The notes below the pieces were generated by a model. That model saw only the letters and a list, made by a program, of their open reading frames with translations. It searched no databases and was not told the origin of the DNA. The position numbers were made by a program, and so were the translations under genes. A stretch of 64,000 bases of DNA. Source: Bacteroidaceae bacterium. GTDB lineage: Bacteria; Bacteroidota; Bacteroidia; Bacteroidales; Bacteroidaceae. Location of the stretch: assembly GCA_016280445.1 (NCBI GenBank), contig JAEEGS010000016.1:1-64000 (forward strand). The letters are read 5' to 3'. Below, in pieces: positions 1 to 64,000 of this stretch (positions are counted from its first letter, which is position 1; the number at the start of each line of letters is the position of its first letter).

Positions 1-288
1 TATGAAACGGCATTCCCTGAAGACGAACAAATCCCTTGGAAGGACTTGATGCGCCTGGTTGAGGAAATGCCGTTGGATTTCACTGCATACTACGATGGTG
101 AAGAGTTCATTGGCTTCACCATCGTCTATCCACGTAAGTCTATCAACTGGTTCTGGTACTTTGCCGTGTGCGAAAAGCTACGGGGCAAAGGCTATGGTCA
201 GAAGATACTGACTCAGATGATAGAACACTTTTTAGTGGACAGCAATGATTTTTTATACAAAATACCACTTTTTTCTAAAAAATGCTAA
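1..288 (+). pseudogene. GNAT acetyltransferase, 5' cut by window, 3' end probably broken
   Basis: The reading frame is open from the first base, so the start lies outside the window. The visible part has the GNAT pattern: a strand reading FIGFTIVYP, then FWYFAVCEKLRGKGYGQKIL, which holds the acetyl-CoA-binding R-G-K-G-Y-G loop and the start of the following helix. After QMIEH the protein loses GNAT character and ends in a low-complexity tail (FLYKIPLFSKKC) encoded by very AT-rich DNA that begins near 226. A normal GNAT domain needs about 50 more residues. I infer that an insertion or deletion replaced the 3' end. Substrate unknown. GNAT assignment is good; the pseudogene call is an inference. 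Confidence 0.6.
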
Positions 289-505
289 AAAAATCATCTA
301 AAAGCCCCAAAAAGACAAAATATTGGGCAAAAGTGGAACGTCGTTAAGGAAGAATTGATGCTTCCAGTACCAAATCAATAGAACTTCCACTACCTATTAA
401 TTGGGAACGAGGGTCGTATTTCTGCACTTTTGTCCTTCTGGTAAATTACAGGTTTGAGGGGCAAACGGAATGCTATTGATTGCCCAGCCCTTGTGAGTGG
501 GAGTC
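289..505. other. AT-rich intergenic stretch after broken GNAT gene
   Basis: No convincing gene on either strand. The first 100 bases are A/T runs like the ends of Bacteroidota insertion sequences, but no transposase, target duplication or matching inverted end is visible. The short element AGTGGAA near 331 has its complement TTCCACT near 386. Confidence 0.35.
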
Positions 506-1141
506 TTATTCCACCACAACTTTATACGATAAAATGGTGTTTTCTTCGGATCTCTTCTGAATGTAGGTTATGCCTTTTGCGACACCCACTAATTGATTGT
601 TTTCCAAGGAAACGATGGCTCCATCGGCAAAGACAAAGGTCTCTCCATCGGAGCAACTGAGGCGCTCGCCAATGGCGAGGGTGATGACTTCTGGCTGAAG
701 TCGGTAATAGACGAAGCGCCCCATCTTCGTCATCACATCGAGGGCATTCTCTGTCAGCCCCATCACGAACCATGTGTAACGGCGGTTGTAGCCATAACCG
801 TTGGACTGCAACGTCAGCAAACTGCCGTTGAGCATATACCAACCGTAGGTCATCGTGTCGAATCCATAGGTGAAGTAGTAGTCATACCCTGTATAGGTAC
901 GGTCGTCGTTGAATGTGAGCAGTTCATAGTAGCCCATCTCAACATTAGCCCATACCCAATTGCCTGTCAGGCTCACTTCATCTGTCGGCTCTTCACTGGC
1001 ATCGACAAACGTAACATGGTCTATCTGCTCAATCGCCACGTCGCTGTGCTCTCCATTAATATAATGTACGCGCATGTGCGTCTGGGCAGACAAGAATGAA
1101 CTGCATGCCAAGAGAACAACAAGAAGAAATAATCTGACCAT
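506..1141 (-). CDS. secreted hypothetical protein with Ig-like C-terminus
   Basis: A 211-residue protein of unknown function. The chosen start is the ATG at 1141, preceded by a purine-rich AAAGGAGAG ribosome site; the frame extends further upstream but that part is not needed. The N-terminus MVRLFLLVVLLACSSFLSAQ is a signal peptide. Residues about 22-45 (VHYINGEHSDVAIEQIDHVTF) follow a pattern common at the N-terminus of Prevotella secreted proteins. The middle is rich in Tyr and Trp, beta-sheet like. The last 50 residues (LAIGERLSCSDGE to YKVVVE) resemble a bacterial Ig-like (BIG2) domain. It diverges from the transporter at 1269. Role not known. Confidence 0.7.
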   Translation of the reverse strand: MVRLFLLVVLLACSSFLSAQTHMRVHYINGEHSDVAIEQIDHVTFVDASEEPTDEVSLTGNWVWANVEMGYYELLTFNDDRTYTGYDYYFTYGFDTMTYGWYMLNGSLLTLQSNGYGYNRRYTWFVMGLTENALDVMTKMGRFVYYRLQPEVITLAIGERLSCSDGETFVFADGAIVSLENNQLVGVAKGITYIQKRSEENTILSYKVVVE

Positions 1142-1219
1142 ATTACTACTCTCCTTTAATAGGTACTTTAGTCGTGGTGCAATTTGATATATTTGTTGAC
1201 AGAAAACCAATATTAGCTG

Positions 1220-1227
1220 CAAAGTTA
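1220..1227 (-). promoter_or_regulatory. -7 box for the minus-strand gene at 506-1141
   Basis: Reads TAACTTTG on the minus strand, the Bacteroidota -7 consensus, giving a leader of roughly 70 bases. Confidence 0.6.
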
Positions 1228-1249
1228 TAAATAATCATAGAATTATCCC

Positions 1250-1257
1250 TATCTTTG
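1250..1257 (+). promoter_or_regulatory. -7 box for the transporter gene at 1269
   Basis: Reads TATCTTTG followed by C. It lies only 11 bases before the ATG, so the leader must be extremely short. Back to back with the minus-strand promoter 23 bases away. Confidence 0.6.
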
Positions 1258-1268
1258 CACCCACTTTT

Positions 1269-2198
1269 ATGAAAGTTGATCATCAATCTCGCATATCCAT
1301 ATTCCAACGACCTGCATGGGTGGTGGTATTTGCCCTGACTGCAGCCATAGCATGGGGCTGGGCTTTTCCGCTCATCAAAGTGGGTTTCAATGCCTTTGGC
1401 ATCACGGCAGACATGACTGGCAGCAAGATGCTCTTTGCGGGCATCCGATTTGCCGCTGCAGGTCTGATTGTCCTCTCTGTTGCCCGTAGCAATGGGCGTT
1501 CGTTCAAGATGAGCAAGTTGATTGACTGGCGATTCATCCTTGCCTTTGCGCTGATGAACACCACATTTCACTATTTCTTCTTCTATGTCGGCATGTCGCA
1601 TAGCGAAGGCTCGCGGGCTGCAATTCTCAACTCGCTGAGCACATTCCTCGTGGTATTGCTGGCCTGTGCCTGTTTCAAGAGCGACAAGCTGACTTCACGG
1701 AAGATTCTCGGCTGTACTGTCGGATTCAGCGGCATCCTTGCCTTGAACCTTGGTGGAGCCGAAAGCGGTCTGTTCACGTGGCTGGGTGATGGCATGATTA
1801 TTCTCAATGCCATCTGTTCGGCCATCTCAAATTTGATGACTCGCGGACTGAGTCGGCGGATAGATGTCTTTGTTGGTACGGGGTATAGTCTCACCATTGG
1901 AGGCCTGCTGCTCATCATCCCAGGACTTGCCTTTGGTGGTACCCTACCCCGTGTCAATATGCTTGGCATCATCTGCCTGTTGCTGCTCATCGCCATCTCA
2001 GCCATTGGATTCGCGCTCTACAACAAACTGCTCAGTTGCAATCCTGTAGGAAAGGTGGCTATCTACAATTCGCTGATTCCCATTGTAGGTGCTGTCACCT
2101 CATGCCTCTGCCTTGGCGAGACGTTCCATCTGAAATATGCGCTTGCCGGAGGACTCGCAGCTCTTGGCATCTACATCATCAATAAAGGAAAGAACTGA
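1269..2198 (+). CDS. EamA/DMT-superfamily transporter
   Basis: A 309-residue polytopic membrane protein with ten hydrophobic segments in two similar halves, the usual size and layout of the drug/metabolite transporter superfamily (two EamA domains). Family signs are the early WGWAFPLIKVG, the AAILNSLSTFLVVLLA segment closing the first half, and KVAIYNSLIPIVGAVTSCLCLGE in the second half, which is the typical position of the conserved Pro and Glu. It probably exports a small metabolite or amino acid; the substrate cannot be read from sequence. The stop codon directly abuts the stop of the convergent peroxidase gene with no spacer. Confidence 0.85.
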   Translation: MKVDHQSRISIFQRPAWVVVFALTAAIAWGWAFPLIKVGFNAFGITADMTGSKMLFAGIRFAAAGLIVLSVARSNGRSFKMSKLIDWRFILAFALMNTTFHYFFFYVGMSHSEGSRAAILNSLSTFLVVLLACACFKSDKLTSRKILGCTVGFSGILALNLGGAESGLFTWLGDGMIILNAICSAISNLMTRGLSRRIDVFVGTGYSLTIGGLLLIIPGLAFGGTLPRVNMLGIICLLLLIAISAIGFALYNKLLSCNPVGKVAIYNSLIPIVGAVTSCLCLGETFHLKYALAGGLAALGIYIINKGKN

Positions 2199-2843
2199 TT
2201 ACTTTGCCAGTTCCTTTTCAATGCTCTTCTCCATATCCTGCGGCTCTGTTGTAGGCTCGAAGCGGCATACTACATCGCCTTCGCGGCTGATGAGAAACTT
2301 CGTGAAATTCCACTTGATGTCAGGTTTCGAAGCGTAGTCGGGGTCAGCCTTGCTGAACATCTCGTCGAGAATCTTCGTGAGATTATGCTCTGGATTGAAA
2401 CCTGCGAAACCAGCCTGACTCTTCAACCAATTATAGATTGGGTGAGCATTCTCACCATTCACCTCAATCTTCGACATCAAGGGGAAAGTGACGCCGTGGT
2501 TCAGACGGCAGAATTCCTCAATCTGCTCGTCAGTGCCCGGCTCCTGATGTCCGAACTGGTCGCACGGGAAACCGATGACCACGAGCCCCTGATCCTTATA
2601 CTTCTGGTAGAGAGCCTCCAGACCATCATATTGTGGGGTGAAACCACACTTCGATGCCGTATTGACGATAAGCAGAACCTTACCCTTATAATCGGCAAAA
2701 TTCACTTCCTTGCCCTTGTTCGAAAGAGCTGTGAAATCATAAACTTTTTTCATGTCACTTGAATCATTTTTAAACGACAGTAGCCCAACAGCAACTGCCA
2801 CAGTTAATAAAACAGTACATATGTACTTCATCTTCATCATCAT
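2199..2843 (-). CDS. glutathione-peroxidase-family peroxidase, exported form
   Basis: A 214-residue thiol peroxidase. An N-terminal hydrophobic segment (KYICTVLLTVAVAVGLLSF) precedes a complete peroxidase domain, so it is likely exported or membrane-anchored. Catalytic residues are visible: the peroxidatic Cys66 in TASKCGFTPQY, Gln96 in FPCDQFGHQEPG, and Trp in WNFTKFL. It is the cysteine form, not a selenoprotein. The family reduces hydrogen peroxide or organic hydroperoxides, in bacteria usually with thioredoxin. It is the last gene of the minus-strand cluster, 14 bases after the flavin reductase, and a paralogue of the cytosolic enzyme at 6823-7368. Confidence 0.88.
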   Translation of the reverse strand: MMMKMKYICTVLLTVAVAVGLLSFKNDSSDMKKVYDFTALSNKGKEVNFADYKGKVLLIVNTASKCGFTPQYDGLEALYQKYKDQGLVVIGFPCDQFGHQEPGTDEQIEEFCRLNHGVTFPLMSKIEVNGENAHPIYNWLKSQAGFAGFNPEHNLTKILDEMFSKADPDYASKPDIKWNFTKFLISREGDVVCRFEPTTEPQDMEKSIEKELAK

Positions 2844-2857
2844 CTCTTGGGGTAGGT

Positions 2858-3373
2858 TTACAGTTTGCCAGCAAGAGCTATCACCTTCTGTTTCGTCTCC
2901 TCCGTCTTCTGCTCGTCAATCTTTGCACTAACGTAGCCCATATTCTCCACCTTCCAGTAGTTACAGATGTCGCGGAATTCAGCCGTGGCGCCATCGTAGA
3001 CATCAGGCGAATAGGATGACATCAACAAGGCCATCTTCTTCACTTTAGCAGGTGCATTCACGCAGTACATACGCTGAATGGGAGCCTGAATCTGTGCGCA
3101 GAGCGTGAAGTAGTAGATGGGGGCAGCCAGCACCAGTGCCTCTGCCTCATTCATCAGCGGATACAGCTCCTGCATGTCATCTTTCTGGATGCAGGCACCG
3201 TTGCCTTTATTATGACAGTACTCACAGGCGAGGCAGCCTGCTATCTTTTTCTTCGATACGTTCACCAGTGTCACCTGATGACCTGCTGCCTCGGCAGCTT
3301 TCTTATACTCTTCCGCCATCCATGCGGTGTTTCCGTTGGCTCGCGGTGAGCCTTGCAAAATAAGGACGTTCAT
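2858..3373 (-). CDS. NAD(P)H-dependent FMN reductase / flavodoxin-fold protein
   Basis: A 171-residue flavodoxin-fold protein. It opens with MNVLILQGSPRANGNTAWMA, the FMN phosphate loop of the NADPH-dependent FMN reductase family, and has APIYYFTLCAQIQAPIQR at the second flavin-contact loop. Residues 47-61 hold C-x2-C-x2-C and a further Cys (CLACEYCHNKGNGAC), like iron-sulfur flavoproteins, although whether a cluster is bound cannot be told. Likely a flavin-dependent electron-transfer enzyme reducing quinones, flavins or metals. It lies between the ZIP transporter and the exported peroxidase in a probable operon. Confidence 0.8.
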   Translation of the reverse strand: MNVLILQGSPRANGNTAWMAEEYKKAAEAAGHQVTLVNVSKKKIAGCLACEYCHNKGNGACIQKDDMQELYPLMNEAEALVLAAPIYYFTLCAQIQAPIQRMYCVNAPAKVKKMALLMSSYSPDVYDGATAEFRDICNYWKVENMGYVSAKIDEQKTEETKQKVIALAGKL

Positions 3374-3408
3374 AATCGTATTTGTTTTTAGTTTCTAATT
3401 ATTTATAA

Positions 3409-4185
3409 CTATCCCATCACCACATCAAGCACCATCATCAGGACAAAGCCAACGGCGAAACCGATGGTGCTGAGGTTGGAGTGCTGACCTTCGGAGGCTT
3501 CGGGGATGAGTTCTTCGATGACGACGTAGAACATGGCTCCAGCGGCAAAGGACAGCATATAGGGGAGGACTGGTGTTAGCAGCGAGGCCAACAGCATGAC
3601 GACCACAGCGCCAACAGGTTCGACGGCTCCGCTCAAGGAACCGATGAGGAATGACTTCCACTTGGAGTTGCCTGCTGCCCTCATGGGCATGGAGATGATG
3701 GCGCCTTCCGGCACGTTCTGTATGGCGATTCCCAATGAGACAGCCACTGCGCTGGCCAGCGAGATGTTCGAGATGCCGCTTTCGGCTCCTGCAAAGACCA
3801 CTCCCACGGCCATGCCTTCTGGCAGGTTGTGGATGGTGACGGCGAGGGCAAGCATGGCTGTCTTGGATAGACGAGACCGCATACCCTCGGGCTTGTCTGT
3901 ACCGATATGGAGGTGTGGTGTCAGTTCGTCAATCAGCAAGAGAAAGCCCATTCCCAACAGGAAACCGACTGCTGCGGGCAAGACTGACCAAGCCCCTTCC
4001 CCACTCTTCATCTCCATGGAGGGAATGAGCAGCGACCACACCGATGCTGCCACCATCACGCCTGATGCAAAGCCGAGCAGTGTCTTTTGGAGACGAAGCG
4101 ACATTTCGTCCTTCATCAGAAAGACGAATGCCGCTCCGAGAATTGTACCCAATAAGGGTATGAGTAAACCGATGATTAAAGTCAT
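3409..4185 (-). CDS. ZIP-family divalent metal transporter (ZupT/GufA-like)
   Basis: A 258-residue inner-membrane protein with about eight hydrophobic segments. The ZIP signature is present twice: HNLPEGMAVGVVF and QNVPEGAIISMP, carrying the His, Asn, Pro and Glu residues that coordinate metal in the fourth and fifth helices. The family imports zinc, iron, manganese or cadmium, usually with broad specificity. Only three bases separate its start from the end of the bacterioferritin-like gene, so the two are almost certainly cotranscribed. That pairing suggests iron or manganese as cargo, which is inference. Confidence 0.85.
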   Translation of the reverse strand: MTLIIGLLIPLLGTILGAAFVFLMKDEMSLRLQKTLLGFASGVMVAASVWSLLIPSMEMKSGEGAWSVLPAAVGFLLGMGFLLLIDELTPHLHIGTDKPEGMRSRLSKTAMLALAVTIHNLPEGMAVGVVFAGAESGISNISLASAVAVSLGIAIQNVPEGAIISMPMRAAGNSKWKSFLIGSLSGAVEPVGAVVVMLLASLLTPVLPYMLSFAAGAMFYVVIEELIPEASEGQHSNLSTIGFAVGFVLMMVLDVVMG

Positions 4186-4188
4186 GGA

Positions 4189-4644
4189 TTAGAGTTGCAA
4201 CATCAGCCAGTTCTGTGTGCCAATCTTCTCGATGAGTTCCACTGCGCCCTGGCTCCAGTAGAGGTCTTCCTCCTCATCCTTCAGATAGTCCTTCAACAGG
4301 TCGTAGGTGGTGGGATCGTCCTTCACACCCTCCATGCACTTCATCAGCAGCTCAACGCCAGGCTCCTGAATGGCAAGGTCAGCCTTGACATATTCTACAG
4401 GGTCGCAAATGAGGTCGCGGCTCTTCATGCCCTCGAACTTGATTTCTCCACCGAGGTCGAGGATGCGCTCTGTGAACTTCTCCACCCAGCCCATCTCCTC
4501 ACTGAAGTGGCCGATGTACTTCTCTCCGAGTTTGGTAAAGCCCTGTGCCTTGAAAATCATACCCTGCTGCTTGTGAACCATAGCACCCTCAGCCAAATGG
4601 GTTACGAAAAACTGTAATGCCTCAATTGATTTTTTTGTTTCCAT
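4189..4644 (-). CDS. bacterioferritin-like protein with altered ferroxidase site
   Basis: A 151-residue four-helix protein that aligns by eye to bacterioferritin through most of its length: FTKLGEKYIGHFSEEMGW matches the second helix and DEEEDLYWSQGAVELIEKIG plus TQNWLMLQL the fourth helix and C-terminus. Against E. coli bacterioferritin the heme-ligand Met52 is kept (SEEM) and Glu51 and Glu127 seem kept, but His54 is Trp, Glu94 is Gln, His130 is Asp, and Glu18 seems lost. Iron oxidation at the usual di-iron centre would therefore be impaired. It may bind heme or form a shell with another subunit. Fold assignment good, function open. Confidence 0.7.
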   Translation of the reverse strand: METKKSIEALQFFVTHLAEGAMVHKQQGMIFKAQGFTKLGEKYIGHFSEEMGWVEKFTERILDLGGEIKFEGMKSRDLICDPVEYVKADLAIQEPGVELLMKCMEGVKDDPTTYDLLKDYLKDEEEDLYWSQGAVELIEKIGTQNWLMLQL

Positions 4645-4677
4645 AATGTTGTTTTAGTTTTAAGTGAATAATATAGG

Positions 4678-5088
4678 TTATTTTAAAGTTGTACGTATGA
4701 ACTGACGGAAATCGTCGAGGTCCTTTTGGTTGGGATGTCCCATGTGAACAGGCCCCATCGAACCTTTGCATGTGAATTCCTGCTCCGAGACGGTGATGCC
4801 CTTTGCCTGAAGCATCTCACGCATCTGTGGCACAGGCGACTTGATGATGGCGCTCGAACCGAAGCAGACAACTCGCTTCACCATGTCGGGAGTGAGCGTT
4901 TTGATGAATTCGGCGATGCTGTTGTCCACTTTTCCCAGGAACACACCTGCACCTAAATAGAGCGTGTCAACTGGTTCGTCCAGACGAACTGTTGCCAATT
5001 CCGGACGTGTGTTGGTGAGTTCGCCAACAATGTTTGCCATCTTTGTCGTATGGCCAAACTTACTGTAATAACGGATTGCTGTTTTCAT
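4678..5088 (-). CDS. flavodoxin-like protein
   Basis: A 136-residue flavodoxin-fold protein. The N-terminus MKTAIRYYSKFGHTTKMANI is the FMN phosphate-binding loop with the S-x-x-G-x-T-x-x-A layout. LYLGAGVFLGKVDNSIAEFI fits the next flavin-contact loop. It is close to the short flavodoxin/protoporphyrinogen-oxidase-like proteins common in anaerobes. It probably carries electrons to the neighbouring redox enzymes. It sits 19 bases after the radical SAM gene and 33 before the bacterioferritin-like gene, all in one direction. The radical SAM enzyme is a natural partner, since such enzymes need a low-potential electron donor; that link is inference. Confidence 0.78.
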   Translation of the reverse strand: MKTAIRYYSKFGHTTKMANIVGELTNTRPELATVRLDEPVDTLYLGAGVFLGKVDNSIAEFIKTLTPDMVKRVVCFGSSAIIKSPVPQMREMLQAKGITVSEQEFTCKGSMGPVHMGHPNQKDLDDFRQFIRTTLK

Positions 5089-5107
5089 TTATTGTAAAGT
5101 CATTGGA

Positions 5108-6211
5108 TTAAACAACCATTTTTTCTATTTCTTCCTTATGCTCGAAGAGTGTACATCCACCTGTGTGTTCCCAACCGAGCGCCTTGGCTGCACGAATCTT
5201 GCGGAACAGGGGCGACTGCAGCGCCTTCCGAAGACCCATCTCAGCAACATTGCTGTCGCTGAAAGGCGAGAATGGGCAAGGCTCGGCTGAGCCGTCAGGG
5301 CCGATGTGGAAGAATCCACGACCTGAAGCGAGACAACCACCAAGGGCTTTCTCGTCGCCCGGGAAGGAAAGGAAGATGATGTCTGAATAGGTGTCACGAC
5401 GCTCTGCCAGCAGGGTTTCCATCTCTGCTACTTCCTCATCACCGAAGGCCAAGTGTTCCGTCCCTTCCTCCGTGGGTACATATTCAACATAGAAGATGAT
5501 TTTGCAACCATACCCTCGCAAGGTGTCAATGAACTGAGGCGAAGTGACAAGACGGTAGTTTTCGGTGGTCACTGTGATGCTGGTGCCAAAGAAGAGGTCT
5601 TCCTCCTTCAGCATCTCCATTGACTGCATGGCTCGCTTGAACACACCTTGGCCTCGACGTTCGTCTGTCCCCATTGCAGTGCCTTCAATGCTGATGATGG
5701 GGACCATGTTGAGATGTGCTTTCAGAAACTTAATGTAGGATGGCCCAATGAGTGTACCATTGGTGAAGATGGGGAAAATCATGTCTTTCACCTCGGCGAT
5801 GCTTTCCAGGATGTCTTTCCGCATGAATGGCTCACCGCCTGCAATCAGCGAGAAGTTGATGCCCATGTCGGCTGCTTCGGTGAAGATGGTTTTCCATTGT
5901 TCTGGAGCCAGTGTCGCTTTCTGATGGGCAGTCTCATCCTCGGCTATGCCGTTGCTGCGTGCATAGCATCCCTTGCAATGCAGGTTGCAAGTGGTGGAGA
6001 TGCTGCTGATGAGAAATGGCGGCACCTCCAATCCTTCCTGATCCAGCATCTTCCTGCGCCGTTTCTCCGATTTCTGGAAAAGCGTCTGCATGCGGTAGGC
6101 AAACTTTGCCTCACGGGGATTGGACAGCACACTCTTGTAGGCTTTCGCCATGATGGTGCGGATGCTATTGCTCATGTAATCGCCCAAGTCAAATGTCACA
6201 TTTGTTGCCAT
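5108..6211 (-). CDS. radical SAM protein with SPASM-like C-terminus
   Basis: A 367-residue enzyme. The [4Fe-4S]/SAM motif C-x3-C-x2-C is in STTCNLHCKGCYARSNG near residue 75, followed by the S-adenosylmethionine contact AGGEPFMR. The C-terminal part has CLASGRGFFHIGPDGSAEPC, which resembles the start of a SPASM/twitch region binding an auxiliary cluster. Such enzymes modify peptides, proteins or cofactors; no precursor peptide gene is adjacent. It sits directly after the OhrR-type regulator and before a flavodoxin-like gene, which suggests a role under oxidative or redox stress. The exact reaction is unknown. Start at 6211; an internal Met at 6175 is possible. Confidence 0.82.
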   Translation of the reverse strand: MATNVTFDLGDYMSNSIRTIMAKAYKSVLSNPREAKFAYRMQTLFQKSEKRRRKMLDQEGLEVPPFLISSISTTCNLHCKGCYARSNGIAEDETAHQKATLAPEQWKTIFTEAADMGINFSLIAGGEPFMRKDILESIAEVKDMIFPIFTNGTLIGPSYIKFLKAHLNMVPIISIEGTAMGTDERRGQGVFKRAMQSMEMLKEEDLFFGTSITVTTENYRLVTSPQFIDTLRGYGCKIIFYVEYVPTEEGTEHLAFGDEEVAEMETLLAERRDTYSDIIFLSFPGDEKALGGCLASGRGFFHIGPDGSAEPCPFSPFSDSNVAEMGLRKALQSPLFRKIRAAKALGWEHTGGCTLFEHKEEIEKMVV

Positions 6212-6261
6212 ATCTCAATTTTCAACTTTCAATTATCAATTGTCAATTTTCAATTATCGAC

Positions 6262-6702
6262 CTATTTCTTTAATGTATCAATGATTGAATCAAGTTCCTG
6301 TGCCAGACGCTGGTAGTCATCGAGTTTCAACGGGCAGGCAGAAAGTTGGTTGTTCATGCCGGTTGGAACCTGAGCGTAGGCTTCCTCCTCCAACTGCTTG
6401 CCTTTCTCTGTCAGGCTGACAATCTGCTGGCGTTTGTCCTGCTCACCTTTTTTGCGAACAACAAATCCCAATTTTTCCATGCGCTGAAGCAAGGGGGTGA
6501 CGGTGTTCGTCTCCAACACCAGACGACGGGCAATGTCGTTCACAGGCTGGTTATCCTTTTCCCACAGCACCATCAGCACAAGGTACTGCGGATAGGTGAT
6601 GCCCAGGGTTGTCAAGATGGGCGTGTAGGCCTGTGTAATGAGACGTGCCGCCGTGTAGAGACGGAAACAAATCTGATTATCGAGCTGTAACTCTGCGTGC
6701 AT
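6262..6702 (-). CDS. MarR-family redox regulator, OhrR type
   Basis: A 146-residue winged-helix regulator. Its start matches the OhrR subfamily: LDNQICFRLYTAARLITQAY followed by TLGITYPQYLVLMVLWE, with Cys12 in the position of the peroxide-sensing cysteine of OhrR. The recognition helix and wing are in NDIARRLVLETNTVTPLLQRMEKLGFVVRK. OhrR proteins repress organic-hydroperoxide resistance genes and release DNA when this Cys is oxidised. Being first in a minus-strand row of redox and metal genes, and next to a peroxidase, fits autoregulated control of that row. Its operator here is not proven; palindromes at 7396-7487 are candidates. Confidence 0.82.
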   Translation of the reverse strand: MHAELQLDNQICFRLYTAARLITQAYTPILTTLGITYPQYLVLMVLWEKDNQPVNDIARRLVLETNTVTPLLQRMEKLGFVVRKKGEQDKRQQIVSLTEKGKQLEEEAYAQVPTGMNNQLSACPLKLDDYQRLAQELDSIIDTLKK

Positions 6703-6728
6703 AATTTTTATTTACTATTTAACTATTT

Positions 6729-6823
6729 ACGATTTACAATTTATTTACGATTTTGTTGATTTTACACCTACGATGAATATTCCATTAGATCAATTGAAAA
6801 ATAAATCGTAAATTGTAAATCGT
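6729..6823. repeat. long inverted repeat between the peroxidase and regulator genes
   Basis: ACGATTTACAATTTA at 6729-6743 is matched exactly by its complement at 6809-6823, with further ACGATTT copies around both arms. The right arm overlaps the stop codon of the peroxidase gene. A/T-rich repeats of this kind are common between Bacteroidota genes. It could act as a weak terminator. Confidence 0.5.
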
Positions 6824-7368
6824 CAATTCATAAATTCAATAATGTCCTTTTCAAAGTCCTTTGGCTCTGTGGTGGGCGCATAACGCTTGACAGTCTCACC
6901 ATCTTTCGAAATCAGGAATTTGGTGAAGTTCCACTGGATGTCGCTGTCCTTCTCCACACTCTTGCTGAGGGTCTTGATGAGAGCCTTTGTGGCTTTGGCC
7001 TTCAGTCCGTGATATTCCTCAGTGGGAGCCTGAGCCTTCAGGTACTCGAAGATGGGTTCTGCAGCAGGACCGTTCACGTCGGTCTTCTTCATGATTTGGA
7101 ACGTCACACCGTAATTGATTTGGCAGAACTCTTCAATCTGACTGTCGTTGCCTGGATCTTGTTCCTTGAACTGGTTGCAAGGAAAACCGATGATGACCAG
7201 TCCTTTGTCCTTGTACTTCTGGTTCATTTCCTCCAGTCCTGCGAACTGAGGTGTGAATCCACACTTGCTGGCTGTGTTGACAATCAGCAATACCTTACCT
7301 TCAAACTGTGCAAAATCCAGTTCCTTACCTTTGCTCGTGAGAGCCTTGAAATCATAAATCTTTGCCAT
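6823..7368 (-). CDS. glutathione-peroxidase-family peroxidase, cytosolic
   Basis: A 181-residue thiol peroxidase with no signal sequence. Catalytic residues are visible: Cys36 in TASKCGFTPQF, Gln in FPCNQFKEQDPG, and Trp in WNFTKFLI. It is the cytosolic partner of the exported enzyme at 2199-2843, with closely similar blocks. It probably detoxifies peroxides using thioredoxin. It has its own promoter, with the -7 box at 7409-7416 and a palindrome on either side of that box (7396-7407 and 7432-7443), so it looks tightly regulated. Transcription may continue into the OhrR-type gene 120 bases downstream. Confidence 0.9.
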   Translation of the reverse strand: MAKIYDFKALTSKGKELDFAQFEGKVLLIVNTASKCGFTPQFAGLEEMNQKYKDKGLVIIGFPCNQFKEQDPGNDSQIEEFCQINYGVTFQIMKKTDVNGPAAEPIFEYLKAQAPTEEYHGLKAKATKALIKTLSKSVEKDSDIQWNFTKFLISKDGETVKRYAPTTEPKDFEKDIIEFMN

Positions 7369-7395
7369 ATCTACTAGAATGATTAGTTTATTTTT

Positions 7396-7487
7396 ATCGT
7401 TTGCGATGCAAAGGTAAGAACTTTATTTTATATCGCAAGCGATTTATCTAAAGATTTAAGTTGTTTTAACATTATATCGTACACGAT
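7396..7487. promoter_or_regulatory. three ATCG-N4-CGAT palindromes at the peroxidase promoter
   Basis: The 12-base palindromes are at 7396-7407 (ATCGTTTGCGAT), 7432-7443 (ATCGCAAGCGAT) and 7476-7487 (ATCGTACACGAT). On the minus strand the first falls near the predicted transcription start, the second overlaps the -33 element and the third lies upstream. Arms are conserved while the central four bases vary, as expected for operators of a dimeric regulator. Confidence 0.7.
7409..7416 (-). promoter_or_regulatory. -7 box for the cytosolic peroxidase gene
   Basis: Reads TACCTTTG then C on the minus strand. A TTG for the -33 element is supplied by positions 7436-7438, 19 bases upstream, inside the middle palindrome. 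Confidence 0.65.
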
Positions 7488-7505
7488 AAAAACAAAAAAA
7501 GAGAC

Positions 7506-7901
7506 TTATGTGATTGGTTTTCCTATCATGCAGTCCTGCCGAAAATGCTGAGGCGACATGCCTGTATATCGGTGAAAGTAAGTGCCGAAATGGGATTGGT
7601 TGGCGAAGTTGAGTCGGTCTGCCACTTGCTTGATGGAAAGGCTATTGTCATGGAGCAAGATTTTCGCCTGTTTGATGATTTGCTCTATAATGATTTCGTT
7701 AGCGGTCTTGCCCGACAATTTCTTGCAGATGGAGGAGAAGTATTTGGGTGTGATGTGAAGTAACTCTGCATAACCATTCACATTGGTGAAGGGTTGCTGA
7801 GGGTCTTCAATCAGGTTGATGAACAACTCAAAAATGTGTTCTGCCGAAGTGTGAGTTGTCGGGAGGAGTGAACGTTCATTGTTCTCGAAGATATCACCCA
7901 T
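7506..7901 (-). CDS. AraC-family DNA-binding domain, N-terminus missing
   Basis: A 131-residue protein that is nearly all AraC/XylS DNA-binding domain. Both helix-turn-helix units can be seen: NVNGYAELLHITPKYFSSIC and SIKQVADRLNFANQSHFGTY, ending in the family signature FHRYTGMSPQHFRQ. Typical Bacteroidota members are near 290 residues with an N-terminal cupin-like sensor, which is absent here. The sequence upstream of the ATG at 7901 does not encode one in any frame. It is either a truncated remnant or a stand-alone DNA-binding protein. It lies upstream of the peroxidase gene on the same strand and could regulate it. Confidence 0.65.
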   Translation of the reverse strand: MGDIFENNERSLLPTTHTSAEHIFELFINLIEDPQQPFTNVNGYAELLHITPKYFSSICKKLSGKTANEIIIEQIIKQAKILLHDNSLSIKQVADRLNFANQSHFGTYFHRYTGMSPQHFRQDCMIGKPIT

Positions 7902-8154
7902 TTCATAGACAAGAGAAGAAAAGAGGCTTCGCAGGGAAAAGCCAACTCGTCACCGCTTGTGCCACCTATCAATTGCGAGTGGCTGAATATAAAAGGAAAA
8001 CCTGAGGGAGCACCTCCACTGCCCCCGTGAGCCTCCTTCCACAAAGCTCACGAGCCAAACGTCGTTACCCTCGTGAGCTTTACGACGTACGACTACACCC
8101 CATAAAAGAAACAACGATGCAGCGGAAAAACTTCCAATGTCAGCAAACTCGGCT
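7902..8154. other. intergenic stretch with inverted repeat, possible decayed gene
   Basis: No supported gene. It occupies the place where the AraC sensor domain would be expected. It holds a perfect 12-base inverted repeat, described separately. Confidence 0.4.
8043..8081. repeat. inverted repeat AAAGCTCACGAG, copy 1 of a dispersed repeat
   Basis: AAAGCTCACGAG at 8043-8054 pairs perfectly with CTCGTGAGCTTT at 8070-8081 across a 15-base loop, flanked by ACGTCGT and ACGACGT. The same 12 bases with the same flank type recur at 33932-33943. Confidence 0.7.
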
Positions 8155-9273
8155 TCACCACCCTGGAGGCAGCACTACATTGTCTAACGTGTGTGCTTGT
8201 TCGAATAGTGGAGCAATCTCTTCGTCGGTGAATCCTGCGATGCCGCAACCGATGCGTGTGACAAGGAAGGTCAGTTCGGGATGCTCCTTCGCAAAGGCGA
8301 TGAACTCATCCACATAGGGACGGATGGTTTCCACCCCACCCTGCATGGTCGGGATGCCATAACTCTGCCCCTGCAGACCTACGCCTTGTCCCATCACGGC
8401 ACCAAATTTCTTGTAGGCAATCCATGCCGCACCACCACCATGCAATCCGCGCAAATTGCTGCCAAAGACAAAAATCTCGTTCGGTTCGAGCGAATCGATG
8501 AATGTTGGAGTTGTACGTTTCTGTTCCATATAATTATAGTCAAGTGAATAGTCGGGCATGGATGCTTCGTTGCACATACAGGCATCGTCGGACAGAGAGT
8601 GGAACGGCACCGTGAAGGAGGCTCCAGCCATCTGGTCTTTTGCTGATTTCTCGTAAGGCATGGTGAACTCGTCCAGCACTTCGGGCATATCGAAGTCCAT
8701 GTCGAAGTTCTTTCGGAAGTAAGGAATCAGCACCTGTTTCTTCAGATGGTTAAATCGCTGAGAGATGGCGGAGGGTGTCACACCCATTTTCTCCGCCACC
8801 TCTTTGGCTTTGAATCCTTGCACCAGCATCAGTTCCAGCACCATGCGGTCGCTGCGGTCTGCTATGTGATGGTTGCACAATTCCTCGATGATTTTGTTGA
8901 ACTGCAGACGTAAATCCTCGCTGGCATCGAAGGTACGCAAATAGTCTTCGTAACTCAAGTTGCCATATTCACGCTGATACCATTTCAAGGCATCGAGCAC
9001 GACGAAACGGAATCCTCCGACAATCCATGTGCGAAGACTCACTTCTGGCGAGCGGTCTTCGAGCGGACGCCAATCATGCTCCATCAGATAGAGTGCATAC
9101 TGATGTGCCAACGACATGAAGTCGAGGTTCTCCTTCTGGCTCAACCCGTAATGCTGGTCGTAAAGGTGATAGGCTGCATGACAATATTCGTAAAAATAGT
9201 CACGAAAAACGCGGCTGTTCCCGTTGCGCAATCCGTCAAGAATTTGCTGGTCAGATAGAGGTGAACGTCTCAT
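8155..9273 (-). CDS. fusion of ECF-like sigma factor and macrodomain-like domain
   Basis: A 372-residue protein starting at the ATG at 9273; the frame is open further upstream but lacks domain content there. Residues about 4-110 resemble sigma region 2. Residues about 135-185 (VLELMLVQGFKAKEVAEKMG and VTPSAISQRFNHLKK) form a sigma region 4 helix-turn-helix. After an acidic linker, residues about 256-372 resemble the A1S_2505-type phage-associated family: IFVFGSNLRGLHGGGAAWIA, GQSYGIPT, and RIGCGIAGFTDEEIAPLF. The GSNL..HGGGAA and GCGIAG patterns resemble the ADP-ribose-binding loops of macrodomains. No frameshift separates the halves. It may be a transcription factor that senses an ADP-ribose-type or nucleotide signal, which is inference. 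It diverges from a VWA gene. Confidence 0.72.
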   Translation of the reverse strand: MRRSPLSDQQILDGLRNGNSRVFRDYFYEYCHAAYHLYDQHYGLSQKENLDFMSLAHQYALYLMEHDWRPLEDRSPEVSLRTWIVGGFRFVVLDALKWYQREYGNLSYEDYLRTFDASEDLRLQFNKIIEELCNHHIADRSDRMVLELMLVQGFKAKEVAEKMGVTPSAISQRFNHLKKQVLIPYFRKNFDMDFDMPEVLDEFTMPYEKSAKDQMAGASFTVPFHSLSDDACMCNEASMPDYSLDYNYMEQKRTTPTFIDSLEPNEIFVFGSNLRGLHGGGAAWIAYKKFGAVMGQGVGLQGQSYGIPTMQGGVETIRPYVDEFIAFAKEHPELTFLVTRIGCGIAGFTDEEIAPLFEQAHTLDNVVLPPGW

Positions 9274-9290
9274 CGTGGATATTTTTTTTG

Positions 9291-9298
9291 CGAAGATA
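9291..9298 (-). promoter_or_regulatory. possible -7 box for the sigma/macrodomain gene
   Basis: Reads TATCTTCG on the minus strand, one base from the TAnnTTTG consensus, about 18 bases before the ATG. Confidence 0.4.
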
Positions 9299-9441
9299 GT
9301 AAAAAAATGGACGAGTGTGCTTAACTTTTTCTGAAAATCTTCTTTTAAGGGATAAAAGTCAACAGAATCGTGACCTTTCGAGCACGGATTCACACAACTT
9401 TTATAATTCACATTTATTCACTCCTAAAAAATAAAAAGAAG

Positions 9442-10068
9442 ATGAAACAGAAAGTATTCAATTTGATGATTGTCGATGAAAGCGGCTCCATGAGCATCAT
9501 TCACCAGCAGGCCTTCTCGGGCATGAATGAAACCTTGCAGACAGTACGCACCATGCAGAAGCAATTTCCCGATACCGACCAGCGTGTCACACTCGTCACA
9601 TTTGACACCGGTCACACAAAGTGGCACTACGACAACACACCTGCCGCACAGACACACGAACTGGGTTGGAAAGACTATCAGCCTGGAGGTGGCACACCGC
9701 TCTACGATGCCATCGGCATGGCGGTCTCCAAAGTAAATGCACAGACAGACAAGGACAGCAAGGTGCTGGTCACCATCATCACCGACGGTGAGGAAAACAG
9801 TTCGCGCGAGTGGACGCTGACGATGATTCGCAACCTTGTCGAGAAACTGAAGCAGCAAGGATGGACTTTCACGCTCATCGGAACCGACAATCTGGATGTG
9901 GAGTCGATGGCACGCACGATGGCTATCGACGAACACATGGAGTTCACTGAAGATGCCGTCGGAACCAGCCAAATGTTTGCTCGCGAACGGAGTGCCCGCA
10001 TGCGCTACAATGCTTGTCTTGATGCAGGCGTGACGATGGAATCAGGCAGTTTCTTCGACGAAGCCTGA
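9442..10068 (+). CDS. von Willebrand factor A domain protein (TerY-like)
   Basis: A 208-residue protein that is essentially one VWA domain. The metal-ion-dependent adhesion site is complete: D-x-S-G-S in VDESGSMS near residue 12, a Thr in GGGTPLYDAIG, and Asp in TIITDGEEN. There is no signal peptide, so it acts in the cytoplasm, as TerY-type proteins of tellurite/phage-stress systems do. The start is the ATG at 9442 after a purine-rich stretch. It diverges from the sigma/macrodomain gene with 168 bases between, so they may be coregulated. Function unknown; protein scaffolding is the usual role of such domains. Confidence 0.8.
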   Translation: MKQKVFNLMIVDESGSMSIIHQQAFSGMNETLQTVRTMQKQFPDTDQRVTLVTFDTGHTKWHYDNTPAAQTHELGWKDYQPGGGTPLYDAIGMAVSKVNAQTDKDSKVLVTIITDGEENSSREWTLTMIRNLVEKLKQQGWTFTLIGTDNLDVESMARTMAIDEHMEFTEDAVGTSQMFARERSARMRYNACLDAGVTMESGSFFDEA

Positions 10069-10120
10069 CAAAAAAGTCCCATTGGGACATCCTTTTTCCG
10101 AGTGACACACCCTTTTTCTG

Positions 10121-10173
10121 AGAAAAGTTGCTGTTAAAAATAAACAATCTGCAACTTTTCTCTCTTTTTTTTC
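10121..10173 (+). terminator. Rho-independent terminator after the VWA gene
   Basis: AGAAAAGTTGC (10121-10131) pairs perfectly with GCAACTTTTCT (10151-10161), followed by a T-rich run. A second small palindrome, GTCCCATTGGGAC, lies just upstream at 10077-10089. Confidence 0.75.
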
Positions 10174-10193
10174 CTCGCAAAAGAAAAAATCCA

Positions 10194-10201
10194 TAACTTT
10201 G
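10194..10201 (+). promoter_or_regulatory. -7 box for fbp
   Basis: Reads TAACTTTG then C. This makes the GTG at 10221 too close for a normal leader and favours the ATG at 10269 as start. Confidence 0.65.
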
Positions 10202-10268
10202 CAAAATAGAACAACCCTGTGTGAGCATAAAACCAAAACCTACCATCGTGCTCCACCCAAATCTTTCT

Positions 10269-12278
10269 ATGGAAATAAAGAAGGACAACGTATTCACAGA
10301 AGAAGAGATAAAAGAAGATCTCCGATATCTGCAATTGCTGGCACAAAGTTATCCCAATGTGGCAGAAGCAAGTTGTGAGATTATCAATCTTGAGGCGATT
10401 CTCAACCTGCCCAAGCCCACGGAACACTTCATCAGCGACCCGCACGGAGAAAGCGAGGCGTTCAATCATGTGCTGAGGAATGCTTCGGGCTATGTGAAGC
10501 GGAAAGTGGAAGAGATTTTTGGCCCTACGCTTCGCCTGTCAGAAAAGCAGGAACTGTGCACCTTGATTTACTATCCAGAAGCGAAGTTGCAGCGAATCAA
10601 GGCGGCAGAAAACAACATGGAGGACTTCTACATCATCACGCTCAATCAACTCATCAAGGTGTTGAGAGAGGTGAGTTCGAAATACACACGAAGTAAAATC
10701 CGCAAGGAACTGCCCGAAGAGTTCGGCTACATCATCGAAGAGTTGCTGCACGAAAGTCACAGCGGTGTGGGCGAAAAGCGCCACCAATACTACAATGTGA
10801 TTGTACAGACCATCATCGAGACCCAACGTGCCGACCACTTCATCGTGTCCATCTGCAACCTGATTCAGCGACTGGCCATTGACCGTCTGCACCTGCTGGG
10901 CGACATCTTCGACCGAGGTCCCGGTTCACACCTCATCATGGAGACACTGATGAACTATCATCACTTCGACATCGTGTGGGGCAACCACGACATCGAATGG
11001 TTCGGAGCGGCAGCCGGCAACCGGGCTTGCATCGCCAATGTGTTGCGACTCTCCATGCGCTATGGAAACCTCGCCACACTGGAAGACGGATACGGCATCA
11101 ACCTGTTGCCACTGGCCACATTCGCCATGGAGACCTACAAGGATGACCCCTGCAAGCAGTTCACTGCCAACGAGTTGACAAAAGAGAGCCAGCACGACAA
11201 GAAGACGAATCGACTCATCGCTCAGATGCACAAGGCCATCACCATCATCCAGTTCAAGGAGGAGGCAAAAATCATTGACCGACATCCCGAGTTTGACATG
11301 GCGGGACGCAAGATGCTGGAACACATCTACTTCGGCAACGGCACTTGCTTCATCGACGGCACAGAGCATGAGATGCTCGACACCTTCCTGCCCACCGTGG
11401 ACAAGGAGAATCCCAATGCCTTGAGCGAAGAGGAAGAACTGCTGATGGCAAAACTGGAACATTCATTCCGCACCAGCGACAAACTGCAACGCCACATACA
11501 ATGCCTGCTGGCACACGGAGGCATGTACTCCATCGCCAACAGCAACCTGATGTATCACGCCACCGTTCCGCTCAACTCCGACGGCACCCTGAAAGAAGTG
11601 GAGATAAACGGCAAGAAGTACAAAGGGATGGCGCTGATGAAGAAGACAGGGCACTTGGTGAGAGAAGCATTCAACGCCGACACGCCAAAAGAACGCAAGA
11701 ACTACGCCAAGGATTACATCTGGTATCTGTGGTGCGGAAAAGACTCTCCGCTGTTCGACAAGGACAAGATGACCACCTTCGAACGTTACTTCATCAAAGA
11801 TAAGTCAACACACACGGAGACAAAGGGTTACTACTATAAATACAACAATGATGAAAAGGTTGTAGACATGATTCTCGACAACTTCGGAGTGGAGGGAAAG
11901 CATCGCCACATCATCAACGGTCACACACCCGTCAAGGTGTTGAAAGGCGAAACACCCATCAAGGCCAATGGAAAACTCCTCGTCATCGATGGCGGTTTCT
12001 CACGTGCCTATCAACCCGAAACAGGCATTGCAGGCTACACCCTCACCTTCCACAGCCGAGGACTCGACCTCGTGCAACATCAGCCCTTCCGCTCCGCCGA
12101 AGACGCCATCCAGAACGGTGACGACATCAAGAGCTCGACCCAGATTGTGGAACTGAGTTCGCAACGCATGTATGTGAAGGACACCGACAAGGGGAAAATA
12201 CTCCTCACCAAAGTGGAGAACCTGAAACGCCTGCTCTTCGCCTACCGAAACGGATTCATCAAAGAAGTGAAAAATTGA
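10269..12278 (+). CDS. fbp: fructose-1,6-bisphosphatase, class III
   Basis: A 669-residue gluconeogenic enzyme hydrolysing fructose 1,6-bisphosphate to fructose 6-phosphate and phosphate in the cytoplasm. Length and content match class III (Firmicutes/Bacteroidota type). The metallophosphatase motifs are all present: HFISDPHGE near the N-terminus, LLGDIFDRGPG and GNHDIEWFG around residues 210-240, and INGHTPVKV near the C-terminus. The start is the ATG at 10269 (MEIKKDNVFTEEEI), which fits family members; a GTG at 10221 would add 16 residues. It is monocistronic, with a terminator before it and its own promoter. Confidence 0.93.
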   Translation: MEIKKDNVFTEEEIKEDLRYLQLLAQSYPNVAEASCEIINLEAILNLPKPTEHFISDPHGESEAFNHVLRNASGYVKRKVEEIFGPTLRLSEKQELCTLIYYPEAKLQRIKAAENNMEDFYIITLNQLIKVLREVSSKYTRSKIRKELPEEFGYIIEELLHESHSGVGEKRHQYYNVIVQTIIETQRADHFIVSICNLIQRLAIDRLHLLGDIFDRGPGSHLIMETLMNYHHFDIVWGNHDIEWFGAAAGNRACIANVLRLSMRYGNLATLEDGYGINLLPLATFAMETYKDDPCKQFTANELTKESQHDKKTNRLIAQMHKAITIIQFKEEAKIIDRHPEFDMAGRKMLEHIYFGNGTCFIDGTEHEMLDTFLPTVDKENPNALSEEEELLMAKLEHSFRTSDKLQRHIQCLLAHGGMYSIANSNLMYHATVPLNSDGTLKEVEINGKKYKGMALMKKTGHLVREAFNADTPKERKNYAKDYIWYLWCGKDSPLFDKDKMTTFERYFIKDKSTHTETKGYYYKYNNDEKVVDMILDNFGVEGKHRHIINGHTPVKVLKGETPIKANGKLLVIDGGFSRAYQPETGIAGYTLTFHSRGLDLVQHQPFRSAEDAIQNGDDIKSSTQIVELSSQRMYVKDTDKGKILLTKVENLKRLLFAYRNGFIKEVKN

Positions 12279-12307
12279 TTGTTACACATATTAAAATTGA
12301 GAAGCGT

Positions 12308-13075
12308 ATGAAGAAACTACTACTCATGGCTGCTTTTGCACTGGGGTGCATCAGCGCATCGGCTCAGCAATCACTCACACTGAGCACTTACAAAGGTACA
12401 GACCTTGCGAAGTATGACGGAAAGACTCTCAACGTGACCGTCAGCCGCTACATCTTCAAAGGATGGAACACCATCTCGCTGCCATTCTCCATGACCGCCG
12501 AACAGGTGACTGAAGTGTTCGGCAGCGACTGCAAACTCGAGAAACTCGTAGGCGTTGAAAACGACGGCTCCAGCGTGAAACTCAATTTCCAGAACTGCAA
12601 GTCGAAAGGCATCCAGGCCAACACGCCTTACATCCTCTATTATACAGGCGAAAACGGCACTAAGAAATTCACCGTTGAAAATGCCCAGATTATAGATGAT
12701 GCCGCCGAGTTAGTCTTCACCGCTGAAGGCACTGGAGAGAAAGTCACGATGGGTACAGCCAAGAAACAAACTGCCCCACGAGGCTTCTATGGCATCCTCG
12801 CCCGTAACAACGACGAAGCATCGTTCGTCAATGTGGACGACACCTCCACAGACTTCTACGCCACCCGTTGCTACGTGGAACTCTCTGGCGGCAACTCCAC
12901 CCTGCTCTCCACCAACCACATCGAAGAAGGCGAAGCCACTAGCATCAAGTCTGTGGTCAAGCCCGGCGAACGCGTGCAGGTGTACAACCTCTCAGGCGTG
13001 AAAGTGGCCGACAGCACCGAGGGTCTCCGACCTGGCATCTATGTCATCAAGGGCAAAACCGTAGCTGTACAATAA
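12308..13075 (+). CDS. secreted protein with C-terminal sorting-like tail
   Basis: A 255-residue protein of unknown function. The start is the ATG at 12308, which gives a clean signal peptide (MKKLLLMAAFALGCISASAQ); the frame opens earlier, overlapping fbp. The body is Thr/Asn-rich and beta-like. The C-terminus VQVYNLSGVKV...LRPGIYVIKGKTVAVQ resembles the type IX secretion sorting domain. The signal peptide and tail suggest export to the outer membrane or surface. It begins 29 bases after the fbp stop and ends at a strong terminator; it may be read through from fbp. Confidence 0.75.
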   Translation: MKKLLLMAAFALGCISASAQQSLTLSTYKGTDLAKYDGKTLNVTVSRYIFKGWNTISLPFSMTAEQVTEVFGSDCKLEKLVGVENDGSSVKLNFQNCKSKGIQANTPYILYYTGENGTKKFTVENAQIIDDAAELVFTAEGTGEKVTMGTAKKQTAPRGFYGILARNNDEASFVNVDDTSTDFYATRCYVELSGGNSTLLSTNHIEEGEATSIKSVVKPGERVQVYNLSGVKVADSTEGLRPGIYVIKGKTVAVQ

Positions 13076-13097
13076 TCATCCTTGCTCATACAACATA

Positions 13098-13133
13098 CGC
13101 ACCCGCCTCCAAGCGGGTGCGTTTTGTTTTATT
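13098..13133 (+). terminator. Rho-independent terminator
   Basis: CGCACCCGC pairs perfectly with GCGGGTGCG around a six-base loop, then TTTTGTTTTATT. Confidence 0.9.
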
Positions 13134-13175
13134 CTCTACCATTCAAACAAATCGCAAACATAAAAACCAACATCT

Positions 13176-13208
13176 TTTGGTGGTTTTAAAAATAAAGTTG
13201 TATCTTTG
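13176..13208 (+). promoter_or_regulatory. promoter of the signalling operon
   Basis: -7 box TATCTTTG at 13201-13208 and -33 TTTG at 13176-13179, with a 21-base spacer. Start of translation follows 21 bases later. Confidence 0.7.
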
Positions 13209-13229
13209 CAAACAGAAAGAAAAACTAAT

Positions 13230-14189
13230 ATGGCACGAAAGAAACAGACCTTATACCTATTAATCATTGCCATGATGGCGATGGCTCAGACTGTGACTGC
13301 ACAGGAAGAGACCATCGTGTTTACACCACAATGGACGGCACAGGCCCAATTCGCCGGCTATTACGTAGCCGAGGCAAAGGGTTTCTATCGCGAGGCTGGA
13401 GTGAAGGTGCGCATAGAACATCCATCAGCCACGCAGCCCGCCATGGACCGCTTGCGCAAGAACGAATGTCAGGCCACAACACTGCAACTTTGTCAAGCGT
13501 TGGAAATCGTGGATGGAGGCATCCCTCTGGTGAACATCCTTCAGACATCGATGAACAATGCGATGGTCATCGTTTCAGCCCGCGACAAAGATCCGCTGAC
13601 ACAGAAAGGTGCCCGTGTCGGCATCTGGAGCGTCGGTTTCGGTCAATTGGCCATCTGCATGAGCATCAAGGACCATCTGAACTACAAGTGGGTGCACTTC
13701 GCTCAGAACGTCAATCTTTTCGTGGCTGGAGCCCTCGATGCCACGCTGGCCATGAGCTACAACGAGTACTACCAGTTGGTGCAAGCAGGTATCAAGATGA
13801 CCGACAAGAACGTGTATCGTTTCTGCGACCACGGCTACAACGTGCAGGAGGACGGCGTCTATATGAACCGCGACTACTACGAGAAGCACAAGGAACAGGC
13901 ACATCGTTTCGCCCAAGCTAGCAAGAAAGGCTGGGAATGGGCAGCCCAACATCCCGACGAGACACTGGACATCGTGATGCGGTATGTCGATAAGAACCAC
14001 ATCGCCACCAACCGCGTGATGCAGCGGCTGATGCTCCAAGAGGTGCTGCGCCTGCAAGTGGACCGCGAGTCGAAGAAGCGCGAGTTCCGGTTGCGCCCCG
14101 ACATGGTGCGACAAGCCAACCAACTGATGGTGGAGAACCAGATGCTGAGCCATGAAGTGACATACGATCAACTTATCCCACAGAAGTAA
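13230..14189 (+). CDS. orphan NMT1/THI5-like periplasmic substrate-binding protein
   Basis: A 319-residue exported protein. After a signal peptide ending TVTAQ it has the NMT1/THI5-like solute-binding layout: FTPQWTAQAQFAGYYVAEAKG, the NECQATTLQLCQALEIVDGG block, and GARVGIWSVGFGQL. Relatives bind pyrimidine or sulfonate-type ligands for ABC importers. No ABC permease or ATPase gene is nearby. Instead the gene is 12 bases upstream of a membrane sensor with an extracytoplasmic domain. The likely role is to present a ligand to that sensor; this is inference from gene order. The ATG at 13230 is chosen because it starts the signal peptide. Confidence 0.8.
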   Translation: MARKKQTLYLLIIAMMAMAQTVTAQEETIVFTPQWTAQAQFAGYYVAEAKGFYREAGVKVRIEHPSATQPAMDRLRKNECQATTLQLCQALEIVDGGIPLVNILQTSMNNAMVIVSARDKDPLTQKGARVGIWSVGFGQLAICMSIKDHLNYKWVHFAQNVNLFVAGALDATLAMSYNEYYQLVQAGIKMTDKNVYRFCDHGYNVQEDGVYMNRDYYEKHKEQAHRFAQASKKGWEWAAQHPDETLDIVMRYVDKNHIATNRVMQRLMLQEVLRLQVDRESKKREFRLRPDMVRQANQLMVENQMLSHEVTYDQLIPQK

Positions 14190-14201
14190 GGAGGCACGAG
14201 C

Positions 14202-16571
14202 ATGAAACAAATCATCGCATATATCCGTCGCAAACTATCCGTCAGAGTCAGTCTGTGGGTAGTGTTCTTTGCTGCCATCATCTTCGTTGTCGCCCTCGGA
14301 TTCCTATTCTATCAGGCCCGTGAGGCCGTGCGGCAGGAGGCTGTCAATCGTGCCACGCAAATCTTGGATAAGACCTCACTGCGTGTGGAGGGCATATTGA
14401 ACCGTGTGGAGGTGGCCTCGGACATGACCAAATGGCTGGTACTGCGCCATCCCGACCAAGCCGACTCGATGTTCGTCTACAGCCGGGGCTTGCTGCAGAA
14501 TAATCCCGACTTCTACAACTGCTCCATCGCTTTCGAGCCTTACTACTTCAAAAACAAGGGACGCTATTTCTCTGCCTACACCAGACATATCGGTGACTCT
14601 ATTCGCACCACACAAGGCGGCAGCGATAACTACCAGTATTTCTTTGCGGACTGGTATCTCATGCCCCAACTGCTGGATAAGCCGTGCTGGACGGAACCGT
14701 ATATGGACCTCGATGTCGCCACGAACACCAGCGAGATGGTGACCAGTTACTGTCAGACCCTCATGGACAAGCAGGACCAGGTGATAGGCGTCATCAACAT
14801 CAGCCTCTCACTGAACTGGCTATCGCAGACCATCTCAGCCGTTAAGCCCTATCCCAATTCTTACAGCATCATGATCGGCCGTGGCGGCACCTACTTCGTA
14901 CATCCCGACACGACGAAAATCACCCGCCAGACCATTTTCACCCAGACGCTGGAGCAGCCCGACACAGCCATGAGCGCCCTCGGCCATGCCATGACGAATG
15001 GTGAGGAAGGGGTGAAGCAGATGAATATCAATGGCGAGGACAGTTACGTCTTCTACAAGCCCCTCGGCCAGACGGGATGCTCGATGGCCATCGTCTGCCC
15101 CGAGAGCGACATCTTCAGTGGTTTCGACCGTCTGCGCCACACGATTATGGCCATCGTCACCGTTGGTCTGTTGCTGATGCTCTACTTCTTCGTCCGCATC
15201 ATTACCAGCGAACTGAAGCCCCTGCGACGACTGGCCCACGAGGCCGAAGCCATCGCATCAGGACAGTTTGACACCGTACTGCCTGACTTCCAGCGTACCG
15301 ACGAGATTGGCCAGTTGAGCCACTCGTTCGGGAACATGCAGCAGTCGCTGGTGAAACACATCGAAGAGTTAAAGAACACCACTGCTCAGAAGGCCTCGAT
15401 AGAGAGTGACCTCCGCATTGCCAGCGACATACAGATGGGCATGCTGCCCGAAAAGTTTCCGACCAAGGCCGACCGTGACGACGTGCAACTCTATGCCTCG
15501 CTGACCCCAGCCAAGGAGGTGGGCGGCGACCTGTTTGACTTCTATTTCCGCGACGAGAAACTCTTCTTCTGCATCGGCGACGTGTCGGGCAAGGGCGTGC
15601 CAGCCTCCCTCTTCATGGCCGTCACACGCTCTACCTTCCGAACCGTTTCGACCCACGAGTCGATGCCCGACCGCATCGTGACCATCATGAACAAGACGAT
15701 TGCCGACATGAATAAAAACCACATGTTCGTCACCCTCTTTGTCGGTGTGCTCGACCTGCCCACTGGACGTCTGCACTACTGCAATGCCGGCCATGATGCC
15801 CCGTTGCTCGTTGGTGCCGGCGTAGGCGAACTTCCATGCGACTCGAATATCCCCGTCGGCTTTATGCCCACATGGAAGTACACCCAGCAAGAGGCGCTTA
15901 TCTTCACTGGCACCACCATCTTCCTTTTCACCGATGGATTGACCGAGGCTATGAATGCCGAATATGCGCAGTTCCAGATGGAGCGCATAAACGACGTGGC
16001 AAATCGCGCACTGGCCAAACAGCAACAGGAGCCCCGTCAACTCATCAGCCAGATGACCGAGGCCGTCCACCAGTTTGTGGGCGATGCCGAACAGAGCGAT
16101 GACCTGACCATGATGGCCATACAGTATATCAAGCAGCAGAGAGACGTACAGATGCGGAAAAGCATCGTGCTGACAAACGACACGCAGGAAGTGCCACGAC
16201 TGAATGTCTTTGTCGAAGAGGTCTGCCAAGCCGTGGGATTCGACCAAGTTGTCACCATGCAGGTAAAAGTGGCCGTAGAGGAGGCAGTGGTCAACGTAAT
16301 GAAATATGCCTATCCATCAGGACAGCGCGGCGACGTGAGCATAGAGGCAGCCTCGAATGATGTGCGACTGAAAATTACCATCATCGACAGCGGTAAGCCT
16401 TTCGACCCCACCGTTCAAGCAGAAGTCGACACAACGCTATCTGCCAACCAGCGCAACATCGGCGGACTGGGCATCCATCTCATGCGTCAAAACATGGACT
16501 CCATCAACTACGAGCGCATGGATGACCTCAATGTGCTGACGTTGAGGAAGAAAATACAACAAAGTAAATAG
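14202..16571 (+). CDS. membrane sensor: Cache-like, HAMP, PP2C phosphatase, anti-sigma kinase
   Basis: A 789-residue multidomain signalling protein. In order: transmembrane helix (about 14-36), an extracytoplasmic Cache-like sensor (about 40-305), a second helix (about 311-333), HAMP (about 334-388), SpoIIE/RsbU-type PP2C phosphatase (about 400-643), and an RsbW-type HATPase domain (about 650-789). Phosphatase motifs are GGDLFDFYF, GDVSGKGVPASLFMAV, GHDAPLL, FTDGLTEAMN and SDDLTMMA. Kinase motifs are VEEAVVNVMKYAY (N box), DSGKPFDP and GGLGIHLM. One protein thus holds both the kinase and the phosphatase that would act on the STAS protein encoded next. No sigma-B-type gene is adjacent. Confidence 0.9.
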   Translation: MKQIIAYIRRKLSVRVSLWVVFFAAIIFVVALGFLFYQAREAVRQEAVNRATQILDKTSLRVEGILNRVEVASDMTKWLVLRHPDQADSMFVYSRGLLQNNPDFYNCSIAFEPYYFKNKGRYFSAYTRHIGDSIRTTQGGSDNYQYFFADWYLMPQLLDKPCWTEPYMDLDVATNTSEMVTSYCQTLMDKQDQVIGVINISLSLNWLSQTISAVKPYPNSYSIMIGRGGTYFVHPDTTKITRQTIFTQTLEQPDTAMSALGHAMTNGEEGVKQMNINGEDSYVFYKPLGQTGCSMAIVCPESDIFSGFDRLRHTIMAIVTVGLLLMLYFFVRIITSELKPLRRLAHEAEAIASGQFDTVLPDFQRTDEIGQLSHSFGNMQQSLVKHIEELKNTTAQKASIESDLRIASDIQMGMLPEKFPTKADRDDVQLYASLTPAKEVGGDLFDFYFRDEKLFFCIGDVSGKGVPASLFMAVTRSTFRTVSTHESMPDRIVTIMNKTIADMNKNHMFVTLFVGVLDLPTGRLHYCNAGHDAPLLVGAGVGELPCDSNIPVGFMPTWKYTQQEALIFTGTTIFLFTDGLTEAMNAEYAQFQMERINDVANRALAKQQQEPRQLISQMTEAVHQFVGDAEQSDDLTMMAIQYIKQQRDVQMRKSIVLTNDTQEVPRLNVFVEEVCQAVGFDQVVTMQVKVAVEEAVVNVMKYAYPSGQRGDVSIEAASNDVRLKITIIDSGKPFDPTVQAEVDTTLSANQRNIGGLGIHLMRQNMDSINYERMDDLNVLTLRKKIQQSK

Positions 16572-16596
16572 TAAAACGATTTAAAAAGATAAGATA

Positions 16597-16899
16597 ATGA
16601 ACGTAAAAATTGAAGAAATCAACGGCAACATGGTTGCCATTCTAGAAGGCAGCCTCGACACTGCCGCTGCCCCAGAAGCCGAAAAGGCCATGAGTCCTCT
16701 CCATGACGTGGAAGGCAAGGACATTATCATCGACTGCACCGACCTGGAGTACATCTCGTCGGCTGGTCTGCGCATATTCCTTGGCATTCTGAAGAACGCC
16801 CAGAAACAGGGAAGGCATGTCTATATCAAGAGTATTAACGATAACGTCCGTAGCATTTTCACCATCACGGGCTTCAGTAACATCTTCGAATTCATGTAA
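16597..16899 (+). CDS. STAS-domain anti-sigma-factor antagonist (RsbV/SpoIIAA-like)
   Basis: A 100-residue single STAS domain. The conserved phosphorylation loop is DLEYISSAGLRIFLG, with the expected phospho-serine at Ser54 or Ser55. In this family the unphosphorylated protein binds its kinase or another target; phosphorylation by an RsbW-type kinase blocks this and a PP2C phosphatase restores it. Both those activities are predicted in the gene 25 bases upstream, and an alarmone synthetase begins 12 bases downstream, so it should be the central switch protein of the operon. Confidence 0.9.
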   Translation: MNVKIEEINGNMVAILEGSLDTAAAPEAEKAMSPLHDVEGKDIIIDCTDLEYISSAGLRIFLGILKNAQKQGRHVYIKSINDNVRSIFTITGFSNIFEFM

Positions 16900-16911
16900 A
16901 CCGGCACACAG

Positions 16912-18027
16912 ATGGATAATCAAACCAAATCTACGAGTAAGCGAGAACAGGTAAGACCGAAGGTCAAACTGGATCCTCATGGCGAGATGCTGCTGCAGCA
17001 GTACCACGAACTGTACCCCACGCTGCAAGAGTTGGCCGACGAAGCCTACAACCAGTTGTGCAAGGCACTGCGCGAACAGGGCATCTACGTCACAGCCATC
17101 GAGCACAGGGTGAAAACAGAGAAGTCGCTCATAGGGAAACTGGAACTGAAAGGGGCGAAATACAAAAGCATCGACGACATCACCGACCTCGTAGGCTTGC
17201 GCATCATTACCTTTTACACCGATGAAGTGGACAAAGTGGCGGCCATCGCCAAGCGCCTCTTCGACATAGACTGGAAGGAAAGTGTCGATAAGCGTAAGTT
17301 GCATGAACTGGATGCTTTCGGCTATAACTCGCTGCACTATATCTGCCGTCTCAAGACGGGCGGCCCACGCTTCGAACTGCAGATGCGCACAGCGCTGCAG
17401 CACGTGTGGTCCACCATCGAGCACGACACAGGCTACAAGGGTGACGTGAAGATGCCTCGCGAGTACAAGCGGCAATTCAGCCGTCTGGCGGGAATGATGG
17501 AACTGATTGATGACGAGTTCAGCCGCCTGCGTGTAGTGCTCACAGACTACCGCCGCCAGACACTGGCACTGGTCAAGAACGGACAACTGGATGACGTACC
17601 ACTGTCAGCCGAAACATTCCGGGGATATCTGGAACTGCATCCCTTCGACCGTTTGAATAAACGTATCGCTGCCGTCAACCAAGCTGAAGTTTTTCCTGTA
17701 TCCATGATGTCCTATCTGCCCGTGCTCGAATCCCTTGGATTGGAGACCCTTGGCGACGTACAGCAATTCATCGACGAGAACAGTGATGATGCCTACCAGT
17801 TGGCACTCTCGCAACTGGCCATTACCGACCTCGACATTCTCTCGTCCAACACGGCCTTGCAGTACCTCTGCCTGGTTCATGTGCTGAAACATGACGGCGG
17901 GCGCGATGGGCTTAAATCGCTCTACGACATCATCAATGGCGAAAACGATGCCAACGGCATGCTGGCCGACCTGATCATGGAACAAGCCAAGACACAGCCG
18001 TTTATGCGACAAGCGAACCCTACATAA
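16912..18027 (+). CDS. RelA/SpoT-domain (p)ppGpp synthetase-like protein
   Basis: A 371-residue protein with an N-terminal RelA/SpoT nucleotidyltransferase domain (about 30-210) and a C-terminal region of unknown function. Synthetase motifs look intact: HRVKTEKSLIGKLELKG for ATP binding, DITDLVGLRIITFY, GYNSLHYICRL near 137, FELQMRT near 154, and IEHDTGYKG near 169. There is no HD hydrolase domain and no TGS or ACT domain, so it would make but not degrade (p)ppGpp or a related alarmone. The C-terminal 160 residues might receive regulation. It ends the signalling operon except for a small zinc-ribbon gene and may be its output. Confidence 0.82.
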   Translation: MDNQTKSTSKREQVRPKVKLDPHGEMLLQQYHELYPTLQELADEAYNQLCKALREQGIYVTAIEHRVKTEKSLIGKLELKGAKYKSIDDITDLVGLRIITFYTDEVDKVAAIAKRLFDIDWKESVDKRKLHELDAFGYNSLHYICRLKTGGPRFELQMRTALQHVWSTIEHDTGYKGDVKMPREYKRQFSRLAGMMELIDDEFSRLRVVLTDYRRQTLALVKNGQLDDVPLSAETFRGYLELHPFDRLNKRIAAVNQAEVFPVSMMSYLPVLESLGLETLGDVQQFIDENSDDAYQLALSQLAITDLDILSSNTALQYLCLVHVLKHDGGRDGLKSLYDIINGENDANGMLADLIMEQAKTQPFMRQANPT

Positions 18028-18055
18028 GTCAAGAAAACAAAAAAGAAAATCTGAT

Positions 18056-18247
18056 ATGGCAAGAAAAGAACTATATTGTCCCAAATGTGGCAGCACAGAT
18101 TGCACCAGCCACAAAAAGGGTTACAACCGAGCCTTAGGATGCCTTGGCTTCCTCTTCCTAAACGTCTTTGGCTTGTTGTTGGGCTGCATCGGTAAAAACA
18201 AACTCATCTGCCAATGCAACGAATGCGGAAAGAAGTGGACCATGTGA
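18056..18247 (+). CDS. small zinc-ribbon protein
   Basis: A 63-residue protein with C-P-K-C near the N-terminus and C-x-C-x2-C near the C-terminus (CQCNECGKKW), a likely zinc ribbon, split by a hydrophobic segment (ALGCLGFLFLNVFGLLLGCIG) that could be a membrane hairpin. It lies 28 bases after the alarmone synthetase gene and before a strong terminator, so it is probably the last gene of that operon. Function unknown. Confidence 0.65.
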   Translation: MARKELYCPKCGSTDCTSHKKGYNRALGCLGFLFLNVFGLLLGCIGKNKLICQCNECGKKWTM

Positions 18248-18319
18248 CGGGAGGTAGCCACCTATGTGAATACAGAAATCTGCATGACGAATCGATGCGT
18301 GGGTAAGCGTATCAAGCCA

Positions 18320-18369
18320 CATATAGTAATGGGATGATGTCAGTTGGGCATCATCCCATTTATTTTTTC
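18320..18369 (+). terminator. terminator and left copy of a 41-base direct repeat
   Basis: AATGGGATGATG (18328-18339) pairs with CATCATCCCATT (18349-18360), then TATTTTTTC. The 41 bases at 18320-18360 recur at 19028-19068 with two differences. Confidence 0.85.
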
Positions 18370-18403
18370 TTCATCTTTTTTCGTTTATTCCATTTCTTTT
18401 CCT

Positions 18404-18411
18404 TAATTTTG
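18404..18411 (+). promoter_or_regulatory. -7 box for the toxin-antitoxin operon
   Basis: Reads TAATTTTG then C, 36 bases before the antitoxin ATG. Confidence 0.6.
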
Positions 18412-18446
18412 CAACCGAAAAGCAATCATTTAAAAAAGGAAAAAAG

Positions 18447-18707
18447 ATGGTAGCAACAACATTAACACCTCCATCCACCCAGATGATTATCACGCTGGAG
18501 GACAATGCAGTGGTGGCCGACATCAAGAAAGCATTGAAGTTAATACGTGGCATCGCATCGGTGCGCACTGCCACTATCAACGACGAAAGGAGCATTACAC
18601 CCGCCCTGCGCCGTTCAATGAAGAAAGCCCGCGAGGAATATGCCAAGGGTGAGACTATCTCATGCCGTACGCCTGAGGAGATGCAGAAATATTTCGACAG
18701 TCTATGA
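18447..18707 (+). CDS. probable antitoxin of a YoeB-type module
   Basis: An 86-residue protein, called mainly from context: it precedes and overlaps by four bases (ATGA) a clear Txe/YoeB-type toxin gene. The N-terminal half (MIITLEDNAVVADIKKALKL) could form the DNA-binding and dimer part. The C-terminal half, ALRRSMKKAREEYAKGETIS and EEMQKYFDSL, is a charged helix of the type that wraps the toxin. Antitoxins of this group neutralise the toxin and repress their own promoter. Its precise family is not certain. Confidence 0.7.
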   Translation: MVATTLTPPSTQMIITLEDNAVVADIKKALKLIRGIASVRTATINDERSITPALRRSMKKAREEYAKGETISCRTPEEMQKYFDSL

Positions 18708-18979
18708 TGTATACTATTGAGTATTCTAAGGAGGCAGACAAGACCTTGAGGAAGTGGAAGAAGTCCAATCCACGCCTTTTCAAGAAGGCCACGAAGATTC
18801 TGCTAGACATTATGGAGCATCCACGTACAGGAATTGGTCATCCAGAGCCTCTCATTGGAGGCCGCGACATAACGTATTCGCGTCACATCACGGCTGACGA
18901 TCGTATCATCTACGATATTTACGATGAACGTGTTACTGTACTCGTCATTCAAGCAGAGGAGCACTACAACGACAAATAA
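18704..18979 (+). CDS. YoeB/Txe-family mRNA interferase toxin
   Basis: A 91-residue RelE-superfamily endoribonuclease that cuts mRNA on the ribosome. Family signs are IEYSKEADKTLRKWKKSNP, the HPRTGIGHPEPLIGG block, YSRHITADDRIIYDIYD, and the C-terminal EEHYND. The residues expected at the active site (Glu in HPEPL, Arg in YSRHI, His in EEHY) are present, so the toxin should be active. The start overlaps the antitoxin stop in ATGATG, giving translational coupling. The pair lies between two copies of a 41-base hairpin repeat. Confidence 0.88.
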   Translation: MMYTIEYSKEADKTLRKWKKSNPRLFKKATKILLDIMEHPRTGIGHPEPLIGGRDITYSRHITADDRIIYDIYDERVTVLVIQAEEHYNDK

Positions 18980-19027
18980 ATTCTCCAACCCCACAGAATA
19001 TCTTTAGTCTAGAGGCTATCACAATGC

Positions 19028-19068
19028 CATATAGTATTGGGATGATGTCAGTTTGGCATCATCCCATT
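19028..19068. terminator. hairpin and right copy of the 41-base direct repeat
   Basis: TGGGATGATG (19038-19047) pairs with CATCATCCCA (19057-19066). It sits between convergent genes and overlaps the stop codon of the minus-strand gene, so it can end transcription from both sides. Confidence 0.75.
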
Positions 19069-20572
19069 ATTGTTTATATTCATTGATCTGCTTTAGAACC
19101 TCTTGACCCTTATATTTCTCACTTAAAGCCTTCCTGAAAGCAGCAAATTTATCTTTGAATTCTTTCTTATCAACATCCTCATGCATAAACGTCTCTCGTA
19201 ACTTCCTTTCACATTCCGCATGATATGCCTTCGTTGCTTCCGTACAATCATTAGAATAAAGCCTACTGAGAATAATGCTGTCTATGAACATGGATATAAC
19301 ATTTGGATTCATTTTCAATTCTCCCACAACCTCTTTCGGCTCCCAAAAGAATATTTTCTTTCGGATAGATTCGTTTGTGGCTTTAGCAGCTCTGACTTTC
19401 AAACGATAACCAGCAATCTGATCCATATAGCTATTAAAATCCGATTCAGATATATTGTATTCCTTTATTTGATTGGCAAGATGGTGGCCGTTTCGGATTT
19501 CATCAATAGAAACCTCATTCACAATGAAACTTTCGTTTAGATTCGGGTATTTGCCATATGGAATATCAAAATGCTTTTTCTCGGGAACCGGCTTGGGAAA
19601 GAAAAGGGTTGTCGTTATTTCTTCTGTCGTTCTATCGGGCAGAATCCCCTCTATCATTCCCTCAAGCCCCTGCATTGTTATCGCATACTTCATTCTCAAC
19701 ATGATATCCTCTTTTGTCATATAAGATGCTATGTGATAATCTTTAATCTCTTCTGAATCGCAATCAAAGTGGTATTCATTCATAGAATCAAAAGCCACAT
19801 AACGATTATTTGTTAGTTCCATAACAGAGAATTCAAAGAGATTAACATCATATGTCTTTCCGACAAAAGAGTTGGCATAGTCAACCTTCTGCTGGAACAA
19901 TTCTTTTGACAATCCATCTCTTCTGTCAAACTCACCCTTATCACAGAATTGAGCTTCAATAGTTGTTCCAAAAACATACAATTCATCACTCTCAGACGTT
20001 TCCGCGAAATACATTCTAATTGAATGAGGAGGCATTGAATCCAGATATTCGTTAACCTCTATTTTCTTTAATACAGCTTGCTTTATTTCCTTTGGTACAT
20101 GTTTTCCGTCAGGACCATCCTCCTCAACTCGCACAAGACGGCCACGAGAAATGTCACGATTAAGCGCAGCGATGACGTATTCTTTTGCCTCCGTTTCGCT
20201 TCCGTAATACGCTTGACGTTGTATTGAAAAAGGACGAGCATCAGCATTACCTTGTACCTTTACAGCAAAAGGCAAAGCAATTTCATAAAGGTTAAGACCT
20301 TCCAAAATCTCCTCCTCCCTAGCTTCTCTGGTAAATTTCACGAATGCCTTCTCTGCATCAAATTCACCACTCTCCAAATCTTGACATTCCGCATCGTCTT
20401 TATACATACCTACAAGATCATAGGACAAGGGATAATCTAAACCACCAACCGAGGAAGCAATGAACTTATTATCCGCTTTTGTAAAGCGCACAACAGCATT
20501 AAAACGAAGGTTCCCACGAGTATCCTCCTTACCCCAACTAACAGATTTCTCTACAGACTTTGCTTTAATCAT
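19067..20572 (-). CDS. uncharacterised 501-residue protein, AT-rich
   Basis: I do not recognise this family. The protein is hydrophilic, acidic and lysine-rich, has no signal peptide or membrane segment, and is likely cytoplasmic. The first half looks beta-rich (NLRFNAVVRFTKADNKFIAS, YEIALPFAVKVQGNADARPF); the last 150 residues look helical (LRETFMHEDVDKKEFKDKFA). Its DNA is visibly more AT-rich than the trp or nqr genes. With the toxin-antitoxin pair on one side and a gene remnant on the other it appears to be part of a small accessory island. No frameshift is seen and its length argues for a real gene. Confidence 0.65.
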   Translation of the reverse strand: MIKAKSVEKSVSWGKEDTRGNLRFNAVVRFTKADNKFIASSVGGLDYPLSYDLVGMYKDDAECQDLESGEFDAEKAFVKFTREAREEEILEGLNLYEIALPFAVKVQGNADARPFSIQRQAYYGSETEAKEYVIAALNRDISRGRLVRVEEDGPDGKHVPKEIKQAVLKKIEVNEYLDSMPPHSIRMYFAETSESDELYVFGTTIEAQFCDKGEFDRRDGLSKELFQQKVDYANSFVGKTYDVNLFEFSVMELTNNRYVAFDSMNEYHFDCDSEEIKDYHIASYMTKEDIMLRMKYAITMQGLEGMIEGILPDRTTEEITTTLFFPKPVPEKKHFDIPYGKYPNLNESFIVNEVSIDEIRNGHHLANQIKEYNISESDFNSYMDQIAGYRLKVRAAKATNESIRKKIFFWEPKEVVGELKMNPNVISMFIDSIILSRLYSNDCTEATKAYHAECERKLRETFMHEDVDKKEFKDKFAAFRKALSEKYKGQEVLKQINEYKQ

Positions 20573-20594
20573 ATGGATATTATATTTTTTTTCT

Positions 20595-20768
20595 TTAGAA
20601 TGCTTCTGCCATCAAATCCTTACGTCCGATAAGACTGAAGATGGTGATATCATTGTCTTCGTTGAGGATTCGGAGGGTTCGAAGAATTTCGTTGAGAGTG
20701 GAACCGCTGATTGTCATATCGTCAATGATGAGACGTTTTGTTTCCGAACCGCGACCTCCCCATGTCTT
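20595..20768 (-). pseudogene. remnant of a phosphoribosyltransferase-type domain
   Basis: Translating the minus strand up to the TAA at 20595-20597 gives about 58 residues including KRLIIDDMTISGSTLNEILR, which matches the PRPP-binding loop of type I phosphoribosyltransferases (hydrophobic stretch, D-D, T-x-S-G-S-T). The rest of such an enzyme is missing: directly upstream in the same frame is the TAG stop of the secreted-protein gene. It is probably the 3' end of a deleted gene, such as a ComF-like protein or a helicase with a C-terminal PRTase domain. Confidence 0.55.
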
Positions 20769-21353
20769 CTACCTGCAAGGGATATTTGTCTCCACCATTT
20801 CTGCCATCATTTTGCCGCGATATTCTGACAGGTTTTGCAGGAAGGGCATGATGTCGTTGCCGTAAGCACGGCGGCTATAGAAATCAAGTTTCAAGGCTTT
20901 GCGGCCATTGATGATGACTTGACGATAGACATGCACGTCGAACTCGACGATGGAAAGAAGTTCGGGGTTCTTTTCATCTGTTTGACTTACCAGAAAATCT
21001 ATCATGTATTCATCGTCCTTATTGTGCACTTGATAGTTGCAACAAGCATCCGTCTGCTTTCTCATGCTCAGTTCCTGCGCTTTAGCCTCCACCGCCTTCT
21101 TAGGAGTGAGGGCTTCTGAATAAAGCACCAGAACTGTGAACATTTGATTGTACGACTCTGGCTTCTCTCCTTTGGGAAAGTACTCCTGCGTGAAATAATC
21201 CGCATTCGGGCTTGCGCTCCATCCCAGATAATATGTTTCGTTGTTGAACTGTATGGTGTTTCCTGTATTCAGATAGTCTTTCACTTCTTGTGCCATCAAC
21301 AGGACAGGAAGGACCAACAACATGATGGCGAATAATACTTTCTTTGCTTTCAT
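20769..21353 (-). CDS. secreted hypothetical protein
   Basis: A 194-residue protein with a signal peptide (AIMLLVLPVLLMAQ, cleavage after the Gln region). The mature part is alpha/beta-like with no motif I recognise; blocks such as YYLGWSASPNADYFTQEYFP and FDVHVYRQVIINGRKALKLD suggest a small stand-alone envelope protein. Two adjacent cysteines occur in DACCNYQVH. It has its own promoter and diverges from the trp operon. Function unknown. Confidence 0.7.
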   Translation of the reverse strand: MKAKKVLFAIMLLVLPVLLMAQEVKDYLNTGNTIQFNNETYYLGWSASPNADYFTQEYFPKGEKPESYNQMFTVLVLYSEALTPKKAVEAKAQELSMRKQTDACCNYQVHNKDDEYMIDFLVSQTDEKNPELLSIVEFDVHVYRQVIINGRKALKLDFYSRRAYGNDIMPFLQNLSEYRGKMMAEMVETNIPCR

Positions 21354-21371
21354 CTTAGTTCCTTTTTATTG

Positions 21372-21379
21372 CAAAGTTA
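21372..21379 (-). promoter_or_regulatory. -7 box for the secreted protein gene at 20769-21353
   Basis: Reads TAACTTTG then C on the minus strand, 18 bases before the ATG. Confidence 0.65.
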
Positions 21380-21460
21380 GCAAACTTTCCGTAATTCTCA
21401 TTTCTTTTTGTACAGCAAAGATGTTTTTTACAAAAAAATAGGTATTTTTTTACCTTTTTA

Positions 21461-21492
21461 TTTGTCTATATGAATGTTTTTCTCTTACTTTG
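21461..21492 (+). promoter_or_regulatory. trp operon promoter
   Basis: -33 TTTG at 21461-21464 and a near-consensus -7 TTACTTTG at 21485-21492, with a 20-base spacer. The leader peptide ATG follows 27 bases later. Confidence 0.65.
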
Positions 21493-21518
21493 CAGTCGAA
21501 ATGATAATTTCATGTGAA

Positions 21519-21578
21519 ATGACAAAGAAGTTTAACGCATATTGGTGGTGGCGCAACTTGGGATTCAAAAAATCGTAA
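21519..21578 (+). CDS. trpL: trp leader peptide
   Basis: A 19-residue reading frame, MTKKFNAYWWWRNLGFKKS, with three consecutive Trp codons at 21543-21551. It lies between the trp promoter and a Rho-independent terminator 50 bases further on. This is the classic layout of an attenuation leader: ribosome stalling at the Trp codons when charged tRNA-Trp is scarce prevents terminator formation. It agrees with the published Bacteroid-trp RNA motif found upstream of trp genes in this phylum. Confidence 0.92.
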   Translation: MTKKFNAYWWWRNLGFKKS

Positions 21579-21663
21579 GTCAAATGGTCATTCCCCTATG
21601 CGAAGCCAAACATAAATGCATAGAAACAAAAAAGCCTGTCGTACTTGCGATAGGCTTTTTTTT
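21573..21663 (+). promoter_or_regulatory. trp attenuator: antiterminator and terminator
   Basis: The terminator is AAAAAAGCCTGTCG (21628-21641) pairing with CGATAGGCTTTTTT (21648-21661), with a T run. A competing pairing exists: TCGTAAGT (21573-21580, spanning the leader stop codon) with ACTTGCGA (21643-21650, in the terminator loop and 3' arm). A ribosome at the stop codon would cover the first segment and allow termination; a ribosome stalled at the Trp codons would leave it free. The competing pairing is my prediction. Confidence 0.8.
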
Positions 21664-21694
21664 GTGGAGTCAAAAATTAAACAACATAAACTAT

Positions 21695-22888
21695 ATGACA
21701 TACCAAGTAGATGAAAATGGCTTCTACGGACAGTTCGGAGGAGCCTACATCCCAGAGATTCTCTACAAGACGGTGGAGGATTTGAAGAAAGCTTACCTCC
21801 CCATCTTGGAGAGTGAGGAGTTCAAACAGGAGTATCATGCTTTGCTGAAGGACTATGTGGGTCGTCCTTCCCCACTCTATTTTGCCAAGCGCATGAGCGA
21901 TAAGTATGGCTGTCAGCTGTACTTGAAGCGTGAAGACCTCAACCACACGGGCGCCCACAAAATCAACAATGCACTGGGACAGATTCTCCTGGCCAAGAAG
22001 TTGGGCAAGAAGCGCATCATTGCCGAAACAGGAGCCGGTCAGCACGGTGTGGCTACGGCCACAGCCTGTGCGCTGATGGATATGCCGTGCACGGTGTATC
22101 AGGGTGCATTGGATGTGCAGCGCCAGCACGTGAACGTGGAGCGCATGAAAATGTTGGGTGCGACGGTGGTGCCTGTGGAAAGTGGCAACAAAACGCTGAA
22201 GGATGCCACCAACGAGGCTATCCGCGACTGGTGCTGTCACCCTGCCGACACATTTTATATAATAGGCAGCACCGTAGGGCCTCATCCTTATCCCGACATG
22301 GTGGCACGTCTGCAATCGGTCATCTCGGAGGAAATCAAGTGGCAACTGAAGGAGAAGATTGGCAGGGATTATCCTGACTACCTGATGGCGTGTGTGGGTG
22401 GCGGAAGCAACGCTGCCGGAACCATCTACCACTACATCGACGATGAGCGTGTGAAGATTATTCTCGGCGAGGCTGGCGGACTTGGCATCGACAGCGGACA
22501 GACGGCTGCGAGCATGCAGGTGGGCACTGTGGGTATTCTGCACGGCAGCCGCATCAAGCTGATGCAGACGGAGGATGGCCAAATCATTGAACCTTACTCC
22601 ATCTCAGCTGGTCTCGACTATCCAGGCACGGGTCCTATCCATTGCAACCTCTATGAGACAGGACGCGCACAAGTGCTCCCTGCCAATGATGACGAGGCGC
22701 TCCGTGCTGCCTTCGAACTGACTCGCATGGAGGGCATCATCCCTGCTCTCGAAAGTGCTCATGCGTTGGCATTGCTGCCAAAGGTGAAAAACCAGTTCAC
22801 AAAGGACACGGTTGTGGTGCTCACCGTGAGCGGAAGAGGCGATAAGGATTTGGACACGTATCTCAAACATACAGAAGCCTGTCTGTAG
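21695..22888 (+). CDS. trpB: tryptophan synthase beta chain
   Basis: A 397-residue PLP enzyme that condenses indole and serine to tryptophan. It starts MTYQVDENGFYGQFGGAYIP; the frame is open upstream through the attenuator but that part is leader. The PLP lysine is Lys89 in HTGAHKINNALG, and the phosphate-binding CVGGGSNAAG and the GSRIKLMQTEDGQI blocks are present. Length matches the TrpB1 type that pairs with TrpA. It is the first structural gene, 31 bases after the attenuator T run, and its partner trpA is the last gene of the operon, an arrangement typical of Bacteroidota. Confidence 0.96.
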   Translation: MTYQVDENGFYGQFGGAYIPEILYKTVEDLKKAYLPILESEEFKQEYHALLKDYVGRPSPLYFAKRMSDKYGCQLYLKREDLNHTGAHKINNALGQILLAKKLGKKRIIAETGAGQHGVATATACALMDMPCTVYQGALDVQRQHVNVERMKMLGATVVPVESGNKTLKDATNEAIRDWCCHPADTFYIIGSTVGPHPYPDMVARLQSVISEEIKWQLKEKIGRDYPDYLMACVGGGSNAAGTIYHYIDDERVKIILGEAGGLGIDSGQTAASMQVGTVGILHGSRIKLMQTEDGQIIEPYSISAGLDYPGTGPIHCNLYETGRAQVLPANDDEALRAAFELTRMEGIIPALESAHALALLPKVKNQFTKDTVVVLTVSGRGDKDLDTYLKHTEACL

Positions 22889-22972
22889 CAATACGGCACT
22901 TCCCACAAGAGAAGTCGTTCAGAAGTTATGAACAACGCATTCAAACATCCGACAAAAAACAACACAACAACT

Positions 22973-24370
22973 ATGACATACAACTATCATACCGCCTCAA
23001 AAAAGATTCTCGGCGACCTGAACACGCCTGTCAGCGTCTATCTCCGTGTGCGTGATGCCTATCCACAAAGCGCACTGATGGAGAGTTCTGACTATCACGA
23101 CGGGAAGAACAGCCGTTCGTTCATCTGCGTTCATCCCATCGCCAGCGTCTCGGTGGAACATGGTGTGGGCGTGATGAAGTTCCCTGATGGCAGCGAGAAG
23201 CGCAATGCCATCACGGAGCAATACGGAACGGCACAACTCATCAACGAGTTCCTGCAGAGTTTCAACATCGAGGGCAAGGACAGAAGTGACTGCGGTCTTT
23301 TTGGCTACACCACCTTCAATGCCGTACGTTATTTCGAGCACATCGACGTGAAGGATGAGACGCAAGACCTGAACGACGCGCCAGACCTTCAGTACATATT
23401 CTATAAAGATTACATTGTGTTCGACCACTTCAAGAACGAACTGAAACTCATCGAACTTCTGGAGGACGGTGAAGAGGATGACCTCGACCAGTTGGAGCAC
23501 GACGTGAACAACCTACCTTATCAGGCATACGGTTTTAAGCCTGTGGGCGACTATTGGTCAACGTTGACGGACGACGAGCATCGTGAAAACATCCGCCGAG
23601 GCATCAAACACTGTCTGCGTGGTGATGTGTTCCAGATTGTGCTGTCACGCCGATTCAAGCAGAAGTATGAGGGCGATGACTTCAAACTCTACCGTGCCTT
23701 GCGAAGTATCAACCCGTCGCCTTATTTGTTCTACATGGATTTCGGCGGTTTCCGTATCTTCGGTTCCTCGCCTGAGACACACTGCCGCATTGAGGACGGC
23801 ACTGCCTATATCGACCCCATCGCAGGAACGACTAAACGCACTGGCGATGAGGAACAGGACAAGAAGAATGCACTCTATCTGAAGAATGACCCGAAAGAGA
23901 ATGCGGAGCACGTGATGCTGGTGGACCTCGCCAGAAACGACCTCAGCCGCAACTGCCACAATGTGAAGGTGGACTTCTACAAGGACATGCAGTTCTACAG
24001 CCACGTCATCCACCTCGTCTCTCGTGTGAGCGGAAAACTGAATGAGGGTGCCGACCCTGTGCAGGCTTTCATCGACACTTTCCCTGCCGGCACACTCTCT
24101 GGTGCTCCAAAGGTGAGGGCCATGCAACTCATCAGCGAATACGAGCCACACAATCGCGGTGCCTACGGTGGCTGTGTGGGAAGCATCGGATTTGACGGAA
24201 GCCTCAACCAAGCCATCACCATCCGCACCTTCGTGAGCCGCAACAACGAACTGTGGTTCCAAGCCGGAGGAGGCATCGTGGCAAAAAGCAATGTGGAGTA
24301 TGAACTGCAAGAAGTGAACAACAAACTTGGGGCTTTACGAAAAGCCATCTCAATCGCGGAAAAATTATGA
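22973..24370 (+). CDS. trpE: anthranilate synthase component I
   Basis: A 465-residue chorismate-using enzyme forming anthranilate with TrpG. The chosen start is the ATG at 22973 (MTYNYHTASKKILGDLNTPV), which fits family members; an ATG at 22928 would add 15 residues. Chorismate-binding motifs are GDVFQIVLSRRF, PSPYLFYMDFG, DPIAGTTKRTGDEEQD, VDLARNDLSR and FPAGTLSGAPKVRAM. The feedback-inhibition element is near the N-terminus (ALMESSDYH, the LxxS site for tryptophan). It overlaps trpG by four bases. Confidence 0.95.
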   Translation: MTYNYHTASKKILGDLNTPVSVYLRVRDAYPQSALMESSDYHDGKNSRSFICVHPIASVSVEHGVGVMKFPDGSEKRNAITEQYGTAQLINEFLQSFNIEGKDRSDCGLFGYTTFNAVRYFEHIDVKDETQDLNDAPDLQYIFYKDYIVFDHFKNELKLIELLEDGEEDDLDQLEHDVNNLPYQAYGFKPVGDYWSTLTDDEHRENIRRGIKHCLRGDVFQIVLSRRFKQKYEGDDFKLYRALRSINPSPYLFYMDFGGFRIFGSSPETHCRIEDGTAYIDPIAGTTKRTGDEEQDKKNALYLKNDPKENAEHVMLVDLARNDLSRNCHNVKVDFYKDMQFYSHVIHLVSRVSGKLNEGADPVQAFIDTFPAGTLSGAPKVRAMQLISEYEPHNRGAYGGCVGSIGFDGSLNQAITIRTFVSRNNELWFQAGGGIVAKSNVEYELQEVNNKLGALRKAISIAEKL

Positions 24371-24933
24371 AAGTAGTAATTATAGATAACTATGACTCGT
24401 TTACGTACAATCTGAGTCATCTCGTCAAGGAACTGGGTGCTGAAGTGACGGTATATCGCAACGACCAGTTTCAGATGGAGCAACTGGAGGCTTTCGACAA
24501 AATCATCCTCTCTCCTGGCCCCGGCATCCCCTGCGAGGCAGGTCTGCTGCTCGATGTCATCAAGGCATACGCTGGCAAGAAGCCGATTTTGGGTGTGTGT
24601 CTCGGACATCAGGCGATTGGCGAAAGTTTTGGTGGACACCTGACCAACCTGAGCGAAGTGTATCACGGTGTAGCAACTCCAACGACCATCACCGTCAAGG
24701 ACTATCTCTTCGAAGGACTGCCCGAACGGATTGAGGTGGGACGCTATCACTCTTGGGTGGTCGACACGGAAGGACTGCCCGACTGCCTCGAAGTGACCAG
24801 CGTGTCGGACGAGGGCTTCATCATGTCCATGCGCCACAAGCAGTTCGACATCAGAGGCATTCAGTATCACCCCGAAAGCGTACTCACGAAAGAAGGTAAA
24901 ACAATCATCAACAATTGGCTCAAACACGAATAA
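24367..24933 (+). CDS. trpG: anthranilate synthase component II, glutamine amidotransferase
   Basis: A 188-residue class I glutamine amidotransferase delivering ammonia to TrpE. The nucleophile is Cys78 in GVCLGHQAIGESFGG, and the His-Glu pair is in YHPESVLT. It opens VVIIDNYDSFTYNLSHL with SPGPGIP for the oxyanion strand, as in TrpG/PabA. The start overlaps the trpE stop (ATGA), giving translational coupling. It might also serve a PabB elsewhere, as in some bacteria, but nothing in the window shows that. Confidence 0.95.
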   Translation: MKVVIIDNYDSFTYNLSHLVKELGAEVTVYRNDQFQMEQLEAFDKIILSPGPGIPCEAGLLLDVIKAYAGKKPILGVCLGHQAIGESFGGHLTNLSEVYHGVATPTTITVKDYLFEGLPERIEVGRYHSWVVDTEGLPDCLEVTSVSDEGFIMSMRHKQFDIRGIQYHPESVLTKEGKTIINNWLKHE

Positions 24934-24935
24934 AT

Positions 24936-25931
24936 ATGAAACAGTATCTTTTACAACTCATTGATGGACAAACGCTCTCGCAGGAGGACACCCATCAGAT
25001 TATGCTCAACATCGTTGAGGAAAAGTATAACGTTCAGCAGATTGCCGCCCTGCTGATGGCCATGCAGACACGTGGCGTGACGGTGGATGAACTCCTCGGA
25101 TTCCGTCAGGGTCTGCTCGAAACGGGCAAATACCTGGATTTCAGTGAGTACAACACGCTGGATATCGTGGGTACGGGTGGCGACGGCAAGAACACGTTCA
25201 ACATCTCCACCTGCTCTGCCTTCGTCATTGCAGGTGCCGGATACAAAGTGACCAAGCACGGCAACGGTGGTTCATCGTCGGTGAGTGGTGCCAGCAATGT
25301 GCTGCAGGGGCACGGCGTGAAGTTCACCGATGAAATCGGCCAGCTGAAACGCTCTCTTGAAGAGGCTGGCATCTGCTACTTCCACGCCCCTCTCTTCGCC
25401 TACGGCATGAAGTTTGTAGGCCCCACCCGCAAGGCTTTAGGCATCCCCACTTGCTTCAATCTGTTAGGTCCTCTCGTGAATCCTTGTCATCCGAAGAACT
25501 CTCTGCACGGCACAGCCAACCAGGCACAACTCCGTCTTTATACCAATGTGCATCAGAAGATTGGCGACAACTTCGGTGTCATCACTTCTTACGATGGATA
25601 CGATGAAATCTCGCTGACAAGTGGCTTTAAGATTTGCACCAACAACTTCGAGAAAGTGCTCACTCCTGTCGATTTGGGCTTAAAGTATGTTGAACAAAGT
25701 GAAATCTACGGTGGCGAAACACCAGAGGAAGCCATGAAGATTTTCGATGCCGTGCTGGACGGCTCTGCCACTGAAGCACAGAAGAACGTGGTGATTGCCA
25801 ACGCTGCCTGCGGTCTCAGCGTGATGGACAAGAACCTCTCGATGGAAGACTCTGTGAATGCGGCTCGTGAATCGCTCGAGAGTGGCAAGGCCCTGGCTAC
25901 ATTTAAGAAATTCCTTGACATCAACTCCTAA
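24936..25931 (+). CDS. trpD: anthranilate phosphoribosyltransferase
   Basis: A 331-residue enzyme that transfers phosphoribose from PRPP to anthranilate. It starts at the ATG at 24936, two bases after the trpG stop. Motifs are VGTGGDGKNTFNIST (PRPP diphosphate loop), KHGNGGSSSVSGASNVL, and RKALGIPTCFNLLGPLVNP. The N-terminal helical domain (MKQYLLQLIDGQTLSQEDTH) is complete. Stand-alone, not fused to trpG. Confidence 0.95.
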   Translation: MKQYLLQLIDGQTLSQEDTHQIMLNIVEEKYNVQQIAALLMAMQTRGVTVDELLGFRQGLLETGKYLDFSEYNTLDIVGTGGDGKNTFNISTCSAFVIAGAGYKVTKHGNGGSSSVSGASNVLQGHGVKFTDEIGQLKRSLEEAGICYFHAPLFAYGMKFVGPTRKALGIPTCFNLLGPLVNPCHPKNSLHGTANQAQLRLYTNVHQKIGDNFGVITSYDGYDEISLTSGFKICTNNFEKVLTPVDLGLKYVEQSEIYGGETPEEAMKIFDAVLDGSATEAQKNVVIANAACGLSVMDKNLSMEDSVNAARESLESGKALATFKKFLDINS

Positions 25932-25945
25932 ATCCTCATTACAAA

Positions 25946-26749
25946 ATGGCTAAGGATATACTCGAAGAGATTGTTGCCCACAAACGCATGGAGGTGGAAC
26001 GACAGAAGGAACAGGTAGAACCCTCCTTATTATATAATAATGTGGAGAAACTGCTTGCTGCTGACGAAACGGTACGGCGTTCGATGCGTGAAAGCTTGGC
26101 CAACAGCGCATCGGGCATCATTGCGGAATTCAAACGCAAAAGTCCCTCGAAGGGATGGATTAAGGAAGAAGGAAAGCCAGATGTGATACCCGCTTCCTAC
26201 AGCGAGAACGGTGCGAGTGCCATCTCCATTCTGACCGACGAGAAATACTTTGGCGGTAGCCTGCGATATGTTCGCACCGCCCGGCCAATGGTCTGCTGTC
26301 CCATCTTGCGCAAAGATTTCATCGTGGACGAATACCAACTCTATCAGGCCAAAGCGATTGGTGCCGATGCGGTGCTGCTTATCGCTGCCGACCTGACAAC
26401 GAGCGAATGTAAAGCCCTTGCGAAGAAGGCGCACGAACTGCAACTCGAAACTTTGCTCGAAGTACATTCGGAACCAGAATTAGAGTATGTGGGCGAGAAC
26501 ATTGACATGGTGGGTGTGAACAACCGCAACCTCGGCACATTCCACACCGATGTACAAAACTCCTATCGCCTTGCTTCCCTTCTGCCCAAGGATTATGTGC
26601 TCGTCTCTGAAAGCGGCATCAGCAATCCGCAAACAGTGAGAGAGTTGCGCGAGGCTGGTTTTCGTGGCTTCCTGATTGGAGAGACTTTCATGAAGACGGA
26701 AGACCCTGGAGCCGCCCTCAAGGAATTTATTGCCCAAGTCACCCGATAA
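25946..26749 (+). CDS. trpC: indole-3-glycerol phosphate synthase
   Basis: A 267-residue TIM-barrel enzyme closing the indole ring. Motifs: IIAEFKRKSPSKG with the catalytic lysine, SILTDEKYFGGS, PILRKDFIVDEYQL with the second catalytic Lys and Glu, LETLLEVHSE, GVNNRNLGTF, and SESGI. It begins 14 bases after trpD. It is a separate protein, not fused to TrpF as in enteric bacteria. Confidence 0.95.
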   Translation: MAKDILEEIVAHKRMEVERQKEQVEPSLLYNNVEKLLAADETVRRSMRESLANSASGIIAEFKRKSPSKGWIKEEGKPDVIPASYSENGASAISILTDEKYFGGSLRYVRTARPMVCCPILRKDFIVDEYQLYQAKAIGADAVLLIAADLTTSECKALAKKAHELQLETLLEVHSEPELEYVGENIDMVGVNNRNLGTFHTDVQNSYRLASLLPKDYVLVSESGISNPQTVRELREAGFRGFLIGETFMKTEDPGAALKEFIAQVTR

Positions 26750-26770
26750 ATCCATAAAATTCGATACTCC

Positions 26771-27388
26771 ATGATAATCAAAGTATGTGGCATGCGCGAT
26801 GCGGATAACATCCGTCAGATAGACGAACTGGGATGTGTGGATTGGATGGGCTTCATCTTCTTTCCACCTTCATCGCGAAACGTGGAGCGTATACCCGACC
26901 ATCTGCCCAAGCATTGCAAACGTGTCGGGGTGTTCGTGAATGCCACACTTGAGGAGATACGACAACGACAAAAGGAGTTTGGCTTCCACCTCATCCAACT
27001 GCACGGGGACGAAACACCCGATTACTGCGAACAACTCCGTACTTTTTTGCCGCCAAAGACCCAATTCATCAAGATGGTTCAAATAGCCACCGCCGATGAC
27101 CTCGAACGGGTGAAATCATACGATGGAATGGTTGATTACTTTCTCTTCGAGACCAAATGCAAGGGGTATGGAGGCAGTGGAAAGCAATTTGACTGGGACA
27201 TTTTGCAACACTATCAGGGGCAGACTCCTTTCCTCATTACGGGAGGCATCGGTGCTGACGATGCGGAGAAAGTACAGACATTCAGCCACCCCCAATGGGC
27301 AGGCATTGACCTCAACTCACGCTTCGAAACGGCACCAGCCCTCAAAGACGTTCAACTAATTCAAGAATTCATCAAAAAAATCAAGTAA
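26771..27388 (+). CDS. trpF: phosphoribosylanthranilate isomerase
   Basis: A 205-residue TIM-barrel isomerase acting between TrpD and TrpC. The catalytic general base is Cys6 in IIKVCGMRD and the general acid is the Asp in GIDLNSRFE. VQLHGDE is replaced here by LIQLHGDE, the family phosphate-side motif. It begins 21 bases after trpC and ends one base before trpA. Confidence 0.94.
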   Translation: MIIKVCGMRDADNIRQIDELGCVDWMGFIFFPPSSRNVERIPDHLPKHCKRVGVFVNATLEEIRQRQKEFGFHLIQLHGDETPDYCEQLRTFLPPKTQFIKMVQIATADDLERVKSYDGMVDYFLFETKCKGYGGSGKQFDWDILQHYQGQTPFLITGGIGADDAEKVQTFSHPQWAGIDLNSRFETAPALKDVQLIQEFIKKIK

Positions 27389-27389
27389 T

Positions 27390-28163
27390 ATGAACAGAAT
27401 CAATCAACTTTTCGCCACCAAGAGCGAGAAAATCCTTTCGATATATTTCTGTGCAGGACACCCCACGCTGGAAGGAACTGCCAACACCATTAAAGTGCTG
27501 GAACAGAAAGGTGTGGACATGATTGAAGTGGGTATCCCCTTCTCCGACCCAATGGCCGATGGCCCTGTGATTCAGGATGCGGCCACAAAGGCACTCCGCA
27601 ACGGCATGTCCCTCAAAAAACTCTTCTCTCAACTCGAAGGCATCCGCAAGGATGTCAAGATGCCCCTCATCCTCATGGGGTATCTCAACCCCATCATGCA
27701 ATTTGGTTTTGAGTCATTCTGCCAGCGTTGCACAGAAGTGGGCATCGACGGTGTCATCATCCCCGACCTCCCCTTCAAGGACTACCTCGAAGAGTACAAG
27801 CCCGTGGCCGACAAGTACGACATCCGCATCATCATGCTTATCACCCCCGAAACATCCGACGAACGCATCCACTTCATCGACGAGCACACCGATGGCTTCA
27901 TCTACATGGTATCCTCCGCAGCCACCACTGGTGCACAAAAAGAGTTCGGAGACACCAAGCAAGCCTACTTCTCACGCATCAAGAGCATGAACCTGAATCA
28001 CCCCTGCATGATTGGCTTCGGCATCAGCAACAAGCAGACCCTCGAAACCGCCCAAGCCAATGCCGCAGGTGCCATCATCGGCTCCAAATTCGTCAAGCTC
28101 TACGAAGAGACCCAAGACGCCGGCAAGGCGATGGATGCTTTGCTTGAAGCGTTGAAGCAATGA
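27390..28163 (+). CDS. trpA: tryptophan synthase alpha chain
   Basis: A 257-residue TIM-barrel lyase releasing indole for TrpB. Catalytic Glu is in MIEVGIPFSDP and Asp in FSDPMADGPVIQ. IIPDLPFKDY and VSSAATTGAQKEF are the loop regions that close on substrate, and the phosphate site is near GFGISNKQT. It is the last gene of the operon. No strong terminator is visible before the next promoter at 28202. Confidence 0.95.
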   Translation: MNRINQLFATKSEKILSIYFCAGHPTLEGTANTIKVLEQKGVDMIEVGIPFSDPMADGPVIQDAATKALRNGMSLKKLFSQLEGIRKDVKMPLILMGYLNPIMQFGFESFCQRCTEVGIDGVIIPDLPFKDYLEEYKPVADKYDIRIIMLITPETSDERIHFIDEHTDGFIYMVSSAATTGAQKEFGDTKQAYFSRIKSMNLNHPCMIGFGISNKQTLETAQANAAGAIIGSKFVKLYEETQDAGKAMDALLEALKQ

Positions 28164-28193
28164 GACTTGTAGCATAACAAAATGAAAAAAGTT

Positions 28194-28232
28194 GAACAAA
28201 TTTTGTTCATTCGTCAGAAAAATGTAATTTTG
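28194..28232 (+). promoter_or_regulatory. promoter with overlapping palindrome
   Basis: -33 TTTG (28202-28205) and -7 TAATTTTG (28225-28232), spacer 19. The 15-base palindrome GAACAAATTTTGTTC at 28194-28208 overlaps the -33 element and could be an operator. Confidence 0.6.
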
Positions 28233-28312
28233 CACCCATATCACAACCATCTATGCGGAAGATCGTTTCAGATGGCTATTAGATGTCAAAACAACTATTA
28301 AAGATAAGCATC

Positions 28313-28948
28313 ATGAACAAGAATGAGAAATTCATCATCACGATTAACCGTGAGTTGGGCAGTGGCGGTCGCACTGTAGGCCGTAAGTTGGCTGAGAAAT
28401 TGGGCGTGGAGTTCTTCGACAAGGCGCTCATCAAGACGATGGAGGAGAAGTATAACCTCACTGTCGAGGAAATCGAGAAGCTGAAAGGACGCAAAACCTA
28501 TTGGTGGGAAGACTTTGCCAAAGTGATGCGTATCGGTGAACCAGAGATTCGCCAATACGAGGAGAAATTTGGCAATAAATCCGAGAAGCTTACCACCGAA
28601 AATGTGTTCAGGGCAGAGACGGAAATTCTGAAGGGCATTGCCGAAAAGGAATCGTGCGTCGTGGCCGGCCGCTGCGGCTTCTTCGTGTTCCGCAATCATC
28701 CCAACCATTTGAGCATCCTCATCCAAGCCTCAATGTCCTTCCGTCTGGAGCGTCTCATGCGCAAAAGGAACATGACTGAGGACGAGGCTCGCAAGACCAT
28801 TGCGCAGGTGGACAAGATGCGTGAGAACTATGTGAAGAAGTTCACCGACACCTCACGCTATGACACCCGTAACTACGACCTTGTCATCAAAGCCGACGGA
28901 AAGACGGAGGATGAAATCGTGGATATCATCATGCATGTCATCGGATAA
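28313..28948 (+). CDS. cytidylate-kinase-like family protein
   Basis: A 211-residue P-loop kinase. It starts at the ATG at 28313 (MNKNEKFIITINRELGSGGR); an upstream ATG at 28283 would add ten residues. INRELGSGGRTVGRKLAEKL is the modified phosphate-binding loop of the Cytidylate_kin2 family, followed by GVEFFDKALIK. VVAGRCGFFVFR and RLERLMRKRNMTEDEA correspond to the NMP-binding and LID regions. These proteins are widespread in Bacteroidota, often in addition to true Cmk; the real substrate is not established. It has its own promoter and a terminator at 29005-29033. Confidence 0.85.
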   Translation: MNKNEKFIITINRELGSGGRTVGRKLAEKLGVEFFDKALIKTMEEKYNLTVEEIEKLKGRKTYWWEDFAKVMRIGEPEIRQYEEKFGNKSEKLTTENVFRAETEILKGIAEKESCVVAGRCGFFVFRNHPNHLSILIQASMSFRLERLMRKRNMTEDEARKTIAQVDKMRENYVKKFTDTSRYDTRNYDLVIKADGKTEDEIVDIIMHVIG

Positions 28949-29004
28949 GATTTCAGGTCTCATAAATATATGGGACACTCAGCATGAGTTCCAACAGTTT
29001 TGAA

Positions 29005-29033
29005 GGCGAGGACAAAAAATCCTTGCCTTTTTT
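29005..29033 (+). terminator. Rho-independent terminator
   Basis: GGCGAGG pairs with CCTTGCC (one G-U pair) across an A-rich loop, then TTTTTT. Its T run overlaps the -33 element of the next promoter. Confidence 0.75.
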
Positions 29034-29062
29034 GTTGGTAAAAGAAAATAATTGTAACTTTG
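29031..29062 (+). promoter_or_regulatory. promoter of the structured RNA
   Basis: -33 TTTG (29031-29034) and -7 TAACTTTG then C (29055-29062), with a 20-base spacer. No coding sequence follows for about 300 bases. Confidence 0.75.
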
Positions 29063-29065
29063 CAA

Positions 29066-29379
29066 CTGTTCTCTTGCCGAAGTCCCGCTTTCGGGTGGGA
29101 TAGAGGGAGGGAACCTATATATAGAAAAGGCGTACTTGACGCTTTGTGCTTGACGTTTCGGAATCTGGCAGTTCCAACTATCTGTCAAACATCAAAGCAA
29201 CAAAGACGTCCATGAGGTGTATATTCATGACACTATTAGCAAACAGCCCTCATTGGCTTTATGCGATATTGTTGTTTATATACCAATGCGTGGGCTTCGG
29301 CGTTGCTCGTTCAGACAGATGGGCATGCCAGAGCCTCGAAACGTGGGACGAGTGACAGGAGAACTCCCCACGCTTTTTT
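29066..29379 (+). ncRNA. structured non-coding RNA of about 310 bases
   Basis: The stretch has a consensus promoter, no credible reading frame, and a terminator. The ends pair: GTTCTCTT (29068-29075) with AGGAGAAC (29357-29364). Inside are a small hairpin (TCCCGC with GTGGGA near 29083-29100), a long imperfect stem (29138-29158 with 29187-29210), and a 3' stem in which GGGCTTCGGC near 29292 faces GCCAGAGCC near 29327. It ends with CGTGGG pairing CCCACG and TTTTTT at 29374-29379. It lacks the signatures of tmRNA, RNase P RNA or SRP RNA. A 6S-like RNA or a Bacteroidales-specific motif is possible, but I cannot assign it. Confidence 0.65.
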
Positions 29380-29450
29380 GTATATATATGAACCAAATCA
29401 TTTTTTTCATTGTTTCTTTTGGGAGATATGAGACACTAGACTTTGATAAT

Positions 29451-30293
29451 ATGGCAATAATCAACTATGATTTATATTGTTCTGATTTGTTGAAAGTCCG
29501 ATTCCTATGTCCAAAACACAACCGCGAAACAGCGCTCATTAGTCCAGGACTACTTGACGGGCAATCTTTTCAGGGTAAAGTGGAAGCCAAATGTGGGTGT
29601 AAATATGATATTAATATAGTAAATCACTCGTGGTCAACAGAAATGGATATTATTGGATTGCCGCAAGAAAACATTCTGTCATCTCATCCGATTTGGTGGG
29701 AGTATTATACAAACATCAGCACCGAATCTGTCGATTGGATTACAGAAAGAGGCAAGATAGAAAGATGTATTAAAGAAACATGTTCATTGGACACCCAATG
29801 TAAATCATTCATCTATGAAATGTTGTGGTGTAGAATCATTACAATGATGGATGCATATTGTCATCGTGCAGTTACCCATCGGATACTTTCTAATAAAGAG
29901 AAATGGGATATTTTTGCCAAAATTAAAAAAGAAGAGAAATCAAAAAAAGAATGGACGAAAGAAGAAATAGAACGGATGTTGCAATGTTCATCTTTTGGCT
30001 CAATAAATTTCATCGTTAGAGTTTTTAAGGATGTTTTTGGAATAAGAGTTGTTCCGAACAATCAAATTAGTCATGCCGTTCACATACGCAATTTATTAAT
30101 CCATCATCAAGGAATTGGTCCTGATGGAGAAAAATACACGATAGCAAAAGAAGACCTACATGATTTGTTTAAATCCGTGCTTCTCTTTATTAGTGATATA
30201 AACAAGAAGTTGATGGAATATGATGCCGAACAAATCATGCCAAACATGATACTTCCAAATGATGACAAACAATTAAATCAACATGAATTATGA
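29451..30293 (+). CDS. HEPN-domain protein with N-terminal zinc site
   Basis: A 280-residue cytoplasmic protein from the ATG at 29451; starts at 29388 or further upstream would run into the RNA gene or its terminator. The N-terminus has C20-x2-H23 and C48-x-C50, a possible zinc site. The C-terminal half is helical and contains HIRNLLIHHQGIG, the R-N-x3-H motif of HEPN ribonucleases, after a long charged helix (KIKKEEKSKKEWTKEEIERM). HEPN proteins often act as RNA-cutting toxins in defence or abortive infection systems. The DNA is AT-rich compared with neighbours. The partner and target are unknown. The next gene follows within 10 bases. Confidence 0.65.
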   Translation: MAIINYDLYCSDLLKVRFLCPKHNRETALISPGLLDGQSFQGKVEAKCGCKYDINIVNHSWSTEMDIIGLPQENILSSHPIWWEYYTNISTESVDWITERGKIERCIKETCSLDTQCKSFIYEMLWCRIITMMDAYCHRAVTHRILSNKEKWDIFAKIKKEEKSKKEWTKEEIERMLQCSSFGSINFIVRVFKDVFGIRVVPNNQISHAVHIRNLLIHHQGIGPDGEKYTIAKEDLHDLFKSVLLFISDINKKLMEYDAEQIMPNMILPNDDKQLNQHEL

Positions 30294-30301
30294 TACAGAA
30301 A

Positions 30302-33300
30302 ATGAAAAGAGCATTATGGGTGCTCGTATGCCTAATGGCAATGGGATGTGCTAATGCACGAACAATCGTCACCGTGGACGGGTTGCAATATTCACTATCA
30401 GGCGCATACGCTACGGTATATGGGGTGGCAACAGGAAACACTTCGAAGAAGATTGTGGTTCCTGCGACCATTCCTTATGAAGGGTTGACTTACACTGTAA
30501 ATGAAATCGGAGAAAATGCTTTTCATGGGCAAAATGAAGCCAATAGGATTGTACAAGAAATAATACTTCCCAATACAATAAAGACCATAGGCTATAATGC
30601 TTTTGGAGATTGTATCAGAGCTATGGCAGCAGCATATAGCGATAAATATTATGAAAGCCATATACAGAATGTAAAAATAACAGGAGGTGTCACATCGATA
30701 GGAAACGATGCATTTTCCAACAGGTCTATTACAACAGTTGAACTTGCTGAAGGAATAATATCTATAGGTGCGGGCGCCTTTAGGGGTTCCAAGGTTACAT
30801 CATTGAAGATTCCAAGTTCTGTCACATATTTTGGTCATACACCATATAGTGGAACTGCACCATTTTATGGATGTCCTATGTTACGTGAACTAATATATTT
30901 GTCTCCTAAAGCTCCTCTAGATTGGACAGCCACCTCTCTAACATATGTGCCAAGCAAAAAAACGTATGAAAATCCGCAATATTCTATTAACAATGCCAAT
31001 ATCATTGAGATGATTTCCTTCTCGGATGACACGTTCACGTACACAGGCAAAGCCCCAAACGTGACGTGGATGAATAACATGGAAGGATATACAGTACAGA
31101 TGACGATGCCGACGTTATCGGCAGAGGTGGGTACACATGAGGTGCTTATCCCTGCGACCTTCACCAAAGATGAAGAGAGTTTTGATGTGCAAATTCCATA
31201 TAGCTACACAATTCAGCCTGTGACGTTGAAAGCTAAAGTGAATGATGCGAGCCGTCTGTATGGAGAAGAAAATCCTGAATTTGAAATCAATTACACAGGC
31301 TTTATCAACGGTGACGATGAAAGTGCTTTGACAACGAAGCCAACGGCAACCACTACAGCCCAACTGAGCAGTGGAATAGGCACATATCCTATTACCATCA
31401 GCGGTGGTGTGGCCAAAAACTATCAGTTTGAGTATGAGGGCGGAACATTAACTGTCAACAAGGCACCACTGACCATTAGCGTAAACGAGACCAGCAAAGT
31501 GTATGGTCAGGATAACCCGACTTTCTCTTTGAACTATGTTGGCCTGAAGAATGAGGAAAGTGCGCCCAAGTGGACGACAGCACCGACCTTTACAACTGAC
31601 GCGGCAAAGACAAGCGATGTAGGCACATACACAGTCAATGTGGCCTGTGAGCCAACTAACTATGAGGCAACGCTTGTAGAGGGTAAACTAAACGTAACGC
31701 AAGCTCCTCTAGCCATCAAGGCCAACAATGCCACTCGTCAGTATTTTGATGCAGAACCGATATATACGTTCACCTATTCAGGTTTTGTGAATGGTGACAC
31801 AGAAGACGTGTTGATTCAGAAGCCCACGATGGGGACAGAGGCGAATGCAACCAGCAACGTGGGCAATTACGCCCTTACGCCTCAAACAGCTGCAGCTAAG
31901 AATTATGCTATCACGTATAAAGAAGGAACATTGACTATCACACAACGCCCTCTTACGGTAAAGGTTGTTTCCATTACTCGTGGTTATGGTGAGAGCAATC
32001 CCACGTTTTCCATCCTCTACGAAGGCTTTGTGAATGATGAGACTGATGCAGTATTGCTTCAACTTCCCACAACCAGTACTTCTGCCAACATTAACAGTAA
32101 TGTGGGTACATATGACATCCGTGTAAGTGGAGGACGCGCCTTCAACTATGCTTTGACCTATCAAGGTGGCCAATTAACCATCACACCACAACCATTGAAG
32201 GTGTCTGTCGGCAACTATGAGCGCGCCTACAATGAGGAGAATCCTCGCTTCACATTGATATACGAAGGCTTTAAGGCGAGTGACACGGAGTATGCTTTGC
32301 AAACGAGGCCTGTAGCAAGAACCACAGCCATAAGGACTTCGGATGTTGGAACATATCCCATTGAAGTGACTGGCGGCTACTCACCGAACTATGTCATTTC
32401 GTGTTCTGGAGGAACGCTCACCATCACCAAGGCTGAACAATCATTCACTTGGGAACAAGACCTATACAATTTGCAAGTGTATGAGCAAGTAGAACTACAA
32501 GCAATAGCTTCATCAGGGTTGCCTGTCACCTATACGATGGAAAGCATTGACGGAGCAGAACTCTATCCTGCCGGCAAGAAGACTTATTTGGAATGTAAGG
32601 CTCCATGTGAGTTTGTCATCACCGCCATACAGAATGGCAATGACAACTACTATAGCACACAGCGCATCACGAAGAGGGTGAGGATTATCGATTATGACAA
32701 GTATCACCCAGACTTCACAAGTGCCCTATACGCCACGTTCTACGATTCACAGGCTGATTATGTGTTGCCATCGGGCTTGACGGCCAGCGTGATAACAGGA
32801 ATGAATGACGGTAAACTGGTGTACGAGACCATTGCTGAAGGAGGCAAAAAGAACAATGTGATTCCGAAGGGAGTGGCTGTCATGCTCACCTGTGTAAAAG
32901 ACAATTCCATTTCTTATACGCTGATGCCAACCAAGAGTGAGACAACCTATACAGGCACAAACTGGCTGCATGGCAGCGATGAGGCAACAATGACCACGGC
33001 CAGTGGCAGCAACCGATATTATAAGCTTTCCTACGGTCCCTCCAACACGAAACAAAGCGGGGTGTTTGGCTGGTATTGGGGCGCGACGAATGGAGGTGCC
33101 TTCCATATTGAAGGGCACAAGGCCTGGCTGGCTGTGCCGACAGCAGCAGGTGCGCCGATTCGTTCGTTCAGCATGGAGGGGGATGCCACAGACATTGTGG
33201 ACATAGAAGCAACGGAGGTGACGAATGAGGATGGCGGCTACTATGACTTGCAAGGCCGACGTGTGCCGAAACCTGCGACGAAGGGCATCTACATTCACAA

Positions 33301-33325
33301 AGGAAAGAAAATCATCATCAGATAA
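30302..33325 (+). CDS. secreted protein with leucine-rich repeats and five MBG domains
   Basis: A 1,007-residue exported protein. A signal peptide (MKRALWVLVCLMAMGCANA) leads a BspA-type leucine-rich repeat region (about 20-240; KIVVPATIPYEG, VQEIILPNTIKTIGYNAFGD, VKITGGVTSIGNDAF). Five MBG-type repeats follow from about 305 to 710, each with a [K/R]xYGxxNPxF-like strand and a G-T-Y-x-[I/V] strand, e.g. RLYGEENPEFEINYTGF and KVYGQDNPTFSLNYVGL. The C-terminus has YYDLQGRRVPKP and GIYIHKGKKIIIR, the sorting-like tail. It is probably a surface adhesin or scaffold. An ATG at 30290 overlaps the HEPN stop; 30302 gives the better signal peptide. Confidence 0.85.
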   Translation: MKRALWVLVCLMAMGCANARTIVTVDGLQYSLSGAYATVYGVATGNTSKKIVVPATIPYEGLTYTVNEIGENAFHGQNEANRIVQEIILPNTIKTIGYNAFGDCIRAMAAAYSDKYYESHIQNVKITGGVTSIGNDAFSNRSITTVELAEGIISIGAGAFRGSKVTSLKIPSSVTYFGHTPYSGTAPFYGCPMLRELIYLSPKAPLDWTATSLTYVPSKKTYENPQYSINNANIIEMISFSDDTFTYTGKAPNVTWMNNMEGYTVQMTMPTLSAEVGTHEVLIPATFTKDEESFDVQIPYSYTIQPVTLKAKVNDASRLYGEENPEFEINYTGFINGDDESALTTKPTATTTAQLSSGIGTYPITISGGVAKNYQFEYEGGTLTVNKAPLTISVNETSKVYGQDNPTFSLNYVGLKNEESAPKWTTAPTFTTDAAKTSDVGTYTVNVACEPTNYEATLVEGKLNVTQAPLAIKANNATRQYFDAEPIYTFTYSGFVNGDTEDVLIQKPTMGTEANATSNVGNYALTPQTAAAKNYAITYKEGTLTITQRPLTVKVVSITRGYGESNPTFSILYEGFVNDETDAVLLQLPTTSTSANINSNVGTYDIRVSGGRAFNYALTYQGGQLTITPQPLKVSVGNYERAYNEENPRFTLIYEGFKASDTEYALQTRPVARTTAIRTSDVGTYPIEVTGGYSPNYVISCSGGTLTITKAEQSFTWEQDLYNLQVYEQVELQAIASSGLPVTYTMESIDGAELYPAGKKTYLECKAPCEFVITAIQNGNDNYYSTQRITKRVRIIDYDKYHPDFTSALYATFYDSQADYVLPSGLTASVITGMNDGKLVYETIAEGGKKNNVIPKGVAVMLTCVKDNSISYTLMPTKSETTYTGTNWLHGSDEATMTTASGSNRYYKLSYGPSNTKQSGVFGWYWGATNGGAFHIEGHKAWLAVPTAAGAPIRSFSMEGDATDIVDIEATEVTNEDGGYYDLQGRRVPKPATKGIYIHKGKKIIIR

Positions 33326-33344
33326 AAAAAAGGAGGACAACGAT

Positions 33345-33827
33345 ATGGAAAAGAAATATGGTATGAAGAGAATGATGGCGTATGTGTGCGGGCTTGTCAT
33401 GATGTGCTGCTTCACAGCCTGTGGTGGTGGAGGCGGTGATGATGGAGAGACTGGCGGACAAGGTGGCGGCGGAGGGAACACCAGCAGCATGTCTGCCACG
33501 ATACAAGCGGATGGTGCCGCCACTTTGGTGACGGTGACACCGTTGGATTGTCCCATCCAGTCGGCTTTGGCTCAAGACAACTGGCTCAGCGTGGAGGTGG
33601 TGACATACACATCGGGCTCTCCCGTAGTGAAACTCACCGCGACCAGCAATCCCAACACGTCGGAACGCCGCACGAAGGTGATGATTGTCGGCACTTCGGA
33701 GGCCAAGGTGGCACTGACTGTCACTCAGAAGGGAAAATCCGCGACTCCGTCGGATGACGGCACAATTGAGGACACGCACGAAACCGTGACCGACCAGCCA
33801 GCATATGCTCCTGAAAGAATTTTCTGA
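33345..33827 (+). CDS. BACON-domain lipoprotein
   Basis: A 160-residue lipoprotein. The ATG at 33345 follows an AGGAGGAC ribosome site, unusually strong for this phylum. The signal sequence MKRMMAYVCGLVMMCCFTAC ends at a lipobox Cys followed by a Gly/Asp-rich linker (GGGGGDDGETGGQGGGGG) that would favour surface display. The rest is one BACON domain: NWLSVEVVTY, PVVKLTATSNPNTSERRTKV and KVALTVTQKG. These domains are thought to bind carbohydrate or mucin. It lies 19 bases after the MBG protein gene and is probably cotranscribed; a strong hairpin follows. Confidence 0.8.
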   Translation: MEKKYGMKRMMAYVCGLVMMCCFTACGGGGGDDGETGGQGGGGGNTSSMSATIQADGAATLVTVTPLDCPIQSALAQDNWLSVEVVTYTSGSPVVKLTATSNPNTSERRTKVMIVGTSEAKVALTVTQKGKSATPSDDGTIEDTHETVTDQPAYAPERIF

Positions 33828-33869
33828 CAGTTTTTGTGAAGTAAAGATAAGTACATCATAGCCATTGGG

Positions 33870-33910
33870 CGGGACGGACATCCCATGTGGGTGTGCCGTC
33901 CCGTTTGTGC
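33870..33910 (+). terminator. Rho-independent terminator
   Basis: CGGGACGG (33870-33877) pairs with CCGTCCCG (33896-33903), then TTTGTGCTTT. Confidence 0.75.
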
Positions 33911-33921
33911 TTTATGCCGAC

Positions 33922-33957
33922 CGTCGTCAGGCTCGTGAGCTTTGCGTCGTTAGGCTC
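33922..33957. repeat. copy 2 of dispersed repeat, with 23-base tandem
   Basis: CTCGTGAGCTTT at 33932-33943 is identical to 8070-8081. It is flanked by CGTCGTCAGGCTC (33922-33934) and CGTCGTTAGGCTC (33945-33957), a direct repeat with 23-base period and one mismatch. Confidence 0.65.
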
Positions 33958-34042
33958 AGTGTGGTTACGCCGTAAAGGAAAATGAGGTTGCGGCGTGAAG
34001 AAAAAATCGGTTTCGTCGTAAGATTATTTGTGAAAAAAGTCG

Positions 34043-34050
34043 TACTTTTG
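34043..34050 (+). promoter_or_regulatory. -7 box for the DUF4886 gene
   Basis: Reads TACTTTTG then C, 29 bases before the ATG. Confidence 0.55.
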
Positions 34051-34079
34051 CAGCCGGAAAACAAAACAGAAAATAAGAT

Positions 34080-35150
34080 ATGAAAAGATTGATATGGATG
34101 ATGGCTCTGGTGTGCGTCAGCATGCTGGGCATGGCGCAGACGAACAAGATTGCGCAGAACAAGACGACGGCGGTGAAGAAAACTGTGGTGACGACTGCTC
34201 AGAAGAAGGAGGCACCGAAACCAGCAGCGACGGATAAGAAACCTGCGGCGGAAGACAAGAAGGCGACTGCGGCGGCACAAACTGCGGTGCCGGCTCCTGT
34301 GTGCGGCTATTTCTGCAATCCGCCCCTGCCTTATCTGCCGCCGAAACTGGACATCCTCTTCATCGGCAACTCCTTCTCCATCGACACGAGTGCTGCATTG
34401 CCCGAGATTCTCAATTCGCTGGGCATCGCCAACGTGAACGTGTATGTGCTCTACAAAGGCGGGTGTTCGATGAAGCAGCACTACGAATACTACAAGAGCG
34501 GAGAGAAGGTGTACGAATTGCACCGCTACAACATCATGGGTACACAACTTTTGGAGAAAGCGACCAGCATCAACGACGTGATGCGCCGCTATCCCTACGA
34601 CATCGTGGTGTTTCAGCAGTATTCGATGGAATCGGGCGACTACAACACCTATGAGCCTTATCTGGCCAAGCTGATTCAGGCCTACAACATCACCAAAATC
34701 TCTTCGCGCACAACCTTTGCCTTCAATGAGACTTGGGCCTATGCCTCCAATTACAAGAGTCTTTCAAAATACAAGACACAGACCAACATGTGGAAGAGCA
34801 TTTGCAATGCCATCAAGAAAATGAAGAACAACACTGGCATTGACGTGATTATACCTTGTGGCACCGCTGTGCAGAACGCACGTAGTGTACCAGCCTTGAA
34901 CATCGACAACGAACTGACACGAGACGGGTTGCACATAAACCTCTATGCAGGCCGCTATCTCTTGGCATGCACCTTCTTTGAGAGTGTCATCGCTCCATGC
35001 CTGAACCGCAGCGTGCGTGACGACATCACCATCTATGGAAAAGGCAATGACACAGGGCAGGTGAACAACTCCAACCGCCGACTTTTACAGAACTGTGCAA
35101 GGCTGGCTGTAGCCAACAATTACGAAATCAGTGAGTTTGCAGGGCAATAA
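34080..35150 (+). CDS. secreted SGNH-hydrolase-like protein (DUF4886-like)
   Basis: A 356-residue exported protein. After the signal peptide (ends GMAQ) comes a 50-residue Lys/Ala/Thr/Pro linker (KKEAPKPAATDKKPAAEDKK), then a DUF4886-type domain. LDILFIGNSFSIDTSAALPE carries the nucleophile block of SGNH hydrolases (G-N-S), and TRDGLHINLYAGRYLLA holds the D-x-x-H pair near residue 285. Such proteins are thought to be carbohydrate esterases; the substrate is unknown. The linker may tether it in the cell envelope. Confidence 0.78.
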   Translation: MKRLIWMMALVCVSMLGMAQTNKIAQNKTTAVKKTVVTTAQKKEAPKPAATDKKPAAEDKKATAAAQTAVPAPVCGYFCNPPLPYLPPKLDILFIGNSFSIDTSAALPEILNSLGIANVNVYVLYKGGCSMKQHYEYYKSGEKVYELHRYNIMGTQLLEKATSINDVMRRYPYDIVVFQQYSMESGDYNTYEPYLAKLIQAYNITKISSRTTFAFNETWAYASNYKSLSKYKTQTNMWKSICNAIKKMKNNTGIDVIIPCGTAVQNARSVPALNIDNELTRDGLHINLYAGRYLLACTFFESVIAPCLNRSVRDDITIYGKGNDTGQVNNSNRRLLQNCARLAVANNYEISEFAGQ

Positions 35151-35216
35151 ATGTTAAACATCATTAAGAATGAAACATTTACAAGGCATTCTTTCCATAA
35201 ATAAGAAGATAAAGAG

Positions 35217-35224
35217 TAACTTTG
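35217..35224 (+). promoter_or_regulatory. -7 box for the gene at 35250
   Basis: Reads TAACTTTG then C. Confidence 0.65.
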
Positions 35225-35249
35225 CATCGTCTTATTGATAAAGTAAAAA

Positions 35250-35750
35250 ATGAACGATATGAAAAAAATGCTATTTTCTCTGCTTGTGCTGATGGCATCG
35301 GTGACAGGCATTCAAGCACAAAGCCTCTACAAAACCGTATATGACAAGGCTACTGCTGTAATCAACAATCCTGCATCTTCTGACGAAGAAATACAAATCA
35401 ACCAGTTTAAGGTGACTGCACTCAACTACATCACCATGATGGTACAGAAGCGCGGTCTGAAGAAGGATTCTTATTTCTATGACAGCCAAGCAGTCAACCT
35501 GCAATCTTTCGTCACAGATTTTCAGGTGAATCTGGAGAAGGCACGCAAGATTTCTCCTGCCAAGCGTTTGGAAATCCTCAAGATTTACACGGATGCATGC
35601 AAGTTCAATCCTATGTTCAAGGATACTGACAAGGAAAGAGTAAACTGCTATGTGGAGGACAAGCACACTTTAACACCTTTCTGTCTTGACACTGATTGGG
35701 AAAAGGCATACGACCAAGCAACGACACTGTCTAAGGCCGCGTTGAAATAA
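35250..35750 (+). CDS. small secreted hypothetical protein
   Basis: A 166-residue protein with a signal peptide (MLFSLLVLMASVTGIQAQ). The mature part is mostly helical (LYKTVYDKATAVINNPASSD, VNLEKARKISPAKRLEILKI) and has three Cys residues near the C-terminus. I do not recognise the family. The start may be the ATG at 35250 or 35259. Single gene with its own promoter and terminator. Confidence 0.7.
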   Translation: MNDMKKMLFSLLVLMASVTGIQAQSLYKTVYDKATAVINNPASSDEEIQINQFKVTALNYITMMVQKRGLKKDSYFYDSQAVNLQSFVTDFQVNLEKARKISPAKRLEILKIYTDACKFNPMFKDTDKERVNCYVEDKHTLTPFCLDTDWEKAYDQATTLSKAALK

Positions 35751-35801
35751 CACCAAGAATCAGTTCAAAACTTGCGAAAACCGATAAAATAAGCATATCA
35801 A

Positions 35802-35835
35802 CAGGAGAAAAAGAGTTCTTTCTCCTGTTTTTTTA
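35802..35835 (+). terminator. Rho-independent terminator
   Basis: CAGGAGAAA pairs perfectly with TTTCTCCTG, then a run of seven T. Confidence 0.85.
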
Positions 35836-35846
35836 TCTTTTTTCCG

Positions 35847-35854
35847 TAAATTTG
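35847..35854 (+). promoter_or_regulatory. -7 box for uxaA-nhaC
   Basis: Reads TAAATTTG then C, 43 bases before the uxaA ATG. Confidence 0.6.
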
Positions 35855-35897
35855 CCATCCAGTCAAGCATATCAATCTTTCAAAAATTCACCATACA

Positions 35898-37445
35898 ATG
35901 AAGACCATCAAAATCAACCCCGCTGACAACGTGGCTGTTGCCATCGAATCGCTAAAAGCTGGCGAATCCATCGAAGTGGAAGGAGTTTCTATCACACTCA
36001 ACAACGATGTGCCCACGGGCCACAAAATTCTTCTCACCGACCTTGCCAAAGGGGAAAATGTCATCAAATACGGTTATCCCATCGGACATCTCAAGGAAAA
36101 CCATAAAAAAGGCGATTTCATCAGTCATGAACATATCAAAACGAACCTGTCTGGTTTGCTTGACTATGAGTATCAACCTGTCAGCAAAGAGGAACTGACA
36201 AATCCAGCCTACACGGAATGGTTCCCAAAGGAACAACTTTCTTTTCAAGGTTACCGCCGCAAGAACGGCGAGGTGGGCATCCGTAACGAAATATGGATTG
36301 TACCCACAGTGGGCTGTGTAAATGGCATCGTGAACCAGTTGGCCAGTCGTCTGACTCACGAACTTCACCATCCAGATTCCCCACTCTGCCAGATGCTACC
36401 AACCAACACCGAACAACTACGCATTGTGGCTTATCCACACAACTATGGCTGTTCGCAACTTTCTGAAGACCATGAGAACACTCGCAAGGTTTTGCGCGAC
36501 CTCGTACTACACCCCAATGCTGGAGCCGTGCTTGTTGTGGGATTAGGTTGCGAGAACAACCAGCCCGATCAATTCGAGGATTTCTTAGGTGACTACGACA
36601 AAGAACGCATCCGTTTCATGGTGAGCCAGAAAGTGGAAGGAGACGAAGTGGAAGAAGGAATGAAGATACTCCGCGAACTCTATACCATCGCAGCCAACGA
36701 TCAACGCGAATCCATCCCACTTTCTGAGTTGAAAGTAGGTCTCAAATGCGGTGGATCCGATGGTTTCTCTGGCATAACCGCCAATCCGCTCTTGGGCGTT
36801 TTCAGCGATTTCATCGTCAGTCAGGGCGGAACCACCGTACTTACTGAAGTGCCTGAGATGTTTGGGGCTGAAACCATTCTGATGAACCGTTGCGAGACTC
36901 CCGAACTCTTCCAGCAGACGGTCACCCTCGTCAACGACTTCAAGCAATACTTCCTGTCTCATGGCGAACCCGTCGGTGAAAACCCGTCACCAGGCAACAA
37001 GGCAGGCGGCATCTCCACCCTCGAAGAGAAGGCCCTCGGCTGTACACAAAAGTGTGGCAAAAGCGCCGTGAAAGGTGTACTCCCCTATGGTGAACGTATC
37101 TCCGTAAAAGGTCTGAACCTCCTTTCCGCACCCGGCAATGACCTCGTTGCATCTACGGCCTTGGCTTCTTCGGGCTGCCACATCGTACTCTTCACCACAG
37201 GACGCGGCACCCCATTCGGAACTTTCGTACCCACGATGAAAGTGAGCACCAACTCCACCCTCGCCCAAAACAAATCCACATGGATTGACTTCAACGCCGG
37301 CACCATTGTCGAGGGCGAGCCGATGGCTGAGGTATTCCACCGTTTCTGCCAAAAGGTTATCGACATAGCCAATGGAGAGCAGACTTGGAACGAAAAGAAA
37401 AACTATCAAGAAATTGCCATCTTCAAGAATGGTGTGACATTATAA
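35898..37445 (+). CDS. uxaA: altronate dehydratase
   Basis: A 515-residue enzyme of the UxaA/GarD family, converting D-altronate to 2-keto-3-deoxygluconate in galacturonate breakdown. The N-terminal SAF domain (about 1-100; DNVAVAIESLKAGESIEVEG, GHKILLTDLAKGENVIKYG) is followed by the catalytic region: GYRRKNGEVGIRNEIWIVPT, VAYPHNYGCSQLSEDHENT, GLGCENNQ, GLKCGGSDGFSGITANP and ALGCTQKCGK. Length and both domains match single-chain altronate dehydratases. No uxaB, uxaC or kdg genes are close, so the pathway must be completed elsewhere. A related sugar-acid substrate is possible. Confidence 0.9.
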   Translation: MKTIKINPADNVAVAIESLKAGESIEVEGVSITLNNDVPTGHKILLTDLAKGENVIKYGYPIGHLKENHKKGDFISHEHIKTNLSGLLDYEYQPVSKEELTNPAYTEWFPKEQLSFQGYRRKNGEVGIRNEIWIVPTVGCVNGIVNQLASRLTHELHHPDSPLCQMLPTNTEQLRIVAYPHNYGCSQLSEDHENTRKVLRDLVLHPNAGAVLVVGLGCENNQPDQFEDFLGDYDKERIRFMVSQKVEGDEVEEGMKILRELYTIAANDQRESIPLSELKVGLKCGGSDGFSGITANPLLGVFSDFIVSQGGTTVLTEVPEMFGAETILMNRCETPELFQQTVTLVNDFKQYFLSHGEPVGENPSPGNKAGGISTLEEKALGCTQKCGKSAVKGVLPYGERISVKGLNLLSAPGNDLVASTALASSGCHIVLFTTGRGTPFGTFVPTMKVSTNSTLAQNKSTWIDFNAGTIVEGEPMAEVFHRFCQKVIDIANGEQTWNEKKNYQEIAIFKNGVTL

Positions 37446-38705
37446 ATGAAAGCCCTCAGTCCTCTCTTCGTCTTTCTCATCCTTTATCTTGCCGTCAGCA
37501 TCATAGCCCAGGATTTCTACAAGGTGCCCATCACCGTAGCTTTCCTTGTCAGTTCGGTCTATGCGCTGCTGACCCTAAAAGGAACGATGAATGAGCGCAT
37601 CAGCATCTTTGCCAAGGGAGCCGGAAGCCCCACAATGGTGCTTATGCTCGCCATCTTCATCCTCGCTGGTGCTTTTGCGGCATCGGCCAAGGCGATAGGT
37701 TCTGTGGATGCAACGGTAAATGTAGCACTAAAATACCTGCCTGAAGAGGCTCTCCTGCCTGGAATATTCCTGGCTTCTTGCTTTATCTCATTGAGCATTG
37801 GCACCAGTTGCGGAACCATTGCCGCACTCACCCCGCTGGCAGTAGGCATTGCCCAGCAGGCAGGCATCAGCATACCACTCATGGTGGGTCTTGTGGTGGG
37901 TGGCACTTACTTTGGCGACAATCTATCCTTCATCAGCGACACAACTATCGCTGCCACACAGACACAAGGGTGCAGCATGAGGGATAAGTTCCGTGTCAAT
38001 ATCCGCATCGTTGCCCCTGTGGCCCTGTTGATGCTTATTGTCTATTTCTTCCTTGGAACACGCATCAACTCACCCACAGACCTCGATTCCATCAACTTTT
38101 GGCTCATTATTCCTTATATCATTGTTGTTGTCCTCGCCATTTGTGGTGTAAACGTGTTGCTGACACTCGGCATCGGCATCCTGCTCACAGGCATCATTGG
38201 CATTTCCATCGGTGCATACGACGTATTTGGATGGTTTGCAGCCATGAATGATGGCATGATGGGAATGTCGGAACTCATCATCGTCACCATCCTTGCCGGT
38301 GGAATGCTCGAAATCATCCGATATAATGGCGGTATTGACCTCATCATCAAGGCACTCACCCGTAATATCAAAACATCAAGAGGCGGAGAATTTTGCATTG
38401 CCGCACTCACGTGTCTTGTCAACATCTGTACCGCTAATAACACCATTGCCATCATCACGGTTGGTCCCATCGTTAAAGACATTGCCAAACGGTTTCACAT
38501 TGACCCTCGCAAATCTGCGTCTATCCTTGACACAGCCTCGTGTTTCACACAAGGACTCCTTCCATACGGTGCACAGGTGCTCATTGCAGCCGGACTTTCC
38601 GACGTGAATCCCATTGCCATCATTCCGCACCTCTATTACCCCATGCTTATTGGCGTAGCCCTCCTGCTGTCGATATTGTTCCGTTATCCACGAAAATATT
38701 CTTGA
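37446..38705 (+). CDS. NhaC-family Na+/H+ antiporter-like transporter
   Basis: A 419-residue inner-membrane protein with about eleven hydrophobic segments. Family signs: GTSCGTIAALTPLAVGIA, GGTYFGDNLSFISDTTIAAT (re-entrant loop of the ion site), and CLVNICTANNTIAIITVGPI in the second half. NhaC relatives exchange sodium for protons, and some exchange organic acids such as malate and lactate. Its ATG directly follows the uxaA stop with no gap, so the two are cotranslated. That suggests it moves a hexuronate-pathway anion or balances ions during its uptake; this is inference. Confidence 0.83.
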   Translation: MKALSPLFVFLILYLAVSIIAQDFYKVPITVAFLVSSVYALLTLKGTMNERISIFAKGAGSPTMVLMLAIFILAGAFAASAKAIGSVDATVNVALKYLPEEALLPGIFLASCFISLSIGTSCGTIAALTPLAVGIAQQAGISIPLMVGLVVGGTYFGDNLSFISDTTIAATQTQGCSMRDKFRVNIRIVAPVALLMLIVYFFLGTRINSPTDLDSINFWLIIPYIIVVVLAICGVNVLLTLGIGILLTGIIGISIGAYDVFGWFAAMNDGMMGMSELIIVTILAGGMLEIIRYNGGIDLIIKALTRNIKTSRGGEFCIAALTCLVNICTANNTIAIITVGPIVKDIAKRFHIDPRKSASILDTASCFTQGLLPYGAQVLIAAGLSDVNPIAIIPHLYYPMLIGVALLLSILFRYPRKYS

Positions 38706-38812
38706 AAAAATCCATTTCATCCTTGAGAACAGAATAAGATTTGTACCGCACTCAGACAATAAAAGGAGGACAAGATTCGTTTATACACATGATACAAACC
38801 CGAATTTTATCG

Positions 38813-40237
38813 ATGAAGAAATTTACGCTCCATATTTTGTTAGGTACATTGTTGTTGATTCTTGCTTCTACAGCATTGTGTTCCTGTAGTGATGAAGAAT
38901 CATTCACTACAGATCAAGGGGCCCAGTTAAGTTTCAGCAAAGACACCATATCATTCGACACCATCTTCTCGGGCATCACATCAAGAACGGAACGTATTCT
39001 GGTGTATAACAAAAACAGCAAGGGAGTGCGCATCGCCAATGTGAAGTTGGAATCTGGTGGAACTTCAGGATTCCTCATCAATGTTGACGGGCGGAACGGA
39101 ACATCCATCAACAATGTAGAGGTTCTTAAAAAAGACAGCGTGTTCCTTTTCGTAAAAGTAAATACACCAGCAAGTTCTTCGATGGAACCGACAAAAACAA
39201 CGGATGCTGTCGTGTTTACTCTGGAAAGTGGCATACAACAGAAGGTGGTATTGGAGGCTGTTGGACAGAATATCAAGATTTTACGCGCTGAAGTGTTGAC
39301 GACCGACAAGACAATCTCATCGGATGAATTACCCTATGTCATCTACGACAGTCTTGTTGTGGCTGAGAATACGACCTTACACATTCTGGAAGGCACCAAG
39401 CTCTATTTCCACAATGGTGCAAGCCTCATTGTACACGGAACCTTAAAAGTGGAAGGGAACAGGGAGAAGCCCGTTGTTTTCCGAGGAGACCGGTTAGACA
39501 ACATATTGGACTATTTACCGTATGACCGTCTGGAGAATCAATGGGGAGGCATCTACCTTTCAGCCACATGCAAAGGATGTGACATCACTTATGCAGACAT
39601 CCATAGCGGTAATTATGGTATCGTATGTGATGGCAACCAAGGGCATGTGAACATCACCAACACCATCATCCACAACGTCGCAGGATACGGCCTTTATTTA
39701 CTGGACAGCCAAGCCCATGTGGCCAACACACAAATATCAAACACCAAATACGATTGTGTTAGCGTCTATGGAGGCACCGCTGATTTCTATCATTGTACAA
39801 TCGCACAATTCTATCCTTGGGACGCGGATTGCGGAAACGCCCTATTCGTGAGCAATTTCATAGGAGAGGAAGAACACCTCATTCAAGCGGTCAACTTTTA
39901 CAATTGCTTTGTGACTGGTTATGCCAACGATGAGGTGTTCGGTAATCCTGGAGAAAAACCTTTTAACCTCAACTTTCATCATTGTGTGCTCATGACAGAT
40001 GTGAGCGATGAAACTTATTTCCACAATTGTCTATCAGAGTCGCAAGACTCCGCAACTTATAAAGCAACAAACTTCAAGCAAATAGACACACATGCATATT
40101 ATTATGACTTCCGTCTCGACACCCTTTCTGTCGCACGAGGGAAAGGCGCCCCATCCTATTCGAGCCTTTACCCCACCGACATGAATGGCGTGAAACGAGA
40201 AGACAAGCCTGATGTGGGTTGCTATCAATACCAGTAA
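38813..40237 (+). CDS. lipoprotein with right-handed beta-helix
   Basis: A 474-residue predicted outer-membrane or surface lipoprotein. The ATG at 38813 gives a signal peptide ending in a lipobox (ALCSC). Residues about 30-170 look like an Ig-like beta domain. From about 180 the chain shows short repeating strands of a parallel beta-helix, e.g. TKLYFHNGASLIVHGTLKVE, GGIYLSATCKGCDITYADIH, GNYGIVCDGNQGHVNITNTI and GYGLYLLDSQAHVANTQISN. These folds often bind or cleave polysaccharide, but no catalytic triad is evident. A close link to uxaA, for pectin use, is possible but unproven. Confidence 0.78.
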   Translation: MKKFTLHILLGTLLLILASTALCSCSDEESFTTDQGAQLSFSKDTISFDTIFSGITSRTERILVYNKNSKGVRIANVKLESGGTSGFLINVDGRNGTSINNVEVLKKDSVFLFVKVNTPASSSMEPTKTTDAVVFTLESGIQQKVVLEAVGQNIKILRAEVLTTDKTISSDELPYVIYDSLVVAENTTLHILEGTKLYFHNGASLIVHGTLKVEGNREKPVVFRGDRLDNILDYLPYDRLENQWGGIYLSATCKGCDITYADIHSGNYGIVCDGNQGHVNITNTIIHNVAGYGLYLLDSQAHVANTQISNTKYDCVSVYGGTADFYHCTIAQFYPWDADCGNALFVSNFIGEEEHLIQAVNFYNCFVTGYANDEVFGNPGEKPFNLNFHHCVLMTDVSDETYFHNCLSESQDSATYKATNFKQIDTHAYYYDFRLDTLSVARGKGAPSYSSLYPTDMNGVKREDKPDVGCYQYQ

Positions 40238-40253
40238 GATGATTTGAACGTAT

Positions 40254-40283
40254 AAGCCTCTTCCGATTGAAGAGGCTTTTTTT
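40254..40283 (+). terminator. Rho-independent terminator
   Basis: AAGCCTCTT pairs with AAGAGGCTT around CCGATTG, then a T run. Confidence 0.88.
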
Positions 40284-40318
40284 GTGATTGTCTAATGGAA
40301 ATCTTCGATGAAATCAAT

Positions 40319-40352
40319 AAAAAAAGTGGATACTCCCGATAAGAGTATCCAC
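40319..40352 (-). terminator. terminator for dnaB
   Basis: GTGGATACTC (40326-40335) pairs perfectly with GAGTATCCAC (40343-40352); on the minus strand it is followed by a T run. It lies about 200 bases past the dnaB stop. The rest of 40284-40554 shows nothing else. Confidence 0.75.
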
Positions 40353-40554
40353 GCCTTCTAATTGATAAAGTGAGAAAAAATATTATTCCATTCAACGAAC
40401 ACGTTGCTCTCGCAACCATTTCACGTTGAACGTATGCCTTCTATTCTCACGAATAGAAAAGCATAATCATCTGATTTTTTTATAATTTCATTCATTCTTA
40501 TATATATTCTCGTGCCGATTTCATCGGTAACTTTCTTTTTTCTGCGATTCACCT

Positions 40555-42105
40555 TTAATAAGGCGCCTGACCCGGCATCATCGTTTCATCAATTCCGCCG
40601 AACGGATCATCTGGATTATCAGAGTTAAACTTCGAAGGAGATGGTTTAATCGTTCCATCATCAGTAGGCATCGGCGGATTTTCATCCTCTATGTTCACAA
40701 ACCGAGCATACTCACTACGGAAACGCAAACGCACATCACCAACCGCACCATTACGATGTTTTGCTATAATAATCTCTGCTATTCCCTTGGTGTCATTACC
40801 ATGATTGTCCTTAGGTATTTTGTAATATTCAGGACGGTGAATGAAGCACACCATATCGGCATCCTGTTCGATGGCACCAGATTCGCGAAGGTCGCTCAAC
40901 TGAGGACGCTTGCTATCTGGACTTTCCGGATTACCGCTTGAGCGCTGTTCTACCGAACGGTTCAACTGCGACAAAGCGATGATTGGGATGTTCAGTTCCT
41001 TGGCCAATCCCTTCAAAGAACGCGAAATGGTGGAAACCTCCTCTTGGCGAGAGTTGTACGACATGCCCGACGCATTCATCAACTGCAAATAGTCAATAAT
41101 GATCATCTTCACGCCATAATCACGCACCAATCGACGTGCTTTTGTACGAAGTTCGAAGACAGAGAGCGATGGCGTATCATCCACATAAAAAGGAGCTCCA
41201 AACAACTCTCGCATCTTGAGGTCCAATTGCGACCATTCGTAATTGGCCAGCTGACCACTCTTTATTTTTTCTCCAGGAATCTCACACACATTGACTAACA
41301 GACGATTGACCAACTGCACATTAGACATTTCCAATGAGAACATGGCCAATGGAATCTTCCTGTCGACAGCCATATTTCGCGCCATCGAAAGCACAAACGC
41401 TGTCTTACCCATTGCGGGACGGGCTGCTATGATAATCAAATCGGAATTCTGCCAACCTGATGTCATGGCGTCCAACTTATCAAAACCTGATGGAATGCCC
41501 GAAAGTCCGTCTGTTCTGGCAGCAGCCTTCCGTAAAAGGTCATACGCCTCATTGATGACAGGATCTATCTGGGTGAAATCCTTCTTCAAGTTCGACTTTG
41601 AAAGTTCAAACAACTGTCCTTCCGCCTTCTGCATCAACTCCTGTATATCCTGCCCATCATCGAACGCCAGTTTTTGTATATTACTGGTATAGGAGATAAG
41701 ATCGCGCGCAAGAGCCTTTTGAGCAACGATTCGTGCATGGAACTCCAAGTGCGCCGCAGAGAGCATGGAACGTGAAAGTTCCGCAATGTATGCCGCTCCA
41801 CCTGCATTTTCCAAATCGCCATTCTTCTGCAGTTGCTCCACTACCGTGAGCACATCTATGGGTGCATTGGCAGCAGCCAACGACTGGATAGCCTGAAAGA
41901 TGACCTGATGCTTAGACTCATAGAAAGACTGTGGCTTCAAGAAGTCTGTCACCGACGCAAAAGCATCCTGCTCAATAATACAAGCACCAATCACAGCCTT
42001 CTCAAGTTCAACGGCTTGAGGCTGCAACCGACCCAATTGAATCAATTGGTCTTGTTCGCTGTTGCGAGCAGGTTTTCTGCGTGATGTATTCTTTTGCTCT
42101 GGCAT
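40555..42105 (-). CDS. dnaB: replicative DNA helicase DnaB
   Basis: A 516-residue hexameric helicase of the replication fork. The ATG at 42105 is chosen; an upstream GTG at 42150 would lie almost at the predicted transcription start. The N-terminal primase-interacting domain (PQAVELEKAVIGACIIEQDA) is complete. The RecA-type core has Walker A in AARPAMGKTAFVLSMARNMA, Walker B in MIIIDYLQLM, ISRSLKGLAKELNIPIIALS with the LSQLNR motif, and SDLRESGAIEQDAD with the arginine finger region. There is no intein. It diverges from nqrA across an unusually long, repeat-rich spacer. Confidence 0.96.
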   Translation of the reverse strand: MPEQKNTSRRKPARNSEQDQLIQLGRLQPQAVELEKAVIGACIIEQDAFASVTDFLKPQSFYESKHQVIFQAIQSLAAANAPIDVLTVVEQLQKNGDLENAGGAAYIAELSRSMLSAAHLEFHARIVAQKALARDLISYTSNIQKLAFDDGQDIQELMQKAEGQLFELSKSNLKKDFTQIDPVINEAYDLLRKAAARTDGLSGIPSGFDKLDAMTSGWQNSDLIIIAARPAMGKTAFVLSMARNMAVDRKIPLAMFSLEMSNVQLVNRLLVNVCEIPGEKIKSGQLANYEWSQLDLKMRELFGAPFYVDDTPSLSVFELRTKARRLVRDYGVKMIIIDYLQLMNASGMSYNSRQEEVSTISRSLKGLAKELNIPIIALSQLNRSVEQRSSGNPESPDSKRPQLSDLRESGAIEQDADMVCFIHRPEYYKIPKDNHGNDTKGIAEIIIAKHRNGAVGDVRLRFRSEYARFVNIEDENPPMPTDDGTIKPSPSKFNSDNPDDPFGGIDETMMPGQAPY

Positions 42106-42160
42106 CTTTTGGTAAAGGACAGATAGATTGTTTAATAGTTTCTCTTTCACTTTATCGGTG

Positions 42161-42168
42161 CAAAATTA
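42161..42168 (-). promoter_or_regulatory. -7 box for dnaB
   Basis: Reads TAATTTTG then C on the minus strand, 55 bases before the chosen ATG. Confidence 0.65.
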
Positions 42169-42208
42169 GAGAATAAATTTGATACGACCAAATTTTCGAG
42201 AAAAAAAA

Positions 42209-42258
42209 GTTATCAACACTTCCGTGCATAAACTGTTGATAACTTTGTAGATAACTGT
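42209..42258. other. DnaA-box-like inverted pair and GATAAC repeats
   Basis: GTTATCAACA (42209-42218) and its complement TGTTGATAAC (42234-42243) form an inverted pair, followed by GATAAC and AATAAC near 42247-42258. TTATCAACA differs by one base from the DnaA box TTATCCACA. An origin is possible but weakly supported. Confidence 0.35.
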
Positions 42259-42411
42259 TAATAACTATACTAATACATCGATTCCATCGGTCAATTCATG
42301 CTTGATTTTGAAGACAAATGCACAATAAAAAAATTTTTTCAAAGGGCCGAAAAAAGTTGTCAAAAGAGAGCCGAATTGGTACGATTCACCCTATCGTGAG
42401 CCCATCATTTT

Positions 42412-42439
42412 GTAACACTCTCCGAAAATAAAGTGTTAC
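42412..42439. repeat. inverted repeat GTAACACT / AGTGTTAC
   Basis: GTAACACT at 42412-42419 and AGTGTTAC at 42432-42439 are perfect complements across 12 bases; the second arm is also the left half of the first 23-base repeat unit. Confidence 0.6.
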
Positions 42440-42518
42440 AAATGTAACAGTGCTTGTGTTACAAGCGTAACAGCGTATGTGTTACAAATGTAACAGTGGT
42501 TGTGTTACAAATGTCACA
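42434..42518. promoter_or_regulatory. four palindromes at exact 23-base spacing
   Basis: TGTTAC-N4-GTAACA palindromes start at 42434, 42457, 42480 and 42503; the fourth has GTCACA as its right half. The 16-base sites are separated by 7 bases, so the period is exactly 23, near two helical turns. Sites 1 and 3 are identical (TGTTACAAATGTAACA). This looks like an operator array for one dimeric protein binding side by side. It lies between dnaB and nqrA, 137-221 bases upstream of the nqr -7 box. Confidence 0.8.
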
Positions 42519-42575
42519 CACAAAGGGGTGAAAAAGTGTGTCAAGACAAGGGACTTACGAGGCTGTGGGGCTACT

Positions 42576-42600
42576 GCCCAACCGGGCAAAAGCTTTTTTT
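42576..42600 (+). terminator. possible terminator between the repeat array and nqrA
   Basis: GCCC-AACC-GGGC followed by AAAAGC and seven T. The stem is short and an alternative GGGC-TACT-GCCC overlaps it. If real, it would end a short transcript from the array region. Confidence 0.4.
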
Positions 42601-42654
42601 GACTTATTTTTATAAATAAGTGCGGATAAATTTCGGCAATCAATTAAAAAGCCG

Positions 42655-42662
42655 TAACTTTG
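42655..42662 (+). promoter_or_regulatory. -7 box for the nqr operon
   Basis: Reads TAACTTTG, 84 bases before the nqrA ATG, leaving a leader of about 75 bases with no evident riboswitch. Confidence 0.65.
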
Positions 42663-42746
42663 TAGCGTTTTTTTTGAACCTGCCCGTGTTTTAGCCAGGC
42701 TCAACTCGCAGAAAAACCAGAAAATCATATAGTTAATTAACAAATT

Positions 42747-44090
42747 ATGGCGAATGTAATTAAAATTACGAAAGGCTTGAACATCAACCTCAAGGGTAAG
42801 GCTGCTGCTCAGGTTTCTGCCGCTCCCGCATCGAAGGTCTATGGACTTGTGCCAGATTCCTTTTGGGGCATGAAACCGAAGGTGGTAGTGAAAGAAGGGG
42901 ATGAAGTGAAAGCAGGTGATGCATTGTTTGTCAACAAGTTGCATCCAGAAGAAAAGTTCGTCTCTCCTGTGGCTGGCAAGGTTTTGCTCGTCGAGAGAGG
43001 CGACCGTCGTAAAGTTTTGAGCGTTCAGGTGGAAGCCGCTGCGCAACAGGCGTATGTCGACTTCGGGAAGAAGGACGTGAAGTCGCTGAGCGGTGAGCAA
43101 GTGAAAGCTGCCCTGCTCGAAAGCGGACTCTTCGGGTTCTTCATTCAGCGTCCTTACGCCGTCGTTGCCGACCCTAACGATGTGCCTAAGGGCATTTTTG
43201 TCTCTGCCATCGCAGACATGCCGCTCGCTGCAGACATCGACGTAGTGATGAAAGGCAATGAAGCCGATTTCCAGACAGGCATCTCAGCTCTTGCTAAACT
43301 GGCAAAGGTGTATCTGGGAGTCAAGCCCAACAGCACGCTTGCCAACACGAAGGATGCGGAAGTGACCGTATTCAACGGCAAATGCCCGGCAGGCAATGTT
43401 GGCGTTCAAATCAACCACATCGACCCCATCAACAAGGGTGAAGTGGTTTGGACATTGGGTGCCGAAGAGGTCGTTTTCATCGGAAGACTTTTCAACAAAG
43501 GTATTGTTGACCTCACTCGCACAATCGCTGTGGCAGGTTCTGAAATCAAGGAACCACAGTACAAACAAGTGCTCGTGGGTGCCAAGATTGGCGATGTTGT
43601 GGCAGGCAACGTGAAAACGGAACAGAAGGTGCGCCTGATTGATGGCAATCCGCTCACAGGCGTGAAAACAAGCGAAAACGATTTCCTTCTCGCCCATTCC
43701 ACCGAGATTACAGCCATTCCTGAAGGTGACGAAGCCAACGAGTTGTTCGGTTGGATTGCTCCACGCTTCAAGAACTTCTCCGTCAGCCGCTCCTACTTCT
43801 CTTGGTTGCAACCCAAGAGCAAGGAATATGTGCTTGACGCACGTGTGAAGGGTGGCCATCGCCACATGATTTTCAGCGGTGAATACGACTCTGTATTCCC
43901 AATGGACATCTATCCGGAACAGTTGGTAAAGGCTATCATTGCTGGCGACATCGACCGCATGGAAGCACTCGGCATCTATGAGGTGGCACCCGAGGACTTC
44001 GCTGTGGCAGAGTTCGTGGATAGCTCTAAGGTTGAACTCCAGCGCATTGTTCGAGAAGGTCTCGACATGCTGCGCAAAGAAAACGAATAA
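42747..44090 (+). CDS. nqrA: Na+-translocating NADH:quinone oxidoreductase subunit A
   Basis: A 447-residue subunit of the respiratory sodium pump, on the cytoplasmic side and implicated in quinone binding. The N-terminus IKITKGLNINLKGKAAAQ is the family signature, followed by a barrel-sandwich region (VKEGDEVKAGDALFVNKLHP). HSTEITAIPEGDEANELFGW and FSVSRSYFSWLQP are conserved C-terminal blocks. It heads six collinear genes in the standard order A-F, all closely spaced. Confidence 0.95.
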   Translation: MANVIKITKGLNINLKGKAAAQVSAAPASKVYGLVPDSFWGMKPKVVVKEGDEVKAGDALFVNKLHPEEKFVSPVAGKVLLVERGDRRKVLSVQVEAAAQQAYVDFGKKDVKSLSGEQVKAALLESGLFGFFIQRPYAVVADPNDVPKGIFVSAIADMPLAADIDVVMKGNEADFQTGISALAKLAKVYLGVKPNSTLANTKDAEVTVFNGKCPAGNVGVQINHIDPINKGEVVWTLGAEEVVFIGRLFNKGIVDLTRTIAVAGSEIKEPQYKQVLVGAKIGDVVAGNVKTEQKVRLIDGNPLTGVKTSENDFLLAHSTEITAIPEGDEANELFGWIAPRFKNFSVSRSYFSWLQPKSKEYVLDARVKGGHRHMIFSGEYDSVFPMDIYPEQLVKAIIAGDIDRMEALGIYEVAPEDFAVAEFVDSSKVELQRIVREGLDMLRKENE

Positions 44091-44095
44091 GCATT

Positions 44096-45271
44096 ATGGG
44101 ACTTAAGAAACTTCTTGACAAATGGAAGCCTACCTTCTCAGAAGGAGGTAAGCTTAGCGCTTTCGGCTCTCTCTTCGACGCAGCAGAAACTTTCTTCTTT
44201 GTGCCAAACGAGACAGCCAAGGTGCGTGGCGCGCAAATTCACGATGCCATCGACTCCAAGCGTTCTATTTTCTTTGTTGTGATTGCGCTGATACCTGCCA
44301 TACTCTTCGGTATGTACAACATCGGTCTTCAGCATTCTATCGTGACAGGCACCTGCACTCCAGGCGGTTGTCCATGTGCAGACATCTGGGGCAACTTCCT
44401 CTATGGCTTAGCCGTGATTCTTCCCAAGATTGTGGTGAGTTATGCTGTCGGCCTCGGCATTGAGGTGGCCATTGCCCAGTGGAAGAAGGAAGAGGTTCAC
44501 GAAGGTTTCTTCGTGACAGGTATCCTCATTCCTCTCATTGTTCCAGTGAACTGCCCACTTTGGATTATCGCTGTGGCAACTGCGTTTGCAGTCATCTTCG
44601 CCAAGGAAGTGTTTGGCGGCACAGGCATGAACATCTTCAACCCCGCCCTTGTGACCCGTGCATTCCTTTTCTTCGCCTATCCATCGATGATGTCAGGCGA
44701 TAAGGTGTGGGTGAACGGCAACTACATCGATTGTATCAATGGCACTCCTGCCGTGGATGCTGTTTCTGCAGCCACCCCACTCGGTCAGTTGGCCGCTGGT
44801 GAGGCTGTGACTGCCACTCCTATGCAGACCATCATCGGTACAATCCCCGGTTCCATCGGCGAAACGTCTGTCATTGCCATTATGATTGGTGCTGTCATCC
44901 TGATTTGGGCAAACATCGCCAGCTGGAAGATTATGCTTTCCACGTTTGTAGGTGGTGCCCTGATGGCTTACTTCCTTCGTTACGATGGTGCGCAGAACTT
45001 CGAATGGTGGGAGCAGCTCACCGTCGGTGGTTTCTGCTTCGGTGCCGTGTTCATGGCAACCGACCCTGTCACCAGTCCTCGCACAGAAGGTGGTAAATGG
45101 ATTTTCGGCTTCCTCATCGGTGCCATGGCCATCATCATCCGTGTGCTCAACCCTGGTTACCCAGAAGGTATGATGCTCGCCATCCTTTTGATGAACGTTT
45201 TTGCTCCATTGATGGATTACTTCTTTGTACAAGCAAACATTAACAAGCGCGCTAAGCGTGCCAAAAAGTAA
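44096..45271 (+). CDS. nqrB: Na+-NQR subunit B
   Basis: A 391-residue membrane subunit with about ten helices that forms the sodium channel. The covalent FMN site is expected at Thr227 in VDAVSAATPLGQL, where the usual S-G-A-T reads S-A-A-T. GGTGMNIFNPALVTRAFLFF and FMATDPVTSPRTEGGKW are conserved transport blocks. It begins five bases after nqrA. A flavin transferase (ApbE) is required but not present in the window. Confidence 0.95.
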   Translation: MGLKKLLDKWKPTFSEGGKLSAFGSLFDAAETFFFVPNETAKVRGAQIHDAIDSKRSIFFVVIALIPAILFGMYNIGLQHSIVTGTCTPGGCPCADIWGNFLYGLAVILPKIVVSYAVGLGIEVAIAQWKKEEVHEGFFVTGILIPLIVPVNCPLWIIAVATAFAVIFAKEVFGGTGMNIFNPALVTRAFLFFAYPSMMSGDKVWVNGNYIDCINGTPAVDAVSAATPLGQLAAGEAVTATPMQTIIGTIPGSIGETSVIAIMIGAVILIWANIASWKIMLSTFVGGALMAYFLRYDGAQNFEWWEQLTVGGFCFGAVFMATDPVTSPRTEGGKWIFGFLIGAMAIIIRVLNPGYPEGMMLAILLMNVFAPLMDYFFVQANINKRAKRAKK

Positions 45272-45285
45272 GGAGGACACAAGAC

Positions 45286-45987
45286 ATGGCAAAAATGAAT
45301 ACAAATGGTAATGCATACACTATTATTTATGCATCCGTGATGGTCATCATCGTGGCATTCCTCCTTGCTTTCGTGGCTTCAGCCCTGAAACCGACGCAAG
45401 ACGCCAATGTGGAAAAGGACAAGAAGAGCCAGATTCTCGCAGCCTTGAACATCCGCGACGTCGAGGATGTTGAGGGCAAGTATGCCGAGGTGATTAAGAA
45501 AGATGCCATCTATAGCGCCGACGCATCAAAGGGTGCGAAAGCCGAAACAGGTGGTTTCGCCGTAGAGAACAAAAACATCACGCCAGACAATCGTCCACTC
45601 TACATTGCAGAGGTGGATGGTGAAACCAAGATGGTGGTGCCCGTGAAAGGTGCCGGCCTTTGGGGTGGCCTTTGGGGCTACATCGCCGTCAATGCCGATG
45701 GAGAGACTGTATATGGCACCTATTTCTCGCATGAAAGTGAAACGGCAGGTCTTGGTGCTCGCATTGCAGAACAATGGTTCCAGGACAGTTTCAAAGGCAA
45801 GAAAATCTTTGCTGAAAGCAGCGACGAAGTGGCGCTCAGCGTGATTAAGAAAGGAAAAGAAGGTTCCCTCTCCCCCGACAACTATGTGGACGGTGTGACA
45901 GGTGCGACCCTCACTTCCAATGGTGTTAACGACATGATTAAGGAATGTCTCTCACTCTACAAGGACATTCTCTCAATCAATAAATAA
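45286..45987 (+). CDS. nqrC: Na+-NQR subunit C
   Basis: A 233-residue subunit with one N-terminal membrane helix (IIYASVMVIIVAFLLAFVAS) and a periplasmic flavin domain. Covalent FMN attachment is expected at Thr208 in VDGVTGATLTSNGV, which fits the flavinylation motif. GAGLWGGLWGYIAV and ETAGLGARI are conserved near the flavin. A strong GGAGGAC ribosome site precedes it. Confidence 0.95.
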   Translation: MAKMNTNGNAYTIIYASVMVIIVAFLLAFVASALKPTQDANVEKDKKSQILAALNIRDVEDVEGKYAEVIKKDAIYSADASKGAKAETGGFAVENKNITPDNRPLYIAEVDGETKMVVPVKGAGLWGGLWGYIAVNADGETVYGTYFSHESETAGLGARIAEQWFQDSFKGKKIFAESSDEVALSVIKKGKEGSLSPDNYVDGVTGATLTSNGVNDMIKECLSLYKDILSINK

Positions 45988-46001
45988 TGGAGGACAAGAA
46001 T

Positions 46002-46634
46002 ATGAGTTTATTTTCAAAGGAGAATGGCGAAGTTTTCATGAGTCCGCTCAACTTGAACAACCCGATTACGGTTCAAGTCCTCGGCATCTGCTCGGCGCTG
46101 GCTGTTACTTCACAGTTGAAGCCTGCCATCGTGATGGGACTCTCCGTGACCGTCATCACAGCATTTGCAAATGTAATTATCTCACTGCTCCGCAAGACGA
46201 TTCCTAACCGCATCCGCATCATTGTGCAGTTGGTGGTTGTCGCAGCGCTCGTGACCATCGTGAGCAACGTTCTGAAGGCTTACGTTTATGATGTGAGCGT
46301 GCAGTTGAGCGTTTATGTGGGTCTTATCATCACCAACTGTATCTTGATGGGACGTCTGGAGGCATTCGCCATGCAGAACGGTCCATGGGAAAGTTTCCTC
46401 GATGGAATCGGCAATGGTCTTGGCTATGCCATCGTGCTCGTCATCGTTGGTTTCGTCCGCGAAATCCTCGGTTTCGGTTCGCTGATGGGCTTCCAGATTA
46501 TCCCCGACAGTGCCTATGTCGAGAATGGTGGTCTCTACATCAACAATGGTATGATGACCATGCCAGCCATGGCGCTCATCATCGTTGCATGTGTCATCTG
46601 GGCGCATCGCGCGTACAATAAAGATATAGCATAA
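46002..46634 (+). CDS. nqrD: Na+-NQR subunit D
   Basis: A 210-residue membrane subunit with six helices. The start is the ATG at 46002 ([12 protein letters not shown]) because a GGAGGAC ribosome site lies just before it; the upstream ATG at 45987 overlaps that site and the nqrC stop. [20 protein letters not shown] and [20 protein letters not shown] include the Cys residues that, with NqrE, hold the intramembrane iron centre. Confidence 0.94.
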
Positions 46635-46665
46635 TAGTAACATACCTAAAAAACAAACAAGAATT

Positions 46666-47295
46666 ATGGAACATTTCATGAGTTTGTTCGTCCGCTCCAT
46701 TTTTGTGGACAACATGATTTTCGCTTTCTTCTTGGGTATGTGCTCTTATCTTGCCGTATCTAAGACAGTAAAGACATCGTTCGGCCTTGGTGTGGCAGTC
46801 ACCTTCGTGCTCCTCATCACTGTGCCAGTTGACTATTTACTCCAGACGAAAGTGCTGGGCGACGGGGCTTTGGCCGAAGGTGTCGACCTCACTTTCCTTG
46901 CATTCATCCTGTTCATCGCAGTCATTGCCGGCATGGTGCAGTTGGTTGAGATGGTGGTGGAGCGCTTCTCCCCTTCCCTCTACGCCGCACTTGGTATCTT
47001 CCTGCCGCTGATTGCTGTGAACTGTGCCATCATGGGTGCCTCGCTCTTCATGCAGCAACGCATCCTGCTCGACCCAGCCACTTCCACCCAAGCCATTTCG
47101 GGTGTAGGCGACTGTGTGGCCTATGCACTCGGTTCAGGCATCGGTTGGACTCTCGCCATTGTGGGTCTTGCCGCCATCCGCGAGAAGATGGCCTACTCCG
47201 ATGTGCCAAAGCCCCTTCAGGGTCTCGGTATCACCTTCATCACCGTGGGTCTGATGGCAATGGCATTCATGTGTTTCTCTGGTCTTAAAATCTAA
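46666..47295 (+). CDS. nqrE: Na+-NQR subunit E
   Basis: A 209-residue six-helix membrane subunit homologous to NqrD with inverted topology. [20 protein letters not shown] and [18 protein letters not shown] carry the conserved Cys residues for the intramembrane iron centre shared with Nqr[21 protein letters not shown] is a conserved C-terminal block. It begins 31 bases after nqrD. Confidence 0.95.
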
Positions 47296-47314
47296 AAGAA
47301 AGGATATAGCAGAT

Positions 47315-48601
47315 ATGAATATGACATTTATATTATACAGCATCGCTGTCTTTCTGATAATCGTCATTGTATTGGTTATCATCCTCCTCGTTGCGAAGAA
47401 ATACCTCTCTCCAAGTGGTAATGTGACCATCACCATCAACGGAAAGGACAAGCTCGAAGTGGAGCAAGGTTCAAGCCTGCTCTCCACGTTGGCTGCCCAC
47501 GACGTTTACCTCCCTTCTGCCTGCGGTGGAAAGGGCTCATGCGGACAATGCAAGTGCCAGGTTGTCGCCGGTGGTGGCGAGATTCTCGATTCTGAGAAGG
47601 GTCACTTCACCCGCAAGCAAATCAAGTCCGGCTATCGTCTTGGCTGCCAATGCAAAGTGAAGGGCGACCTTGAGATTAAGGTGGACGACTCTGTGATGGG
47701 TGTAAAGGAATGGGAGTGCACCGTGATTGGCAACCGCAACGTGGCCACCTTCATCAAGGAGTACAAAGTGGCCTTGCCTCCAGGCGAGCACATGGACTTC
47801 GAGCCAGGCTCTTACGCACAGATCAAGATTCCTCCATTCTTCATCGACTACGACAAGGACATCGACAAGAGTCTCATTGGCGACACCTACCTCCCCGCAT
47901 GGGAGAAATTCGGGCTCTTCCCCCTCAAGTGCGTCAACGACACTCCGACCATCCGTGCCTACTCCATGGCGAACTATCCCGACGAGGGCGACATCATCAC
48001 GCTCAACGTCCGCATCGCCACGCCTCCATTCAAGCCAAAGGATCAAGGTCCAGGCTTCATGGATGTGAACCCAGGTATCGCATCGTCCTACATCTTCTCC
48101 CTGAAGCCAGGCGACAAGGTCATCATGTCAGGTCCTTATGGAGAATTCCGTCCGCAGTACGGCACTGGCCGTGAGATGATATGGGTCGGCGGTGGTGCCG
48201 GTATGGCTCCGCTCCGTGTACAAATCATGCACATGCTCAAAGGCAACGGCATCAATCCAGAAGACCGTCAACGCCCGATGCACTACTTCTATGGTGCACG
48301 TGCGCTGGAGGAGATTCCATTCCTCGACGACTTCCTCGCGCTCGACAAAGAGTTCGATAACTTCCACTTCCACCTTGCCCTCGACCGTCCAGATCCAAAG
48401 GCAGATGCAGCTGGAATCAAGTACACTCCAGGTTTCGTGGCTCCTGTAATGGGCGACACCTACCTCAAGCAGCACGAGAATCCAGAAGATGTCGAATACT
48501 ACCTCTGCGGTCCTCCAATGATGGCCAAGACTGTTCTCGACCTTCTCCACTCACTCGGCGTCGAAGACGACATGATTCGCTTCGACAACTTTGGTGGATA
48601 A
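47315..48601 (+). CDS. nqrF: Na+-NQR subunit F, NADH-oxidising
   Basis: A 428-residue subunit where electrons enter. An N-terminal helix precedes a [2Fe-2S] ferredoxin domain with Cys in SACGGKGSCGQCKCQV and CQC further on, then an FAD domain (RAYSMANYPDEGD is the R-x-Y-S flavin motif) and an NADH-binding domain (VGGGAGMAPLRVQI, EYYLCGPPMMAKT). It is the last gene, ending before a strong terminator. Confidence 0.96.
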   Translation: MNMTFILYSIAVFLIIVIVLVIILLVAKKYLSPSGNVTITINGKDKLEVEQGSSLLSTLAAHDVYLPSACGGKGSCGQCKCQVVAGGGEILDSEKGHFTRKQIKSGYRLGCQCKVKGDLEIKVDDSVMGVKEWECTVIGNRNVATFIKEYKVALPPGEHMDFEPGSYAQIKIPPFFIDYDKDIDKSLIGDTYLPAWEKFGLFPLKCVNDTPTIRAYSMANYPDEGDIITLNVRIATPPFKPKDQGPGFMDVNPGIASSYIFSLKPGDKVIMSGPYGEFRPQYGTGREMIWVGGGAGMAPLRVQIMHMLKGNGINPEDRQRPMHYFYGARALEEIPFLDDFLALDKEFDNFHFHLALDRPDPKADAAGIKYTPGFVAPVMGDTYLKQHENPEDVEYYLCGPPMMAKTVLDLLHSLGVEDDMIRFDNFGG

Positions 48602-48626
48602 GAAGAACAGAATTAAGTATGATAGC

Positions 48627-48668
48627 AATGCCCCCGAAAGTTTTTTGAACTTTCGGGGGCATTTTCAT
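48627..48668 (+). terminator. Rho-independent terminator of the nqr operon
   Basis: A near-perfect 16-pair stem: AATGCCCCCGAAAGTT (48627-48642) with AACTTTCGGGGGCATT (48648-48663), then TTC. Confidence 0.9.
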
Positions 48669-48689
48669 TGTGACATATAAGATTTTATG

Positions 48690-48697
48690 TAACTTTG
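48690..48697 (+). promoter_or_regulatory. -7 box for the GH30 gene
   Basis: Reads TAACTTTG then C, 37 bases before the ATG. Confidence 0.65.
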
Positions 48698-48734
48698 CAG
48701 CCACAAACATCATTATCAATAATCCTTTTCACCT

Positions 48735-50285
48735 ATGAGAAAAATTTTGACTTCAATTCTTGCGCTGGCTGTTACGGCAGCAGTCCACGCACAAACCACT
48801 CTAAAAACCATCACGGTGACCGTAAGCCCCACCCGCTATCAGAAGGTGACGGGATTCGGTGCTGCTTGCTGCGATGGTGCCATGTGCCCTTATGGCAACG
48901 ACACACAGCCCGTACGACTGCTCTACGGTCCCACTTCGAAGATTGGGCTGAACATTATGCGAATGGAGATATCGCCCAACTTCAAAGGCGACATCACCGC
49001 TGTCGATGTGGGTTGGGATACACCTTACGACTGGCAAGGCTGTGTGCCCTCAGCCAAAATAGTCAAGCAACGTGGTGGCATCGTCTTCGGCACACCTTGG
49101 TCGCCTCCAGGTGAATACAAGACAAACGGATCGGCGGCAGGCGGCGCCAGCGAGTCGCAAGGCAAGATACGCGCCGAACTGCGCGAGGACTGCTACGAGA
49201 AGTTCTTTCCATGGCTCAACATGTACCTCGCCTACATGAAGTCGAAGGGCGTCGATGTCGATGCCGTATCCATTCAGAACGAGCCCGACTGGTGGGTCGA
49301 TTACTCAGGCTGTCTCTACACCCCAGAGCAGCAAGTCACACTTGTCAAGAACTATGCACACCTGCTCGACCGCGAGACCTACAAAGGTGTGCGCCTGATT
49401 AGTGCCGAGCCTCTGGGATTCACCCAAAATTATTCCGACGCCTTGATGAACGACGAAACGGCTCGCAAACATATTGACATCGTTGCAGGTCACCTCTACG
49501 GTCATGCACCACTGGATCAAGGCAACATGAAGGATGCTGCCAAACTTGCCACCAAGTACGGGAAAGAGGTCTGGATGACGGAGCACTCTTGTGATATTAC
49601 TAACAACGAGCAGCGGTTGCCAAATTGGCATGAGCAACTACTCTTCGCCGAAGAACTCAACGAATGTATGCTGGCAGGCTGCACGGGCTATATCTACTGG
49701 TACATGCGTGCCCACTGGGCCTTCGTAGGTACGGGCGAGGAACAATATGGTGCAGATAACGTAAGGAACACATTGCTGCCCCGCGCCTACGTCATGTCCC
49801 ACTTCTCCAAGTACGTCACAGGCTCCACACGTGTCGGCACCACCACAAGCGGTGTGACCACAGGCAAGACGAACTCCTACTTCGAGACATCAGCCTACAT
49901 CAAGGGCGACTCCATCATCGTCATGGCCATCGACACCACGAAGACCGCCTACAACCTGAGACTCAAATTGCCCCTCAAAGTGAAGAGCGGTGTTTGTGTA
50001 CAATCCACAGACAATAAGTCACTCTGCAAAAAGACGACCCTCACCATCGATGAGCCAACGAAGGAATTCATCGTCGAAATGCCCGCACGCAGTTTCAGCA
50101 CCTACATCTTCATGGTTGACCATGAGGAGACAACCGACATCAGCACCCCGCAAATAACCAGAGAAAGAACGGCAGCAACTCGATACTACGACCTGCAGGG
50201 ACGGCCTCTGGCCTATCCTGAAGGCCTGTGCATCGAGAAACGCCCCGACGGCTCGACCAGGAAGATTTACTTCGACGAACGATAA
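48735..50285 (+). CDS. secreted GH30-family glycoside hydrolase
   Basis: A 516-residue exported glycosidase. After the signal peptide (ends VHAQ) is a TIM-barrel catalytic domain: TGFGAACCDG, GIVFGTPWSPPGEYKTNG, the acid/base Glu183 in VSIQNEPDWWVDY, and the nucleophile Glu283 in VWMTEHSCD. YIYWYMRAHWAF follows on the next strand. A beta domain of about 100 residues comes after. The layout is like GH30 endoxylanases and glucuronoxylanases; the exact substrate is uncertain. The C-terminus has YYDLQGRPLAYPEG, a form of the tail shared by other secreted proteins here. Likely degrades plant xylan or a related glycan outside the cell. Confidence 0.86.
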   Translation: MRKILTSILALAVTAAVHAQTTLKTITVTVSPTRYQKVTGFGAACCDGAMCPYGNDTQPVRLLYGPTSKIGLNIMRMEISPNFKGDITAVDVGWDTPYDWQGCVPSAKIVKQRGGIVFGTPWSPPGEYKTNGSAAGGASESQGKIRAELREDCYEKFFPWLNMYLAYMKSKGVDVDAVSIQNEPDWWVDYSGCLYTPEQQVTLVKNYAHLLDRETYKGVRLISAEPLGFTQNYSDALMNDETARKHIDIVAGHLYGHAPLDQGNMKDAAKLATKYGKEVWMTEHSCDITNNEQRLPNWHEQLLFAEELNECMLAGCTGYIYWYMRAHWAFVGTGEEQYGADNVRNTLLPRAYVMSHFSKYVTGSTRVGTTTSGVTTGKTNSYFETSAYIKGDSIIVMAIDTTKTAYNLRLKLPLKVKSGVCVQSTDNKSLCKKTTLTIDEPTKEFIVEMPARSFSTYIFMVDHEETTDISTPQITRERTAATRYYDLQGRPLAYPEGLCIEKRPDGSTRKIYFDER

Positions 50286-50310
50286 CCACACCCCATCAGA
50301 GTGTGTTCGC

Positions 50311-50360
50311 AATGAGCCCCAAAAGTCAGACAAAAGACTCTTGGGGCTCATTTTGTTTCT
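50311..50360 (+). terminator. Rho-independent terminator
   Basis: AATGAGCCCCAA pairs with TTGGGGCTCATT, then TTGTTTC. Confidence 0.8.
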
Positions 50361-50403
50361 ACCCCTTCATCGCTGTGTTTACTCACCCTTGATTTCAGGG
50401 CAA

Positions 50404-50465
50404 GAAGTCATTCATAAGTTACGGATAATTATTCATAACTTATGACATAAGTTATGAACGACTTC
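50404..50465. repeat. nested inverted repeats
   Basis: A perfect palindrome with 12-base arms (TTCATAACTTAT, 50432-50443; ATAAGTTATGAA, 50447-50458) around GAC lies within a larger pair, GAAGTCATTCATAA (50404-50417) with TTATGAACGACTTC (50452-50465). No gene is visible in 50361-50664; the rest is purine-rich. Confidence 0.65.
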
Positions 50466-50664
50466 TGTTACGGCGGTGAGGATGAGGCGGCAGTGAAACA
50501 GAGGGACAAGAGCCTGTGGAAGAAAGGGAAATGAGTCAGTGGAAGAGCGAGAGAGGTGGGGATAGAATATGGAGCAAAGGGCATTTTAAAGGAAAAAGGG
50601 GGCGAAAGTGGGTTTCGTCACCTCATTTTTTATGGCAAACGGAGGTTTCTTTCCAGTTTTTTTG

Positions 50665-50672
50665 TAACTTTG
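50665..50672 (+). promoter_or_regulatory. -7 box for the gene at 50730
   Basis: Reads TAACTTTG then C, 57 bases before the chosen ATG. Confidence 0.65.
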
Positions 50673-50729
50673 CGAACAAAGTTTACCAAAACGGAAGAAC
50701 ATGAGACAGACAATAAAAACAAGAACTAT

Positions 50730-51941
50730 ATGAGTACAATAAGAAGAATACAACGAGGGAAGACGGGAATCTTGTGTGCCCTGCTGATGGTAGTGGGAAG
50801 CATGACGGGGTATGCCCAGAGTAACTGCTTTGAGTATGACGATAACGATGAGACCGTCATTACAGGGCTGACGGAAATAGGCCAATCCGTCTCTTCGCTG
50901 ACGATTCCTGCCACGGTGACAACGGTCAGAAGCGGAGCCTTCAGTTCCACTTCTGCCCACGTGTCTGCGCTGATTATTGCAGATGGTGGCAACCCAGTGT
51001 TTGAGGCAGGGCTATTTGGCGAACGGGAGAATCCGCTGGGTGACATCCAAATTTTGGGTAGCAGTATGACGGTGGCGAACATTCGTGCCCTGCTGAAGAG
51101 TTTAGTAGCCCAGGGCGCGCTCAGCACTGTTTATATCAAGGGCTATAGCGGCGCGTGGATAGACATTCCTGCAACAGAAGAATCAGAAGAACCGGAAACC
51201 CCAGAACAAATCTCTACAGATAACGCCACTCTGCTTGGAGTTTTGACTGAGGATGTCAACGTCACTTTGCCTGCTGCCTTAGTTTCCGACCAACAGTTTG
51301 GCGCAGCGAAGGTCTATGGCCGCTTCACTATCGACAAGGAACTGATCACCTTCTGTGGCAATGCCACCTTCCGGGATGCCGACGACGGCTCGAACCAGTT
51401 GTTCTATGTGGCCAACTACAGGGAAAATGACGGTCGTCTGCATATACAGCGTGTGCGGTATATCGTTGCAGGTGAAGGTGTGCTGATTCACCGTCTGGAC
51501 AGTTCGAAAGGCTATGCCGACCTGAAGCGCTATGAGGGGACTATCACGTCGGCAGAGCAAGAGCTCTATAAAGCAAATATGCTCGTGGGTGTCACCGAAC
51601 CCACAACGATTGCTGCGACCGAAGGTGGCTATACCAACTACATCGTGGTGAACGAATTGGTGAACAACGTCTACAACGCCGCCTTCTACCCCACCAGTGG
51701 CGGCACCATCGGTGCCAACAAGGCTTATCTGCAAGTGCCCTCCTCTATTGTGTCGGCAAATGAACGATTGACCATCAGTTTTGATGAGGAAACCACCTCG
51801 ATCAATGAAAAGGGAATAGTGAATAGTGAAAAATTGGCTGCCGCTGCAGAGTGGTATAGCCTCGATGGTCGCAAGCTCAATGGCAAGCCTACCACGAAAG
51901 GATTATATATTAATAACGGGAAAAAACACATCATCCAATGA
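50730..51941 (+). CDS. secreted protein with repeat-like N-domain and sorting-like tail
   Basis: A 403-residue exported protein. The ATG at 50730 gives a signal peptide (TGILCALLMVVGSMTGYAQ); the open frame upstream crosses the promoter. Residues about 40-140 resemble a BspA-type leucine-rich repeat unit (SSLTIPATVTTVRSGAFSST). The middle is beta-rich and unassigned. The C-terminus WYSLDGRKLNGKPTTKGLYI plus NNGKK is the tail type seen in the neighbouring surface proteins. Its stop overlaps the start of a 52-residue gene and the giant LamG protein follows, so the three may be one operon. Confidence 0.78.
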   Translation: MSTIRRIQRGKTGILCALLMVVGSMTGYAQSNCFEYDDNDETVITGLTEIGQSVSSLTIPATVTTVRSGAFSSTSAHVSALIIADGGNPVFEAGLFGERENPLGDIQILGSSMTVANIRALLKSLVAQGALSTVYIKGYSGAWIDIPATEESEEPETPEQISTDNATLLGVLTEDVNVTLPAALVSDQQFGAAKVYGRFTIDKELITFCGNATFRDADDGSNQLFYVANYRENDGRLHIQRVRYIVAGEGVLIHRLDSSKGYADLKRYEGTITSAEQELYKANMLVGVTEPTTIAATEGGYTNYIVVNELVNNVYNAAFYPTSGGTIGANKAYLQVPSSIVSANERLTISFDEETTSINEKGIVNSEKLAAAAEWYSLDGRKLNGKPTTKGLYINNGKKHIIQ

Positions 51942-52096
51942 AAAAGAAATATACCACACCAATGTGCGAGGTGGTCACACTACGTGCGCTCATCCTCAAT
52001 AACTCATCCTCAACCTCACAAAAAAACGAATACTGGGACAATCAAGGCAGAATCAAAGTCGGGCATAGTATCATCAGTGCCGACAGAGCCGATTGA
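51938..52096 (+). CDS. 52-residue protein between two surface-protein genes
   Basis: A small reading frame starting MKKKYTTPMCEVVTLRALIL and ending SIISADRAD. It overlaps the previous stop codon in ATGA and ends 37 bases before the giant surface-protein gene. Short proteins that open MKK-Y-x-x-P-x-x-E-V are frequent in Prevotella next to secreted-protein genes; their role is unknown. There is no signal peptide. The overlap and the family-like N-terminus support it as real. Confidence 0.65.
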   Translation: MKKKYTTPMCEVVTLRALILNNSSSTSQKNEYWDNQGRIKVGHSIISADRAD

Positions 52097-52133
52097 AAAA
52101 CAACATTGAATAACAATCATCAAATCAACTACT

Positions 52134-55100
52134 ATGAATAAGAACAAGAAACTAAGGAATGTGAACATCGGAACGATCCGACAGTTCATCCTGCTGTGCT
52201 TCATGGCACTGTTGGCGCAACAGGTACAGGCCAGTGACTGGATGCACAACTCCAGTAAGTTCTCCATGAGTACCTTTTCGGACCACGTGACGTTCAAACC
52301 GTTCCTCTGCGACTTGGACAGAAGTGATACCTATGCCAAGAAAGGGGGTATCTATGCTAAGTGTGGCAACCGAACCGTATGGCTGATGGACATCCACTAC
52401 AAAAATGAAGGTGATAACGAAAATCCCTATGGTAAGGTGTATGCCCGCTACTGCATAGGCGAGGCACGTGCTTGGTTTACCAACGGCTACGGCAGTGCAG
52501 AGCAGAAGATAGAGTTTGACGGCAAGGACTTCCTCATTCAGAAATGGGGCAGCGACAACCATTATTGTACGCCTAACATCGACTTCTACTATCCAGCATC
52601 GATGGCAGGAAATACCTGGACGTTCTACTATGAGTATGAACACAACGACGGCGGCAAATACACGATGACATTAGGTTCGGCCAATCTAAGCGGAGCTCTC
52701 TACTCTAGCTTCACCCCAAGATATGAGTACGAGCGTAGCGGTCCCGACAAGATTAAGTTTACTGTGCCGGCTCTGCCCGACGATGTGCCCAGCAAACTGA
52801 GCGAGGTACACAAGCGTGTAGGTGAGTTTACGGTGACGGCATCATTTACCAGACAAGATAACTCTGTGGTAGATAAGACCGAGACCTTCGTATGTCAGAA
52901 GGGCAGCAAGAAAACCTACGAGATGGAAATCCCCAGCGATGTGGGCAATCCTAAGAAAATAGACTTGAAAGTGGTAGCTTTGTTAGGTTTGAAAGACGCG
53001 AGCGACTACTACTGGAAAGACGCCTATGCCTACAGCAGGACCTATGTATTCCCTGTGGTGCCAGCACCTAACACGCTCACCGCAGAGTTCCGACAGTTTG
53101 ACAATGCTGCCGACCTGTCGTGGAACGCCTATCCGTCGGGAAGCAACTACTACTTGGAGTGCAAACCATACATCTACCGTATGGAGACCGACATGGATGG
53201 AAAGGCAAAGAATGGTTCTTGGAGCAAGCGCGGAACCGTTGACGATGCCAGCAAGAATCAAGCGCTGGGCTATCACGACAACAACGTCAGTGCCGCTACC
53301 TATTATAAATATATGGTACTCAACGTGCCGAAAGACTGGATAGGCAACGGCATCAACGAGTCGCAGCTCAACAACCCCAGCGACGATTTGCTGCAGAAAC
53401 TGGGCTATGTAGAGTCGGAACTGATGAACACCAAACCCGAACTCAGCATCTACGACCTGAAGCAAGACACCACCGTCACCAACAAGGTGAAGCTCACGTG
53501 GCAATACACCCGTATTCCGACAACGGCATCGAGTGTCACCTTCAAGATCATGCGCAAGACCAGCGATGACAGCGAATGGACTGATTTTGGCACTGTCAAC
53601 GGCGATGCACAGCCCTCAGCAGGCACGCTCCTGTCGTTCCTCGACAGCGACCTACCCAACGCTAAAGTGCGCTACCAGTATAAGGTGCGTCTTACGCTCA
53701 ATAATACCGACTTCGACAGTGAAGCTATCACAGCCGGACTACTGAGAGGCTCCTCGGTGAAGAGTTTCACAGCTACCAAGGGTACGCACGAAGGCACCGT
53801 GCGCCTGTCGTGGGAGGCTAACCAGGTGGGCACTGACAATACCACCTTCGTCATCTCGCGCCGTTATGTGACCAGCAAAGATGAATATATACGCATCAAC
53901 ACCACCAGCGGCACCAATTCACTATATACCTACGAAGACAATACCGTGCAGCCAGGCTACTATTACGAATACCGAATAGAAGCCTACGACGGCAACGCGC
54001 TGCAAAATACACTCACCGATGCCGGCTTCTGTCAGGCGCGCGGTGTCATCAGCGGTCGTGTTACCTTCGGCAGCGGCGATGCAGTGGATGACGTCAGACT
54101 GACACTCCGCCCGTCAAATGCTGACGACGGCAATGTGGTGAAAGGCTTTTCGCAGCGCGTCGATGGTGCATCGACAGGTATTATATGGAATGCTGACGAA
54201 ACAGAAATAGCCAAAGTGTTCGGTGCGGACAAGAACTACACCGTGCAGCTGTTTGTACGTCCCGATGCCGGTCTGAGCGAGGGAGCCGTGATTGGTAATA
54301 TACCTGGCGCCGGACAGCTTTATGCCGTACCTCAGACCGACGGAACCTACAAGGTCTATTGCAAGCAGCCGACCATCACGAGGAAGACGCAAGAGTTCAC
54401 CGAGACAAATGTCATGCGGGCCATCGTCCATTACCCATCCTCAAGCAGTTACCCCACAACATACAGTGAAGAGTATGGCTTTACGGTTTATCAATATAAT
54501 GAGTGTCAGCAGACCTTAACTTCTTGGCAAAATGATGGGTTTAGCTTAGGAAAGAACTATGCCGCTTCATGGTGGGGCGCTAATACTGAGGTGGCTGTAA
54601 TGAAAAAGAAGAAGACTTTGGACACTCCAGTCACTGTCAACATAACGGAAACTTCCTACGAACACTACGACATGGGTGTAACACTCCAGGCGGGTATCTA
54701 CTCGCTGCTGACCGTTCAGGTCAACAACGGTGCCGTCACCACAATGGTGAACGACGGTACTCCAGCAGAATGGACATTAGTCAAGCACGACGACAACCCA
54801 TCCTCCACCATCGAAAACAGCGACGGATATGTGATTCGGAATGGCAACCTGATTTCTTTCGAAGGCAACCTCTGCCCGCAACTGAAAGATAATGAATGGA
54901 TGTGGATAGGATCTGCTCTGGCAACATCATCGAGCGATCCAGTAATCAAATCTACAAGTACCGACTATAACACCACCTTCTCTGTGGGTGGTGCACCAAA
55001 TGTTGCGGCAGAAAAGGGTTTCAAGGGTAACTTTACAGAGGTACGCGTATGGAACCACGCACTCAGCGACAAGGAGAAGATCTACTATCAAGACCGCGTG

Positions 55101-58100
55101 CTGAACGGTCGCGAGGCAGGATTGGCGCTCTACTGGCCGATGGACGAGGGCTTGGACCACTATGTGTTTGACGCCTCATACGCCAACGACCTGCCTAATG
55201 GTCGCCATGCTACCGTAGGCAACAACATCGCCGCATCAACTATTGTTCCGCTCGACAACCAACTGTCGCGCTATGCCATCACCAACGCAACAGGTGAATA
55301 CATCATTCGCGGCATACCGTTTGTAGGTTCCGGTTCTACCTATACCATTCTGCCTACACGCGGCATCCATGAGTTCAACCCCGTATCGCGCAACGGCTTC
55401 ATCGGCAGCGGCTCGTTGACGCTGAACAGCTACGACTTCACCGATACATCGTCGTTCCCGCTGAAGGGCAAGATTACCTACCTGAACACCAATATCCCTG
55501 TCGATAGCGTGCAGTTCATGATCGACGGCAACATGGTTCAGTCGAAGGAGGGCGTGCGCAGCGACTCCAATGGTGAATATGAAATTGCGGTACCTATCGG
55601 TAAGCATCTTATCGAGTGTTACAAGAACGGACACAAGTTTACATCGTTCCCACTCGACGGTTCGACCTATGACTTCAAGAAGGCCGAGATAGCCAACTTC
55701 GTCGATTCCACACTGGTCAACGTCACCGGTCGTGTGAACGGCGGCTTCTCAGATATGGATGCTCCCGTCGGCTTCCACAAGAGCGTAAACCGATTGGGAA
55801 AGGCTACGATCAAACTCAGCTTGGGCAAGGAGAGTCAGTGTTCGTTCAACTACGTCACCGACGACCACGGCGACGGCAAATACGGAACGGTGGACATCCC
55901 TGTGGAGAGTGCTACCGACAGCATTCACAGTACGGCTTACCGTGCAGCCTTAAATGCAACAAAACCAAGCGATACCGATACCCATTACATCTATATAACG
56001 ACAGACGAGAAGACCGGTGAGTTCTCGGCTATGCTGCCACCACTGAAGTACAAAGTGGAGAGCATCACGTTTGAGAACGATAAGAAAGGGGATATCTACA
56101 ATGATAAGCCTATTTTCACTCAGAACCTGCCAGTCATCGATGCGACAAATGCCATCAAGGAGAAGATGCTAGCCGACTCTATTACCGTTGAAAACGGTTC
56201 TACAGTGAAATACCAGTATAGCGCTAAGATGATTAGACAGTATCGTACCAATCCAACGCTGTCAGTAGTACAGACGAGTCCGCTGTTGTCGAAGACCGTC
56301 AAGAACGTCTTCGGTGAACGGAAGATAGGTGTGACCAATGTCGATTTCACGGTTGATTCCGTAACCGTTGCCAATATCACTGACAATAATTACAAGTACA
56401 CTTTCGACCATCCTATCTTCGTACAGGACAAGGCCTACACATACGACATCTCCGTAGCCGAAAACTACAAGAACCTCGACACGGACGAGACCTTTACCGA
56501 GGTTCCGCAAGATGCCGTAATACACATTGCCAACGATGCCAGCTCAACGACCGTCATCTATGGTGAAGACGGTAAGGTCAATGGTGAAGACGTGAAGATG
56601 GGTGAGCCGTATAAGACTGCCAATGTCGAAATAACACCCGACAAAACAGGACATGTACAGTATCAGTTTGTGGCGGGTGCTCCAAACTTCGCGACAGGAT
56701 ACATCCACAACATGTCGGTCGGTGTAGCCGTTGACGGCCGTACCACCATGTGGCAGGCTCCCGACTCAAAGACCGAAGCGCTCGACCTGATCGTGCTGGG
56801 TAGCATTGGTTCGGGCACTAACTTCGTGACCCGTGGTCCTGATGCGGTGGATATGATCCTACGCCGTCCGCCAGGTTCTACCTCGGTAGCTTCGCTCGCC
56901 AATAAAACAATCCGCTCCTATGCACATACTACCGTTGAAAGCAGCACTTCGGGATGGACGGGTGGAGGCTATATCAGCGAAACCCCAACATGGGAAGTGA
57001 GTATGGGTCCTACCATGGGTATTGCCACACTCGCCAAGTCGAAGTTCAAGATTGTCGTGAACCAGACGCTAAAGAAAACAAGAAATTACTCCGACCAAGA
57101 TATAGCTGAGAATGATACCACCTACACCGTGACCGAACAGATGGTAACGCCGAGTTCGATGGTTGCCGATTATAAGACAATGACCTATTATCCTGAAGGC
57201 GGCGACACCTATATTGGCCGTTCCACCAACCTATTGTTCAGCAAGGGACGCATGCTGGGTATCTACAAGCAAAGCGATGACACCTATAAGCTCGACGTGA
57301 AGGACGGTGTCACCGTAGGACAAGAGTTCGATACAGAGTTTGTATTCCCTCAAGCATATATAGAAAACACGCTGATACCGAATTGGGAGGCGATCATCAA
57401 GAGCAAACTGGAAGAAGGCTACATCAACGCCGACCACTGGGATAAGAATAAGGCGGTAGCTGTACCGGGCAAGGTGGTGTACTATACCAAGTACAAACCC
57501 GGCGATCCTGAATTCGGTAGAGCCAATGGCGACAAAGCATGGACCAAAGAACAGCTTGCCGCCACACATGGTTACCCAAGTTATATGGCTGTGAACGGCA
57601 CCGATGACCCGAATGTGCAAGACGAAGTAGAGGATGCCATCAACCAGATAAAGGTGTGGCGCGACCGTATCGCCGATAACGAAGCGGACAAACTCGATGC
57701 TTTCAATAATGAGAGCAGCCTGATTCAGAACTATTCTATCGCCAGCGGCACAAAGGTGTCGCAGACAACGGAGACAACCATCAAGAAAGGCAAGACGCAC
57801 AAGCATGAATTCTCAAAGTCGTTTAGCGTGGTCGGTCAGATTGGTGAGACCTTCAACGATGCTGGTGTCATTGCCAATCTGGGCTATTCTAGCGGCTCAG
57901 GCAACTCAAACACCGACGGTAGCAGCACATCGGTTTCGAACACGGTGGCATGGACGATGAGCGACGGCGACACACGCACAGCGCTGTCGGTAGATGTCTA
58001 TAAGTCGCCAACAGGATGGGGACCCATCTTCCGCACCCGTGGCGGACAAACCGTCAACCCGTATGAGGCAGGTAGCGTGACGAAGTTCTACCAGCCGGGA

Positions 58101-61100
58101 ACAAAGCTCAACGAGGCCACCATGAAAGTGGAGAACCCGAAACTGAACGTACTTGGCTCGTCAGAGATTACCAATGTGCCTACAGGCGGACAGGCTAAGT
58201 TCATCCTGCAACTATCCAACGAGAGCGAAACCAACGATATCTGCAACTACGTGCTGCAGATGAAGGAGCTAAGCAATCCGAATGGTGCAGTGCTGACTGT
58301 CGATGGTAATATCCTGAGCAACGGAAAGGACGGCCGACTCATCAAGATGAAAGGCGGCGAGATAGTTGAGAAGACCCTCATCGTCACACAGAGCGACCGC
58401 AGCGTCATCGAATACAACGACATCGTCCTCCAGCTGAAGTCAGAGCTAGACCAAAGCATCGTGAGCGATGAAGTGAAACTACGCGTACACTTCGTGCCAT
58501 CATCGACACTCGTCGATCTGAGCGTGAACCACACGGTACTGAACAAGGCAGATAAAGACATGTACGGAGGTATCACAGCCACCATGTCGAACCTCGACCG
58601 TCAGGACGATGGCCTCAAGGGCATCCGTCTGCGCTACCGCCGCAAGGGAACCGACTCGTGGACAGTGCATAAGCAGTGGAGCGACCAAGAAGAACTGCAG
58701 GCGCAAGGCTACGAGCCAATGCCTGAAGGCAGCCAGTTTACGGAGAAGGTAGTCTTCCTGGATGATGGTCTCTACGAGCTGCAGGCACAGACCTTCGGTA
58801 AGTATGGTGCCGACGATGTCACCTACGAGAGTAACATCATTGAGATTACGCAGGACACACACGGCCCGAAGATTCTCGGAATGGTTAGTCCGGAGAACGG
58901 ACAGCTTACCTACATCACCCGCAACAACATGCACCTGCGATTTAACGAAGTGCTCAATGGCAACGCCCTCACGAAGAGTGGCAACTTCCGCATTGAGGGC
59001 AGTATGAACAATGTGGTGTTTGGCGAGAGTCCTTATCCCGACGTTGCGGCACAGCTCAATGGCAAACGCATTCAGACGGAGGCACAGTACGACCTGTCGA
59101 ACTCTGGCTACGCCTTCGATATGTGGTTCTACCGTCAGGGCGACGGCACCATCGTAAGCCTCGGCACAGAAGACAACCTGCTGTCGCTCTCTACTCACGA
59201 CGACGGTAAGCTTCGTGCACGTGTGGGAGATGAAGACGATGTCTTCGAGACAAACACACAGTTGCCGAAGAATCAGTGGATCTATATGGCTCTGGACTAC
59301 AGGCGCAAGACAGCAGACGACCCAGAGAACCGCATCAGCATGCTATATGTGACTGCCGACGACAAAACACCAAACTACATTGGACAGGACATGAAGGCAA
59401 ATGACCTTAATGGTCACGGAAAACTGAGCATTGGCGGCGACGGTATGCAGGGAATGGTAAGCAACCTTACCATCTGGAACTCCGACATCACCGCTACGGA
59501 ACTCTATCAGACACGAAACAAGGTGAGGGCGTCCTACACGCCGGGACTTGTGGGTTACTGGCAGATGGATGAAGGTCACGGCACACAGCTGACCGACCGC
59601 GCCCGCTCGCGCCACATGTATATGGATAGTGAAAGCTGGTATATCAACAACGAGAACCGTGCCGCCACCCTTGACGGCAAGAAGCCTATACGTATCGATA
59701 TAGCAACATTCAATCCGGCTAAAACCGACAACTACGCCGTAGAGTTCTGGTTCCGCGGCAATAAGCCGTGCGACATGTTCGACCAGACACTCCTTTCGGT
59801 TCTCAACGGTATCACCATCGGCTTCGAAGGACCGGTACAGGGTCATGACGTGCTCACGCTGAAGAAGATTAAGCACAGTCATAATGAGGCCAATGTCGAG
59901 ATTCAGGAAACCGAAGAAGAGATACAGCTGAGCAACAAGGACTACAAGGACGGCAACTGGCACCACTTCGCATTGAACGTGCGTCGCGGTACAAGTGCCA
60001 TCGCATATATTGACGGTGAGGCTGTGAAGGTGATTCCCGAGGATAAGATTCCTGGTATCTCTGGCAAGTGGATGCTCTTCGGCGGTGAGGAACTGATGGA
60101 TACCAACGGCGACGAGTACGCAATGACATACAACCACTTCACCGGTGACATCGATGAGATACGTATCTGGAGTGCCGCACTCGACGGACAACTCATCAAA
60201 GACCGTATGTACGAACGCATGGACAATAGCTATCCAGGACTCGTGGGCTACTTCCCCATGGAGGATATACACCGTAATCAGCAGGGTACAGTGACCACCG
60301 ACTTCTCAACATCAAACTTCGGTGAGAAAGACTATCAAGAGCGTATCGTGATCGCAGAAGCAGCTGCGCTGACACAGAGCGTCAATGCACCGGCACTGAA
60401 ACCGGGTAGCACCAATATGCGGTTAGACGACTCTCAGTTCGACTTCACTGCCTCTGCCGACGAGATATACTTCACATTCTACGACAGTTCGCTGCCACTG
60501 ATGGACAACAATGATTTCGTAGCCACTGTGAACTATATCAAGGACGAGCACGGTAACAACTCCGAGGTCGTGCAGTGGATGTTCCACGCTGACTTTGCGG
60601 CCATTTCATGGCTTGAAAAGCAGGTGTCTCTCACCAAGAGCTGGAACGAGAATCTGGAATGGACTTTGGCTGTGTGTAACAATACTGGTCATCCTCAGCA
60701 CTACGAACTGAGCGGCATGCCTACTTGGATGACGTTTGACAAGCCCGTGGGAACCATCAGCAGCGACAACGAAGGTCTGGATTTCACTATCAGTCCCAAC
60801 GCACCAATCGGTCGCCATGTCGTATATCTCTACCTCACCGACCGCCTCGGCATCCGCCGTGTGCTGAGGGTCAACCTGACGGTGACGGGCAACGTACCCG
60901 ACTGGACTGTCGATCCTGACCTCTACGAGAGCAACATGACGATGACCGGACAGATCTACATCAACGATAAGATCTGCGAGAACACCGACACGAAAATTGC
61001 CGCCTTCGATGACCTGGGACTCTGTCGCGGTGTGGCCAGTCCGAAGTATGTCACCACACGTGATGCCTACTACGTCGACATGGTCATCTATGGTGCATCG

Positions 61101-62321
61101 GCTACAGAACTGAGCACCGGCATCCGCGACCTGACCTTCAAGGTGTACAACGCCTCAACGGGTAATATCCATCCGCTTGTGGGTGTCACGATTCCCGACA
61201 AGGGCTTCTCTGTGAATTTGCAATACATGCCGGATGCCAATTATGGCTCCTACGATGCACCTGTCGTGCTCGACGTGTACAATGCCCTACAACAGAATAT
61301 CGCGCTGGAGAAAGGCTGGACTTGGATGTCCATCTATGTGGATCCCATCATGAATGAATTGGAATGGCAGTTGCCAAAGGATAAGAACATCCTCAAGCGC
61401 TTCAAGAACATCAAGAGTCAGACAGACGGCTTCGCCACTGTGGACAAAGATGGCATGATTAACGGTAGCCTGACCTACGTGGAACCGGGCAAGATGTACA
61501 AGATGCAGCTGTCGACGAAGACAAACTTCGACATCTACGGACTTGCGCTGGACACGAAGACCATGCTGCAGACCATGCATCCGGGATATAACTGGATAGG
61601 GACGCTCAGCAGCTCAGTGATGTCAGTCGATGAGGCCTTTGCCGAACTCACACCCGAACCTGGTGACCGCGTGAAGAGCCGTACAGGGTTTGCCGAGTTT
61701 AGCAAAAAGGGCTACTGGGAAGGTACGCTGGAGAGCATCGTGCCAGGCCAGGGCTACATCTACCGCTCGATGGCTACCAGGGAGAAGATGTTCCACTATC
61801 CAAGTGGCGGAGCAGCAACGCAACAGGCAGCACGTGTCCAGCGCCGTGCATCAGCTATCTCATACTTCGTACCTGTTGACCCGTATCTCTATCCTGACAA
61901 CATCAACATCATTGCGGTGGTGAAGAAGGACGGGCAGGAGCGTGACGATGCCGAGATTGGCGCCATCATCAATGGCGAGTGCCGAGGTGCCATCAGCTGC
62001 AACAGCGGCTATTACTTCCTGACCGTCATGGGGTCATCGGAAGAAGACAGCCAACAGAAGATGGAACTGCGCATCTATGTTGACGGTGAGGAGTTTGTCG
62101 TTGACGATACCCTGCCGTTCATCAGCGATGCCTTCTACGGCTCGTTGGACGAGCCATACGTGCTCGACATCAACGCAACGGCCATCCGCTCCGTGACGAC
62201 CAATACGAATGACGACGAGGATTGGTGGACACTACAGGGCTTTAAGATCGGTCACAGGCCCACGCAGCCTGGTGTATATATCCACCGAGGACAGAAGACC
62301 ACCATCCAACTGAAGAAATAG
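52134..62321 (+). CDS. giant LamG-domain surface protein
   Basis: A 3,395-residue exported protein. A signal peptide (FILLCFMALLAQQVQA) is followed by a beta-rich N-terminal part, fibronectin III-like units (about 435-640; VKLTWQYTRI, VRLSWEANQ), a concanavalin/LamG-like domain (about 835-1030, ending in ALYWPMDEGLDHYVFDASYA), a carboxypeptidase-regulatory-like unit (about 1105-1190; DSNGEYEIAVPIGKHLIECY), a long middle region, and two further LamG-like domains (about 2310-2495 with GLVGYWQMDEGHG, and about 2520-2712 with GLVGYFPMED). The last residues (WWTLQGFKIGHRPTQPGVYI) are the sorting-like tail. LamG domains bind glycans or host proteins; adhesion is likely. No frameshift is seen. Confidence 0.85.
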   Translation: MNKNKKLRNVNIGTIRQFILLCFMALLAQQVQASDWMHNSSKFSMSTFSDHVTFKPFLCDLDRSDTYAKKGGIYAKCGNRTVWLMDIHYKNEGDNENPYGKVYARYCIGEARAWFTNGYGSAEQKIEFDGKDFLIQKWGSDNHYCTPNIDFYYPASMAGNTWTFYYEYEHNDGGKYTMTLGSANLSGALYSSFTPRYEYERSGPDKIKFTVPALPDDVPSKLSEVHKRVGEFTVTASFTRQDNSVVDKTETFVCQKGSKKTYEMEIPSDVGNPKKIDLKVVALLGLKDASDYYWKDAYAYSRTYVFPVVPAPNTLTAEFRQFDNAADLSWNAYPSGSNYYLECKPYIYRMETDMDGKAKNGSWSKRGTVDDASKNQALGYHDNNVSAATYYKYMVLNVPKDWIGNGINESQLNNPSDDLLQKLGYVESELMNTKPELSIYDLKQDTTVTNKVKLTWQYTRIPTTASSVTFKIMRKTSDDSEWTDFGTVNGDAQPSAGTLLSFLDSDLPNAKVRYQYKVRLTLNNTDFDSEAITAGLLRGSSVKSFTATKGTHEGTVRLSWEANQVGTDNTTFVISRRYVTSKDEYIRINTTSGTNSLYTYEDNTVQPGYYYEYRIEAYDGNALQNTLTDAGFCQARGVISGRVTFGSGDAVDDVRLTLRPSNADDGNVVKGFSQRVDGASTGIIWNADETEIAKVFGADKNYTVQLFVRPDAGLSEGAVIGNIPGAGQLYAVPQTDGTYKVYCKQPTITRKTQEFTETNVMRAIVHYPSSSSYPTTYSEEYGFTVYQYNECQQTLTSWQNDGFSLGKNYAASWWGANTEVAVMKKKKTLDTPVTVNITETSYEHYDMGVTLQAGIYSLLTVQVNNGAVTTMVNDGTPAEWTLVKHDDNPSSTIENSDGYVIRNGNLISFEGNLCPQLKDNEWMWIGSALATSSSDPVIKSTSTDYNTTFSVGGAPNVAAEKGFKGNFTEVRVWNHALSDKEKIYYQDRVLNGREAGLALYWPMDEGLDHYVFDASYANDLPNGRHATVGNNIAASTIVPLDNQLSRYAITNATGEYIIRGIPFVGSGSTYTILPTRGIHEFNPVSRNGFIGSGSLTLNSYDFTDTSSFPLKGKITYLNTNIPVDSVQFMIDGNMVQSKEGVRSDSNGEYEIAVPIGKHLIECYKNGHKFTSFPLDGSTYDFKKAEIANFVDSTLVNVTGRVNGGFSDMDAPVGFHKSVNRLGKATIKLSLGKESQCSFNYVTDDHGDGKYGTVDIPVESATDSIHSTAYRAALNATKPSDTDTHYIYITTDEKTGEFSAMLPPLKYKVESITFENDKKGDIYNDKPIFTQNLPVIDATNAIKEKMLADSITVENGSTVKYQYSAKMIRQYRTNPTLSVVQTSPLLSKTVKNVFGERKIGVTNVDFTVDSVTVANITDNNYKYTFDHPIFVQDKAYTYDISVAENYKNLDTDETFTEVPQDAVIHIANDASSTTVIYGEDGKVNGEDVKMGEPYKTANVEITPDKTGHVQYQFVAGAPNFATGYIHNMSVGVAVDGRTTMWQAPDSKTEALDLIVLGSIGSGTNFVTRGPDAVDMILRRPPGSTSVASLANKTIRSYAHTTVESSTSGWTGGGYISETPTWEVSMGPTMGIATLAKSKFKIVVNQTLKKTRNYSDQDIAENDTTYTVTEQMVTPSSMVADYKTMTYYPEGGDTYIGRSTNLLFSKGRMLGIYKQSDDTYKLDVKDGVTVGQEFDTEFVFPQAYIENTLIPNWEAIIKSKLEEGYINADHWDKNKAVAVPGKVVYYTKYKPGDPEFGRANGDKAWTKEQLAATHGYPSYMAVNGTDDPNVQDEVEDAINQIKVWRDRIADNEADKLDAFNNESSLIQNYSIASGTKVSQTTETTIKKGKTHKHEFSKSFSVVGQIGETFNDAGVIANLGYSSGSGNSNTDGSSTSVSNTVAWTMSDGDTRTALSVDVYKSPTGWGPIFRTRGGQTVNPYEAGSVTKFYQPGTKLNEATMKVENPKLNVLGSSEITNVPTGGQAKFILQLSNESETNDICNYVLQMKELSNPNGAVLTVDGNILSNGKDGRLIKMKGGEIVEKTLIVTQSDRSVIEYNDIVLQLKSELDQSIVSDEVKLRVHFVPSSTLVDLSVNHTVLNKADKDMYGGITATMSNLDRQDDGLKGIRLRYRRKGTDSWTVHKQWSDQEELQAQGYEPMPEGSQFTEKVVFLDDGLYELQAQTFGKYGADDVTYESNIIEITQDTHGPKILGMVSPENGQLTYITRNNMHLRFNEVLNGNALTKSGNFRIEGSMNNVVFGESPYPDVAAQLNGKRIQTEAQYDLSNSGYAFDMWFYRQGDGTIVSLGTEDNLLSLSTHDDGKLRARVGDEDDVFETNTQLPKNQWIYMALDYRRKTADDPENRISMLYVTADDKTPNYIGQDMKANDLNGHGKLSIGGDGMQGMVSNLTIWNSDITATELYQTRNKVRASYTPGLVGYWQMDEGHGTQLTDRARSRHMYMDSESWYINNENRAATLDGKKPIRIDIATFNPAKTDNYAVEFWFRGNKPCDMFDQTLLSVLNGITIGFEGPVQGHDVLTLKKIKHSHNEANVEIQETEEEIQLSNKDYKDGNWHHFALNVRRGTSAIAYIDGEAVKVIPEDKIPGISGKWMLFGGEELMDTNGDEYAMTYNHFTGDIDEIRIWSAALDGQLIKDRMYERMDNSYPGLVGYFPMEDIHRNQQGTVTTDFSTSNFGEKDYQERIVIAEAAALTQSVNAPALKPGSTNMRLDDSQFDFTASADEIYFTFYDSSLPLMDNNDFVATVNYIKDEHGNNSEVVQWMFHADFAAISWLEKQVSLTKSWNENLEWTLAVCNNTGHPQHYELSGMPTWMTFDKPVGTISSDNEGLDFTISPNAPIGRHVVYLYLTDRLGIRRVLRVNLTVTGNVPDWTVDPDLYESNMTMTGQIYINDKICENTDTKIAAFDDLGLCRGVASPKYVTTRDAYYVDMVIYGASATELSTGIRDLTFKVYNASTGNIHPLVGVTIPDKGFSVNLQYMPDANYGSYDAPVVLDVYNALQQNIALEKGWTWMSIYVDPIMNELEWQLPKDKNILKRFKNIKSQTDGFATVDKDGMINGSLTYVEPGKMYKMQLSTKTNFDIYGLALDTKTMLQTMHPGYNWIGTLSSSVMSVDEAFAELTPEPGDRVKSRTGFAEFSKKGYWEGTLESIVPGQGYIYRSMATREKMFHYPSGGAATQQAARVQRRASAISYFVPVDPYLYPDNINIIAVVKKDGQERDDAEIGAIINGECRGAISCNSGYYFLTVMGSSEEDSQQKMELRIYVDGEEFVVDDTLPFISDAFYGSLDEPYVLDINATAIRSVTTNTNDDEDWWTLQGFKIGHRPTQPGVYIHRGQKTTIQLKK

Positions 62322-62359
62322 CACGCATCACCAGCGGGTGATTAGCATTCACCACAACG

Positions 62360-62420
62360 GATTTGACGGATTGAACGGATTGAGTAAGCTTTCATCCTTT
62401 CAATCCGTCAAATCTTTTGT
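62360..62420 (+). terminator. Rho-independent terminator with long stem
   Basis: GATTTGACGGATTGAA (62360-62375) pairs perfectly with TTCAATCCGTCAAATC (62399-62414), then TTTTGT. ACGGATTGA-type units are repeated within the left arm and loop. Confidence 0.75.
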
Positions 62421-62497
62421 CTATGATTCAATCTCTATATTTTGAGAATTCCTCACTTTTTTCCGCTTATAATTGCGATTCTGTGAATTAAAATGCC

Positions 62498-62505
62498 TAA
62501 CTTTG
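62498..62505 (+). promoter_or_regulatory. -7 box for the gene at 62578
   Basis: Reads TAACTTTG then C; leader of about 65 bases. Confidence 0.65.
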
Positions 62506-62577
62506 CATCGTTTTTGTAAACGTGCACACACGACTACACATATTATATAATAAATAAGGACAGGTATCAAGGTTTAG

Positions 62578-63144
62578 ATGGCGACAAAGAATATCACATA
62601 CAGATCATATTCCATGGAATATGGGACTTTCGTGGGGTTGAGTTGGGGGGCGTTGTTTCTTTCATACACGGAGGGCATCATCAACGACAATGCGTTGCTC
62701 ATCCTGCTGTGCTTCATGCTGTGCGGGGTGGCGTTCGTGCTCCCCTTCGTATTGGCTTTCCGACTTAACAAGAAGGTGTTCCTGGCTGGGGAGAAATTGA
62801 GTTATTTACAGGGATTGATTTTCTCCATCTCCATGTTCATGTATGCGTGTCTGCTCAACGGTCTGATTGTGTATGCTTACTTCCAGTTCATGGATGACGG
62901 ATCGCTGTTCGGACGACTGAACGAGATGCTCACCATGCCTGAGATGACGAGCACATACAAGAGCCTCGGCATGGGCGAACAATATGCGCAGATGATTGAC
63001 ATGATGAGAGATATAAGCGGCCTCTCTGCACTGGACAAGGCACTTGTGGTCTTCAACAACAATTTCTTCTATGGCCTCACGTTCTCTTTCGTTGTCGCCT
63101 TTGTCGCATCGTACAACCTGAAAAGAATCAACAACTTGAAATAA
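62578..63144 (+). CDS. DUF4199-like membrane protein
   Basis: A 188-residue protein with four hydrophobic segments (GLSWGALFLSYTEGII, ALLILLCFMLCGVAFVLPFV, GLIFSISMFMYACLLNGLIV, FFYGLTFSFVVAFVASYNL). Size, topology and position directly upstream of a family 2 glycosyltransferase match DUF4199 proteins of Bacteroidota. Function unknown; it may assist the glycosyltransferase in the membrane. The two genes are 15 bases apart. Confidence 0.78.
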   Translation: MATKNITYRSYSMEYGTFVGLSWGALFLSYTEGIINDNALLILLCFMLCGVAFVLPFVLAFRLNKKVFLAGEKLSYLQGLIFSISMFMYACLLNGLIVYAYFQFMDDGSLFGRLNEMLTMPEMTSTYKSLGMGEQYAQMIDMMRDISGLSALDKALVVFNNNFFYGLTFSFVVAFVASYNLKRINNLK

Positions 63145-63159
63145 GATAACAAGACAACT

Positions 63160-64000
63160 ATGGACATTTCAGTAGTAGTTCCACTTTATAACGAAGATGA
63201 ATCCATCGCGGAACTTCACGAATGGATTAAACGTGTGATGGACGAGCATGGCTTCTCCTACGAGGTCATCTTTGTGAACGACGGCAGCACAGATCGCTCA
63301 TGGGATGTGATTGAGGAGTTGAGCCAGAAGTTTCCTGAGGTGCACGGCATCAAGTTCCGCCGCAATTACGGCAAGAGCCCTGCCCTCTTCCACGGGTTTG
63401 AGAAAGCGGAGGGCGATGTGGTCATCACGATGGATGCCGACCTGCAGGACAGTCCCGACGAGATTCCAGAACTCTACCGCATGGTGAAGGAGGAAGGCTA
63501 CGACCTGGTGAGCGGATTCAAGATGAACCGCAGTCAAGGAGACCCGTTGTCAAAGACCATACCCACCAAGTTGTTCAATGCCACCACCCGCATGGTGAGC
63601 GGCATCCACAATCTGCACGACTTCAACTGTGGTCTGAAGGCCTACCGCAAGGATGTGGTAAAACATATCGAGGTGTATGGCGAAATGCACCGCTTCATCC
63701 CCTATCTGGCGAAGAATGCCGGATTCAGCAAGATTGGCGAGAAGCCTGTACACCATCAGGCTCGTCAGCACGGGAAGAGCAAGTTCATGGGGCTGAACCG
63801 CTTCGTGAATGGTTATCTGGATCTCATCAGCCTGTGGTTCATCAGCACTTTCGGCATGAAACCCATGCACATCTTTGGTTTTGTGGGCACGCTGATGTTT
63901 ATCGTCGGCTTCATCGCTGTAGTTTGTGTGGGTGTGGACAAAGTGATTGCACTCTGTCAACATGTGCCTCACGCTTTGGTGACTGACAATCCTTATTTCT
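63160..64000 (+). CDS. family 2 glycosyltransferase, 3' cut by window
   Basis: The first 280 residues of a membrane-linked GT2 enzyme of the dolichol-phosphate-mannose-synthase/ArnC type. The nucleotide-sugar site is complete: VVPLYNEDESI, FVNDGSTDRSWD, and ITMDADLQDSPDEIPEL with the metal-binding D-x-D. The acceptor-side block reads FNCGLKAYRKDVV, and ARQHGKSKFMGLNRF is the Q-x-x-R-x-x-x-x-S-K-like region. Two C-terminal membrane helices begin near residue 230. It probably charges undecaprenyl phosphate with a sugar. The gene continues beyond the window. Confidence 0.9.
   Translation, partial: MDISVVVPLYNEDESIAELHEWIKRVMDEHGFSYEVIFVNDGSTDRSWDVIEELSQKFPEVHGIKFRRNYGKSPALFHGFEKAEGDVVITMDADLQDSPDEIPELYRMVKEEGYDLVSGFKMNRSQGDPLSKTIPTKLFNATTRMVSGIHNLHDFNCGLKAYRKDVVKHIEVYGEMHRFIPYLAKNAGFSKIGEKPVHHQARQHGKSKFMGLNRFVNGYLDLISLWFISTFGMKPMHIFGFVGTLMFIVGFIAVVCVGVDKVIALCQHVPHALVTDNPYF

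What the first reader, a model, noticed from the sequence alone, without database searches (positions are those of the whole stretch)
13176..18247. Partner-switch operon with an alarmone synthetase as likely output
An orphan THI5-like binding protein, a Cache/HAMP sensor carrying both PP2C phosphatase and RsbW-type kinase domains, a STAS switch protein and a RelA/SpoT synthetase lie in one tight operon. Partner switches normally control sigma-B-type factors, none of which is here. The STAS protein may instead regulate (p)ppGpp synthesis in response to an external ligand.
Basis: partly seen in the sequence, partly recalled or inferred. Interest (0 to 1): 0.82.

Follow-up and report, generated by a model that had tools for sequence, protein, structure and literature searches.

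The report
Partner-switch operon with alarmone synthetase
A gut-type bacterium carries an operon that joins an outside-sensing protein switch, of a kind best known for controlling gene-reading factors, to an enzyme that probably makes the starvation alarm signal, and many related bacteria keep the two together, which suggests that an outside chemical may set the alarm directly.

Summary
Window 13176-18247 is one tight operon with a promoter match: a THI5-like binding protein, a Cache-HAMP sensor with PP2C and RsbW-type kinase domains, a STAS protein, a synthetase-only RelA/SpoT enzyme (SAS) and a 63-aa protein.

The linkage is conserved but not universal. Of 101 SAS loci, 60 have STAS within 8 kb on the same strand, 54 directly upstream, on both sides of the deepest tree fork, in four families and differing gene orders. 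STAS occurs in 19 of 19 SAS-positive and 33 of 132 SAS-negative genomes. A small alarmone hydrolase is linked in 56 of 101, not here. Of 22 synthetase positions checked, 19 are invariant in 101 of 101.

Best reading: a ligand-driven partner switch whose output is alarmone synthesis, working like the STAS-cyclase switches of c-di-GMP.

Against: 41 of 101 loci lack a linked STAS; the fused STAS-SAS model shows no confident contact (pTM 0.51); related modules sit beside transporters, porins or an ECF sigma gene. Direct interaction is untested.

The parts
13176..13208 (+). Bacteroidetes-type promoter (TTTG-N21-TAtcTTTG)
   Evidence: pattern match, 4 in window against 0.71 expected by chance; consensus recalled
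13230..14189 (+). THI5/NMT1-like periplasmic binding protein (frame open from 13206; ATG at 13230; hydrophobic signal-peptide-like start, judged by eye)
   Evidence: NMT1 2.5e-27; of 47 loci with a sensor match within 8 kb of the synthetase, 37 also have a THI5-like gene there
14202..16571 (+). Cache-HAMP-PP2C phosphatase-RsbW-type kinase sensor, 789 aa
   Evidence: Pfam domains; PP2C and kinase motifs invariant in 7 of 7 aligned sensors, one of them an unlinked paralogue; the HAMP part is absent in 4 of the 7
16597..16899 (+). STAS switch protein, 100 aa, with conserved SS-x-GLR motif (S54/S55; phosphorylation site by family knowledge)
   Evidence: STAS 2.1e-18; TIGR00377 above its cut-off; S54 and S55 invariant in 12 of 12
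16912..18027 (+). small alarmone synthetase with helical C-terminal domain, 371 aa
   Evidence: RelA_SpoT 7.8e-19; model matches B. subtilis SAS1 5ded, E 3.1e-9; 19 of 22 positions checked invariant in 101 of 101
18056..18247 (+). 63-aa protein with two CxxC pairs and a hydrophobic stretch (zinc-ribbon-like by eye)
   Evidence: open frame; no Pfam match
18328..18360 (+). terminator-like hairpin after the operon
   Evidence: 14-pair stem followed by a T-rich tail
13097..13122 (.). terminator-like hairpin between the upstream gene and the operon
   Evidence: 10-11 pair stem, scored on both strands

Best explanation
A ligand-responsive partner switch whose output is a small alarmone synthetase. 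Proposed steps: (1) a periplasmic THI5-like protein binds a small molecule and presents it to the Cache domain of the sensor (inferred; the gene pairing is conserved); (2) the signal passes through HAMP and changes the balance between the PP2C phosphatase and the RsbW-type kinase in the same protein (inferred; both motif sets are intact); (3) this sets the phosphorylation of the STAS protein on a conserved serine (inferred from family knowledge); (4) unphosphorylated STAS, released from the kinase domain, binds the synthetase, perhaps its long helix or helical C-terminal domain, and turns on (p)ppGpp synthesis (inferred by analogy with SiaC-SiaD). In many relatives a linked small hydrolase would reset the signal; this genome lacks it, so its long RSH enzymes would have to do so. 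Sign (activation or inhibition) and exact product are not known.
For: Intact domains and motifs of the components. STAS within 8 kb on the same strand in 60 of 101 loci and directly upstream (60 nt or less, overlaps included) in 54 of 101. Linkage on both sides of the deepest tree fork, where the synthetases are only about 50% identical, in families f1, f2, f42 and f81 and in differing gene orders. 44 of the 60 STAS-linked loci have none of three other candidate outputs scanned (TrkA_C transporter, porin, ECF sigma) on the same strand within 6 kb (two of the 44, L039 and L041, carry a K+/H+ antiporter instead); 10 of the 60 have STAS and synthetase without a sensor or kinase match within 8 kb. 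STAS matches in 19 of 19 synthetase-positive and 33 of 132 negative genomes (Fisher p 1.2e-10, not corrected for kinship), and elsewhere in 20 of 21 genomes whose synthetase locus lacks STAS, one of them only inside a 450-aa frame. Small alarmone hydrolase linked in 56 of 101, fused to the synthetase in L034: the locus is about alarmone turnover. Precedent: STAS or STAS-like proteins switching diguanylate cyclases (PMC8457831, PMC7647112; abstracts and passages seen).
Against: No interaction data. The fused STAS-synthetase model has pTM 0.51 against 0.65 for the synthetase alone, so no confident contact. 41 of 101 loci have no linked STAS; in 16 of these the hydrolase is present without STAS or sensor. 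The synthetase is as conserved in STAS-free loci as in STAS-linked ones, so it does not obviously depend on the switch. Similar switch modules in the same family sit beside CitMHS/TrkA_C transporters, porins, GlgX or an ECF sigma gene, so STAS targets vary. Homologues outside the order showed no linked switch in 11 of 11 stretches. A weak sigma-like gene lies 3.8 kb upstream on the other strand.
Confidence: 0.6

Rival explanations
1. The STAS protein acts on another target (a transporter, an unlinked anti-sigma/ECF pair, or another enzyme), and the synthetase is merely co-expressed with the switch.
For: 14 of 60 STAS-linked loci also hold a CitMHS/TrkA_C transporter within 6 kb on the same strand, 1 a porin and 1 an ECF sigma gene; L039 and L041 hold a K+/H+ antiporter. 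Synthetase-free genomes have such modules beside transporters and porins. A sub-threshold sigma-like gene lies at 8155-9411 in the window. The structure model shows no confident contact.
Against: 44 of 60 STAS-linked loci show none of the three outputs scanned, and the window operon holds none. In 54 of 101 loci STAS itself abuts the synthetase. Order of the other genes varies while the pair persists.
Confidence: 0.22
2. The synthetase, with or without its hydrolase, is a self-contained toxin-like or anti-phage module (CapRel or toxSAS type) and the partner switch is a neighbour by chance or a late regulator.
For: 41 of 101 loci stand without a linked STAS. Distant homologues lie in phage and plasmid records (5 and 12 records); phrog_9640 matches residues 27-356; a PADLOC candidate family PDC-S33 matches residues 45-168 (1.9e-13); CapRel 7ztb is among the structural and profile matches.
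Against: CapRel matches only the synthetase half, weakly (TM about 0.37; profile E 2.8e-4); the closest matches are SAS1 and SAS2 enzymes of Firmicutes. No phage record covers 80% of the query. STAS co-occurs in 19 of 19 genomes.
Confidence: 0.1
3. The switch does control the enzyme, but the product is not (p)ppGpp: it could be (p)ppApp or pyrophosphorylated tRNA.
For: The enzyme class includes such members (recalled; CapRel 7ztb is named tRNA pyrophosphokinase), and sequence cannot settle the product. The stretch just before the conserved Y and H differs from the solved enzymes.
Against: Y138, H142, D92, E155, R66 and K68 are invariant and align with solved GTP pyrophosphokinases. A hydrolase matching the SpoT N-terminal region is linked in 56 of 101.
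Confidence: 0.08

Closest known systems
SiaABCD of Pseudomonas aeruginosa (abstracts and passages seen: PMC8457831, PMC7647112)
   Same: Membrane PP2C sensor, kinase, STAS-like switch protein and a nucleotide second-messenger synthase; SiaA is the best NCBIfam match of the sensor (E 4.4e-26, 91.6 bits, far below that model's cut-off of 700).
   Different: SiaC is DUF1987, not a canonical STAS; kinase SiaB is a separate protein; output is a diguanylate cyclase (c-di-GMP).
HsbR-HsbA-HsbD and BgrU/W/V-BgrR partner switches (as cited in PMC8457831 and PMC7647112)
   Same: STAS protein whose phosphorylation state sets the activity of a nucleotide-messenger synthase.
   Different: Output is c-di-GMP, not an alarmone; different sensors.
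RsbU/RsbV/RsbW and SpoIIE/SpoIIAA/SpoIIAB partner switches
   Same: PP2C phosphatase, HATPase_c_2 kinase and STAS antagonist.
   Different: No sigma gene in the operon; kinase and phosphatase fused in one Cache-HAMP sensor.
Small alarmone synthetases SAS1 (5ded) and SAS2 (6ex0, 6fgk)
   Same: Synthetase fold and active-site residues.
   Different: About 150 extra residues forming a helical C-terminal domain with no credible match in the searches made; linked to a switch.
CapRel tRNA pyrophosphokinase (7ztb)
   Same: Similar length; synthetase domain matches weakly.
   Different: C-terminal half does not match; no phage context seen at the window locus.

Membership tests
Partner-switching systems | PP2C/SpoIIE phosphatase with intact metal-site motifs | tested here: met
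   SpoIIE 3.1e-45; GGD, GDVSGKG, DGLxEA and SDDLT invariant in 7 of 7
Partner-switching systems | RsbW/SpoIIAB-type HATPase kinase with N, G1 and G2 boxes | tested here: met
   HATPase_c_2 3.2e-24; EEAVxNV, DxGxxFDP and GGLGIHL invariant in 7 of 7
Partner-switching systems | STAS antagonist with phosphorylatable serine | tested here: met
   TIGR00377 73 bits against cut-off 53.45; S54, S55 invariant in 12 of 12. Phosphorylation itself not tested
Partner-switching systems | switch protein changes partners by phosphorylation state | not testable with these tools
   needs binding assays; fused model gave pTM 0.51, no confident contact
Sigma-B/sigma-F type partner switch | cognate alternative sigma factor in or beside the operon | tested here: not met
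   no sigma gene in the operon; ECF matches on the same strand within 6 kb in 4 of 101 loci. Sub-threshold sigma region-4 match 3.8 kb upstream on the other strand
Small alarmone synthetase (SAS) | synthetase domain without HD hydrolase domain | tested here: met
   only RelA_SpoT at 65-178
Small alarmone synthetase (SAS) | ATP- and GDP/GTP-site residues (site assignment recalled) | tested here: met
   19 of 22 checked positions invariant in 101 of 101; D89, K129 and R159 vary in 4, 4 and 2 rows
Small alarmone synthetase (SAS) | makes (p)ppGpp | not testable with these tools
   needs enzyme assay
Small alarmone synthetase (SAS) | membership of a named SAS subgroup | tested here: inconclusive
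   NCBIfam GTPPhKinYjbM 54 bits against cut-off 320; the 2011 RSH survey marks only divRel, its class of unplaced synthetase-only proteins, among the SAS columns for class Bacteroidia; no tree with named subgroups was built
SiaABCD system | diguanylate cyclase output and DUF1987 switch protein | tested here: not met
   RelA_SpoT output and STAS
CapRel / toxSAS | tRNA pyrophosphokinase with phage-sensing or antitoxin C-terminal part | tested here: not met
   only profile positions 17-220 match CapRel, E 2.8e-4; C-terminal part has no credible match (best E 0.003, a TAL effector repeat, taken as chance). tRNA activity not tested

The most novel reading that the evidence does not exclude
An extracellular small molecule, caught by a dedicated periplasmic binding protein, sets the level of the alarmone through a phosphorylation-controlled STAS protein acting directly on a dedicated synthetase, balanced in many relatives by a linked hydrolase. 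Alarmone would then be a ligand-driven second messenger here, independent of amino-acid starvation, and partner switching would extend from sigma factors and c-di-GMP to alarmones.
Probability: 0.45. Interest if true: 0.85.

Novelty: new variant of a known kind. Interest (0 to 1): 0.7.

Why it matters
Control of small alarmone synthetases is described mostly as transcriptional or allosteric (recalled). A phosphorylation-gated switch that couples an outside ligand to alarmone synthesis would add a new input to the stringent response and a new output to partner switching, in bacteria whose public records come largely from the rumen and other ruminant gut samples. The STAS and synthetase are small, apparently soluble proteins, and the set with its hydrolase is also present in a named culture-collection strain (Xylanibacter brevis ATCC 19188, L087), so it can be tested directly.

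Tried and rejected
Sigma-factor output: rejected for this operon, since it holds no sigma gene, and only 4 of 101 loci have an ECF match within 6 kb on the same strand. The ECF model used 7 of the genome's 12 sigma matches and looked at one strand only, so a divergent or opposite-strand factor could be missed; the weak sigma-like gene at 8155-9411 is of that sort.

Structure evidence for contact: STAS and synthetase were modelled as one chain; pTM was 0.51 against 0.65 for the synthetase alone, so nothing is claimed. The alignment had 20 paired rows of 42, and a flexible link lowers pTM by itself.

Interface hunt by comparing STAS-linked (60) and STAS-free (32, flanks of 5 kb or more) synthetases: no coherent patch; mean column entropy was similar in all four regions.

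Independent recruitment by another synthetase: L208 has a transporter, STAS, kinase and a different 294-aa RelA_SpoT protein, but its two closer relatives (L234, L235) follow NACHT-type proteins and have no STAS match, so it is a single case.

Wider distribution: 12 of 395 phylum-sample genomes match at E 1e-20 or better, the window genome included; in stretches from the other 11, within about 6.5 kb (some cut by contig ends), no STAS, kinase or PP2C-sensor match was found. The same holds for two weak order-sample matches, L053 and L054.

C-terminal domain: no credible sequence match among solved structures; the listed top 50 fold matches are synthetases.

Rows dropped: L070 and L071 were left out of the 101 as copies of L031 and L033; L053 and L054 are distant; L055 has a synthetase cut by the contig end, though STAS and sensor lie beside it, which would have counted for the reading. 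L086 and L087 are nearly identical and both kept. The 80 public loci are the best of 480 confirmed relatives, so they lean to close relatives. Genome samples include incomplete genomes. Gene calls are by a simple longest-frame method; some overlaps of STAS and synthetase (down to -166 nt) are start-codon artefacts.

Literature: ten searches of the open-access library gave no listed title or abstract start about a partner switch or STAS protein controlling an alarmone synthetase; one search listed 20 of 32. Subscription papers and preprints are not held there, and remarks under other words may exist.
Full report
WHAT IS THERE. The window comes from a 3.07-Mb, 84-contig genome, 97.2% complete. 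The nearest public relatives of its synthetase are Prevotellaceae/Bacteroidaceae assemblies, many with titles that name ruminant gut samples. From 13176 to 18247 five genes run on the + strand with gaps of 12, 25, 12 and 28 nt. A Bacteroidetes-type promoter match starts at 13176 (consensus recalled). Terminator-like hairpins lie before and after the operon. The genes are a THI5/NMT1-like binding protein; a 789-aa sensor with Cache (PDC), HAMP, PP2C/SpoIIE and HATPase_c_2 domains; a 100-aa STAS protein; a 371-aa RelA_SpoT protein without a hydrolase domain; and a 63-aa protein with two CxxC pairs and no Pfam match.

ARE THE PARTS FUNCTIONAL. In seven aligned sensors (one an unlinked paralogue from contig C11) the PP2C and kinase motifs are invariant; four of the seven lack the HAMP part. 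In twelve STAS proteins both serines of the SSxGLR motif are invariant. In 101 synthetases, 19 of 22 checked positions are invariant, among them R66, K68, S72, D92, Y138, H142 and E155; the other three vary in 4, 4 and 2 rows. A profile search aligns this region with solved GTP pyrophosphokinases, and the AlphaFold2 model (mean pLDDT 85.7) matches B. subtilis SAS1 bound to pppGpp (E 3.1e-9, 197 columns). The C-terminal part (about residues 225-368) is mostly helical and has no credible match. The enzyme is thus a synthetase-only RSH, a third besides two long RSH genes.

IS THE LINKAGE CONSERVED. Relatives were found in 19 of 151 genomes of the family sample and 8 of 247 of the order sample, each count including the window genome, and as 80 public loci, the best of 480. 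STAS lies within 8 kb on the same strand in 60 and directly upstream (60 nt or less) in 54. A kinase or PP2C-sensor match accompanies STAS in 50 of the 60. A small alarmone hydrolase (HD_4; matches the SpoT N-terminal region) is linked in 56 of 101. With at least 5 kb on both sides the counts are 42 of 74 for STAS and 42 of 74 for the hydrolase. On the synthetase tree STAS linkage occurs on both sides of the deepest (midpoint) fork and needs at least 16 changes: an old association often lost, or repeatedly gained; the tree cannot tell which. Gene order differs: window, THI5-sensor-STAS-SAS; L039, APH-like kinase-THI5-sensor-K/H antiporter-STAS-SAS-hydrolase; L041, SAS-sensor-antiporter-STAS-hydrolase-APH; L050, kinase-phosphatase-STAS-SAS-(hydrolase+APH fusion). 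In L034 hydrolase and synthetase are fused. Linked STAS was seen in families f1, f2, f42 and f81 of the order.

CO-OCCURRENCE. In the 151-genome family sample STAS (E 1e-8 or better) occurs in 19 of 19 synthetase-positive genomes and 33 of 132 negative ones; Fisher p 1.2e-10, which ignores kinship. In 21 further genomes whose synthetase locus lacks STAS, 20 have a STAS match elsewhere, one of them only within a 450-aa frame. The STAS tree has few columns and is poorly resolved; linked STAS genes cluster (13 changes against 32.3 in shuffles) but do not form one clade, so some STAS genes elsewhere belong to other modules.

THE BINDING PROTEIN. Of 47 loci with a sensor match within 8 kb of the synthetase, 37 also have a THI5-like gene there. 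The window genome has two NMT1 matches, this one and one on contig C4 beside two Cache-HAMP genes that look like histidine kinases by eye; no ABC transporter gene was recognised beside either. Both therefore look like sensory rather than transport proteins (inference). The ligand is unknown.

WHAT ARGUES AGAINST. 41 of 101 loci have no linked STAS; 22 of these have neither switch nor hydrolase within 8 kb, some on short contigs. In L033 the kinase domain and STAS are missing at the locus and the sensor frame is split, yet the synthetase is intact. Synthetase conservation does not differ clearly between STAS-linked and STAS-free loci. The fused STAS-synthetase model has pTM 0.51 against 0.65 for the synthetase alone, so it shows no contact. 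Other switch modules of the family lie beside CitMHS/TrkA_C transporters, porins, GlgX and an ECF sigma gene, 14 of the 60 STAS-linked loci also hold such a transporter within 6 kb, and L039 and L041 an antiporter. STAS proteins of this kind therefore do not have one fixed target. Outside the order the synthetase homologues had no linked switch in the 11 stretches read. A gene at 8155-9411 on the other strand has a sub-threshold sigma region-4 match.

HOW IT MOST LIKELY WORKS. Shown: the parts, their motifs, the tight gene spacing, the conserved linkage and co-occurrence. Inferred: a ligand caught by the THI5-like protein acts through Cache and HAMP on the PP2C/kinase balance; this sets STAS phosphorylation; one state of STAS binds and regulates the synthetase. 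The nearest precedents act on c-di-GMP: unphosphorylated SiaC binds the stalk helices of the cyclase SiaD and activates it, and the STAS proteins HsbA and BgrV control HsbD and BgrR (PMC8457831, abstract and passages; PMC7647112, abstract and passages). The synthetase has a 41-residue helix (183-223) and a helical C-terminal domain that could serve as docking site; this is a guess.

KNOWN OR NEW. It meets the tested features of a partner switch and of a small alarmone synthetase, but not the sigma-factor output of the classical switches nor the cyclase output of SiaABCD. Ten library searches listed no paper on a partner switch controlling an alarmone synthetase; only listings were seen, apart from the abstracts and passages of the two Sia papers and a part of the 2011 RSH survey (PMC3153485). 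That survey gives Rel and RshB as the typical set of class Bacteroidia and marks, among synthetase-only groups, only divRel, its class of unplaced sequences; the present enzyme may or may not be one of those. I call the finding a new variant of a known kind.

VERDICT. Observation confirmed; interpretation plausible and strengthened by the survey, but the decisive interaction is untested. Confidence 0.6 in the switch controlling the synthetase; interest 0.7.

Noticed in passing
   Followed up: partly
L234:6805-9854 and L235:6946-9836: Relatives of that 294-aa protein lie directly after proteins with an NA-iREase2 domain and weak NACHT matches, which looks like a defence-type pair.
   Followed up: partly
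8155-9411: 418-aa protein on the - strand with a sigma region-4-like stretch just below Pfam cut-offs (22.2 bits against 25.7; ECF model 20.6 against 21.1) and about 200 further residues without a Pfam match; a possible unusual sigma-like gene.
   Followed up: partly
L211:5907-10659 (window genome, contig C55): STAS, a GlgX-like glycogen debranching enzyme (named by eye), kinase and PP2C sensor in one run: a partner switch beside glycogen metabolism.
   Followed up: no
L210:5656-8413 (window genome, contig C11): A second Cache-PP2C-kinase sensor plus STAS without a synthetase beside it; possible cross-talk partner.
   Followed up: partly
L263:3793-8181 (window genome, contig C4): Second THI5-like protein followed by two Cache-HAMP genes that look like histidine kinases.
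   Followed up: partly
L046, L047, L050, L051: Small alarmone hydrolase fused to an APH-like kinase domain; separate APH-like and Y_phosphatase3 genes recur at related loci.
   Followed up: no
18447-18979: Small gene pair after the operon: 86-aa protein and a YoeB-like toxin (5.3e-14), a likely type II toxin-antitoxin pair.
   Followed up: no
window:16912-18027: Phage family phrog_9640 matches residues 27-356 (3e-54), C-terminal domain included, although no record of the phage collection covers 80% of the query.
   Followed up: partly
   Followed up: no
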